This document shows, in pieces, positions 1 to 35,945 of a stretch of DNA of 35,945 nucleotides. The translations under genes were made by a program, and so were the position numbers. The stretch covers positions 1 through 35,945 of the forward strand of contig JALOLC010000003.1 of the NCBI GenBank assembly GCA_025456175.1. The letters are read 5' to 3'. The stretch comes from Acidobacteriota bacterium. GTDB lineage: Bacteria > Acidobacteriota > Aminicenantia > UBA2199. The notes beneath the pieces are model-generated. The model made no database searches. It was not told the origin of the DNA and was given only the letters and a program-made list of their open reading frames with translations. Position 1 is the first letter of the stretch; the number at the start of each line of letters is the position of its first letter.

Positions 1-1
1 G

Positions 2-643
<642 letters not shown>

Positions 644-679
644 GACCGCTGGCCCATCCGGGGCGGAGCAGGGGGAGCC

Positions 680-1300
680 ATGGCCGTCGAGATTCAGAAG
701 ATCGACCTGGAGCACCCTCATCGGCGCCTGCTGCAGCACGCCGCGCGCATACTGGAGAACGGCGGCCTGATCGTCTACCCCACCGACACCATTTACGGGC
801 TGGGCGCCGACCTGTTCAACAAGGGGGCGATGGAGCGCATCTTCAAGCTGAAGAAGACCTCGCGCCAGAAGCTGCTCAGCTTCATCTGCCCCGACCTGGC
901 CGCCGTGGCCAGCTGGGCCTATGTGCCGACCAGCGCCTACCGCATCCTGCGCCGGGTCACGCCGGGGAAGTACACCTTCGTGCTGCGGGCCAGCAAGGAA
1001 GTGCCCAAGATCCTGCTGCAGAAGCGGCCGACGGTCGGGGTGCGCATTCCCGACTCGGCCGTGGCCCTGGGCCTGGTCCGCGAGCTCGGCCGGCCGCTGC
1101 TCTCCACCTCGGTGCCGCAGGGGGCGGACGACTTTTATGCCGACCCCCAGGAGATCGCCGCCACCTTCCGCCACGAGATCGAGCTGGTGCTTGACGCCGG
1201 CGTGCTGGCCAACCAGCCCTCGACGATCATCGACCTGAGCGGGCCCGCGCCGGCCCTGCTGCGCGCCGGCGCCGGCGCCAGCGAACCGTTCGGACTGTGA
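680..1300 (+). CDS. YciO/YrdC/Sua5-family protein (L-threonylcarbamoyladenylate synthase-like)
   Basis: The 206-residue protein has the YrdC-fold signature near its start (GGLIVYPTDTIYGLG, residues about 28-42), then the KxxxRxKLLSFICPDL segment and the TVGVRIPDS and LLSTSVP motifs. In this family the fold binds ATP, threonine and bicarbonate to make the threonylcarbamoyl donor for tRNA t6A. Its length equals that of E. coli YciO (206 aa), and it lacks the extra C-terminal domain of full Sua5. It is therefore probably a YciO/TsaC-like protein, and whether it is the housekeeping t6A enzyme cannot be told from this window. The ATG at 680 follows a GGGGGAG ribosome binding site. Confidence 0.88.
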   Translation: MAVEIQKIDLEHPHRRLLQHAARILENGGLIVYPTDTIYGLGADLFNKGAMERIFKLKKTSRQKLLSFICPDLAAVASWAYVPTSAYRILRRVTPGKYTFVLRASKEVPKILLQKRPTVGVRIPDSAVALGLVRELGRPLLSTSVPQGADDFYADPQEIAATFRHEIELVLDAGVLANQPSTIIDLSGPAPALLRAGAGASEPFGL

Positions 1301-1318
1301 GCGCCCGACCGCCGCGGA

Positions 1319-1347
1319 TTGCTTTTTGCCCGTTCCCGGGATACAAT
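1319..1347 (+). promoter_or_regulatory. Sigma-70 type promoter for pgsA
   Basis: A -35 box TTGCTT (1319-1324) and a -10 box TACAAT (1342-1347) are separated by exactly 17 bp, between yciO-like and pgsA. The predicted transcription start is about 1354, only some 8 nt before the pgsA ATG at 1362. Confidence 0.55.
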
Positions 1348-1361
1348 ACGGCGGGGTGCAC

Positions 1362-1901
1362 ATGACCAAGGCCAACATGATCACCATCGTCCGCATCATC
1401 ATGGTCCCGTTCTTCCTGGTCATCCTGCTGACCGAGATGCAGAACAAGGAGTTCTTCGCCTTCGCCATCTTCGTCATCGCCGCGGTGACCGATTCGATCG
1501 ACGGCTATGTCGCCCGCAAGTACAACCAGGTCAGCGACCTGGGCAAGTTCCTCGACCCCATGGCCGACAAGCTGCTGGTGGCGGCGGCGCTGATCGCCCT
1601 GGTCTACCTGCAGGAAGTGGAGACCTGGGTGGCGGCGATCATCATCCTGCGCGAGATCTTCATCTCCGCGTTCCGCTTCTATTTTCTGGTGAACAGCGCC
1701 TCCTTCTCGGCTTCCATCCTGGCCAAGATGAAAACCACCGTCCAGATCGTCGCCCTGGCCCTCCTGATCATCTATCGCAAGCTGCCCTTCGCCGAGCAGC
1801 TGGGGCAGCTGGCCACCGTGATCCTCTACGTCGCCGTGTTCCTGACCGTCTACAGCGGCGCCGCCTATGTCATCCACTTCAGCCGCCAGCCCAAGAAATA
1901 G
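1362..1901 (+). CDS. pgsA: CDP-diacylglycerol--glycerol-3-phosphate 3-phosphatidyltransferase
   Basis: The protein is an integral membrane CDP-alcohol phosphotransferase of 179 aa. It transfers the phosphatidyl group from CDP-DAG to glycerol-3-phosphate, the committed step to phosphatidylglycerol. The family motif D-G-x2-A-R-x8-G-x3-D-x3-D is visible as DGYVARKYNQVSDLGKFLD followed by PMADK, around residues 45-70. N-terminal MTKANMITIVRIIMVP and four hydrophobic segments are typical of PgsA. The ATG at 1362 is preferred to an in-frame upstream ATG at 1326 because the latter lies inside the promoter and encodes a non-family extension. The next gene begins 1 nt after the stop. Confidence 0.92.
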   Translation: MTKANMITIVRIIMVPFFLVILLTEMQNKEFFAFAIFVIAAVTDSIDGYVARKYNQVSDLGKFLDPMADKLLVAAALIALVYLQEVETWVAAIIILREIFISAFRFYFLVNSASFSASILAKMKTTVQIVALALLIIYRKLPFAEQLGQLATVILYVAVFLTVYSGAAYVIHFSRQPKK

Positions 1902-1902
1902 C

Positions 1903-2856
1903 ATGCCCTACCCGAAATACCGGCTGCTGGACAAGAAAAAGCTGAAGACGCAATCGATCAAGGAGCGGCGCTCGCTGGTGCACCTGGAGGACTTTCCCAA
2001 GCCCTGCCCCCCCGGCGCCGGCTTCCGCGCCTTCATCGACTCCATGCCGCCCTACCTCGCCGCCAAGGAATTGCGCGAGCTCACCGCCCTGCTGGGGGAG
2101 GCGCGCCAGAAGGGCAAGCCCATCATCTGGGGCATGGGCGCCCATGCCATCAAGCTGGGGCTGGGGCCGCTGCTCATCGACCTGATGCAGCGCGGCTGGA
2201 TCTCGGCCATCGCCACCAACGGCGCCATGATGATCCATGACTTCGAGCTCGCGCTGGCCGGGCATACGTCCGAGGACGTGGCGGAGAATCTGCTGGGCGG
2301 AACCTACGGCAACACCGAGGAGACGGGGCTGTTCCTCAACCTGGCCCTCAAGGACGGGCTGGCGCAGGGCATGGGGGCGGGAGAGGCCGTCGGCCACTAC
2401 CTGATCCAGGCCAGGCTGCCCCACCTGGACGGAAGCGTCCTCTACAATGCCTACAGGCTGAACATCCCGGTCACCATCCACCCGGCCATCGGCACCGACT
2501 TCATCCACTACCACCCGATGTTCAGCGGCGAAGTCACCGGCGCCCTGGCCGAACGCGACTTCCAGCTCCTGGCCGCCATCGTCTCCGAGCTGAGCGGCGG
2601 CGGCGTCTTCCTGAATATCGGCTCAACGGTCATCGTGCCCGAGGTGTTCCTCAAGGCCGTCGCCTACTGCGCCGCCCAGGGGGCCGTTCTGGAAAACTTC
2701 CACACCGCCGTCTTCGACTTCAACCGCCACTACCGTCCGCTGGAGAACGTCTGCCGGCGCCCGACCTCCCGCGGCGGCAGGGGCTTCTATTTCATCGGCC
2801 CCCACGAAGTCATGATCCCCCTGCTGGCGGCCATGATCCTCAACCGCCAGGCCTGA
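1903..2856 (+). CDS. Conserved hypothetical protein, possible deoxyhypusine-synthase-like (DHS-like NAD-binding) fold
   Basis: The 317-aa soluble protein has no signal peptide or membrane span. The middle has a run of glycine-rich, Rossmann-like strand/turn segments: IIWGMGAHAIKLGLGPLLID, then AIATNGAMMIHDFELALAG, and later GGVFLNIGSTVIVPEVFLK. The GAH-IK-GL-P and NGA-x-IHDFE pattern is reminiscent of proteins annotated as deoxyhypusine-synthase-like, but the catalytic-lysine motif of true DHS (the NGS-S-x-P type) is not seen, and bacteria without eIF5A have no obvious use for that enzyme. It starts 1 nt after pgsA stops and ends 17 nt before rarA, so the three are probably co-transcribed. 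The function is not assigned; the fold suggestion is from motif memory only. Confidence 0.8.
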   Translation: MPYPKYRLLDKKKLKTQSIKERRSLVHLEDFPKPCPPGAGFRAFIDSMPPYLAAKELRELTALLGEARQKGKPIIWGMGAHAIKLGLGPLLIDLMQRGWISAIATNGAMMIHDFELALAGHTSEDVAENLLGGTYGNTEETGLFLNLALKDGLAQGMGAGEAVGHYLIQARLPHLDGSVLYNAYRLNIPVTIHPAIGTDFIHYHPMFSGEVTGALAERDFQLLAAIVSELSGGGVFLNIGSTVIVPEVFLKAVAYCAAQGAVLENFHTAVFDFNRHYRPLENVCRRPTSRGGRGFYFIGPHEVMIPLLAAMILNRQA

Positions 2857-2873
2857 GCCGGGCCGCCAGGCAT

Positions 2874-4178
2874 ATGGACGTCGCGCCCGACCTCTTTCCC
2901 CTCGCCGACAAGCTGCGTCCCGCGAACCTCGCGGAGTTCATCGGCCAGGAGCACCTGACCGGAAAACAGAAGGTGATCCAGTCCCTGGTGCAGGGCCGCC
3001 ACCTGGCCTCCATGATCTTCTGGGGACCGCCCGGCACGGGAAAGACCACGCTGGCCCGCATCCTGGTGCGCGAGGCCGATTATCCGGCGAGCGAGTTCTC
3101 GGCCACCGTGTCGGGCATCGCCGAGATCAAGAAGCTGATGGAGCGCTCCCAGGGGCTGCGCCAGGCGCGGCAGAAGCCGCTGGCGCTTTTCGTCGACGAG
3201 ATCCATCACTTCAACCGCAGCGTGCAGGACGCCTTCCTGCCCTATGTCGAGCGCGGCGACGTGGTGCTGCTGGGAACCACCACCGAGAACCCGGCCTACA
3301 AGATCAACCGCGCCCTGCTGTCGCGGCTGAAGATCCTGGAGCTCTTCCCCCTCAAGGAGGAGGACCTGCGGCGCATCCTGGGCAAGGCGCTGGCGTTCGT
3401 CCGCGAGCGCGCCCACGCCGACCTGCGCTTCACCCCCGAGGCCGAAGCGGTCATCGTCGGCTACGGCGGCGGCGACGGCCGCCGCCTGCTCAACCTGGTG
3501 GAGATCGTCCTGCAGACGGCCGACCTGGGCGAGCCCGTCGACGCCGCTGCCGTCCTGGACATCATCCAGAACAAGGTCGTTGGCTACGACCGCACCGGGG
3601 ACGACCGCTACCAGCTCATCTCGGCGCTGCACAAGAGCGTGCGCAACTCCGACGTCGACGCTTCCCTTTTCTGGCTGTACCGCATGCTGGCAGGGGGCGA
3701 GGACCCGCTGTACCTCCTGCGGCGCATGGTGCGCATGGCGGTGGAGGACATCGGCCTGGCCGATCCCGACGCCCTGCGCGTCTGCCTCAACGCCCGGCAG
3801 GCCTACGAGTTCCTGGGCTCTCCGGAAGGCGACCTGTTCCTCACCGAGGCGGCGGTCTACCTGGCGCTGGCGCCCAAGAGCAACGCCCTGTACGTCGCCG
3901 ACGGCAGGATGAAGAAGATCGCCGAGAAATACAGGATGCTGCCCGTGCCCCTGACGATCGTCAACCCCGACAATTTCATCGCCGCCAACAAGGGGGCCGG
4001 CCGCGGCTACATCTACGCCCACGACCTGCCCGAGAAGACGTCGCTGCTCGAGACCATGCCCGACGGCGTCAAGGAAAAGGGATTCTTCGAGCCGGGCAGC
4101 ATGGGCTTCGAGAAGCACATCCGCGAGCGCATGGCGTATTGGCGCAAGGTCAAGGACGGGCTGAAGAAAAAGGGATAG
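2874..4178 (+). CDS. rarA: Replication-associated recombination protein A (RarA/MgsA AAA+ ATPase)
   Basis: The 434-aa protein is a clamp-loader-like AAA+ ATPase acting at stalled replication forks. It opens with the family's LADKLRPANLAEFIGQEHL box. Walker A is GPPGTGKTT (about residue 51), Walker B LFVDEIHHFNR (about residue 104), sensor 1 LLGTTTENPAY and an arginine-finger region SRLKILEL follow. The C-terminal tetramerisation region contains HKSVRNSDVDASLFWLYRML and ends with the conserved GYIYAHDLPEK...GFFEPGSMGFEKHIRERMAYWR tail. Length is normal for the family. The last 66 codons (3980-4178) are repeated downstream at 5559-5757 with the first 70 bp identical, so the 3' end of this gene may itself be an exchanged segment. 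Confidence 0.96.
   Translation: MDVAPDLFPLADKLRPANLAEFIGQEHLTGKQKVIQSLVQGRHLASMIFWGPPGTGKTTLARILVREADYPASEFSATVSGIAEIKKLMERSQGLRQARQKPLALFVDEIHHFNRSVQDAFLPYVERGDVVLLGTTTENPAYKINRALLSRLKILELFPLKEEDLRRILGKALAFVRERAHADLRFTPEAEAVIVGYGGGDGRRLLNLVEIVLQTADLGEPVDAAAVLDIIQNKVVGYDRTGDDRYQLISALHKSVRNSDVDASLFWLYRMLAGGEDPLYLLRRMVRMAVEDIGLADPDALRVCLNARQAYEFLGSPEGDLFLTEAAVYLALAPKSNALYVADGRMKKIAEKYRMLPVPLTIVNPDNFIAANKGAGRGYIYAHDLPEKTSLLETMPDGVKEKGFFEPGSMGFEKHIRERMAYWRKVKDGLKKKG
3980..4178 (+). repeat. Direct repeat, proximal copy: rarA 3' end
   Basis: This 199-bp stretch aligns without gaps to 5559-5757, an offset of 1579 bp. The first 70 bp (3980-4049) are identical in the two copies. By manual count the remaining 129 bp carry 21 mismatches (about 84% identity). 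Both copies end on the same TAG stop in the same frame. Confidence 0.9.
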
Positions 4179-4334
4179 GCGCGAATCGGGCATTCATCCG
4201 GTGATCGATGGATCCTGACCTGATTGTTGTGTTGGGCGATGGTTCACGAACCGCCCTGCACATGGAAACGATTCAAAAGGGAGTTGCCAATTTGAAATTG
4301 GGTCCTAGGGCTCATGACACTGCCGCCCGGGTCC

Positions 4335-5495
4335 TTACAGCGGCAGCGCCGACAGGTCGTGGTAAGGCAGTACCTGGTAGTGGCTGCGCTTTTGAGCCTC
4401 CATTCCTCCATAGACCAGAAACCCCTTGGCGCGGGACGTTTCGTTCAAATTGTAGTAGTAATCGATCCCTTTGAAAAAGTCGCTCTGAACCGTCTGGCCG
4501 AGTTTGATCTCGACCGGCAGCTGGGTGTCGCCCTGATCGATCAGGACATCGACTTCGTTGCCGACATGATCCCTGAAAAAATACAGATTGCTGCTTTTCC
4601 CCTGGTTGGTCCGTCTTTTCAGCATTTCCGAGACGACGAAGGTTTCGAAAAGCGGTCCCTTGAGAGGGTGGCGGTCGAGCTGCCTCCGTTCCCCGATGGC
4701 GAGCAGGAAGGAGGCCAGCCCGACGTCGACAAAGTAGAGCTTGGCCGATTTGGTCAGCCGCTTTGAAAAATTACGAAAGTGCGGCGGCAGGAAGAAAAGA
4801 ATGTGGCTGGCCTCGAGCACGGTCAGCCATTGGCGGGCGGTGTTATGGTTGATGCCGCACTCGTTGGCCAGGGCCGAGGCGTTGGTGAGCTGTCCGCTCC
4901 GGGCGGCGCAGAGGCGCAGAAAGACTTCGAATGCCCGCAGGTCGCGGACGTTGAGCAGGGTGCGCACGTCCCGTTCGATGTAGGTGCTGACATAGAAGGA
5001 CAGGACCTCGCTGGGATCGAGCTTGCGGTCGAAAATGCGCGGGTAAAAACCGGCATGCAGGATCTCGCTCACCTCCACTCGCCGCCGCTTGTACAGCTCG
5101 GTGTACGACAGCGGCAGCAGGGTCAGCAGGGCGGTGCGCCCGGCCAGCGATTGGCTGACCTGGTTCATGAGCTGGAAATTCTGGCTGCCGGTCAGGATGA
5201 ACCGCCCCGGCCGCCGGTCTCCGTCCACCAGCCCCTGGATGTAGGAAGGCAATTCCGGCGCTCGCTGGAATTCATCGATCACCGCCCCTTTTTCCAGGCA
5301 GCTTTCCAGAAAGGCCTTCGGGTCTTCGAGCGCGAAGCGGCGGGTGTTGGGGTCTTCCAGGGAATAGTATTTTTTCTCGGGGAAAACGGCCCGGCACAAG
5401 GTGGTCTTGCCCGATTGGCGGGGGCCGGTCATGGTGACGACCGGGTATTGGCCCGCCAAAGAAAGCAGCTTGGAGGTTATTTCGCGCTGGATCAT
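4335..5495 (-). CDS. AAA family ATPase with C-terminal DUF4143 domain
   Basis: The 386-aa protein belongs to the widespread AAA_14/DUF4143 ATPase group, whose cellular role is not established. N-terminal ATPase: Walker A GPRQSGKTT (about residue 23), Walker B GAVIDEFQRAPEL (about residue 70), sensor FILTGSQNF (about residue 99). A helical or winged-helix middle follows (ANECGINHNTARQWLTVLE). The C-terminal DUF4143 region has FVDVGLASFLL, LFETFVVSEM and then NEVDVLID...PVEIKLG, a D-x(n)-E-x-K arrangement like that of PD-(D/E)xK nuclease folds. It runs against rarA and sits alone between two copies of the rarA 3' end. The upstream promoter has its -10 box 6 nt before the ATG and there is no ribosome binding site. 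Its flanks are AT-richer than the neighbours, consistent with transfer. Confidence 0.9.
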   Translation of the reverse strand: MIQREITSKLLSLAGQYPVVTMTGPRQSGKTTLCRAVFPEKKYYSLEDPNTRRFALEDPKAFLESCLEKGAVIDEFQRAPELPSYIQGLVDGDRRPGRFILTGSQNFQLMNQVSQSLAGRTALLTLLPLSYTELYKRRRVEVSEILHAGFYPRIFDRKLDPSEVLSFYVSTYIERDVRTLLNVRDLRAFEVFLRLCAARSGQLTNASALANECGINHNTARQWLTVLEASHILFFLPPHFRNFSKRLTKSAKLYFVDVGLASFLLAIGERRQLDRHPLKGPLFETFVVSEMLKRRTNQGKSSNLYFFRDHVGNEVDVLIDQGDTQLPVEIKLGQTVQSDFFKGIDYYYNLNETSRAKGFLVYGGMEAQKRSHYQVLPYHDLSALPL

Positions 5496-5501
5496 GATTG
5501 A

Positions 5502-5530
5502 GTAATACCATTGAGATTACAAAATGTCAA
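5502..5530 (-). promoter_or_regulatory. Sigma-70 promoter of the DUF4143 ATPase; predicts a leaderless mRNA
   Basis: On the minus strand a perfect -35 TTGACA (5525-5530) is followed after 17 bp by TATTAC (5502-5507). The six bases TCAATC then lead straight into the ATG whose A is at 5495, the predicted transcription start. No Shine-Dalgarno sequence is possible on such a transcript. Confidence 0.6.
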
Positions 5531-5558
5531 TAGAAACAGAAAATTGTAACAATCTGGC

Positions 5559-5757
5559 CGCCGCCAACAAGGGGGCCGGCCGCGGCTACATCTACGCCCA
5601 CGACCTGCCCGAGAAGACGTCGCTGCTCACTACCATGCCCGAAGGCGTCAGGGAAAAGGGTTTCTATGAGCCGGACAGCATGGGCTTCGAGAAGCACATC
5701 CGCGAGCGCATGGAATACTGGCGTAAGGTCAAGGATGGGCTGGCCAGGAAGAAATAG
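5559..5757 (+). pseudogene. Orphan duplicate of the rarA 3' end
   Basis: Sixty-six codons homologous to the RarA C-terminus (from AANKGAGRGYIYAHDLPEK to the stop) without the ATPase core. The reading frame is intact and mostly synonymous or conservative changes separate it from the full gene (PDGVKEKGFF versus PEGVREKGFY; MAYWR versus MEYWR). This indicates that it evolved as part of a functional rarA before being cut off. An ATG at 5524 in the AT-rich flank would add 12 unrelated codons (MSIETENCNNLA) and allow a 77-aa product, but no ribosome binding site precedes it, so translation is doubtful. It is best read as a displaced gene end, i.e. one arm of the direct repeat that flanks the ATPase islet. 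Confidence 0.85.
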
Positions 5758-5829
5758 GAATCAGGCGCTGGACGCTCGACGATGGCCAGAAGAAGAGAAG
5801 GCCATAACCGATACGGTTCGTGCTGACGG
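5758..5829. other. Intergenic gap with weak GACG/ACGG repeats and a hairpin
   Basis: The short gap between the rarA remnant and the amidohydrolase stop has ATGGCC...GGCCAT (a 6-bp stem around a purine loop) flanked by GACGCTC-GACGATG on one side and ATACGGT and TGACGGC on the other. These resemble the heptamers at 11601-11880. It could also act as a weak terminator between convergent units; no T-tract is present. Confidence 0.3.
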
Positions 5830-7104
5830 CTAGCGTCTGCTGTCCAATCCCTGAGACTCACGGCGGCGCAGCCGTTCGCGGACGATCATCAGGTATTTGT
5901 CGCGCAGGCGGGTCTGGATACTGGTCAGGGGGATCAGGCGACCACGGATGATCACGGCGCGGATCTTGGCGCTGAGCTGCAGCAGCGGTTTCGAGCAGAC
6001 GACGACGTCGGCGGTCTTCCCCTTTTCCAGCGAACCCACCAGGTGATCGATCCCGAGGATCCTGGCCGGGTTTATCGTCAGCGCCCGCAGCGCCTCCTCC
6101 TCGGAGAGGCCGTAGGCGACCGATATGGCCGCCGGAACCGGCTGCCGGCGGACGCCGCGGCTCCCCTGACCGCGGCTCTCGTTGAAGCAGAACAGCACCC
6201 CCTTCTCGGCCAGGACGGCGGCCACATGGTAGTTCAGGTCGACCGCTTCCCAGCGCCTGGGGAGCGCCGTGGTCCCGCTCCAGATGACCGGGATCCCTTT
6301 TTGGGCGAGCGCCTCGGCGTATTTCAGCACATCGGCGGAGGCGCTAGCGATGATCCCCCTGAGGGAAAACTCGTTGATCAGGGTCAGGGCCAGGCGGATG
6401 CTGACCTCATCGCCGCACTGGAACAAGACCGGCATCTTGCGATTCAGCACCGGCTGCAGAGCCTCCATCTCCGCATCGCGTTCGCGGTTCTTCCCGCTTT
6501 CCCCTTTTGCTCCGTATTCCCTGGCCTTGGAGAGTTTCTCGCGCAGGAACTGCAGGACTCCCGGCAGAGTGCTGGGGTAGGAATTGGCCTGGCGGGCGGT
6601 GGTGTTGAACACCAGCAGGACGTTGCGCTTCAGGATCATCTCCGTGGCCAGGTTGCCGTCGAGGTGGATGACCACCGCCTTGCCGTTGATCAGGCTGCCG
6701 GTCCCCGCCGCCGTCAGCGCGGTGGTGACCCCGTCGATGCGGGCGACCTCGATCGAATCGTCCTCCGGGTTCAGCGCATCGTAGGGGTCGATCTGGGGGA
6801 CCGACAATCCCTTTTCATTGATGTCGCTGTCCGAACCGGGGGGATTGATCAGGCCGAGCGCGGTCAGCGGCGCCACCATCCCCGGGTAGACGTACTGCCC
6901 GCTGGCATCGAGAACCATGGCTGCGGCCGGAGCCGCCAGTCCGGTGCCGATGGCGGAGATTTTTCCCTTTTCGATCAACAGGTCGCCGCCTGGGATCGGC
7001 GCACCGACCACCGGGACGATCGTGCCGTTGCGGATCAGAATGGCCTCCTGGGTGAAGACCGGGACGGCGGACAGAACCAGCAATATGGCTGCGGCTGTTT
7101 TCAT
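5830..7104 (-). CDS. Secreted amidohydrolase-family protein lacking the canonical metal ligands
   Basis: The 424-aa protein begins with a signal peptide (MKTAAAILLVLSAVPVFTQ) and has the composite beta-sandwich of metal-dependent amidohydrolases: an N-terminal ILIRNGTIVPV strand, GGDLLIEKGKISAIG, and a C-terminal ALTINPARILGIDHLVGSLEKGKTADVVV segment. Where active relatives have a His-x-His motif after the PG, this protein has YPGMVAPLTALGL. Where the later His and Asp ligands would be, it has FQCGDEVSIRLALT and LFCFNESRG. It is therefore probably not a classical hydrolase of this superfamily; it may be a partner subunit. Its ATG overlaps the stop of the upstream amidohydrolase gene (ATGA, 7101-7104), implying translational coupling and perhaps a hetero-oligomer. 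Confidence 0.85.
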   Translation of the reverse strand: MKTAAAILLVLSAVPVFTQEAILIRNGTIVPVVGAPIPGGDLLIEKGKISAIGTGLAAPAAAMVLDASGQYVYPGMVAPLTALGLINPPGSDSDINEKGLSVPQIDPYDALNPEDDSIEVARIDGVTTALTAAGTGSLINGKAVVIHLDGNLATEMILKRNVLLVFNTTARQANSYPSTLPGVLQFLREKLSKAREYGAKGESGKNRERDAEMEALQPVLNRKMPVLFQCGDEVSIRLALTLINEFSLRGIIASASADVLKYAEALAQKGIPVIWSGTTALPRRWEAVDLNYHVAAVLAEKGVLFCFNESRGQGSRGVRRQPVPAAISVAYGLSEEEALRALTINPARILGIDHLVGSLEKGKTADVVVCSKPLLQLSAKIRAVIIRGRLIPLTSIQTRLRDKYLMIVRERLRRRESQGLDSRR

Positions 7105-8363
7105 TGTCTGCCTCCTTGTGCCGGCGCGCTCACCCCTTCCCGGGCCAGGTCAAAAAAAACCTCCCCCTCGATGATGGTCATGATGCATTTGCAGGTCGAA
7201 TCGAGCGGATGCCTGTCGAAGACGGCAACATCCCCGTCTTTTCCCACTTCCAAACTGCCGATGCGCTGGTCCAGCTCCAGCGATTTGGCCGGATTGATGG
7301 TGATCATCCTGAGCACCGCATCGTCGGACAGGTCGTTGTACTTCTGCACCTTGGCCGCGTTGAGGAAAAGGTATCGCCCCTCGTCGGCCGAGTCGGAGTT
7401 GATCGCGATGTTCACTCCCGCCTCGTCCAGGATGGAGAAGCCGAAGGGGTTGCCGTCATAGGCCTCCTCCTTGAATCCCCACCAGTCGCTCCAGCCGCCG
7501 AAGGTGACGCCGGATCGGGCCAGCAGGTCGGCTACCTTGTACCCGTCCACGCAATGGCTGATCTGCATGGGGACGATGTCGAACTCGCGGCAGAAGGCCA
7601 GAAACCACTCGATCTCGTCGGCGCGGTAGATGTGGCAGTCGATGGTCATTTTTTTTTCCAGCACCCGTTTCAGGGTTTCCCAGCGCAGGTCCCGGGCCGG
7701 GGGCTTGACCTCCTTTTTCCCGCTGGCGCGGGCTTTTTCGTATTCATCCCACTTGGCTTTGTATTCCCGGGCCTCGCTGAAGGCTTTGCGGGCCACCCAG
7801 GCGGTGCCGCCGCGGGTGGAGGGCGATCGCCCCTTGTCCCCGTGCAGCCGCTTGGGGTTTTCACCCAGCGCCATTTTGAGCTGCGGCCGTCCGTCGCTGA
7901 CGATGAGCTCCTCGGGAAGACGGCCGTATTTCAGCTTGAGCACCACGTTGACTCCGCCGATCACGTTGGCGCTGCCATGCATGGTCTTGACGGTGGTTAC
8001 TCCGCCAGCCAGGGTCGTGCGGATGGTGTCGTGATCGGAGACCACGATGTCCTTCATCCAGATCTGCGGTGTGACCGGATCGGTCGCCTCATTGATGTCG
8101 CTCATGTCCATGGCGATGTGGGTGTGGCTGTCGATCAGTCCGGGCATGATGAATCGGCCCGTGACGTCGATCACCGGAACGCCGGCGGGGATGACTACAT
8201 CCTTGCCGACGGCGGTGATCTTTCCCTTCTGAATCAGGACGGTGCCGTTGTCCACGATTCCCCTGGTGATCGTCAGGACCGTTCCGCCCTTGAGGGCGAC
8301 ATCCTGCGCCGCCGCCACCGAGCCAAGCGACAGCAGCAACAAACCCGCCATTCCCATGCGCAT
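7101..8363 (-). CDS. Secreted metal-dependent amidohydrolase (imidazolonepropionase/prolidase-like)
   Basis: The 420-aa protein starts with a signal peptide (MRMGMAGLLLLSLGSVAAAQ) and shows an intact amidohydrolase layout: GTVLIQKGKITAVGKDV, then FIMPGLIDSHTHIAMDM with the His-x-His metal site (about residue 80), later histidines in DCHIYRADE and ISHCVDGYK, and the catalytic Asp in NIAINSDSAD (about residue 330). The C-terminal ITINPAKSLELDQRIGSLEVGKDGDVAVF is standard. Family members cleave cyclic amides or C-N bonds, sometimes dipeptides; the substrate here is unknown. It is the first gene of a two-gene unit with the degenerate paralogue. An AGGAGG sequence lies 5 nt before the start, and a TTGACT-18-TATACC promoter lies upstream. 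Confidence 0.9.
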   Translation of the reverse strand: MRMGMAGLLLLSLGSVAAAQDVALKGGTVLTITRGIVDNGTVLIQKGKITAVGKDVVIPAGVPVIDVTGRFIMPGLIDSHTHIAMDMSDINEATDPVTPQIWMKDIVVSDHDTIRTTLAGGVTTVKTMHGSANVIGGVNVVLKLKYGRLPEELIVSDGRPQLKMALGENPKRLHGDKGRSPSTRGGTAWVARKAFSEAREYKAKWDEYEKARASGKKEVKPPARDLRWETLKRVLEKKMTIDCHIYRADEIEWFLAFCREFDIVPMQISHCVDGYKVADLLARSGVTFGGWSDWWGFKEEAYDGNPFGFSILDEAGVNIAINSDSADEGRYLFLNAAKVQKYNDLSDDAVLRMITINPAKSLELDQRIGSLEVGKDGDVAVFDRHPLDSTCKCIMTIIEGEVFFDLAREGVSAPAQGGRQ

Positions 8364-8394
8364 GGTGCCTCCTGCTTTTTCCGTCGAAGAGAAA

Positions 8395-8424
8395 GGTATA
8401 AGCGAATCCGTCTGGAAAAGTCAA
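8395..8424 (-). promoter_or_regulatory. Sigma-70 promoter of the amidohydrolase pair
   Basis: On the minus strand, TTGACT (8419-8424) and TATACC (8395-8400) are 18 bp apart. The leader of about 25 nt carries a good AGGAGG ribosome binding site, in contrast to the leaderless-type promoters elsewhere in the window. Confidence 0.5.
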
Positions 8425-8494
8425 CACCGGCAGGGTTTCTTCTCTACTGCCCGCTCCTGTTGTTTTGGTTTTGCCAGTATGGTACTTTCTACGT

Positions 8495-8869
8495 ATGTAC
8501 ATGCAACTGCTGCCGGCGGCGCTGGATGACATCGCCGTCCTGCGCGCTTGCGGCTTTCGCGGCGCGGGCCTGCTGCTGGGCTCTGAAATCGGCCGCATGG
8601 TCCTGATCGAGCGCTTGCTGCCCCTGGATTTCGACCGCCGCCGCGCCAACGCTGTCTATGGCGCGGCCCATGAGAAATACAAGGAAAAGCTGCGGGGCGT
8701 GTTCTTCTGCCGCAAACCCCCTTTCGCCGCCGACGGGTTCATCGGTGACCTGGCGCTGGCCATCCGGGCCATGGCCATCCAGCCGTTCACGTGCGAATTC
8801 GCCGCCGCGAAAAAGAAGGCGCAGCTGACCCCTCTGCCTGAGGACGCGGAGGCAGCATGGCCGAGTTGA
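8495..8869 (+). CDS. Small hypothetical protein upstream of AMMECR1-like gene
   Basis: The 124-aa soluble protein is not recognised. It has a GAGLLLGSEIGRMVLIERLLPLDF segment followed by LRGVFFCRKPPFAADGF. This order (hydrophobic strand with GLLLG, a strand, then GVFF plus D) recalls the first half of a JAB/MPN fold without its His-x-His zinc site, but the match is only suggestive. It overlaps the next gene by 13 bp, so the two are translationally linked. The start chosen (ATG 8495, MYMQLLP) lies 6 nt after a possible -10 TACTTT, itself 17 bp from TTGTTT. An alternative in-frame start at 8465 would sit inside that promoter. Confidence 0.65.
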   Translation: MYMQLLPAALDDIAVLRACGFRGAGLLLGSEIGRMVLIERLLPLDFDRRRANAVYGAAHEKYKEKLRGVFFCRKPPFAADGFIGDLALAIRAMAIQPFTCEFAAAKKKAQLTPLPEDAEAAWPS

Positions 8870-9426
8870 GCGCAGCGGAAAGGCAGGAGCTCCTGGCCCT
8901 GGCCAGGGATGCCATCCGCAAGTGCCTGACCGCGGCGAAGCGCGGCGCCCCGCCCGCTCCCCCCGCTGCGCCCGCCTTCATGGAAAAGCGCGGGGTCTTC
9001 GTCACCCTGCACCGCGGCGGCGAGCTGCGCGGCTGCATCGGCTATCCGCTGCCCATGAAGCCGCTGTGGGAAGCGGTGGCCGAGATGGCCGTCGCCGCCG
9101 CCTTCGAGGACCCGCGCTTCCCCGCCGTCGGCCAGGACGAGCTGGCCGGGCTGGACATCGAGATCTCGGTCCTGACCGTGCCGCGCAAGGTCGCCGGTCC
9201 CGATGACGTCCGCGTAGGCACCGACGGCATCATCGTCAGCAAGGGGCTGCAGCGCGGGCTGCTCCTGCCCCAGGTGCCGCTGGAGCAGGGCTGGGACCGC
9301 GAGCAGTACCTCGCCTGCGGCTGCCGCAAGGCGGGGCTGCCCGCCGACGAATGGAAGCGGGGAGTGCAGATCGAGACCTTCCAGGCGGTCGTGTTCGGCG
9401 AAAAAAAGCACCGGGAGGGACCATGA
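8857..9426 (+). CDS. amrA: AMMECR1-domain protein (AmmeMemoRadiSam system protein A family)
   Basis: The 189-aa protein has the AMMECR1 hallmark ELRGCIGYPLPMKPLWEAV (about residues 52-70), preceded by GVFVTL and followed by AAAFEDPRFPAVGQDEL, LDIEISVLTVPRKV, GLLLPQVPLEQGWDREQYL and CRKAGLPADEW. All are standard blocks of the family, which is usually found with a Memo-like dioxygenase (AmrB) and a radical-SAM protein (AmrS); its biochemical role is unresolved. Neither partner is in this window. Its stop overlaps the start of yjbQ (ATGA). Confidence 0.92.
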   Translation: MAELSAAERQELLALARDAIRKCLTAAKRGAPPAPPAAPAFMEKRGVFVTLHRGGELRGCIGYPLPMKPLWEAVAEMAVAAAFEDPRFPAVGQDELAGLDIEISVLTVPRKVAGPDDVRVGTDGIIVSKGLQRGLLLPQVPLEQGWDREQYLACGCRKAGLPADEWKRGVQIETFQAVVFGEKKHREGP

Positions 9427-9827
9427 GCAGCTACCAGGCCTTCGAGATCAGGACGACGGAGAAGATCCAGTTCGTCGACATCACAACCCGGGTGCGGGAG
9501 ATGCTCCGCGCCGGCAAGTGCGGCTCCGGCATCCTGCTGGTCTTCACGCCGCACACCACCGCCGCCGTGACCATCAACGAGAACGCCGACCCGGCCGTGC
9601 CGCAGGACATCGGCGAGTTCCTCAGGCGCCTGGTCCCGGCCCAGGACCAATTCCGTCACCGCGAGGGCAACTCGCCGGCGCACATCATGTCCAGCCTGGT
9701 GGGTGCCTCGGAGACCCTGGTCGTCGGCAACGGTGAACCGATCCTCGGTTCCTGGCAGGGGATATTCTTCTGCGAGTTCGATGGCCCGCGCCAGCGCCGG
9801 GTCTTCCTGAAATTCATCCCGGGCTGA
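9423..9827 (+). CDS. yjbQ: YjbQ-family protein (UPF0047; secondary thiamine-phosphate synthase enzyme)
   Basis: The 134-aa protein is a complete YjbQ/UPF0047 member. The conserved FTPHTTAAVTINENADPAV, RHREGNSPAHI and GSWQGIFFCEFDGPRQRRV blocks are all present, including the His and Asn/Glu residues of the putative active site. E. coli YjbQ has weak thiamine-phosphate synthase activity and its true role is uncertain. Start codon ATG 9423 lies in an ATGA overlap with the AMMECR1 gene; an upstream in-frame ATG would extend into that gene and is not supported by the family's N-terminus. Confidence 0.93.
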   Translation: MSSYQAFEIRTTEKIQFVDITTRVREMLRAGKCGSGILLVFTPHTTAAVTINENADPAVPQDIGEFLRRLVPAQDQFRHREGNSPAHIMSSLVGASETLVVGNGEPILGSWQGIFFCEFDGPRQRRVFLKFIPG

Positions 9828-9835
9828 TAACCAAC

Positions 9836-10357
9836 GTGGCCGATTCCGGCGATCGTCCCCTTGGCCAGCGGCGCCGCTGGCCTCTCCTCTTCCTCCTGAT
9901 CCTGGCGGCGGTCTCGCTGCTGCTGCACGCGGAAAAGTTCCGCCGTGGGAAAAATGTCCTGAGGCTGCGAACACACTATGCCGCCCTGGTGCGAACCCGG
10001 CCGATCGAGGAGACCAAGGTCCGGCGCGCCCAATTCTATCAGTTCCAGTACTTTCTCGGCTATCCCGTCGCCTTGTCCTACGCTGCCGCCGATCTCGTCC
10101 GCCGCATCCACGGCATCGCTCCGCCGCTGAAGCTGCTCGCCATCCAGGTCGATCCGGGACCGCAGGACCTGGGCTTCGAGCTGACCGTCGGGGTTGCGGC
10201 CGCCTCCCGCGAAGCGGCGCAGCGACCGTTCGCCTTTTTCTTGGCAAGCGTCCGGATGCTGGCCGGCATCACCGAGGCATCGTTTTCCCCCGGCAAACGG
10301 AGTTCCGGCGGCATGGTCTCCTTCGTCGTCAATGGTCGGATGGAGCTGCAGCCGTGA
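9836..10357 (+). CDS. Single-pass membrane protein, PilN-like (function uncertain)
   Basis: The 173-aa protein has a short basic cytoplasmic N-terminus (RRRWP), one membrane helix (about residues 16-32, LLFLLILAAVSLLLH) and an extracytoplasmic domain with mixed alpha/beta pattern. This size and topology, and the following gene of PilO-like topology, resemble PilN/PilO or GspL/GspM inner-membrane pairs, in which two bitopic proteins dimerise. The sequence match is weak, so this is architecture-based inference. It starts with GTG at 9836, 8 nt after yjbQ. Its TGA overlaps the GTG start of the next gene. Confidence 0.7.
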   Translation: MADSGDRPLGQRRRWPLLFLLILAAVSLLLHAEKFRRGKNVLRLRTHYAALVRTRPIEETKVRRAQFYQFQYFLGYPVALSYAAADLVRRIHGIAPPLKLLAIQVDPGPQDLGFELTVGVAAASREAAQRPFAFFLASVRMLAGITEASFSPGKRSSGGMVSFVVNGRMELQP

Positions 10358-11160
10358 AATTGGGAAAATTGGCGTTCGCGCTGCTGCGCCTGCTGGCTGC
10401 GCTCGCCATCATGGCCGCCTTCGTTGTCCTGGACTGGTACCCGACGGCCAAGGGCCTGGGCCGCCTGCGCCGCGAGCGGAGCGATTGGCAGCGGAAGATC
10501 AAACACCACGGAACCATGGCCAAAAACCTTGAATTCCCCGACGCCGGGGAAAATGCGCTTTTTGAAAAAATGGAAGCCCGGGTCCGGCAGGCGCTGCCGG
10601 GTGTGGACTCCGACGATGCCTGGTTTGAACGGACTCGCGGCGAGCTGCTGAAAAATGCGAAGCCGTTGGCCGGCGCTGCTGCGGTTTTCCGTGCAGCGGA
10701 TACGCTGGACTCCGGACCGCCTGAATTGCGGGACTGGCTGAAGCTCCAGGGGGAGAATATCCGATCGAGTTTCCGGGCAGCAGACCCTCTGCCTGGGGTG
10801 TTCCCGCCGAGCCTTGTGCTGGAGGGCCCATGGGCCAGCCAACCGCTGGCGATCGTCCTGCAAGCCCCGCTTCCCGATCTGTTGGATTTCATCAACCGCA
10901 GTTCCTGGAATGTCGCCCGCTTGGAGATTATCCGCCTGCGGCTGGAGCCGGCGGGGCGCCTAAGCCGTGCCTGGCTGGTCTGCCGCGGCAACTACCGGAC
11001 GCCTGGGCCTTCGGCATGGGCGCAAGAGCCGGAACGCGACAGCGGCGGAGAAGGGCTGCTCGTCGACCCCGATTCGCCCATGCTGCTGCGCAAAGTCAAT
11101 CCTCTCCCCGCCTCAGGCGCCGAGAAGAGAGAACTGCCTCCCGGCGGCAGTCCCTGGTGA
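10354..11160 (+). CDS. Single-pass membrane protein, PilO-like (function uncertain)
   Basis: The 268-aa protein has one N-terminal membrane helix (about residues 8-28, ALLRLLAALAIMAAFVVLDW), then a charged helical stretch likely to form a coiled coil (GLGRLRRERSDWQRKIKHH), and a C-terminal alpha/beta region ending in a proline-rich tail. The central ASQPLAIVLQAPLPDLLDFINRS segment looks like the PilO/GspM pattern in which a strand and helix precede the second half of a ferredoxin-like fold. It is GTG-initiated within a 4-bp GTGA overlap with the preceding gene, so both proteins are made together. No other pilus or type II secretion gene is nearby, so a pilus role is not established. Confidence 0.7.
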   Translation: MKLGKLAFALLRLLAALAIMAAFVVLDWYPTAKGLGRLRRERSDWQRKIKHHGTMAKNLEFPDAGENALFEKMEARVRQALPGVDSDDAWFERTRGELLKNAKPLAGAAAVFRAADTLDSGPPELRDWLKLQGENIRSSFRAADPLPGVFPPSLVLEGPWASQPLAIVLQAPLPDLLDFINRSSWNVARLEIIRLRLEPAGRLSRAWLVCRGNYRTPGPSAWAQEPERDSGGEGLLVDPDSPMLLRKVNPLPASGAEKRELPPGGSPW

Positions 11161-11164
11161 ACCC

Positions 11165-11611
11165 ATGCGCGTCGTGGCCCAAAGAGTTTCCGAGGCGAGC
11201 GTCGGCAGCGCCGGACAGGAGGTCGGCCGCATCGGCATGGGGCTGCTGCTGTTGGTCGGCATCGAGAAGGGGGATGGGGAGAAGGAGGTGGAGTTCATGG
11301 CCGACAAGGTCCTCCACCTGCGCATTTTCCCCGACGACCGGGACAAGATGAACCTGGACGTGCAGGCGGTCAAGGGCCAGATCCTCTCCGTATCGCAGTT
11401 CACCCTGGCCGCGCGCAACAACAAAGGGCGGCGCCCCGACTTCACCAACGCCGAGGAGCCGGCCCGGGCCAAGTCGCTCTATGACCGCTTCAATGCCCTG
11501 CTGGCCGTGGCCGTTCCCGTCGCCACGGGTGAGTTCGGCGCCATGATGGAAGTCAACTCGGTCAACAGCGGCCCGGTGACCATTATCTTAGAGAAAATAC
11601 GTGACGCGTGA
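11165..11611 (+). CDS. dtd: D-aminoacyl-tRNA deacylase
   Basis: The 148-aa protein is a full-length DTD. It hydrolyses D-aminoacyl-tRNA (and Gly-tRNA-Ala), protecting translation from wrong chirality. Conserved features are the N-terminal MRVVAQRVSEASV, the ILSVSQFTLAA motif with the SQ-x-T active-site element, KGRRPDFTNAEEP, and the C-terminal NSGPVTIILE containing the Gly-cisPro substrate-reading motif. It starts 4 nt after the PilO-like gene and is the last gene of the 8495-11611 run; the stop codon lies within the heptamer repeats that begin at 11601. Confidence 0.95.
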   Translation: MRVVAQRVSEASVGSAGQEVGRIGMGLLLLVGIEKGDGEKEVEFMADKVLHLRIFPDDRDKMNLDVQAVKGQILSVSQFTLAARNNKGRRPDFTNAEEPARAKSLYDRFNALLAVAVPVATGEFGAMMEVNSVNSGPVTIILEKIRDA

Positions 11612-11880
11612 CGCGTAACGCGTGACAAGAGACGAGAAGAGGCACTCGGCGTGAGGTTGACGGCTGACGGCGTACGGTAAAACAGCGTAACGACCTCAGG
11701 GAAGAGAAAGGGAAGAGAGGGTGGGAAAAGCCTTCTCAGTGCTTTTTCTTTCTCACTTTGTCTTCCCTTTGTCTTTCTCTCTGACTTCCCTCTATCTTCC
11801 CTGAAGTTTCAAAAACTGTGCCGAGTTTAATGAAGGCTCGTATTTGCTCTTGCCGTCCACCGTGTGCCGTTCGCCGTTTG
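11601..11880. repeat. Composite intergenic repeat: heptamers in inverted arms around a purine/pyrimidine hairpin
   Basis: The left arm consists of in-phase 7-mers from 11601 (GTGACGC, GTGACGC, GTAACGC, GTGACAA, GAGACGA) and again from 11657 (TTGACGG, CTGACGG, CGTACGG). The right arm (11852-11879) has four 7-mers in the opposite orientation: GCCGTCC, ACCGTGT, GCCGTTC, GCCGTTT. Between them is a purine-rich strand (11696-11739) facing a pyrimidine-rich one (11743-11804). Perfect 10-bp pairs are TCAGGGAAGA 11696-11705 with TCTTCCCTGA 11795-11804, and AAAGGGAAGA 11707-11716 with TCTTCCCTTT 11761-11770. No gene is seen in this 354-bp gap. Confidence 0.65.
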
Positions 11881-11889
11881 AAAGGCAGG

Positions 11890-11922
11890 CCCCCCCCATG
11901 TAGCGGGGGGGGTGTTTTTTTT
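11890..11922 (+). terminator. Rho-independent terminator after dtd
   Basis: Eight C residues (11890-11897), a 7-nt loop ATGTAGC and eight G residues (11905-11912) form an all-GC stem. It is followed by TG and eight T residues. The T-tract orientation fits termination of the + strand dtd operon. Confidence 0.85.
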
Positions 11923-11965
11923 AGGTGGGAGTTATGGTTATATTAAGGGGGGAGAGATGGAAAGG

Positions 11966-12241
11966 CTAATTGATATTGGCATTTTTATCTGATTTTTTAT
12001 CCGCTTTTTTAGCCGGGGTGCTCTTTTTGTCGCTGACTGCGTCCGTCGTGTCGCCGGCGACCTTCTTCTTGTAATCGGTGAGGTACCATCCCGAGCCCTT
12101 GAATTGGAATGAACTGACCGAAATGATCTTCCTGGCCCTGCCCCGGCAATAGAGGCACTTGGCGATCGGCTCGGCTGAAACGGACTGCAGGGCTTCAAAT
12201 GTCTTCCCGCATTTCAGGCACTTGTATTCATAGATGGGCAT
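11966..12241 (-). CDS. FmdB-family zinc ribbon protein
   Basis: The 91-aa protein begins MPIYEYKCLKCGKTFE and carries two C-x2-C knuckles (CLKC at residues 8-11, CLYC at about 29-32), the FmdB/CxxC regulatory zinc-ribbon fold. The conserved KIISVSSFQFKGSGWYLTDY follows. The C-terminal 30 residues are a lysine-rich low-complexity tail. Family members are small, often of unknown role, and have been linked to regulation of formamidase and amidase genes. It stands alone on the minus strand, divergent from bamA, with a ribosome binding site (GAGGAAA) and a well-formed promoter holding a palindrome between its -35 and -10. Confidence 0.93.
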   Translation of the reverse strand: MPIYEYKCLKCGKTFEALQSVSAEPIAKCLYCRGRARKIISVSSFQFKGSGWYLTDYKKKVAGDTTDAVSDKKSTPAKKADKKSDKNANIN

Positions 12242-12263
12242 GCCGTTTCCTCAGCTTGGTTTT

Positions 12264-12292
12264 GATATAGCACAACCGATGTCGGTTGTCAA
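12264..12292 (-). promoter_or_regulatory. fmdB promoter with an operator-like palindrome in the spacer
   Basis: On the minus strand, TTGACA (12287-12292) and TATATC (12264-12269) are 17 bp apart. The spacer is nearly filled by a perfect 8-2-8 inverted repeat, ACAACCGA-TG-TCGGTTGT (12272-12289). A repressor bound there would block RNA polymerase, so regulated expression is likely. Confidence 0.6.
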
Positions 12293-12348
12293 CAGCAAAC
12301 GTGCAACTTTTCTCCAGGGAGGCGCGTCTTTAAAGATTCGGGCGGGAA

Positions 12349-12377
12349 TTGTATTTTATGGCGTTTTATGCTATAAA
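12349..12377 (+). promoter_or_regulatory. Sigma-70 promoter of the bamA-lpx operon
   Basis: TTGTAT (12349-12354) and TATAAA (12372-12377) have 17 bp between them. The predicted start is near 12384, giving a leader of about 26 nt with GAGG at 12401-12404 ahead of the bamA ATG. Confidence 0.6.
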
Positions 12378-12409
12378 ATACCATTCACTTCAGCCCTTGC
12401 GAGGTCTTT

Positions 12410-14722
12410 ATGCAGAAAAAAATGCCGTGGCTGGTCATGATGGTTCTTGGCGCCCAGTTCCTTTGCGCCGATATCATTGAAAAGATCCAGGTCGAAGGCA
12501 ATCGCAAGGTATCCCGGGAGACCATCCAATTCTACATGAAATCCCGCGAGGGCGGCGTCTATGATCCCCAGAAGCTGAAAGACGATTTCCAGGCACTGTG
12601 GGACACCGGCTTCTTCCAGGACATCCGCATTGAGGAGGAGAACGGCGCCGGCGGCAAGATCGTGCGCCTGCTGCTGACGGAAAACCCCCTGGTCTCCTCG
12701 GTCACCTACAAGCTGGGCAAGAAGGTCAAGGAGAGCGATATCACCGAGAAGCTCCAGGCGGCCAGCATTCTCCTGCAGCCGTTCTCCTACTACAGCCCGG
12801 CCAAGCTGCGCCGGGTGAAAAAGATCATCACCGACATGCTCCTGGAGAAAGGCTACAACCAGGCCGCGGTCGCCGTCGAGGAAAAGGAGGAAAACGGCCA
12901 GATCGCCGTGACCATCCGCGTCGACTCGGGCTCCAAGACCCGCATCGCCGAGGTGGTGTTCCCCGGCCTCCCCGCCGGCACCGTTTCCCCGGCTTTCCTG
13001 AGCCGAGGCTTGAAGAACAACCAGGTGCACGCCATCCTCTCGGCCGTGGCCAGCAAGGACGTCTACAACCGCGAGAAGATCAACGAGGACCTCGATGAGG
13101 TCCGCCAGCGCCTGCAGCAGAAGGGCTACCTCGAGGCCAAAGTCGGGACGCCGGAGTTCGCCACGGTTCCGCGCAAGACGGTCATGGGCCGGATGCAGAC
13201 GATGCTGCAGATCCGCATCCCCGTTGATCTCGGGCCCCGCTACCGCGTGGGCAGCATCACCATCGACGGCAACAAGATCATCCGCACCGATTTCCTGCGC
13301 TCCCTGGTCACCCTGAAGCCGGGCCAGGTCTACAACATCAAGAAGCGCAACAAATTCATCGAGAACATCCAGAAGTTTTATGGCGGCCTCGGCTACTTCT
13401 ACGCCCAGGTGATGCCCAGCGACAACCTGGACCCGGTCAAGCAGGTCGCCGACATCACCATCCGCGTCCAGGAGAACGAGATCGTCTACCTGGGCAAGCT
13501 CGAGTTCACCGGCAACACCTTCACCAAGGACCACGTCATCCGCCGCGAGTGGTTCATGCGCGAGGGGCGGCGCCTGAACATCAACGCCCTGGAGGACTCC
13601 ATCAATCGCATGAAGCAGCTGGGCCTGGTGACCGTGGAGAAGATGCCCGAGATCAAGCCCGATCCCCAGGATCCCCAGAAGATCAACATCACCGCCGAGG
13701 TCAAGGAGCTGAACCGGCAGATGATCAATTTCAATGTCGGCTACAGCGGCTATGAGGGCTGGTTTATCGCCGCGGGCTATTCGACCCAGAATTTCCTGGG
13801 CATGGGCGAGACGTTCACCCTCAATCTGCAGCACGGCACGCGTTCCAAGAACTACCAGTTCGCCTTCACCGAGCCCTACCTGTTCAACCTGCCGGCCAAC
13901 TTCGGCATCGACGTCTTCAAGACCACTTTCCGCTACCCTTACATGTACACGCGCCAGGGCGATGGCTTCAACGTCTCCTCATCGGCCCGCTTCTGGACTT
14001 TCTGGGGCGCGTCGCTGGTCTACAGCATGGAGAATGTCGCCATCAGCGATGTCAACGAGAATTACCAGTACATGAACTCCTATTACATGTACTATTACAG
14101 CGGGGGCAAGCGGCTCATCTCCGCCCTCTCGCCCACCGTGTATTACTCCACGGTCGATTCGCCGATCTTTCCCTCCTCGGGCAGCAAGTTCCTGGCCTCC
14201 TACCGCTATTCCGGCGGCTTTCTGGGGGGCGATATCAACCTGCACCGGCTGAAGCTGGAGGCGGTCCATTTCCAGCCCCTGTGGAAGCGGCACGTCCTCG
14301 GCCTGCACGCCGTCTACGAGGGGCTGACCCCGTTTGGCGGCAAGGAGATCCCCTTCTACGAGAAGTTTTTCCTGGGGGGGGAGCGCCAGATCCGCGGCTT
14401 TGACATCTACACCCTGGGGCCGCGCGACAAGGACGGCAACAACCTGGGCGGGACGAAATCGCTCCTGTTCAACGTGGAATACGCCATTCCCCTGACCCAG
14501 CAGTTCTCCTTCGTCTTTTTCTGTGATGTCGGCAACTCCTACAACGCCGGCACGCCGATCAGGTTGAAGGACGTCTATTCCTCGGCCGGAATCGAGCTGA
14601 AGGTCTTCGTGCCCATGCTCAATGTCCCCTTCCGCCTGATCTTCGCCTACAACCCGCGCCTGCTCAATGCGGGCGACCAGCACTTTGTCTTCAAATTCGC
14701 GGTCGGGCCTTCGTTCTATTAA
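12410..14722 (+). CDS. bamA: Outer membrane protein assembly factor BamA
   Basis: The 770-aa protein has a signal sequence (residues 1-20, ending LCA), five POTRA domains over roughly residues 22-440 (the first starts IIEKIQVEGNRKVSRETI, the last IVYLGKLEFTGNTFTKDHVI) and a C-terminal 16-strand beta-barrel (about 450-770). The barrel includes the family's loop-6 motif in GGERQIRGFDIYTLG and ends with an aromatic residue (GPSFY), as outer-membrane barrels do. It is the core of the BAM complex that inserts beta-barrel proteins. It leads the operon; skp follows 37 bp downstream, as in many diderms. Confidence 0.97.
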   Translation: MQKKMPWLVMMVLGAQFLCADIIEKIQVEGNRKVSRETIQFYMKSREGGVYDPQKLKDDFQALWDTGFFQDIRIEEENGAGGKIVRLLLTENPLVSSVTYKLGKKVKESDITEKLQAASILLQPFSYYSPAKLRRVKKIITDMLLEKGYNQAAVAVEEKEENGQIAVTIRVDSGSKTRIAEVVFPGLPAGTVSPAFLSRGLKNNQVHAILSAVASKDVYNREKINEDLDEVRQRLQQKGYLEAKVGTPEFATVPRKTVMGRMQTMLQIRIPVDLGPRYRVGSITIDGNKIIRTDFLRSLVTLKPGQVYNIKKRNKFIENIQKFYGGLGYFYAQVMPSDNLDPVKQVADITIRVQENEIVYLGKLEFTGNTFTKDHVIRREWFMREGRRLNINALEDSINRMKQLGLVTVEKMPEIKPDPQDPQKINITAEVKELNRQMINFNVGYSGYEGWFIAAGYSTQNFLGMGETFTLNLQHGTRSKNYQFAFTEPYLFNLPANFGIDVFKTTFRYPYMYTRQGDGFNVSSSARFWTFWGASLVYSMENVAISDVNENYQYMNSYYMYYYSGGKRLISALSPTVYYSTVDSPIFPSSGSKFLASYRYSGGFLGGDINLHRLKLEAVHFQPLWKRHVLGLHAVYEGLTPFGGKEIPFYEKFFLGGERQIRGFDIYTLGPRDKDGNNLGGTKSLLFNVEYAIPLTQQFSFVFFCDVGNSYNAGTPIRLKDVYSSAGIELKVFVPMLNVPFRLIFAYNPRLLNAGDQHFVFKFAVGPSFY

Positions 14723-14759
14723 AATTCTAGAAAATACAGAATGCATAAAGGAGATGAAC

Positions 14760-15284
14760 ATGAAAAAAAACCTGTTGTTGATCCTGGCCCTGGTCGTCCT
14801 GGGCACCTTCGCCTTCGCTGAGTTCAAGCTCGGCATCATCAATCCCCAGGCCGTCCTGCAGAACTCGACCAAGGGCAAGGAAGCCATCGGACGGCTGCAG
14901 TCGCTGCAGATGTCCAAGCAGAAGAAATTCGAGGCCATGCAGCGGGAGATTGACGCCCTGGAAAAGGAGGCCATGTCCCCCGCCCTCAACGCCGAGGCTC
15001 GCGACAAGAAAGCCCTGGATCTCGCCTCCAAGAGGACGGAGATCAAGCGCTTCGCCGAGGACGCCCAGAAGGAAGGCGCCGCCGCCCAGCAGAAGGAGTT
15101 CGAGAAGATCCAGGCCGACCTGATGCCGCTCATCGAGAAGATCGCCAAGGAGAACGCGTTCTCGCTGGTCCTCGACCTGAACACGGCCGGCGTCACCTAT
15201 TTTGATCCCGCCATCGACATCACCGAAAAGGTGGTCAAGGCCTACGACGCCCAGTCCGCCGCCGCTCCGGCCGCCAAGAAATGA
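14760..15284 (+). CDS. skp: OmpH/Skp-family periplasmic chaperone
   Basis: The 174-aa protein has a signal peptide (MKKNLLLILALVVLGTFAFA) and the Skp start FKLGIINPQAVLQNSTKGKEAI. It continues as a long charged helical region (about residues 45-125) that would form the coiled-coil tentacles, and closes with NAFSLVLDLNTAGVTYFDPAIDITEKVVKAYD, the usual body domain. Skp trimers hold unfolded outer-membrane proteins for BamA. AAGGAG lies 7 nt before the ATG at 14760; another ATG two codons upstream is too close to it. The stop overlaps the fabZ ATG. Confidence 0.92.
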   Translation: MKKNLLLILALVVLGTFAFAEFKLGIINPQAVLQNSTKGKEAIGRLQSLQMSKQKKFEAMQREIDALEKEAMSPALNAEARDKKALDLASKRTEIKRFAEDAQKEGAAAQQKEFEKIQADLMPLIEKIAKENAFSLVLDLNTAGVTYFDPAIDITEKVVKAYDAQSAAAPAAKK

Positions 15285-15715
15285 ACCTGCCCCTGGGCAT
15301 CGAGGACATCAAGAAGATCCTGCCCCACCGCTACCCCTTTCTGCTGGTGGACCGGGTGACCGAGTGCGACGGCCGGGTGGTGATCAAGGGCTACAAGAAC
15401 GTCACCGGCAACGAGGAGTTTTTCCAGGGGCATTTCCCCGGCAACCCGGTCATGCCGGGAGTGCTGGTCATCGAGGCCCTGGCCCAGCTGGGGGCGGCGC
15501 TGCTGATGCAGCGCTTCGCGGGCCAGGGTGTGTACGCCTATTTCGCCGGCATCGAGAAGGCCCGCTTCAAGAGGACGGTGGTCCCGGGCGACCGCCTGGA
15601 CCTCGACGTCCTGGTGACGCGCGACCGCGGCAAGTTCGCCGTCATCGAGGGCAAGGCCTTGGTCGACGGCCAGGTGGCCTGCGAGGCAACGCTGATGTGC
15701 ATGGTCGGCGCATGA
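15281..15715 (+). CDS. fabZ: 3-hydroxyacyl-[acyl-carrier-protein] dehydratase FabZ
   Basis: The 144-aa hotdog-fold dehydratase begins with the typical [21 protein letters not shown] block. The catalytic histidine is in [20 protein letters not shown] and the catalytic glutamate in that same IEALAQLGA helix. It makes trans-2-enoyl-ACP in fatty-acid elongation and competes with LpxA for 3-hydroxyacyl-ACP. It lies in ATGA overlaps with skp upstream and lpxA downstream. lpxD, normally between skp and fabZ, is missing here. Confidence 0.96.
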
Positions 15716-16518
15716 ACACGCCGCTGCTCCACCCCACCGCCGTCATCAGTCCCAAGGCCGAGCTGGGCAAGGGCGTGCAGGTCGACGCCTATTCGGTCAT
15801 CGGGCCCAATGTGCGCATCGGCGACGGCACTCTCGTCAAGCACCATGTCACCATCGACAAGAACACGCTCATCGGCAAAAATTGCCAGATATTCCCCTTC
15901 GCCTCGGTGGGCACGGACCCGCAGGACCTGACCTTCAAGGGCGAGGAAACCTGGGTGCACATCGGCGACGACAACGTCATCCGCGAGTTCATCACCATCA
16001 ACCGCGGCACGGTCAAGGGCGGGGGCGTCACGCGCATCGGCAGCCACAACTACTTCATGGCCTACGTGCACATCGCCCATGATTGCCAGATCGGCAGTCA
16101 CATTCAGTTCGCCAACAACACCACGCTGGCCGGCCACGTGGAGGTCGAGGATTACGTCGGCATCAGCGCTTTCTGTTCGATGCTGCAGTTCGTGCGCATC
16201 GGGCGCAACGCCTACATCGGCGGCTACAGCATTGTCTGCCAGGATATCCTGCCCTTCGCCAAGGTGGCCCAGAGCCGTGAGTCCTTCAGCCTGTACGGGC
16301 CCAACGCCATCGGCATGATGCGCCATGGCCTCAGCCGGGAATTCATCGAGAACGTCAAGGACATCTACCGCATCATCTACCACTCCGACCTGAACACCAC
16401 CCAGGCCGTCCAGCAGATCGGCGAGCACCATGCCGGCAGCGAGGAGGCCCGGGTGATCACCGACTTCATCGGCAAGACCAAGCGAGGGATCCTGAAGAAC
16501 TTCCGTTCCGATGAGTGA
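15712..16518 (+). CDS. lpxA: Acyl-ACP--UDP-N-acetylglucosamine O-acyltransferase LpxA
   Basis: The 268-aa left-handed beta-helix protein has many hexapeptide repeats (residues about 3-185, for example TAVISPKAELGKGVQVDAYS), a GTDPQDLTFKGEETWVHIGDDN block and the catalytic histidine in AYVHIAHDCQIGSH (equivalent to E. coli His125). The helical C-terminus begins around SRESFSLYGPNAIGMMRHGLS. It performs the first acylation of lipid A synthesis in the cytoplasm. Start and stop both overlap the neighbours (fabZ by 4 bp, lpxI by 8 bp). Confidence 0.97.
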   Translation: MNTPLLHPTAVISPKAELGKGVQVDAYSVIGPNVRIGDGTLVKHHVTIDKNTLIGKNCQIFPFASVGTDPQDLTFKGEETWVHIGDDNVIREFITINRGTVKGGGVTRIGSHNYFMAYVHIAHDCQIGSHIQFANNTTLAGHVEVEDYVGISAFCSMLQFVRIGRNAYIGGYSIVCQDILPFAKVAQSRESFSLYGPNAIGMMRHGLSREFIENVKDIYRIIYHSDLNTTQAVQQIGEHHAGSEEARVITDFIGKTKRGILKNFRSDE

Positions 16519-17320
16519 AACGATCGGGATCATCGCCGGCGAGCCCCCCCTGCCGCTGCTGACCTGCCGCGAGGCGCGCCGCCGGGGCTGGCGCACCGTC
16601 GTCGCCGCCGTCAAGGGCGCGGCGACGCCCGAGCTGGCCGCCGCGGCCGACGAGTGGGCCGAGTTCCCGCTCGGCCGGCTGGGAGGCCTCATCCGCTTTT
16701 TCAAGGGCCACGGCGTGCAACGGGCGCTGATGCTCGGCCGCGTGCGGCACGCGGCCGTCTTCTCGGCCTGGACCGCCGATGCCAAGTTCCTGCGCTTCCT
16801 GGCCAAGGTCAAGGACCGTACCACCACGTCGCTGCTGTCCACCCTGGCCGACTTTTTCGCCGCCGAGGGCATCGAGATCATCGATTCCTCGTTCTTCCTC
16901 AAGGAGCACCTGGTGATCGCGAAAAACTACACCCCCCGGCTGCGTTTGACGAAAGCGCTGGCCGGGGACATCGAGTTCGCCTGGGAGAAGGCCTGGGGCA
17001 TCGCCACCCTGGATATCGGCCAGACGCTGTGCGTCAAGTCGCGGGCGGTGGTCGCCGTCGAGGCCATGGAGGGCACCGACCGCGCCATTGAGCGTGCGGC
17101 GGCGATCGCCGGTCCCGGGCTGGTTGTGGCCAAGGTCAGCCGGCCCGGCCAGGACATGCGTTTCGACCTGCCGGTGGTGGGCCAACGGACCATGGAGGTG
17201 CTGGCGGAGAAGCGCGCGGCGGCGTTCGTGCTGGAAGCGGGCAAGACGCTGATGCTCGACCCCGAGGCGCTCGTTGCCCGGGCGGAGCGCGGCCGGATCA
17301 TCGTGCTGGGGAAAGCATGA
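16511..17320 (+). CDS. lpxI: UDP-2,3-diacylglucosamine pyrophosphatase LpxI (DUF1009)
   Basis: The 269-aa protein has the LpxI two-domain pattern: an N-terminal part starting IGIIAGEPPLPLLTCREARRRGW, and a C-terminal part with TLDIGQTLCVKSRAVVAVEAMEGTD (split across about residues 170-200). KVSRPGQDMRFDLPVVGQRT then carries the conserved Asp near the family's catalytic position. LpxI hydrolyses UDP-2,3-diacylglucosamine to lipid X and replaces LpxH in many non-gamma-proteobacteria. Placement directly after lpxA, overlapping by 8 bp, supports the call. The downstream Gfo/Idh gene overlaps by 4 bp. Confidence 0.94.
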   Translation: MSETIGIIAGEPPLPLLTCREARRRGWRTVVAAVKGAATPELAAAADEWAEFPLGRLGGLIRFFKGHGVQRALMLGRVRHAAVFSAWTADAKFLRFLAKVKDRTTTSLLSTLADFFAAEGIEIIDSSFFLKEHLVIAKNYTPRLRLTKALAGDIEFAWEKAWGIATLDIGQTLCVKSRAVVAVEAMEGTDRAIERAAAIAGPGLVVAKVSRPGQDMRFDLPVVGQRTMEVLAEKRAAAFVLEAGKTLMLDPEALVARAERGRIIVLGKA

Positions 17321-18234
17321 GAATCGCAGTGATCGGGACCGGGGCCATGGGCAGCAATCATCTGCGGGTGCTCCGCCAGCTGCCAGAGTTCGAACTGACC
17401 TGCGCCGTCGATATCCATGCCGGGAACCTGGAGAAGAACTGCCAAGGGTACGACATCGCCAAGCTGACCGACTACCGGCAGGCGCTCGACCTGGTCGACG
17501 CCGTCATGGTCGCGGCGCCGACGCTGGAGCATTTCGCCCTCAGCCGCTTCTTCCTGGAGAACGGCAAGCACGTCATGGTCGAGAAGCCGATCAGCCGCAC
17601 GCTGGCCGAGGCCGACGAGTTGATCGCCCTCGCCGCCGCCAGGAGACGGGTGCTGGCCGTGGGCCACCTGGAGCGTTTCAACCCGGCGGTGCAGTATGCC
17701 GGCGCGCTGGTGGCGAAGCCGCTGTTCATCGAGGTGCAGCGCCTGGGCTCCTTCTCGCCGCGCTCGCTGGACATCGACGTGATCATGGACCTGATGATCC
17801 ACGACCTGGACATCATCCTGCAATGGGATCAAACCGGCGTGCGCGAGGTGCGGGCCAGCGGCGTGCCGATCATCTCGCAGCGCAGCGACATCGCCAACGT
17901 GCGTCTGGAATTCAATTCCGGCCTGGTGGCCAACCTGACCGCCAGCCGCGTCTCCCAGGAAAAAACGCGCAAGCTGCGCATCTTCCAGAAGAACCTCTAT
18001 TTGTCGGTGGACTACAAGGCGAGGAGCGTGAAGATGTTCCATCTGCGCGACGGCAGGATCCTCGAAGAGTATCCCGCCATCGAGGACGTCGAGCCGCTGG
18101 CCAATCTCTGGCGCAACTTCGCGCGCACGGTCGCCGGCGAGGGCAATTTCATCGTCAGCGGCCGCGACGGCCGGGCGGCGCTGGCGCTGGCCCTCTCCAT
18201 CTCCGATCGCCTGCAAGCGCCCCGGGATGCTTGA
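17317..18234 (+). CDS. Gfo/Idh/MocA-family NAD(P)-dependent oxidoreductase
   Basis: The 305-aa protein has an N-terminal Rossmann domain (RIAVIGTGAMGSNHLRVL, then VAAPTLEHFAL) and the family EKP motif (MVEKPISRTLAEADELI). The C-terminal substrate domain begins around GHLERFNPAV, and DLMIHDLDIILQW contains the conserved His-Asp-x-Asp. The exact sugar or inositol substrate is not evident. Its position in an lpx operon suggests a nucleotide-sugar dehydrogenase for lipid A or glycan synthesis, perhaps like Leptospira GnnA, which oxidises UDP-GlcNAc. No partner GnnB-type aminotransferase is present here, so that reading is open. Confidence 0.9.
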   Translation: MRIAVIGTGAMGSNHLRVLRQLPEFELTCAVDIHAGNLEKNCQGYDIAKLTDYRQALDLVDAVMVAAPTLEHFALSRFFLENGKHVMVEKPISRTLAEADELIALAAARRRVLAVGHLERFNPAVQYAGALVAKPLFIEVQRLGSFSPRSLDIDVIMDLMIHDLDIILQWDQTGVREVRASGVPIISQRSDIANVRLEFNSGLVANLTASRVSQEKTRKLRIFQKNLYLSVDYKARSVKMFHLRDGRILEEYPAIEDVEPLANLWRNFARTVAGEGNFIVSGRDGRAALALALSISDRLQAPRDA

Positions 18235-19306
18235 CACCTTCGTCGCGGGACTGATCCGGAAAAAGACCTTCCCCGGCGTATCCCTCCTGGTGGCCGAAGG
18301 AGAAGATGTCCTCATCGAGCGCCAGTTCGGCAGCAAGGCCACCTGGCCCGGCGACGAGCCCATCGCGCCCCACACGATCTTCGACCTGGCCTCCCTGACC
18401 AAGCCCCTGGTCACCGCCTTCCTGGCCGCCCATTTTATCGAGAAAGGGCAGTGGCGACTGGAGGACAGCGTGCGCCGTTTTTTCCCCGGCTTCCCGCTGC
18501 CGCTCACCGTGGAGCAGCTGCTGACCCACAGCGCCGGTTTCAGGCCCTGGCACCCGTTTTACCTGTACCGCCCCCAGGGCGACCTCGAGCAGGCCGCCGC
18601 TTTCACTGACACGGCGGCGGCGGGCCAGCGGGTCGTCTATTCCGACGTCGGCTACATCCTGCTGCGCCACCTGCTGGAAAAGGTCTCCGGCGTCGTTTTC
18701 CTGGAGCTCGTCGCCCGGGTGATCATTGAACCGCTGCGGCTGCGCGATACCTTCATGAAGGTGCCGCCGGCGGCCGTGGAGCGCTGCGCCCCGACCGAGG
18801 TCGGCAACCGGCATGAGATGGGAATGTGCCGGGCCGAGCATGCCCGAGCGGCGGGGCGCTTCTCCTGGCGGGCCGGGGTGATCCGCGGCGAAACCCATGA
18901 CGCCAACTCGTTCTATGCCGGCGGCAGCGCCGGCAACGCCGGCCTCTTCGCCAGCGCCCGCGACCTGTTCCGGCTGGGCCGGGAATTCTTCCCGGCGTCC
19001 GCCACCCTGCTGCGCGGGGAGACCGTCTCCCTCTTCTGGAGGAACCGCACTCCCTGGGACGCCCATGGCCGCACCCTCGGCTTCCAGCTGAACTCCTCGC
19101 CCGGCGCCTCGGGCGGCAGCGCCCTCCTGCCCACGGCCATCGGCCACAGCGGCTTCACCGGCACGTCGCTGTGGCTTGAGGCGGAAAGGGAGCGGCAATG
19201 GATCGTGCTGAGCAATCGTATCCACCCGCGCGTGAGGAGGGCGGACTTCAACGCCGTGCGCCGCCGGCTGCACCAGCAGCTCAAACTCGAGCTGGGTTTG
19301 TCCTGA
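18227..19306 (+). CDS. Serine beta-lactamase-like / class C penicillin-binding-protein-fold hydrolase
   Basis: The 359-aa protein has the S-x-x-K nucleophile motif in FDLASLTKPLVTAF (about residue 53). YSDVGYILLRHLLEKVSG stands at the Y-x-N position (Tyr kept, Asn replaced by Asp, as in many esterase-type members), and the final HSGFTGTSLWLE corresponds to the K/H-x-G motif. LLTHSAGFRPW is also typical. No signal peptide is visible, so it may act in the cytoplasm as an esterase or peptidase rather than a beta-lactamase. It overlaps the oxidoreductase gene by 8 bp and ends the operon. Confidence 0.88.
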   Translation: MLDTFVAGLIRKKTFPGVSLLVAEGEDVLIERQFGSKATWPGDEPIAPHTIFDLASLTKPLVTAFLAAHFIEKGQWRLEDSVRRFFPGFPLPLTVEQLLTHSAGFRPWHPFYLYRPQGDLEQAAAFTDTAAAGQRVVYSDVGYILLRHLLEKVSGVVFLELVARVIIEPLRLRDTFMKVPPAAVERCAPTEVGNRHEMGMCRAEHARAAGRFSWRAGVIRGETHDANSFYAGGSAGNAGLFASARDLFRLGREFFPASATLLRGETVSLFWRNRTPWDAHGRTLGFQLNSSPGASGGSALLPTAIGHSGFTGTSLWLEAERERQWIVLSNRIHPRVRRADFNAVRRRLHQQLKLELGLS

Positions 19307-19327
19307 AGCCGCTGGCGCTGCGGCCCG

Positions 19328-19837
19328 TCACCGGCCCGGCGGCTGGGTTCCGCGCTTGGCCAGGCGCGCCAGTTCCTGAAAGCGTTGGCTGTAGCGCAGG
19401 TTGGGCGGCACCAGAAACAGGCGGGCCAGCCCCTGGCGCAGGATGACCTCGTTCAGCATCCGCCCGTCGGCCAGGTAGACGTAGCCCAGCAGCCGGGAAT
19501 AGCGGTCGCGCTTCAGCGCGTCGAACTCGATCCAGACCTGGCTGCCGTAGTGCAACAGGCCCTTGACGAACTCGGTTGCCTTCAGCCCGCGCTGCAGGAT
19601 CTCTTCCGGAGTGGCGGAATCCCGGAGTGCCTCCTCGTAGGCCTTGTCGTTGAGCGCCGTCTGCGGGGCCTCGGGGCCGATCAGCTTGATCTCCTCCCAC
19701 TTGCCGCGGTAGAGAACGGTCAGCGTGTCGGCGGAAATGACGCGGATGACCCGGGCGGGTTCCTTGCTGACCATCGAGGCGGCGGGCATGGCCACGGCGA
19801 TCAGGATGACCACCAGTCCCACGGCCGCTGTTTTCAT
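19328..19837 (-). CDS. Secreted staphylococcal-nuclease-fold protein with altered catalytic residues
   Basis: The 169-aa protein has a signal sequence (MKTAAVGLVVILIAVAMPAAS) and an SNase/Tudor-type OB fold: VIRVISADTLTVLYRGKWEE, then IKLIGPEAPQT, QVWIEFDALKRDRYSRLLGYVYLADGRMLNEVILRQGLARL. Aligned with Staphylococcus nuclease, Asp21 and Arg87 (YSRLL) are kept. Arg35 becomes Lys (IKLIG), Asp40 becomes Glu (PEAP) and Glu43 becomes Gln (APQT). Nuclease activity is therefore doubtful. ATG 19837 follows a GGGAGG ribosome binding site; a longer reading frame upstream lacks a family N-terminus. It converges on the beta-lactamase-like gene, 21 bp away. Confidence 0.85.
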   Translation of the reverse strand: MKTAAVGLVVILIAVAMPAASMVSKEPARVIRVISADTLTVLYRGKWEEIKLIGPEAPQTALNDKAYEEALRDSATPEEILQRGLKATEFVKGLLHYGSQVWIEFDALKRDRYSRLLGYVYLADGRMLNEVILRQGLARLFLVPPNLRYSQRFQELARLAKRGTQPPGR

Positions 19838-19873
19838 GACGCCTCCCGGGCGGGGCAGCCGCCCCGTTTCTTC

Positions 19874-19903
19874 ATTATAGTACAGTTTCAAGAAAATTTT
19901 CCA
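19874..19903 (-). promoter_or_regulatory. Probable promoter of the SNase-like gene
   Basis: On the minus strand a perfect -10 TATAAT (19874-19879) is preceded at 18 bp by TGGAAA (19898-19903). The leader of about 30 nt ends in GGGAGG before the ATG. The + strand side of this 190-bp gap also holds an 8-bp palindrome CGTGCACG (19951-19958), but no clear promoter for the TolC-like gene was found. Confidence 0.45.
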
Positions 19904-20027
19904 GCCTCGATTGCGGGAAAACAATAAAATCACGCAGTCCGTATATGCAGCGTGCACGTTTTTATGATAAATTGCACTTTGATATAGAAGAACAGCCCCT
20001 GGCCAAGCTGGGGCGTGGACAGAACGC

Positions 20028-21362
20028 ATGAAAAAACATTATCTATGGCGGTACCGTGTCGCCGCCGCTGCGCTGCTGGCCGCATGGCTGTTCCTTCCGC
20101 AGCCGGCCGTGGCCGCGGAGGCGGAACTGAGTCTGGAGCGGGCCGTGCAGCTGGCCCTGGAGCGCAACGAGCGCTCGCTGGCCGCCGGCGAGCAGTTGCG
20201 CGCCGCCCAGGGAGCGCTGGCGCAGGCGCGGGCCTATTTTTTCCCCGCCGTATCTCTTACCGGCAACCTCACCCGCCGCCCCAATGCCGTGGAGCGCGAG
20301 CTCAACGGCCAGATCATCACCATCCAGAGCGTGAACGCGGTCTCGGCCTATGCCGCGCTGAACTGGGTCCTCTTCAACCCCACGGTCATCCCCAACTATC
20401 GCCAGGCGCTGTTCGCCGAGCGTTCACAGCGCTTTTCCTCGGCCGAGACCCGGCGCCGCCTCTGCTTCGAGGTGGCCGCGGCCTTCCTGGCCACCCTGAC
20501 CCTCGACCAGGTTTTCGAAGCCGCCGGACATCGCCTCGATTACGCCGCCAGCACCCTCGAGGCCGCGCGGGCGCGCTACACGGCGGGGCTGGTATCGGTC
20601 AACGATGTCACCCGCGCCGAGCTGGAGTACGCCACCGCCGAGATGGGCGCCACCCAGACGCAGGGCGAGGTGCGTACGGCCTACCTGCAGCTCGGCCATC
20701 TGCTGGACTCCGAACTTGGCGGCAAGCTGGCCACGCCCGAGCTGCTGCTGGCGCAAGCCGAGCTCCCCGTTGCCCAGGACGATGAGACGCTGGCCGGCAC
20801 TCGCGAGCGCCGCCTCGACCTGCGCGCCCTCTCCTGGCAGGCGAAGGCCCGCCGGGCGCTGGTCCTGGAACCCAGCCTGGAATGGCTGCCCAGCCTGAGC
20901 CTGTCCGGCCAGTACCGCTATACCAACGAGGCGGGGCTGACCGGCCGCTCGATCACCTGGTCGGCCGGCCTGGGGCTGAGCTGGACGCTGTTCGACGGCT
21001 TCGGCCGCGGCGGCGCTTTCAAGGAGGCCAAGGCCCGTGCCCGCCAGGCCGAACTGGACCTGCGCGGCGCCACGCGCCAGGCCGAGCTCGAGGTGCGCGA
21101 CGGACTCGTCTCCCTGGCCAGCCAGCAGGCCTCGCTGAAGAAGGCGCTGGTGGCGCTCGACGCGGCGCGCAAGAACGCCGCCGAGATCGCCGAGCTGTAC
21201 CGCCAGGGCCTGAGCAACGCCCTGCAGGTGGCCGACGCCAACGTCCGCCTGTTCGAAGCCGAGGTGGAAGTGGCGCGCCAGCGCAACGGCCTGGCGCTGG
21301 CGCTGCTCAACCTGCGGGCCGCCCAAGGGCTTGATCCCTTCGGCAAGGAGCCTACGACATGA
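20028..21362 (+). CDS. TolC-family outer membrane efflux protein
   Basis: The 444-aa protein has a signal peptide (about residues 1-29, ending VAA) and the two-repeat helical/beta layout of TolC-like channels. Repeat one starts ELSLERAVQLALERNERSL and ends near residue 230 (TAYLQLGHLL). Repeat two starts LDLRALSWQAKARRALVLEPSLEWLPSLSLSG and contains WSAGLGLSWTLFDGFGR, the typical outer-membrane strand. Long helices rich in Ala, Glu and Arg form the periplasmic tunnel. It is the first gene of a tripartite pump operon, and its TGA overlaps the ATG of the membrane-fusion gene. Confidence 0.94.
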   Translation: MKKHYLWRYRVAAAALLAAWLFLPQPAVAAEAELSLERAVQLALERNERSLAAGEQLRAAQGALAQARAYFFPAVSLTGNLTRRPNAVERELNGQIITIQSVNAVSAYAALNWVLFNPTVIPNYRQALFAERSQRFSSAETRRRLCFEVAAAFLATLTLDQVFEAAGHRLDYAASTLEAARARYTAGLVSVNDVTRAELEYATAEMGATQTQGEVRTAYLQLGHLLDSELGGKLATPELLLAQAELPVAQDDETLAGTRERRLDLRALSWQAKARRALVLEPSLEWLPSLSLSGQYRYTNEAGLTGRSITWSAGLGLSWTLFDGFGRGGAFKEAKARARQAELDLRGATRQAELEVRDGLVSLASQQASLKKALVALDAARKNAAEIAELYRQGLSNALQVADANVRLFEAEVEVARQRNGLALALLNLRAAQGLDPFGKEPTT

Positions 21363-22504
21363 AAGTGAAGATGGCCTATTGCGCCTGGGCCGCCCAGGCT
21401 GTGCTGCTGCTGGCTGCCGCCGCCTGCGGCAAGGACGGCGCCAGTCCCGCCGGGGGGAACGCCACCGGTCGCGGGGTCCGCATGCCGATGCAGTTCCCCG
21501 TCGAGACGCTGCGCGTGCAGGACCGCGCCGTTACCACCACGCTCAACGCGGTGGGCTCGGTCGAGGCGTTCGAGAAGGTCCAGGTCACGGCCCGCGTCGC
21601 CGGCGTCGTCGAGAAGGTGCAGTTCGCCGAGGGGAGCCGCGTCACCGGCGGCCAGGTGCTGGTGGAGATCGAGCCGCAGCGGTACACGCTGGCCGTGGAG
21701 TCGGCGCAGGCCGCGCACAACAAGGCCGCCGCCGCCAAGAGCGACGCCGAGGCCGGCCTGAAGCGCCGCGAGACGGTGGACAGGCAGAATCCCGGCTTGA
21801 TCCCCGGCGAGGAGATCGAGACCTGGCGCACCAAGGTGCTGGTGGCAGCGGCCGAGATGGCCCAGAGCGGGGCGCTGCTCAACCAGGCCCGGCTCAATTT
21901 GCACGATGCCTACGTGCGCGCCCCCGTTCCCGGCGTGGTCCAGACGCGCACCGTACAGACCGGGCAGTACGTCCAGCCCGGCTCGGTGCTGGCCACGCTG
22001 GTGCGCCGCGACCCGCTGCTGCTGCGTTTCCAGGCCACCGAGCAGGACGCTCCGCGGCTGCAGCCCGGCATGAAGGCCTTCTTCAAGGTCCGCGACCGCG
22101 GCCGGGATTTTCAAGCCAAGATCATCCATGTCGCCGCCTCCGCCGACGACAGCACGCGCATGGTCGCCGTGACCGCCCAGGTCGTCGACCCGGCCCGCGA
22201 AACGCTGCGCTCGGGCTCGTTCGCCGAGGTGACGGTGCCGGTGGGCAACGCCCGCCCCCTGCCCGTCGTGCCGCAGACGGCCATCCGTCCAAGCGAGAAG
22301 GGCTTCCTGGCCTTCGTGGTGGAGAACGGCAGGGCCGTTGAGCGCATCCTGACCCCGGGCATGCGCACCGCCGACGGCTACGTCGAGGTCCTGGCCGGGC
22401 TGAAGGCCGGCGAGCTGCTGGTGGTGCGCGGTGCCGAGGCGCTGAGCGACGGCGTCGCCGTGCACGTGGCCAAAGGCAAGGCCGCGGCCAAGCCGGTCCG
22501 CTGA
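21359..22504 (+). CDS. RND efflux periplasmic adaptor (membrane fusion lipoprotein)
   Basis: The 381-aa protein has a lipoprotein-type signal (LLLAAAACGKD, Cys at about residue 23). A beta-barrel/lipoyl start, VQVTARVAGVVEKVQFAEGS, is followed by an alpha-helical hairpin (about residues 115-175) and the second lipoyl half DAYVRAPVPGVVQTRTVQTG. The membrane-proximal domain is near the C-terminus (ADGYVEVLAGLKAGELLVVRG). It links the inner-membrane RND pump to the TolC-like channel. It overlaps the TolC-like gene by 4 bp and lies 28 bp before the pump gene. Confidence 0.94.
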   Translation: MKVKMAYCAWAAQAVLLLAAAACGKDGASPAGGNATGRGVRMPMQFPVETLRVQDRAVTTTLNAVGSVEAFEKVQVTARVAGVVEKVQFAEGSRVTGGQVLVEIEPQRYTLAVESAQAAHNKAAAAKSDAEAGLKRRETVDRQNPGLIPGEEIETWRTKVLVAAAEMAQSGALLNQARLNLHDAYVRAPVPGVVQTRTVQTGQYVQPGSVLATLVRRDPLLLRFQATEQDAPRLQPGMKAFFKVRDRGRDFQAKIIHVAASADDSTRMVAVTAQVVDPARETLRSGSFAEVTVPVGNARPLPVVPQTAIRPSEKGFLAFVVENGRAVERILTPGMRTADGYVEVLAGLKAGELLVVRGAEALSDGVAVHVAKGKAAAKPVR

Positions 22505-22532
22505 GCATGGCGCCCCGCCAAGGAGAGCCGCG

Positions 22533-25500
22533 ATGAAGATCACCGAGGCCTGCGTCAAGAAGCCCGTCCTGGCCTGGATGATGATGGCCGCCACGATCGT
22601 CTTCGGCCTGGTCGCCGGCTCGCGCATCGGCATCAGCCAGTTCCCCGACATCGACTTCCCCAACATCTCGGTCTCGGTGTCCTGGGAGGGCGCCGCGCCC
22701 GAGGTCGTCGAGAACGACGTGGTCGAGATCCTCGAGGAGGCGCTGATCCAGGTGGAGGGCGTAAAGACCATCACCTCCTCGTCGCGCATGGGCGGCGCCA
22801 ACATCACCCTGGAGATGAACCTGTCGCGCGACGTCGACCTGGCGCTGCAGGACGTGCAGAGCAAGGTGTCGCAGGCGCAGCGGCGGCTGCCCCGCGACAT
22901 CGATCCGCCGGTCATCTCCAAGAGCAACCCCGAGGACCAGCCGATCATGATGGTCGCCCTCTCCGGCCCCTTCCCGCAGCGGATTTTGAGCGACTACATG
23001 CGCTATCGCCTGAAGGAGAAGCTGCAGACCATCCCCGGCGTCGGCGAGATCCAGGTCGGCGGCCTGGAGCGCAACGTGCGCATCTGGCTCGACGCCAGCC
23101 AGATGGACGCGCGCGCCGTGACGGTCAGCGACGTGCTGGCCGCCCTGACGCGCGAGCACGTCGAGGTCCCGGCCGGTCGCCTGGAGGCGTCGGGGCGCGA
23201 GGTCAACATCCGCGTCCTGGGCGAGGCCCTGGACCTGGAAACCTTCCGTCACATCATCGTGAGCGAGAACGAGGGCAGCCCGGTTTACCTCAGCGACGTG
23301 GCCCTGGTCGAGGACGGCTTCGAGGACGTGCGCCGCATCCAGCGCGTCAACGGCGTGCCGGCCCAGGGCGTCAGCATCAAGAAGCAGCGCGGCGCCAACG
23401 CCGTCGCCGTGGCCAAGCAGGTGCGCAAGACCCTGACCGAGTTCCAGAAGTACCTGCCCGAGGGCATGGCCGTCGGCGTCAACTTCGACTCCACCAAGTT
23501 CATCGAGGAGTCGGTCAAGGAGATCCAGCTGGAGCTCCTCCTGTCGGTCCTCCTCACCGCCCTGATCTGCTGGATGTTCCTGGGTTCGTTCTCCTCGACG
23601 CTCAACGTCATTCTGGCCATTCCCATGTCGCTGCTGGGCACGGTGGCCATCATCTATTTCCTGGGCTTCACATTCAACACCTTCACGCTGCTGGCCATGG
23701 CCCTGGCCGTGGGCATCGTCGTCGACGACGCCATCATGGTCATGGAGAACATCTACCGCCATGTCGAGGGCGGCAAGGGGCTGGTACAGGCCGCGCTGGA
23801 GGGCACAAACGAGATCGCCTTCGCGGCGCTGGCGGCGACGCTGGCCGTAGTGGCCATCTTCATCCCGGTGGTTTTCGTCTCCGGCGTCATCGGCCGCTTT
23901 TTCCTGCAGTTCGGCGTCACCCTGTGCCTGGCCGTCCTTCTCTCCTACGTCGAGGCGGTCACCCTGGCGCCGGCCCGCTGCTCGCAGTTTTTGCGCACAT
24001 CGCGCCAGGGCCGCAGCCGCGTCGGCGTATTCGTGGACCGTGCCTTCGGCTGGCTGGAGCGTCTTTACGCCCGCGTGCTGAAAAAAAGCCTGCGGCGACC
24101 CGGCCTGATCCTTTGGGGGGCGCTGGCCCTCTTCCTGGCCTCGCTGGGCGTCTTCATGGTCATGCCCAGCGAGTTCGTCCCCTCGCAGGACCAGAGCTTG
24201 GTCATGGTGCGCATGCAGATGGCCATCGGATCGACGCTGCCGGAAACCGACCAGCTGGTCAAGAAGGCCGAAGCCATCCTCAGCTCCAAGCCCGAGATCA
24301 CCCGTATGTTTGGCGCGGTCGGCGGCTGGGGCGGCAGCGCCAGCCAGGCATTTCTCTATGTCAACCTGGTTCCGCCCGAGGAGCGAGAGCTCTCGCAGGC
24401 CGAGTTATCCGGCGTGCTGCGCCGCGAGCTGAACGCCATCCCCGGCGTGCGTGCCGTCATCCAGGACATGTCGCAGTCAGGTTTCACGGGTCAACGCGGC
24501 TTCCCGGTCGAATTCTCGGTGCGCGGTCCCGACTGGGACAAGCTGGTCGGTCTGAGCCAGGAGATGATGGTCAAACTGGCCGCCAGCGGCGTGGTGGTCG
24601 ACCTCGACACCGACTACCGGCTGGGCATGCCCGAGCTGCGCATCCTGCCCAACCGGGCGCGCATCGCCGACGTCGGCGTCTCGGTCGACGACGTGGCCAC
24701 GATGCTCAACGCCTTGGTGGGCGGCGTGCGCGCCGGCAAATACAGCACCGGCGGCCGGCGCCTCGACGTGCGCGTCAAGCTGCTGGCCGCGCAGCGCTCG
24801 CGGCCAGAGGATCTGGCCCGGTTGCGCGTGCGCACGCGCTCCGGCCAGCTGGTGCCGCTGTCGGCCCTAGTGGCATATGAAGAGCGCCCGGAACTGCAGG
24901 CCATCACCCGCCGCGACCGCGAGCGGGCCATCACCGTCTACGCCAATGTCGCTCCCGGCCATTCGCAGGACGAGGCGCTGAAAGCGGTGGAAGAGCTGGG
25001 CCGGGACCTGCCGGTGAACTACCGCGCCGTGCTGGGCGGGGCCAGCGTCGCCTTCCGCGAGTCGAGCAGCAGCCTGCTCTTCGCCCTGCTCCTGGGCATC
25101 CTCATCGCCTACATGATCCTGGCCTCGCAGTTCAACTCCTACCTGGACCCGGTGACGGTCATCACCATCCTGCCGCTGTCGATCGCCGGCGCCGCCTTCG
25201 CCCTCTGGAGCACGGACCAGAGCCTGAACATCTTCTCCATGATCGGCCTGCTGCTGCTGATGGGCATCGTCAAGAAGAACTCGATCATCCTGGTCGACTA
25301 CGCCAACAACTTCCGCGGGCGGGGCTTGGCGGCGCGCGAGGCCATGGAGCAGGCCGGCCCCATCCGCCTGCGGCCGATTTTGATGACGGCCACCGCCACG
25401 CTGATGGCGGCCATCCCGCCGGCGCTGGGCATCGGCCCGGGCTCGGAGATCCGCATGCCCATGGCCATCGCCATCATCGGCGGCCTAACCCTGTCCACCA

Positions 25501-25598
25501 TCCTCAGCCTGGTGGTGGTGCCTGCCTTCTATGTAGTCACCGACGGACTGGGCAAGGGTTCCTTGAAAAGGTTCTGGAAGAAGGGTTCCCCGGCGTAG
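22533..25598 (+). CDS. RND-family efflux transporter permease (AcrB/MdtB-like)
   Basis: The 1021-aa protein has the RND layout: TM1 after MKITEACVKKPVLAWMM, a large periplasmic loop, TM2-TM6, and the paired proton-relay aspartates in LAVGIVVDDAIMVMENIYRH (TM4, about residue 400). A second periplasmic loop and a second TM block follow (LLFALLLGILIAYMILASQF and SMIGLLLLMGIVKKNSIILV). GRFFLQFGVTLCLAVLLSYV is the usual TM6 region. It exports hydrophobic or amphiphilic compounds by proton antiport; the substrate is not predictable. AAGGAG precedes the ATG. It ends 52 bp before the convergent MBL gene. Confidence 0.96.
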   Translation: MKITEACVKKPVLAWMMMAATIVFGLVAGSRIGISQFPDIDFPNISVSVSWEGAAPEVVENDVVEILEEALIQVEGVKTITSSSRMGGANITLEMNLSRDVDLALQDVQSKVSQAQRRLPRDIDPPVISKSNPEDQPIMMVALSGPFPQRILSDYMRYRLKEKLQTIPGVGEIQVGGLERNVRIWLDASQMDARAVTVSDVLAALTREHVEVPAGRLEASGREVNIRVLGEALDLETFRHIIVSENEGSPVYLSDVALVEDGFEDVRRIQRVNGVPAQGVSIKKQRGANAVAVAKQVRKTLTEFQKYLPEGMAVGVNFDSTKFIEESVKEIQLELLLSVLLTALICWMFLGSFSSTLNVILAIPMSLLGTVAIIYFLGFTFNTFTLLAMALAVGIVVDDAIMVMENIYRHVEGGKGLVQAALEGTNEIAFAALAATLAVVAIFIPVVFVSGVIGRFFLQFGVTLCLAVLLSYVEAVTLAPARCSQFLRTSRQGRSRVGVFVDRAFGWLERLYARVLKKSLRRPGLILWGALALFLASLGVFMVMPSEFVPSQDQSLVMVRMQMAIGSTLPETDQLVKKAEAILSSKPEITRMFGAVGGWGGSASQAFLYVNLVPPEERELSQAELSGVLRRELNAIPGVRAVIQDMSQSGFTGQRGFPVEFSVRGPDWDKLVGLSQEMMVKLAASGVVVDLDTDYRLGMPELRILPNRARIADVGVSVDDVATMLNALVGGVRAGKYSTGGRRLDVRVKLLAAQRSRPEDLARLRVRTRSGQLVPLSALVAYEERPELQAITRRDRERAITVYANVAPGHSQDEALKAVEELGRDLPVNYRAVLGGASVAFRESSSSLLFALLLGILIAYMILASQFNSYLDPVTVITILPLSIAGAAFALWSTDQSLNIFSMIGLLLLMGIVKKNSIILVDYANNFRGRGLAAREAMEQAGPIRLRPILMTATATLMAAIPPALGIGPGSEIRMPMAIAIIGGLTLSTILSLVVVPAFYVVTDGLGKGSLKRFWKKGSPA

Positions 25599-25606
25599 GG
25601 CATTTA

Positions 25607-25639
25607 GCGGGAGACAGGAGGCGGCCTCGGACCTCCCGC
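25607..25639. terminator. Possible bidirectional terminator/cruciform between convergent genes
   Basis: A perfect 7-bp inverted repeat GCGGGAG (25607-25613) / CTCCCGC (25633-25639) encloses an inner GAGG/CCTC mini-hairpin. It fills most of the 52-bp gap between the RND and MBL genes. There is no T-run on either side, so intrinsic termination is uncertain. Confidence 0.35.
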
Positions 25640-25650
25640 CGGGGACGCCT

Positions 25651-26373
25651 CTATTTCAGAAAGCGGTTGAATGCCCTTTCCGCCCCGATGGTCGTCGAAC
25701 TTCCATGGCCGGGCAGGACCCTCGTAAGCGGCGGCAGGGAAAGCAGAAGGCGGCGTATGTTCTCCACCTCGAGCCGCAGGTTGGCCTCCCGTTCGCTCCG
25801 GCGCTCGCCGAAGGCCCTGCCGATGCCGCCGGCAAAGAGCGTGTCGCCGGAGAACAACGTCCCGCCCGTTCGCAGGCACACGCTTCCGGGAGAGTGGCCG
25901 GGAGTGGGGAGCACCTCGATCGCCAGCCCGCCCAGCGACAGGATGCCGCTGGCAGGGTAGGGGGTGAAGGCGATTCGGGAGCCGGTGGTGCGCTCGGCCA
26001 GGGCGCGGTCGGCCGGATGCAGGTGAAACGGCACCGAGAGCTTTTCGGCCAGGAAGGAGGCGCCGCCGACGTGGTCGGAGTGGCCGTGGGTGTGCAGCAC
26101 GGCCAGCACGTCCAGCTTCTCGGCGCGGATGAAGTCCAGTATGGCGGGAGCCGGCGCGCCGGGATCGATGATTACCGCCTGCTTGCTTCCGGCCACCCAG
26201 GCCACGTAGCAGTTGACCGTCCATCCCCCGCCGTCCAGGGGCAGAGCGAAAGTCCTCACCTCGGGGCCGGAAACCGTCCCCTCCTCGAAAAAACCCAGAT
26301 CGGTCTCTGCCTGGGCCGCCAGGCCCGGTGCCAGCCAGGCCAGCAAGGCCGCGATCACCGCCGCGCGTCTCAT
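25651..26373 (-). CDS. MBL-fold metallo-hydrolase with signal peptide (glyoxalase II-like)
   Basis: The 240-aa protein has a signal peptide (MRRAAVIAALLAWLAPGLAAQ) and the metallo-beta-lactamase fold. The zinc motif H-x-H-x-D-H is in VLHTHGHSDHVGGASFLAEKL (about residue 88). A further His is in PTPGHSPGSVCL, the bridging Asp in LFSGDTLFAGGIGRAF, and the last His in RVLPGHGSST. The general look is that of a hydroxyacylglutathione-hydrolase-like or thioesterase group, but export to the periplasm makes glyoxalase II unlikely. Upstream, TTGACA-17-TACAAC ends 6 nt before the ATG, so the mRNA is predicted to be leaderless. Confidence 0.92.
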   Translation of the reverse strand: MRRAAVIAALLAWLAPGLAAQAETDLGFFEEGTVSGPEVRTFALPLDGGGWTVNCYVAWVAGSKQAVIIDPGAPAPAILDFIRAEKLDVLAVLHTHGHSDHVGGASFLAEKLSVPFHLHPADRALAERTTGSRIAFTPYPASGILSLGGLAIEVLPTPGHSPGSVCLRTGGTLFSGDTLFAGGIGRAFGERRSEREANLRLEVENIRRLLLSLPPLTRVLPGHGSSTTIGAERAFNRFLK

Positions 26374-26379
26374 GGGTGC

Positions 26380-26408
26380 GTTGTAGCACGCCGCCGCCGG
26401 TTTGTCAA
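26380..26408 (-). promoter_or_regulatory. Sigma-70 promoter of the MBL gene (leaderless type)
   Basis: On the minus strand TTGACA (26403-26408) and TACAAC (26380-26385) are 17 bp apart. Six bases (GCACCC) separate the -10 box from the ATG, whose A (26373) is at the expected transcription start. Confidence 0.6.
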
Positions 26409-26420
26409 AGCGCCGGCTTA

Positions 26421-26450
26421 TTGCCGCGCTCGGCCCGGCTGTGCTATAAT
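26421..26450 (+). promoter_or_regulatory. Sigma-70 promoter of the TPR gene
   Basis: TTGCCG (26421-26426) and a perfect TATAAT (26445-26450) are 18 bp apart, back-to-back with the MBL promoter. The short leader (about 12 nt) still holds a GGAG before the ATG at 26469. Confidence 0.6.
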
Positions 26451-26468
26451 TTTTGCAATGGAGACCAT

Positions 26469-27245
26469 ATGAAAAGAACGATCGGCGTTTGCTTTTTGTG
26501 GCTGGCCTGCCTGCCGTTTGCCGCGCTGCTGGCCGGGCAGGGGAGCACCAGCATCGACAAGGACATGGAGATGCTGCGCAAATACCATTCGACATTGCCG
26601 GCGGCGAACAAGGGGCTTGAGTTGGTGGCAGCCAGGGACTGGGCCGGCGCCGCCCGCGAGTTCGACCGCTGCCTGGCGATCCTTCCCGAGCACCCCCAGG
26701 CCTGCTACGGCAAGGCCGTCATCAGCAACCAGGCCGGCGACATCACCCCGGCGCTCTCCTGGATCGAGCGGGCCGAGCAAGGCCGCCTCGCCATGAAGCA
26801 GGCCTGGGAGAACCAAAAGACGAACTGGCTGGCGGTATCCAAGGAGGACGCGGGGCGCCTGAACGAGATCATCGCCCAGAACATTGGCGGCAGCTCCACC
26901 TCCATAAGCTGCATGGCCCGGGAGAGTTCATCCCAGAGCAAGAGAACGGGCATGCCCTCCAAGAGCGTTCTCCAGGAAGGCCCTTCTCCCTTCGACGGGC
27001 CGGCCGAGTTCCACGCCTTTCACGGCAACCTGCTCTTCAAGCTGCGGCGCATCGACGAGGCCGAGGCGAAGTATCTGGAGGCGCTGGCCGTTGAACCCGC
27101 CCACGAGCGCTGCCTCAACAACCTGATCAATATCTATTTCGTCAGCCGGCGCCTCGGCCAGGCAAGGGAGTGGCTGGAAAAGGCCCGCCAGCTGAAGGCC
27201 AAGATCAATCCCAAGCTTGAGCAGGCGGTCTTGGAAGCGAAGTAG
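26469..27245 (+). CDS. Secreted TPR-repeat protein
   Basis: The 258-aa protein has a signal peptide (MKRTIGVCFLWLACLPFAALLAG) and two groups of tetratricopeptide-like repeats: one at residues about 45-100 (GLELVAARDWAGAAREFDRCLAILPEHPQACYGKAV) and one at about 180-245 (FHGNLLFKLRRIDEAEAKYLEALAVEPAHERCLNNLINIY). A serine-rich linker lies between. It should be a periplasmic or surface-exposed scaffold; the partner is not known. The ATG at 26469 is chosen because it follows the promoter and ribosome binding site. A longer upstream reading would have to start inside the divergent MBL gene. Confidence 0.85.
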   Translation: MKRTIGVCFLWLACLPFAALLAGQGSTSIDKDMEMLRKYHSTLPAANKGLELVAARDWAGAAREFDRCLAILPEHPQACYGKAVISNQAGDITPALSWIERAEQGRLAMKQAWENQKTNWLAVSKEDAGRLNEIIAQNIGGSSTSISCMARESSSQSKRTGMPSKSVLQEGPSPFDGPAEFHAFHGNLLFKLRRIDEAEAKYLEALAVEPAHERCLNNLINIYFVSRRLGQAREWLEKARQLKAKINPKLEQAVLEAK

Positions 27246-27253
27246 CGAGCCCC

Positions 27254-27283
27254 AGTGACAAGTGACTGGCCAGGGGTGGCCAG
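27254..27283. repeat. Heptamer pair and perfect hairpin downstream of the TPR gene
   Basis: Two 7-mers AGTGACA and AGTGACT (27254-27267) adjoin a perfect 7-bp stem with a GGGG loop, CTGGCCA-GGGG-TGGCCAG (27266-27283). The 7-mers resemble the GTGACNN units at 11601-11628. The hairpin may terminate the TPR gene but has no T-run. Confidence 0.5.
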
Positions 27284-27298
27284 GGAAACCATTTCGTA

Positions 27299-27326
27299 AC
27301 GTCATCCCTGCAGCGGGGATAATGGA
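27299..27326. repeat. REP-like palindromic element
   Basis: The sequence starts ACGTCATCCCTGCAGCGGGGAT (split: ACGTCATCCC, TGCAGC, GGGGATAATGGA). It has the shape of the CGTCATTCCCGC...GCGGGAATCCA extragenic palindromes found in many genomes, here with a 5-6 bp stem. Only one copy was noticed in the window. Confidence 0.4.
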
Positions 27327-27355
27327 TTGTCCGCGCTTTCCCCTTGGGTTTGTCA

Positions 27356-27384
27356 TTGACACCATAGACCCCGCACGATAAAAT
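27356..27384 (+). promoter_or_regulatory. Sigma-70 promoter of the MFS gene
   Basis: A perfect TTGACA (27356-27361) and TAAAAT (27379-27384) are 17 bp apart. The predicted start near 27391 is only about 6 nt from the ATG at 27397 and lies downstream of the in-frame GTG at 27388, which argues for the ATG. Confidence 0.65.
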
Positions 27385-27396
27385 CGGGTGCAGCCC

Positions 27397-28782
27397 ATGG
27401 AATCCCCCGCAACCGACGACCGGTCCCTGCAGCGCACGGCGCTGCTGGTTACGACGCTGAGCTCGCTGCTGACGCCGCTGATGGCTTCGGCGATCAACGT
27501 CGCCTTGCCGGCCATCGGCCGCGAGTTCGCCATGGGTGCCGTCACGCTGGGCTGGGTGGCCAGCGCCTATCTCCTGGCCGCCGCCGCCTTCCTCCTGCCC
27601 TTTGGCCGCCTGGCCGACATTACCGGCCGCAAGCGGGTGTTCACCATCGGCACGGTGGTGTTCAGCGCCGCCTCGCTGCTGGCCGGCCTGGCTCCCGACG
27701 CCCCCTTCTTCCTTCTCGCCCGCCTGCTGCAGGGGATGGGCGGGGCCATGATCTTCGGCACCGGCGTGGCCATCCTCACCTCGGTCTTTCCGCCGCAGCG
27801 GCGCGGCTGGGTCCTGGGCATCAACGTGGGGGCGACGTATGCCGGCCTCTCGCTGGGCCCGTTCATCGGTGGCCTGCTGACCCACCACTGGGGCTGGCGC
27901 TGGGTATTCTTGCTGAACGTCCCCCTGGGCCTGCTGGTGCTGGCCGCCGTGCGCCTGAGGCTGAAGCCGGAGTGGGCCGATTGCCGCGGCGAGCCCTTTG
28001 ACTGGGCGGGGTCGCTGGCCTACAGCGCCGTGCTCACCGCCTTCATGCTCGGCTTCACCTGGCTGCCGGGCGTCCGCGGGGCGCTCATGCTGCTGGGGGC
28101 CGCGGCGGCTTTTCCCCTCTTCATCCTCTGGGAGTCGCGCAGTGCCCACCCGATCTTCCAGGCGCGCCTCGTACGCGGCAACACGGTCTTCGCCTTCTCC
28201 AATCTGGCGGCGTTGGTCAACTACAGCGCCACCTTCGCCATCGGCTTCCTGCTGAGCCTCTACCTGCAGTACATCAAGGGCTTCAGCCCGCGTACGGCCG
28301 GCCTGGTGCTGGTCGCCCAGCCGGTGGTGATGGCCCTGTTTTCGCCGCTGGCCGGCCGCCTTTCCGACCGCCACGAGCCCCGGATCGTCGCTTCGCTGGG
28401 CATGGCCCTGTGCGCCGCCGGCCTGCTTTTATTCAGCTGGCTGAAACCGGAGAGCGGCCTGGGTGCGATCCTGGCCAACCTGATGCTGGTCGGCCTGGGC
28501 TTCGCCCTGTTCTCCTCGCCCAACACCAACGCGATCATGGGGGCGGTCGAACGCCGCCAGTATGGGGTGGCTTCGGCGACCCTGGCCACCATGCGCATGG
28601 TCGGGCAGATGCTGAGCATGGGCATCGCCACGCTCGTCTTTTCCCTGTTCATCGGCCCGGCGCGCATCGCTCCCGCCAACTACCCGCTCTTCCTGAAGAG
28701 CATGCGCGTGTCATTCCTGGTATTTTTCGCCCTGTGCTGCGGCGGCGTCTTCTTCTCCCTGGCGCGGGGGCGCGTGCGCTGA
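27397..28782 (+). CDS. MFS transporter, DHA2 (EmrB/QacA) type
   Basis: The 461-aa protein has about 14 predicted membrane segments and the DHA2 signatures. LGWVASAYLLAAAAFLLPFGRLADITGRKRVF contains motif A (GRLADxxGRKR, loop 2-3), followed by LLQGMGGAMIFGTGVAIL and, in TM5, motif C (INVGATYAGLSLGPFIGGLL). It is a proton-driven exporter, probably for drugs or other organic compounds. The start is ATG 27397; no ribosome binding site is seen. The next gene, 13 bp downstream, is an MtfA-like peptidase, probably in the same transcript. Confidence 0.94.
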   Translation: MESPATDDRSLQRTALLVTTLSSLLTPLMASAINVALPAIGREFAMGAVTLGWVASAYLLAAAAFLLPFGRLADITGRKRVFTIGTVVFSAASLLAGLAPDAPFFLLARLLQGMGGAMIFGTGVAILTSVFPPQRRGWVLGINVGATYAGLSLGPFIGGLLTHHWGWRWVFLLNVPLGLLVLAAVRLRLKPEWADCRGEPFDWAGSLAYSAVLTAFMLGFTWLPGVRGALMLLGAAAAFPLFILWESRSAHPIFQARLVRGNTVFAFSNLAALVNYSATFAIGFLLSLYLQYIKGFSPRTAGLVLVAQPVVMALFSPLAGRLSDRHEPRIVASLGMALCAAGLLLFSWLKPESGLGAILANLMLVGLGFALFSSPNTNAIMGAVERRQYGVASATLATMRMVGQMLSMGIATLVFSLFIGPARIAPANYPLFLKSMRVSFLVFFALCCGGVFFSLARGRVR

Positions 28783-28795
28783 AGGGGAGCGTATC

Positions 28796-29668
28796 ATGCG
28801 CGTCCTCCCTCCCTTCGGTGCTTTCTTCACGGCAGTCTACGCCCTGCTCATCGTGCTGACCGGCGCCCTGCTGTTTTGGCTGAGCGGCCGCCTGGAAGTC
28901 CTGATCCTCCTGTTGCTGGCGCTGGCTCTATACCTGTCCCTCGCCCTGCGCCGGTTGCTGCGGCGCCGCCGCGCGGTCCGCGGCGAATTCCCCGGCGATT
29001 GGCGCGAGCTTCTCCTGTCCCGCTCGCCCTTCTACCGCGGCCTGGACCGGCAGGGCCGGGCGCGCTTCGAGAGCGACGTCCGCCTGTTCCTTGCCGAGAC
29101 GCTCATCGCCGGCATCGGCGGAGCTCCCGTCTCCTGGCAGTCCATGCTGCTCATCGCCGCTGCCGCCGCGGCCATGCTGCATGGCCGGCCCGACTGGGAG
29201 CCGCCCCTCCGCGACGGGATCACTGTCTATCCCGGCTATGCCTTTGACCGCAATTACCGGCCCGGCAAGGGGAATATCGCCGGCCAGGCGCCGGCGGGCG
29301 GGCCGCTGCTCGTTGCCGCCAAAAGCCTGGAAGAAGGATTCGCCGGCGAGGTGGATGGCTACAATGTCATCCTTCACGAGTTGGCTCATTACTTCGACCT
29401 GGAGGCCAGGAAGGCCGGGGCGCGGATCGTTGCCGGCGGGCAGGAGACCTCCTGGAGCGAAGCCGTCGAACAGGAGTTCGGGGCCCACAATTTCGCCGCT
29501 TCCGTGCTCTCCGACTACGCCGCCCAGAACGAAGCCGAGTTTTTCGCCTGTGCCAGCGAGATGTTCTTCGAAAACCCCAAGCGGCTCGCGGCCGCCCATC
29601 CGACTTTGCATTTGCTGCTCAGTGAATTCTACGGCCAGGATCCCAGCCGGGTCCTAAACCAGCGCTAG
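28796..29668 (+). CDS. MtfA-family zinc-dependent peptidase with N-terminal membrane anchor
   Basis: The 290-aa protein has two hydrophobic segments near the start (about residues 7-29 and 36-52), then the MtfA/M90 peptidase domain: FPGDWRELLLSRSPFYRGLD, the zinc motif H-E-L-A-H in NVILHELAHYFDLE (about residue 198), and the downstream NEAEFFACASEMFFENPKRL with the third ligand. E. coli MtfA (soluble) binds Mlc and has aminopeptidase activity. The membrane anchor is an addition to the E. coli form. Its ATG follows a GGGGAG ribosome binding site, 13 bp after the MFS stop. Confidence 0.9.
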   Translation: MRVLPPFGAFFTAVYALLIVLTGALLFWLSGRLEVLILLLLALALYLSLALRRLLRRRRAVRGEFPGDWRELLLSRSPFYRGLDRQGRARFESDVRLFLAETLIAGIGGAPVSWQSMLLIAAAAAAMLHGRPDWEPPLRDGITVYPGYAFDRNYRPGKGNIAGQAPAGGPLLVAAKSLEEGFAGEVDGYNVILHELAHYFDLEARKAGARIVAGGQETSWSEAVEQEFGAHNFAASVLSDYAAQNEAEFFACASEMFFENPKRLAAAHPTLHLLLSEFYGQDPSRVLNQR

Positions 29669-29840
29669 CAGCCCCGGCTGCTCGGTGCGCAAAGAATCGC
29701 CGCAGCCCTGGCCCCTGCATCCGGCCTCCCTTTTCGCCCGGTTCTTCATCTGAGCCGATTCTGGGCAAGGATGGAAACAGGATGACTGGGAAATTTCCCT
29801 CGAATCGAGCGCCGAGGATTCTATCCCCAGCTGGCCGGAC
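29669..29840. other. Convergent intergenic gap (172 bp)
   Basis: Only a short palindrome is seen right at the mtfA-like stop (AGCAGCC-CC-GGCTGCT, 29667-29682). It has no T-tract, so it is a weak terminator at best. No small gene is apparent. Confidence 0.4.
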
Positions 29841-32744
29841 TCAGGTCCCGGAATCGCTTTGAATCCGGTTGCGGCCGCCGCGCTTCGCCTCGTAGAGGGC
29901 GCTGTCGGCGCGGGCGATGAACTGATTGGCCTCGGTCGAAGCCGGCGGCACCATGGTGGCGACCCCCAGGCTGACGGTTACGATGGGCGAGACCTGTGAG
30001 GCGGGATGGGGGATGGCCAGGGCGGCGACCGCCGCGCGGATGTTCTCGGCGATGATCCGCGCCCCGTCGTTGTCTGTCCCCGGGAGCAGGAGGAAGAACT
30101 CCTCGCCGCCGGTACGCGCCGCCAGGTCGGCCGGGCGCTTGACCTGGGAGCGGATGGCCGCCGCCACCTTGCGCAGGCACTGGTCGCCCTCCTGGTGGCC
30201 GAACGTATCGTTGTAGGGTTTGAAGTAATCGATATCGGCCGTGATCACCGACAGCGGCTTCCGCTCGCGGCCGGCCACGGCCCATTCCTTCTGGAAAATC
30301 TCGTAAAAGGTGCGGTGGTTGGCCAGGTCGGTCAGGCCGTCGTAGCGGGCCAGGCGCTGCAGCTGCTGGGTGCGCTCGTCCACGATGCGCTCCAGCTTGC
30401 GCTGGCGCACGCCGGCCCGATGCAGGAAGAAGAAGAAAATCCCGGCGACCAGCAGCAGGGCGCCGGCGGCAACCAGCCAGCGGAATGCTGCCGTCTGCGT
30501 GAAATAGGGGCGCAGGGTGAAGGCGAAGGCGACGCCGTCGCGGTTCCACACTCCGTCGCCGTTGGCGGCGATGACGCGGAACGTATAGGCGCGCGGCGGC
30601 AGGTTGGTATAAAAGGCGGCGCGGCGCTGTCCGGCCTCGATCCAGTCGGTGTCGAAGCCGTCCAGGCGGTAGGCGAAGCGCACCTTGTCCACCTGCAGGA
30701 AGCTGATGGCCGTGAAGGTGATTTCGATGTTGCCCTTCCCGGGCGCGATGATGGCCGGGCCCGGCAGGACGCGTTCGCGCCCGTTGATGACAACCTTGGC
30801 GATGGCCAGCGGCGGCTCGACGCGGTTGATGCGCCGGCGTCCCGGATCGAACACGGTGAGGCCGCGGATGGTCGGGAACCACAGGCGGCCGCGGCGGTCC
30901 ACGCAGCCGGCGGGCGATGCCGGGCCGCTGCTCTCGGTCACCGTGATGCCTTCGGCCTTGCCGAAGGCGCTGCAGGGGATGCGCGCCAGCCGGCCGGCGG
31001 CAAAGGCGACGAGGTCGGCCTTGGCCACGTGGAAGATGCCCCTGTTGCCGTTCAGCCACAGCCGGCCGTTGCCGTCCTCCAGGACCTGGAAGGCCTGGTC
31101 GCTGTACAGACCGTCGCGGCTGCTGAAGCGGAAGATCTCTTCGTTGCGGATCCAGAGCAGCCCGGCATGGTCGGTGCCGACCCAGAGGTCGCCGTCGCGG
31201 TCCTTGCGGATGACCCAGATCGACTGGCCGCTCAGGTGCTGGTTGCGGATGGTCCGGAAGCGGTCCCCTTCCAGCACGGCCAGGCCGCCGTTGTAGGCGC
31301 CGACCCAGATGCGCCCCTGCCGGTCTTCCTCCAGGGCGTAGACATAGTTGTCGGGCAGGCCATCGCGGGTGGTGTAGCGGGTGGTGCGCCCCGCCGCGAT
31401 GCAGTAGAGGCCGCCGCCGTTGGTTCCGGCCCAGATGCGGCCGCTGCGGTCGGTCAGCAGGGCGCGCACGATGTTGTCGGGCACTCCCGGGACCCGGGAA
31501 AATCTCGCTCCCTTCGCTGCCGGCAGGCGGAAGAGGCCGCCGCCGTACGTGCCGACCCATAGGGCGTCGTCCCGGCCCTGGGTGATCGTCCACACGTGGT
31601 CGCTCGTCAACCCCTGGCTGAGGCCGTACGTGACCCAGCCGCTGCCTTCGCGGCGGACCAGTCCGCCGCCGACCGAGCCGACCCAGATGCGGCCCCGGCG
31701 GTCCTCGAACACCGACCGCATGGTGTCAACCGGCAGGCCATTGCGCGCCCCGTAGAGGATGAACTTGTCGTCCTTCAGCTGCAAAAGGCCGTCGCGGGTG
31801 CCCACCCAAAGACTCCCTTCCCGGTCCTCCAGGATGGCGCGGCCCGACATCATCCCGGCCAGCTTCTGGCCCATGACCGATACCTTGCCGTTGCGGACGC
31901 GTTGGAGCGGTTCCTGGTTGGAGCCGATCCACAGCACGCCGTGACGGTCGCGGTAGATGGCGCGGATGTCGGTGGACGAAAGCCGCTCCGGCAGCTGTTC
32001 GAAGCGGCCGTCGCGGAAACTGACCAGGCCGCCGCCGCTGGTGCCGATCCATAGTGTGCCCTGTTGGTCGAGGTGCAGAACGCGGACGTCATTGTGGGGC
32101 AGGCCGCTGCCGGCGGCGAACGCCTCCACGCTCATGCCCCGGATGCGGTAGAGCCCCTGGCCGGTGCCGACCCAGAGGCCGCCGGCGCCGTCGTCGGCCA
32201 GGGCGGTGATGTAGCCGGAGGCGGACCCCTGGGCTAGGGCGAGCGGCTGGAAGCGTTCGTTGGCCCAGCGGTACAGGCCGCCGGGTGTCCCGACCCACAG
32301 GGTGCCGGAGCGGTCCTGCAGCAGGCACAGAATGAAGTGGGTGTTCAGCCCCTGGCGCTCGTCGAAGCGCTCGAAGCGGCCGCGGGCGTAGCGCAGCAGG
32401 CCGGCGGTGGTACCGACCCAAAGGGCCCCATGGGCGTCCTCCGCCAGAGCCTTGATGCTGTTGCTTGCCATCTCCGGCGTGTTGTTCTTGTCGAAGACGG
32501 TGAAGGTCAGGCCGTCGAAGCGGGCCAGGCCCTCGTAGGTGCCCAGCCAGAGGTAGCCGTCGCGCGTCTGGACCATCGTCAGCACCGAGCTCTGCGGCAG
32601 GCCGTTGGCGGTGGTGAAGCGCTCCACGGCGTATTCGTCCAGCTCGAGTTGCGGGTCAAGGGCGCACAGCGGGGCAAAGCCCGCAGCCAGCAGCAGGAGC
32701 AGCACTACTGACCGCAAACCCAGGTTTGTCGGCATCTCTCTCAC
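29841..32744 (-). CDS. Diguanylate cyclase with periplasmic two-component-regulator propeller and Y_Y_Y domain
   Basis: The 967-aa protein has a signal/anchor (residues about 1-28) and then over 550 residues of repeated propeller blades (Reg_prop type: LWVGTYEGLARFDG, LWVGTTAGLLRYARG, IWVGSVGGGLVRREG and others). A Y_Y_Y-like domain follows (VRFAYRLDGFDTDW), then a membrane helix (FRWLVAAGALLLVAGIFFFFL), a short coiled coil and a C-terminal GGDEF domain. The active-site motif reads GGEEF and the RxxD inhibitory site lies exactly 5 residues before it (RPADLAARTGGEEF), so it should make c-di-GMP with product inhibition. It likely transduces an extracytoplasmic signal, perhaps a glycan. The GTG start at 32744 coincides with the predicted transcription start; ATG at 32735 is the alternative. 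Confidence 0.93.
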   Translation of the reverse strand: MREMPTNLGLRSVVLLLLLAAGFAPLCALDPQLELDEYAVERFTTANGLPQSSVLTMVQTRDGYLWLGTYEGLARFDGLTFTVFDKNNTPEMASNSIKALAEDAHGALWVGTTAGLLRYARGRFERFDERQGLNTHFILCLLQDRSGTLWVGTPGGLYRWANERFQPLALAQGSASGYITALADDGAGGLWVGTGQGLYRIRGMSVEAFAAGSGLPHNDVRVLHLDQQGTLWIGTSGGGLVSFRDGRFEQLPERLSSTDIRAIYRDRHGVLWIGSNQEPLQRVRNGKVSVMGQKLAGMMSGRAILEDREGSLWVGTRDGLLQLKDDKFILYGARNGLPVDTMRSVFEDRRGRIWVGSVGGGLVRREGSGWVTYGLSQGLTSDHVWTITQGRDDALWVGTYGGGLFRLPAAKGARFSRVPGVPDNIVRALLTDRSGRIWAGTNGGGLYCIAAGRTTRYTTRDGLPDNYVYALEEDRQGRIWVGAYNGGLAVLEGDRFRTIRNQHLSGQSIWVIRKDRDGDLWVGTDHAGLLWIRNEEIFRFSSRDGLYSDQAFQVLEDGNGRLWLNGNRGIFHVAKADLVAFAAGRLARIPCSAFGKAEGITVTESSGPASPAGCVDRRGRLWFPTIRGLTVFDPGRRRINRVEPPLAIAKVVINGRERVLPGPAIIAPGKGNIEITFTAISFLQVDKVRFAYRLDGFDTDWIEAGQRRAAFYTNLPPRAYTFRVIAANGDGVWNRDGVAFAFTLRPYFTQTAAFRWLVAAGALLLVAGIFFFFLHRAGVRQRKLERIVDERTQQLQRLARYDGLTDLANHRTFYEIFQKEWAVAGRERKPLSVITADIDYFKPYNDTFGHQEGDQCLRKVAAAIRSQVKRPADLAARTGGEEFFLLLPGTDNDGARIIAENIRAAVAALAIPHPASQVSPIVTVSLGVATMVPPASTEANQFIARADSALYEAKRGGRNRIQSDSGT

Positions 32745-32750
32745 ATGAAC

Positions 32751-32779
32751 TTTATATATGATAAATGGGCAAATTTCAA
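32751..32779 (-). promoter_or_regulatory. Sigma-70 promoter of the diguanylate cyclase gene (leaderless type)
   Basis: On the minus strand TTGAAA (32774-32779) and TATAAA (32751-32756) are 17 bp apart. Six bases (GTTCAT) precede the GTG start at 32744, as in the MBL and DUF4143 genes. No ribosome binding site precedes the GTG. Confidence 0.6.
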
Positions 32780-32903
32780 GGCGCGGTCGTGAAGATCAGA
32801 GAAGCAGCCACAAAGGGCACTGGCGGATATTCCTGGAAGCGTGATTTGCGGTACAGGGCATCGCCAAGTGTCCTCTTTTTACAACACTATTCACCTTCTG
32901 TTT

Positions 32904-32919
32904 TGGCATGGAATTTGCT
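32904..32919 (+). promoter_or_regulatory. Sigma-54 (RpoN) -24/-12 promoter
   Basis: TTGGCATG-GAAT-TTGCT: the GG (32905-32906) and GC (32917-32918) are exactly 10 bp apart, as required, and the flanking bases fit the YTGGCACG-N4-TTGCW consensus with one change (C to T). Transcription would start near 32930, 43 nt before the FecR gene's ATG, and would need an enhancer-binding activator. Confidence 0.7.
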
Positions 32920-32972
32920 ATCAGATTGATGAAGCACCGATTGTGAACAGCGCAGGAATCGAAGGAGGAACG

Positions 32973-34631
32973 ATGAAGCTGAAACAAGCCTTGTTTTTGT
33001 TACTTGTTGCCGGACTCATATTGCCGGCCGGACAACTGGCCGCGGCCGGGAATGCCATCTACGGCCATATTTCCTTTGTGGACAATGGAGCCACGATCCT
33101 TCGCGTCGATGGCGGCGAGGACCAGGCGGTTGTCAACCTGCCCCTTGCTCCCGGCGATACGGTGATCACTTCCGACGGCGGCCGCTGCGAGTTGCAGTTT
33201 GACAACGGCACCGTCGTGCGGCTGGACAAGGGTTCCCGCCTGCGCCTCGCTTCGGTGCTGGCCCCCAGCCTGACTTCGAGCTGGAAGATCACCACCCTGG
33301 AGCTGGAGAAAGGACAGTTGTACGCCCTGCCCCAGTCCTATAGCCGGGAGATGTTCCAGGTCATCACGCCCAACGCGGCGGCCAACCTCAAAACGCGGGT
33401 GCGGGCCTATGTCCGCATGGACGATGACGGCGGCACGTCGTTCTTTTCCGATGGCGGAAAATTCAACGTGCTTTATGGGGCCGACAGTCGCTCCCTAAGG
33501 AGGATCAAGATTAAGTCCAACCGCCCCGCGGCGATCACGGCTGCCCATGCCGCGTCCGGGCAGGTGGAGAAGCGGGGCCTCGAGTTCATGGCTTGGAACG
33601 AGTATGTGGACCGCCATTTCATGGAGCTGCACCGCGGCATGAGCAAGATCCCGCCCAAGCTCAAGCTGGGGAATCCGGCGCTGACCTACTGGGCTGAGAA
33701 GTGGTCTTCCCTGTACGGCGAGTGGATCTATGACGATCTGCTGGGCTATGTCTGGAGACCTGCGGATGAAGTGTTCGCCTATTCCCACCGCCCCTTCTTT
33801 CATGCCTCGTTTACGCGAATCGCTGGCCAGCTTTTCCTGGTTCCCCAAGAACCATGGAGCTGGGTGCCGGCGCACATGGGTACCTGGATCTGGCTGGATC
33901 GGGGCTGGACATGGATCCCCGGCGACTGGTTCCACCCCGGCATTGTGGACTACCAGGGCATCCATACTTTCCCCACATTCTACTATTATTGGAACTTGTA
34001 TTATTGGAACATGTACACGGGGTATCGGGATCCCCGGCTGGCTGGCGAGCCGGGATGGCCGAACCGGTTTCCCAAGAAAACACGGCCGCCGCGCCTGCCG
34101 GGCCCGGCGATCAAGATCGTCAGGAAAGTCGTGAAAACGCCTGAGGCCGAAAAACGGCGGATCGTAGACCGCGTCGTGCCAGCCATTGACGACCGCAAGC
34201 TGCCGTCCGTGCCGGCGACCTTGGTTCCGGCCCCGAGCGCGCCGCCTGCACCTGTTCACGGAACGCCTGCCGGGGCTGAGCGCACTCCGCGGCGGCAGGC
34301 TCAACCGGTGCCGACGCAGATGATCGAGAAAGGCCCGCTGCACGACTGGAATCCCGACCGGCGCTGGGCAACGAGGAACGGTTACAGCATCCGTTATGCC
34401 AGCTCCCGCAACGCCGTCGAATGCCCGGAGCTGAAGATCTTCTCGGACACGCTGCCGGGCGTCGGCCGCATGGCTCTTCGGCAATCAACCGAAGGCGGGA
34501 AGCAGGGCGGCGCCCCGGCCAATTCCGTAACCGGACAGCCGGCCGGCGGCACCGGCGCCAAGACGGGCGCGGCGGCTCCCGAGCCGAAAGCAGGGAATAG
34601 CAAGGAGAAAGACGACGGCAAAGGGCGCTGA
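32973..34631 (+). CDS. FecR-domain protein with tryptophan-rich DUF6600-like region
   Basis: The 552-aa protein has a signal peptide (MKLKQALFLLLVAGLILPAG...AAA) and a FecR-type beta domain (about residues 30-140: ILRVDGGEDQAVVNLPLAPGDTVI, then CELQFDNGTVVRLDKGSRLRL). A region of W/Y-rich repeats follows (about 245-360: LLGYVWRPADEV, FFHASFTRIAGQLFLV, WSWVPAHMGTWIWLDRGWTW), resembling DUF6600. The C-terminus is a long Pro/Arg/Lys-rich low-complexity tail. Unlike classical FecR it lacks a cytoplasmic anti-sigma segment and should be periplasmic or surface-bound; the function is unknown. A strong GAAGGAGG precedes the ATG, and a sigma-54 promoter lies about 55 bp upstream. Confidence 0.88.
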   Translation: MKLKQALFLLLVAGLILPAGQLAAAGNAIYGHISFVDNGATILRVDGGEDQAVVNLPLAPGDTVITSDGGRCELQFDNGTVVRLDKGSRLRLASVLAPSLTSSWKITTLELEKGQLYALPQSYSREMFQVITPNAAANLKTRVRAYVRMDDDGGTSFFSDGGKFNVLYGADSRSLRRIKIKSNRPAAITAAHAASGQVEKRGLEFMAWNEYVDRHFMELHRGMSKIPPKLKLGNPALTYWAEKWSSLYGEWIYDDLLGYVWRPADEVFAYSHRPFFHASFTRIAGQLFLVPQEPWSWVPAHMGTWIWLDRGWTWIPGDWFHPGIVDYQGIHTFPTFYYYWNLYYWNMYTGYRDPRLAGEPGWPNRFPKKTRPPRLPGPAIKIVRKVVKTPEAEKRRIVDRVVPAIDDRKLPSVPATLVPAPSAPPAPVHGTPAGAERTPRRQAQPVPTQMIEKGPLHDWNPDRRWATRNGYSIRYASSRNAVECPELKIFSDTLPGVGRMALRQSTEGGKQGGAPANSVTGQPAGGTGAKTGAAAPEPKAGNSKEKDDGKGR

Positions 34632-34649
34632 GGGGCAGCAGGGCGAAAT

Positions 34650-35943
34650 TCAGCTTCGGCGCCCGCCCCCATTTCCAGGCAGCGCGAAGGTGGCGATGAC
34701 GGCCACGACGCCGGCCACGAAGAACGTGAGCAGGCGCGAGGTGAGCCTGGCATTCATGCCGGAGATGCTCCACAGCACGGTGAACAGCAGGCCGCTGACG
34801 ATGGTGGCGATCACCGCCCGGCCGTGATAGCGCTTCCAGAACAGCGTGAAGAGGATGACGATGGAGAAGGTGCCGCCGATGCCGGCCCAGACATAGCCCA
34901 CCATGGTGTAGATGAGCCGGCTGGGAAAGACGTAGGCCAGCCCCAGGGCGACTACGGCCAGTATGCCGGTGATGAACCGTGAGCGGCGCAGGCTGTCCGA
35001 ACCGCTGCGCCCTTTTGCCAGCGGCTTGATCAGGTTTTCCGACAGTTCGCAGGACGAGAGGACCAGAAGCGAATCGGCGGTCGATATCATGGCGGCGATG
35101 GCGCCGGTGATCAACAGGGTGGCAAGGGCTGGTGGAAACAGTGTCAGCAAAACGGACGGCAGCACGTGCTCCTGGTCCTTCAGCCCGGCCGGGCCGAAAA
35201 TGGCGATGCCGATCCAGCCGATGGCCAGCGCCCCCATATAGGCGACCAGGGTCCAGGCGATGCCGATGTTCCGGGCCTTCTTCGCCTGGACCGCATCCTT
35301 GATGGCCATGAAGCGCATGCTCAGCTGCGGCTGGCCGCCCAGGTAGCCGAAGAACCAGGAGAAGGCCGCCATGATCATCACGCCGGCGGCGAATCCCGAG
35401 GCAAACATAGTTGGGTCCGGCTGCCTTCAGCGCTCCGGGGATGGAGGAGGCGAACAGGCCGGGAGTCTTGGCGATATAGATCAAGCCGGCGATCGGGGTG
35501 ACGACCAGGGTGACGATCATCAGCACGGCCTGGACGCAATCGGTATAGATGACGCTGAGGAAGCCGCCGTAGATGGTGTAGGGGATGATGATCAGTGCCG
35601 TGATCAGCATGCCCAGCTTCTCGTCCACGCCGAACAGGGTAAAGAGGGTCTTGCCGCCGCCGAGGAACTGGGCGCCGACATAGAAAAAAAAGAAGAAGAC
35701 AATGGTCGTGCTGGCCACGGGGCGGATCCATTTGCCCGGCTCACCGTGCTTCTTGGCGATGTACTCGCTGAAGGTGTTCACCTGGAACTTCTCCGCCTCG
35801 TCGCGCAGGCGCCAGGCCAGCCCGATCCAGGCGGTGACGATGCCGGTGACGCAGCCCAGCGCCGTCCAGATCTCGGTGAGCCCAGTGGCGTAAGCCATGC
35901 CCGGCAGGCCCAGCAGGGCCCAAGACGACTCGCCGGTGGCCCG
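34650..35943 (-). pseudogene. Sodium/solute symporter (PutP-like), frameshifted and 5'-truncated by the window edge
   Basis: Two reading frames together give an SSS-family permease. The 5' part (from 35943, TGESSWALLGLPGMAYATGLTE, to about 35400) ends in frame with SIPGALKAAGPN. The 3' part resumes one frame over with MFASGFAAGVMIMAAFSWFFGYLGGQPQLSMRFMA and continues to the stop at 34650, including the family motif AAMISTADSLLVLSSCELSENL. A single-base indel near 35395-35412 explains the break. Conservation on both sides suggests a recent mutation or a sequencing/assembly error. The gene runs off the right end of the window. It is convergent with the FecR gene, 18 bp apart. Sodium-driven uptake of proline or a similar solute is likely; the substrate is not certain. 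Confidence 0.8.
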
Positions 35944-35945
35944 CT

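Follow-up and report, generated by a model that had tools for sequence, protein, structure and literature searches.

Small genes for defence or toxins turn up in chromosomes where no transposon or integrase is to be seen, and their mode of entry is poorly documented. In the minimal mobile elements of Neisseria, conserved genes bracket accessory genes that are exchanged with no integrase involved, as at the locus described here, although tail duplication of the kind seen here is not known to be part of the definition of those elements. When E. coli was given non-replicating DNA, single crossovers of circularised molecules produced partial duplications of 109-950 bp, with 56 of 60 clones scored as duplications (PMC3240628). 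There, as here, a variable-size partial duplication of the homologous locus surrounds the inserted DNA, but those molecules were laboratory plasmids, whereas the cassettes considered below are natural, lie at many housekeeping genes and have been kept over speciation. In the T6SS immunity arrays of Vibrio and in Rhs orphan tails, a new 3′ end enters together with its cargo at the conserved 5′ part of a gene and displaces the old 3′ end downstream, repeated rounds giving rise to arrays (PMC5361080); in those systems selection acts on the tail, which is polymorphic, whereas here one tail is an orthologue equivalent to the other and the novelty lies in the cargo. The mobile endonuclease ORFs of fungal mitochondria (atp6, cox2 and nad3) show the same order of gene, inserted tail, nuclease gene and displaced tail, but they reside in organelles and encode LAGLIDADG or GIY-YIG enzymes (PMC3630166), whereas the nuclease gene at our locus encodes a DUF4143 ATPase-nuclease of putative cleavage activity and most comparable islets lack DUF4143 altogether. 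Target-regenerating genomic islands (PMC4383910) likewise carry a regenerated target and a displaced fragment at their ends, but the islet described here has one or few genes and neither an integrase nor a fixed att core.

Structure of the rarA locus

The window, by which we mean the whole 35,945-nucleotide stretch of DNA that was analysed, belongs to a metagenome-assembled Aminicenantia genome (G000; 188 contigs, 73.5% complete), which among named relatives is closest to Candidatus Aminicenantes. Its full-length rarA gene is followed by a second copy of its own 3′ end (Table 1). The two copies align over 199 bp without gaps at an offset of 1579 bp, each in frame and each ending at a stop codon, and the match (E ~6e-74) far exceeds chance resemblance. 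No mismatch falls within the first 70 positions and 21 fall within the last 129, exactly as the original prediction had counted them; because this placement has a probability of only 6e-5 if mismatches are spread evenly, the copies are mosaic. The rarA genes of relatives differ at 8 to 21 of those first 70 positions, so the identity there is not mere conservation, and bases common to the two window tails are not found together in any relative, which indicates that both tails originated in this lineage or in one close to it. As had also been claimed, the rest of rarA is absent upstream of the distal copy, apart from a likeness that may reach some 10 bp to the left of 5559.

Table 1. Features of the rarA locus in the window
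Feature	Position	Strand	Basis
rarA (MgsA/RarA AAA+ ATPase), full length, target gene	2874..4178	+	Pfam MgsA_C 2.8e-52; 77-85% protein identity to same-genus relatives
Proximal rarA tail, within the intact gene	3980..4178	+	Alignment of copies
Spacer, rarA stop to end of DUF4143 gene	4179..4334	.	Not found behind rarA in relatives
AAA_14-DUF4143 ATPase with PD-(D/E)XK motif, PADLOC candidate family PDC-S01	4335..5495	-	Pfam 1.5e-48 and 1.4e-27; PADLOC 4e-103
Promoter-like TTGACA-17-TATTAC directly upstream of DUF4143 gene	5502..5530	-	Read by eye
Displaced distal rarA tail, own stop codon at end	5559..5757	+	Alignment of copies
Accessory amidohydrolase 1, same inserted block	5830..7104	-	Close match in just a single other genome of the genus
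Accessory amidohydrolase 2, same inserted block	7101..8363	-	Comparison with relatives
Anchor region, adjoining rarA directly in most relatives	8460..9827	+	Comparison with relatives

Relatives supply the empty site that a Campbell-type insertion should leave. Wherever the site is readable in same-genus Aminicenantes genomes (in a few the contig ends too early), a deoxyhypusine-synthase-like gene and rarA are followed by a single rarA tail, and the islet was found in none of them. No DUF4143 gene, close amidohydrolase relative or full second rarA copy was seen at these rarA loci, and the predicted insertion at the rarA 3′ end is thereby supported. In most relatives the homologue of the window from 8460 to 9000 onward comes ~70 to 900 bp after rarA, and it follows that 4179 to ~8459 has been inserted. 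Judged by this comparison of sequences, the insertion contains, besides the DUF4143 gene and the displaced tail, two accessory amidohydrolases, the first of which is counted as accessory because it has a close match in only one other genus member. The cargo had been described as a single minus-strand ATPase gene; this holds for the interval between the two tails, but the insertion as a whole reaches further. A third rarA tail was sought beyond the amidohydrolases and was not found, and no integrase or recombinase lies between rarA and the anchor region. In two relatives (G010 and G012) a Gld-like ABC transporter operon separates rarA from an AMMECR1-like gene (L129 4748-10431; L133 6893-12781), and the content of this interval therefore varies across the genus. 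In another (G011:C219; L048/L130), the rarA frame is interrupted close to codon 360; the assembly has low coverage, and a sequencing error may be the cause.

The DUF4143 ATPase-nuclease gene

The protein encoded between the tails contains AAA_14 and DUF4143 domains. Its Walker residues are conserved in 70 homologues, and the PD-(D/E)XK residues E284, E314-x-D316 and E329-x-K331 are present in 94-100% of these sequences. By sequence match and motif, it is a PD-(D/E)XK nuclease protein of the defence candidate family PDC-S01. The passages on PDC-S01 in PMC12988326 rank this fusion of an ATPase to a PD-(D/E)XK domain as the fourth commonest defence across prokaryotes, state that it, like most such candidates, still awaits validation, and do not describe how these genes enter chromosomes. 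We consider it probable that the window gene is an anti-phage gene. A search of solved structures with the ATPase sequence returned a single, weak match, to the DotB ATPase; a single-sequence structure model was poor (mean pLDDT 35) and was not used, and no relative was found on viral contigs.

Close DUF4143 relatives occupy unrelated places in different species, and their homology is limited to the gene and 40-90 bp upstream, where a TTGACA-type promoter and palindrome-like elements are located. The corresponding element in the window escaped the promoter scan because the last base of its -10 hexamer is off consensus. Often a palindrome covers the -10 region, e.g. at L138 and L200 (ATGGAATATATTCCAT; AATTTATCCGGATAAATT), which suggests that the gene may be an autoregulated, self-contained unit. 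Copy number is patchy, from 0 to 15 per genus genome.

Recurrence of the scar behind other genes

The arrangement at rarA is one of a series. Among 66 loci of the genus and family, with positives curated by hand, 9 of the 47 genus DUF4143 genes sit between the 3′ end of a gene and a displaced copy of the same end, compared with 4 of 672 control genes taken from contigs picked without regard to DUF4143 (p=6e-9, from draft genomes of a single genus with mechanically called ORFs). The nine scarred genes are rarA, methylmalonyl-CoA mutase (mcm), a phosphodiesterase, queH, ftsZ, a phosphoglycerate-mutase-like (pgm-like) gene, asparaginase, a HEAT-repeat gene and mutS. In the window genome alone, three of six DUF4143 genes are scarred, at rarA (199 bp), methylmalonyl-CoA mutase (127 bp) and the phosphodiesterase (36 bp). 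All nine scars lie within the genus: none was found at 23 DUF4143 genes of other genera in the family, nor a clear case among 30 loci of more distant lineages. All nine involve 3′ ends, with homology stopping at the stop codon or just past it; the few candidates for displaced gene heads were mostly antisense readings of tails. The left edges vary, giving copies of 33 to 273 bp, and the tails have no evident common motif and derive from many unrelated targets.

Displaced tails are not confined to DUF4143 genes. The cargo at glcD is a HEPN/MNT pair with a DUF3795 gene, at an sdhB/frdB-like gene a PIN gene, at mutS a T5orf172/DUF4041 nuclease with an M23 peptidase, at asparaginase a secreted protein, and at a short tyrosine recombinase gene a zeta-toxin-like gene, beyond which the displaced tail of the recombinase gene lies (159 bp, 97%; L213 1977-3540, G007:C29). 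Many of these cargos are toxin-antitoxin or defence-like, and most asparaginase tails flank cargo without DUF4143, which weakens the case for DUF4143 as the sole driver. Displaced tails of asparaginase and mutS occur in several species, and serial tails were read directly at mcm, mutS and glcD; match coordinates place four asparaginase tails on one contig (G007:C99). Because the same scar stands behind many unrelated genes and encloses many cargos, the notion of rarA as a dedicated, site-specific target must be abandoned.

The remaining 38 of the 47 genus DUF4143 genes have no tail copy, and no short target duplication was found at the remaining DUF4143 loci. At the pgm-like gene, G006 has the same DUF4143 gene as G007, yet lacks the displaced tail. 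The pgm-DUF4143 block is 95% identical in L210 (G007:C79) and L211 (G006:C67), and immediately after DUF4143 the G007 sequence is 3.0 kb longer (2910-5949 versus 873-875 in G006); this additional DNA holds the displaced pgm-like tail and an 864-aa ORF, and either a deletion or an insertion could account for it. At L195 (G005:C141, 3168-5466), a second DUF4143 gene has been inserted beside a first that is orthologous to the one at L139 (G000:C31).

Decay of displaced tails

When sites that differ between copies were polarised by a vote of relatives, 55 changes fell in displaced copies and 37 in intact genes. Third codon positions account for 22 of the 55 (40%) but 28 of the 37 (76%; p=0.001), and displaced tails are therefore under no coding constraint. 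At rarA the vote assigned 7 changes to the displaced copy and 2 to the intact gene, with 12 unclear. In G008, the majority of asparaginase changes likewise lie in the displaced copy, and the two copies diverge on both sides of an identical middle. At mutS the two copies show about the same amount of change, so a diverged tail may have been imported there. The suggestion that rarA is a crossover hybrid is thus only partly borne out: a Campbell-type single crossover remains our preferred event, but the polarised changes lie mostly in the displaced copy and do not point to a foreign proximal tail.

Mechanism of entry

We propose, with a probability of roughly 0.55, that the islet is an acquired one-gene cassette and that it entered when a fragment bearing a rarA tail and the cargo integrated by a RecA-type, Campbell-like single crossover. 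The donor would be a fragment from the same or a related species, with a rarA tail and a cassette made up of the promoter-like element and DUF4143, and end joining would most likely have circularised it. A single Campbell-like recombination with the resident rarA tail would leave rarA at full length with the cassette behind it, then the junction made by end joining, ragged on its left edge, and last the old tail, which persists as non-coding DNA; further rounds would build the series gene-cargo-tail-cargo-tail. The process would be general in the genus and not specific to rarA. Such a crossover accounts for the intact gene, the cargo, the ragged-left displaced tail, the loss of homology after the stop codon, the arrays and the confinement to 3′ ends, since only there does one crossover keep the target gene whole and in place. 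At rarA the homologous segment stands in direct repeat on either side of the insert, and left edges of 33 to 273 bp are what ragged fragment ends, and not fixed att sites, should give. We infer the single crossover, the circularisation and the uptake route; ComEC is found in 11 of the 16 genomes. Against this proposal, if the donor tail is diverged, the copies should differ to the left as well as to the right of the exchange, yet the left 70 bp at rarA are identical; a plain Campbell crossover would need gene conversion over this tract or a chance identity there. In addition, the restriction of DUF4143 homology to the gene and its 40-90 bp upstream region is tighter than random fragments would give, and no donor molecule was seen. 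The DUF4143 genes without tails and the pgm-like site of G006 imply that tails are lost or that another mode of entry exists.

The left identity and right divergence at rarA follow directly if linear DNA entered during transformation by homology-facilitated illegitimate recombination, one end pairing with the gene and the other being joined illegitimately just upstream of the point of pairing, so that the resident tail stays behind with no circle involved; the left 70 bp would then be host sequence in both copies. Such a process has been proposed for the Vibrio T6SS and Rhs orphan tails (PMC5361080), and ComEC would suit it, but it is expected to give deletions, and rarely, the E. coli duplications arose from circles (PMC3240628), and the G008 asparaginase copies differ on both sides of their identical middle. 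We consider this route rather unlikely, and much the same is true of homing, in which the DUF4143 ATPase-nuclease would cut an uninterrupted gene near its 3′ end and repair would copy the nuclease gene, together with a substitute for the tail, into the break. The anatomy is that of the Allomyces atp6 and Glomus hybrids, with gene, inserted C-terminus, nuclease ORF and displaced native C-terminus (PMC3630166); the insert contains a nuclease gene with a conserved PD-(D/E)XK motif (a motif-level indication of putative activity), and the strong enrichment of DUF4143 at scars and its patchy copy number fit as well. Homing is disfavoured, since the cargo beside the majority of displaced tails is of other kinds (most asparaginase tails, and the HEPN/MNT, PIN, zeta and secreted-protein islets); moreover, no clear scar was found at the DUF4143 loci surveyed outside the genus, and while several pairs of close DUF4143 relatives sit at different targets, the pgm site common to G006 and G007 fits descent. 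A related idea, which we regard as improbable, is that PDC-S01 genes mobilise themselves, each as a unit of one gene with its own promoter and stop codon as boundaries, and that their nuclease cuts gene 3′ ends and thereby makes breaks that admit other cassettes too.

Three further accounts appear very improbable. In one, a segment containing rarA was duplicated in tandem, after which the gene body was deleted and the islet captured; this agrees with the direct order of the copies and with the mostly derived state of the displaced one, but it demands two coincident events per gene at many genes, with the tail always left and accessory cargo always between. If a recombinase used gene tails as att sites and the islet were a mini-island, the regenerated gene and displaced fragment would be the hallmark described for islands in tRNA genes (PMC4383910), but the window islet has no recombinase, and no constant att core is seen among tails of varying length and unrelated origin. 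An assembly artefact that joined strains in a metagenome bin is conceivable in so fragmented a genome, but a 70 bp exact repeat is rather short to have caused chimerism, at least six genome bins of the genus contain arrangements of this kind, and the displaced asparaginase tail is common to G001 and G015 by descent.

Displaced gene tails are a readable scar of entry by which gains can be counted in uncultured bacteria, and, if the model holds, their order gives polarity, the newest tail lying next to the gene. Short gene-end fragments in assemblies can be integration scars rather than errors. Should the self-mobilising reading of DUF4143 be true, one of the commonest defence candidates would be a bacterial counterpart of the mobile endonuclease ORFs of mitochondria.

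Other repeats at the surveyed loci

Flanking repeats at L185, L188, L197, L225, L226 and L233-L235 were judged likely to be dispersed or intergenic and were not counted as gene tails. At L242 (3246-4521), a DUF1016/YhcG PD-(D/E)XK nuclease gene is flanked by a 101-bp, 96% direct repeat. A purine-rich intergenic repeat at 11640-11810 of the window resembles the spacer that follows rarA in G003 (L119 2940-3123).
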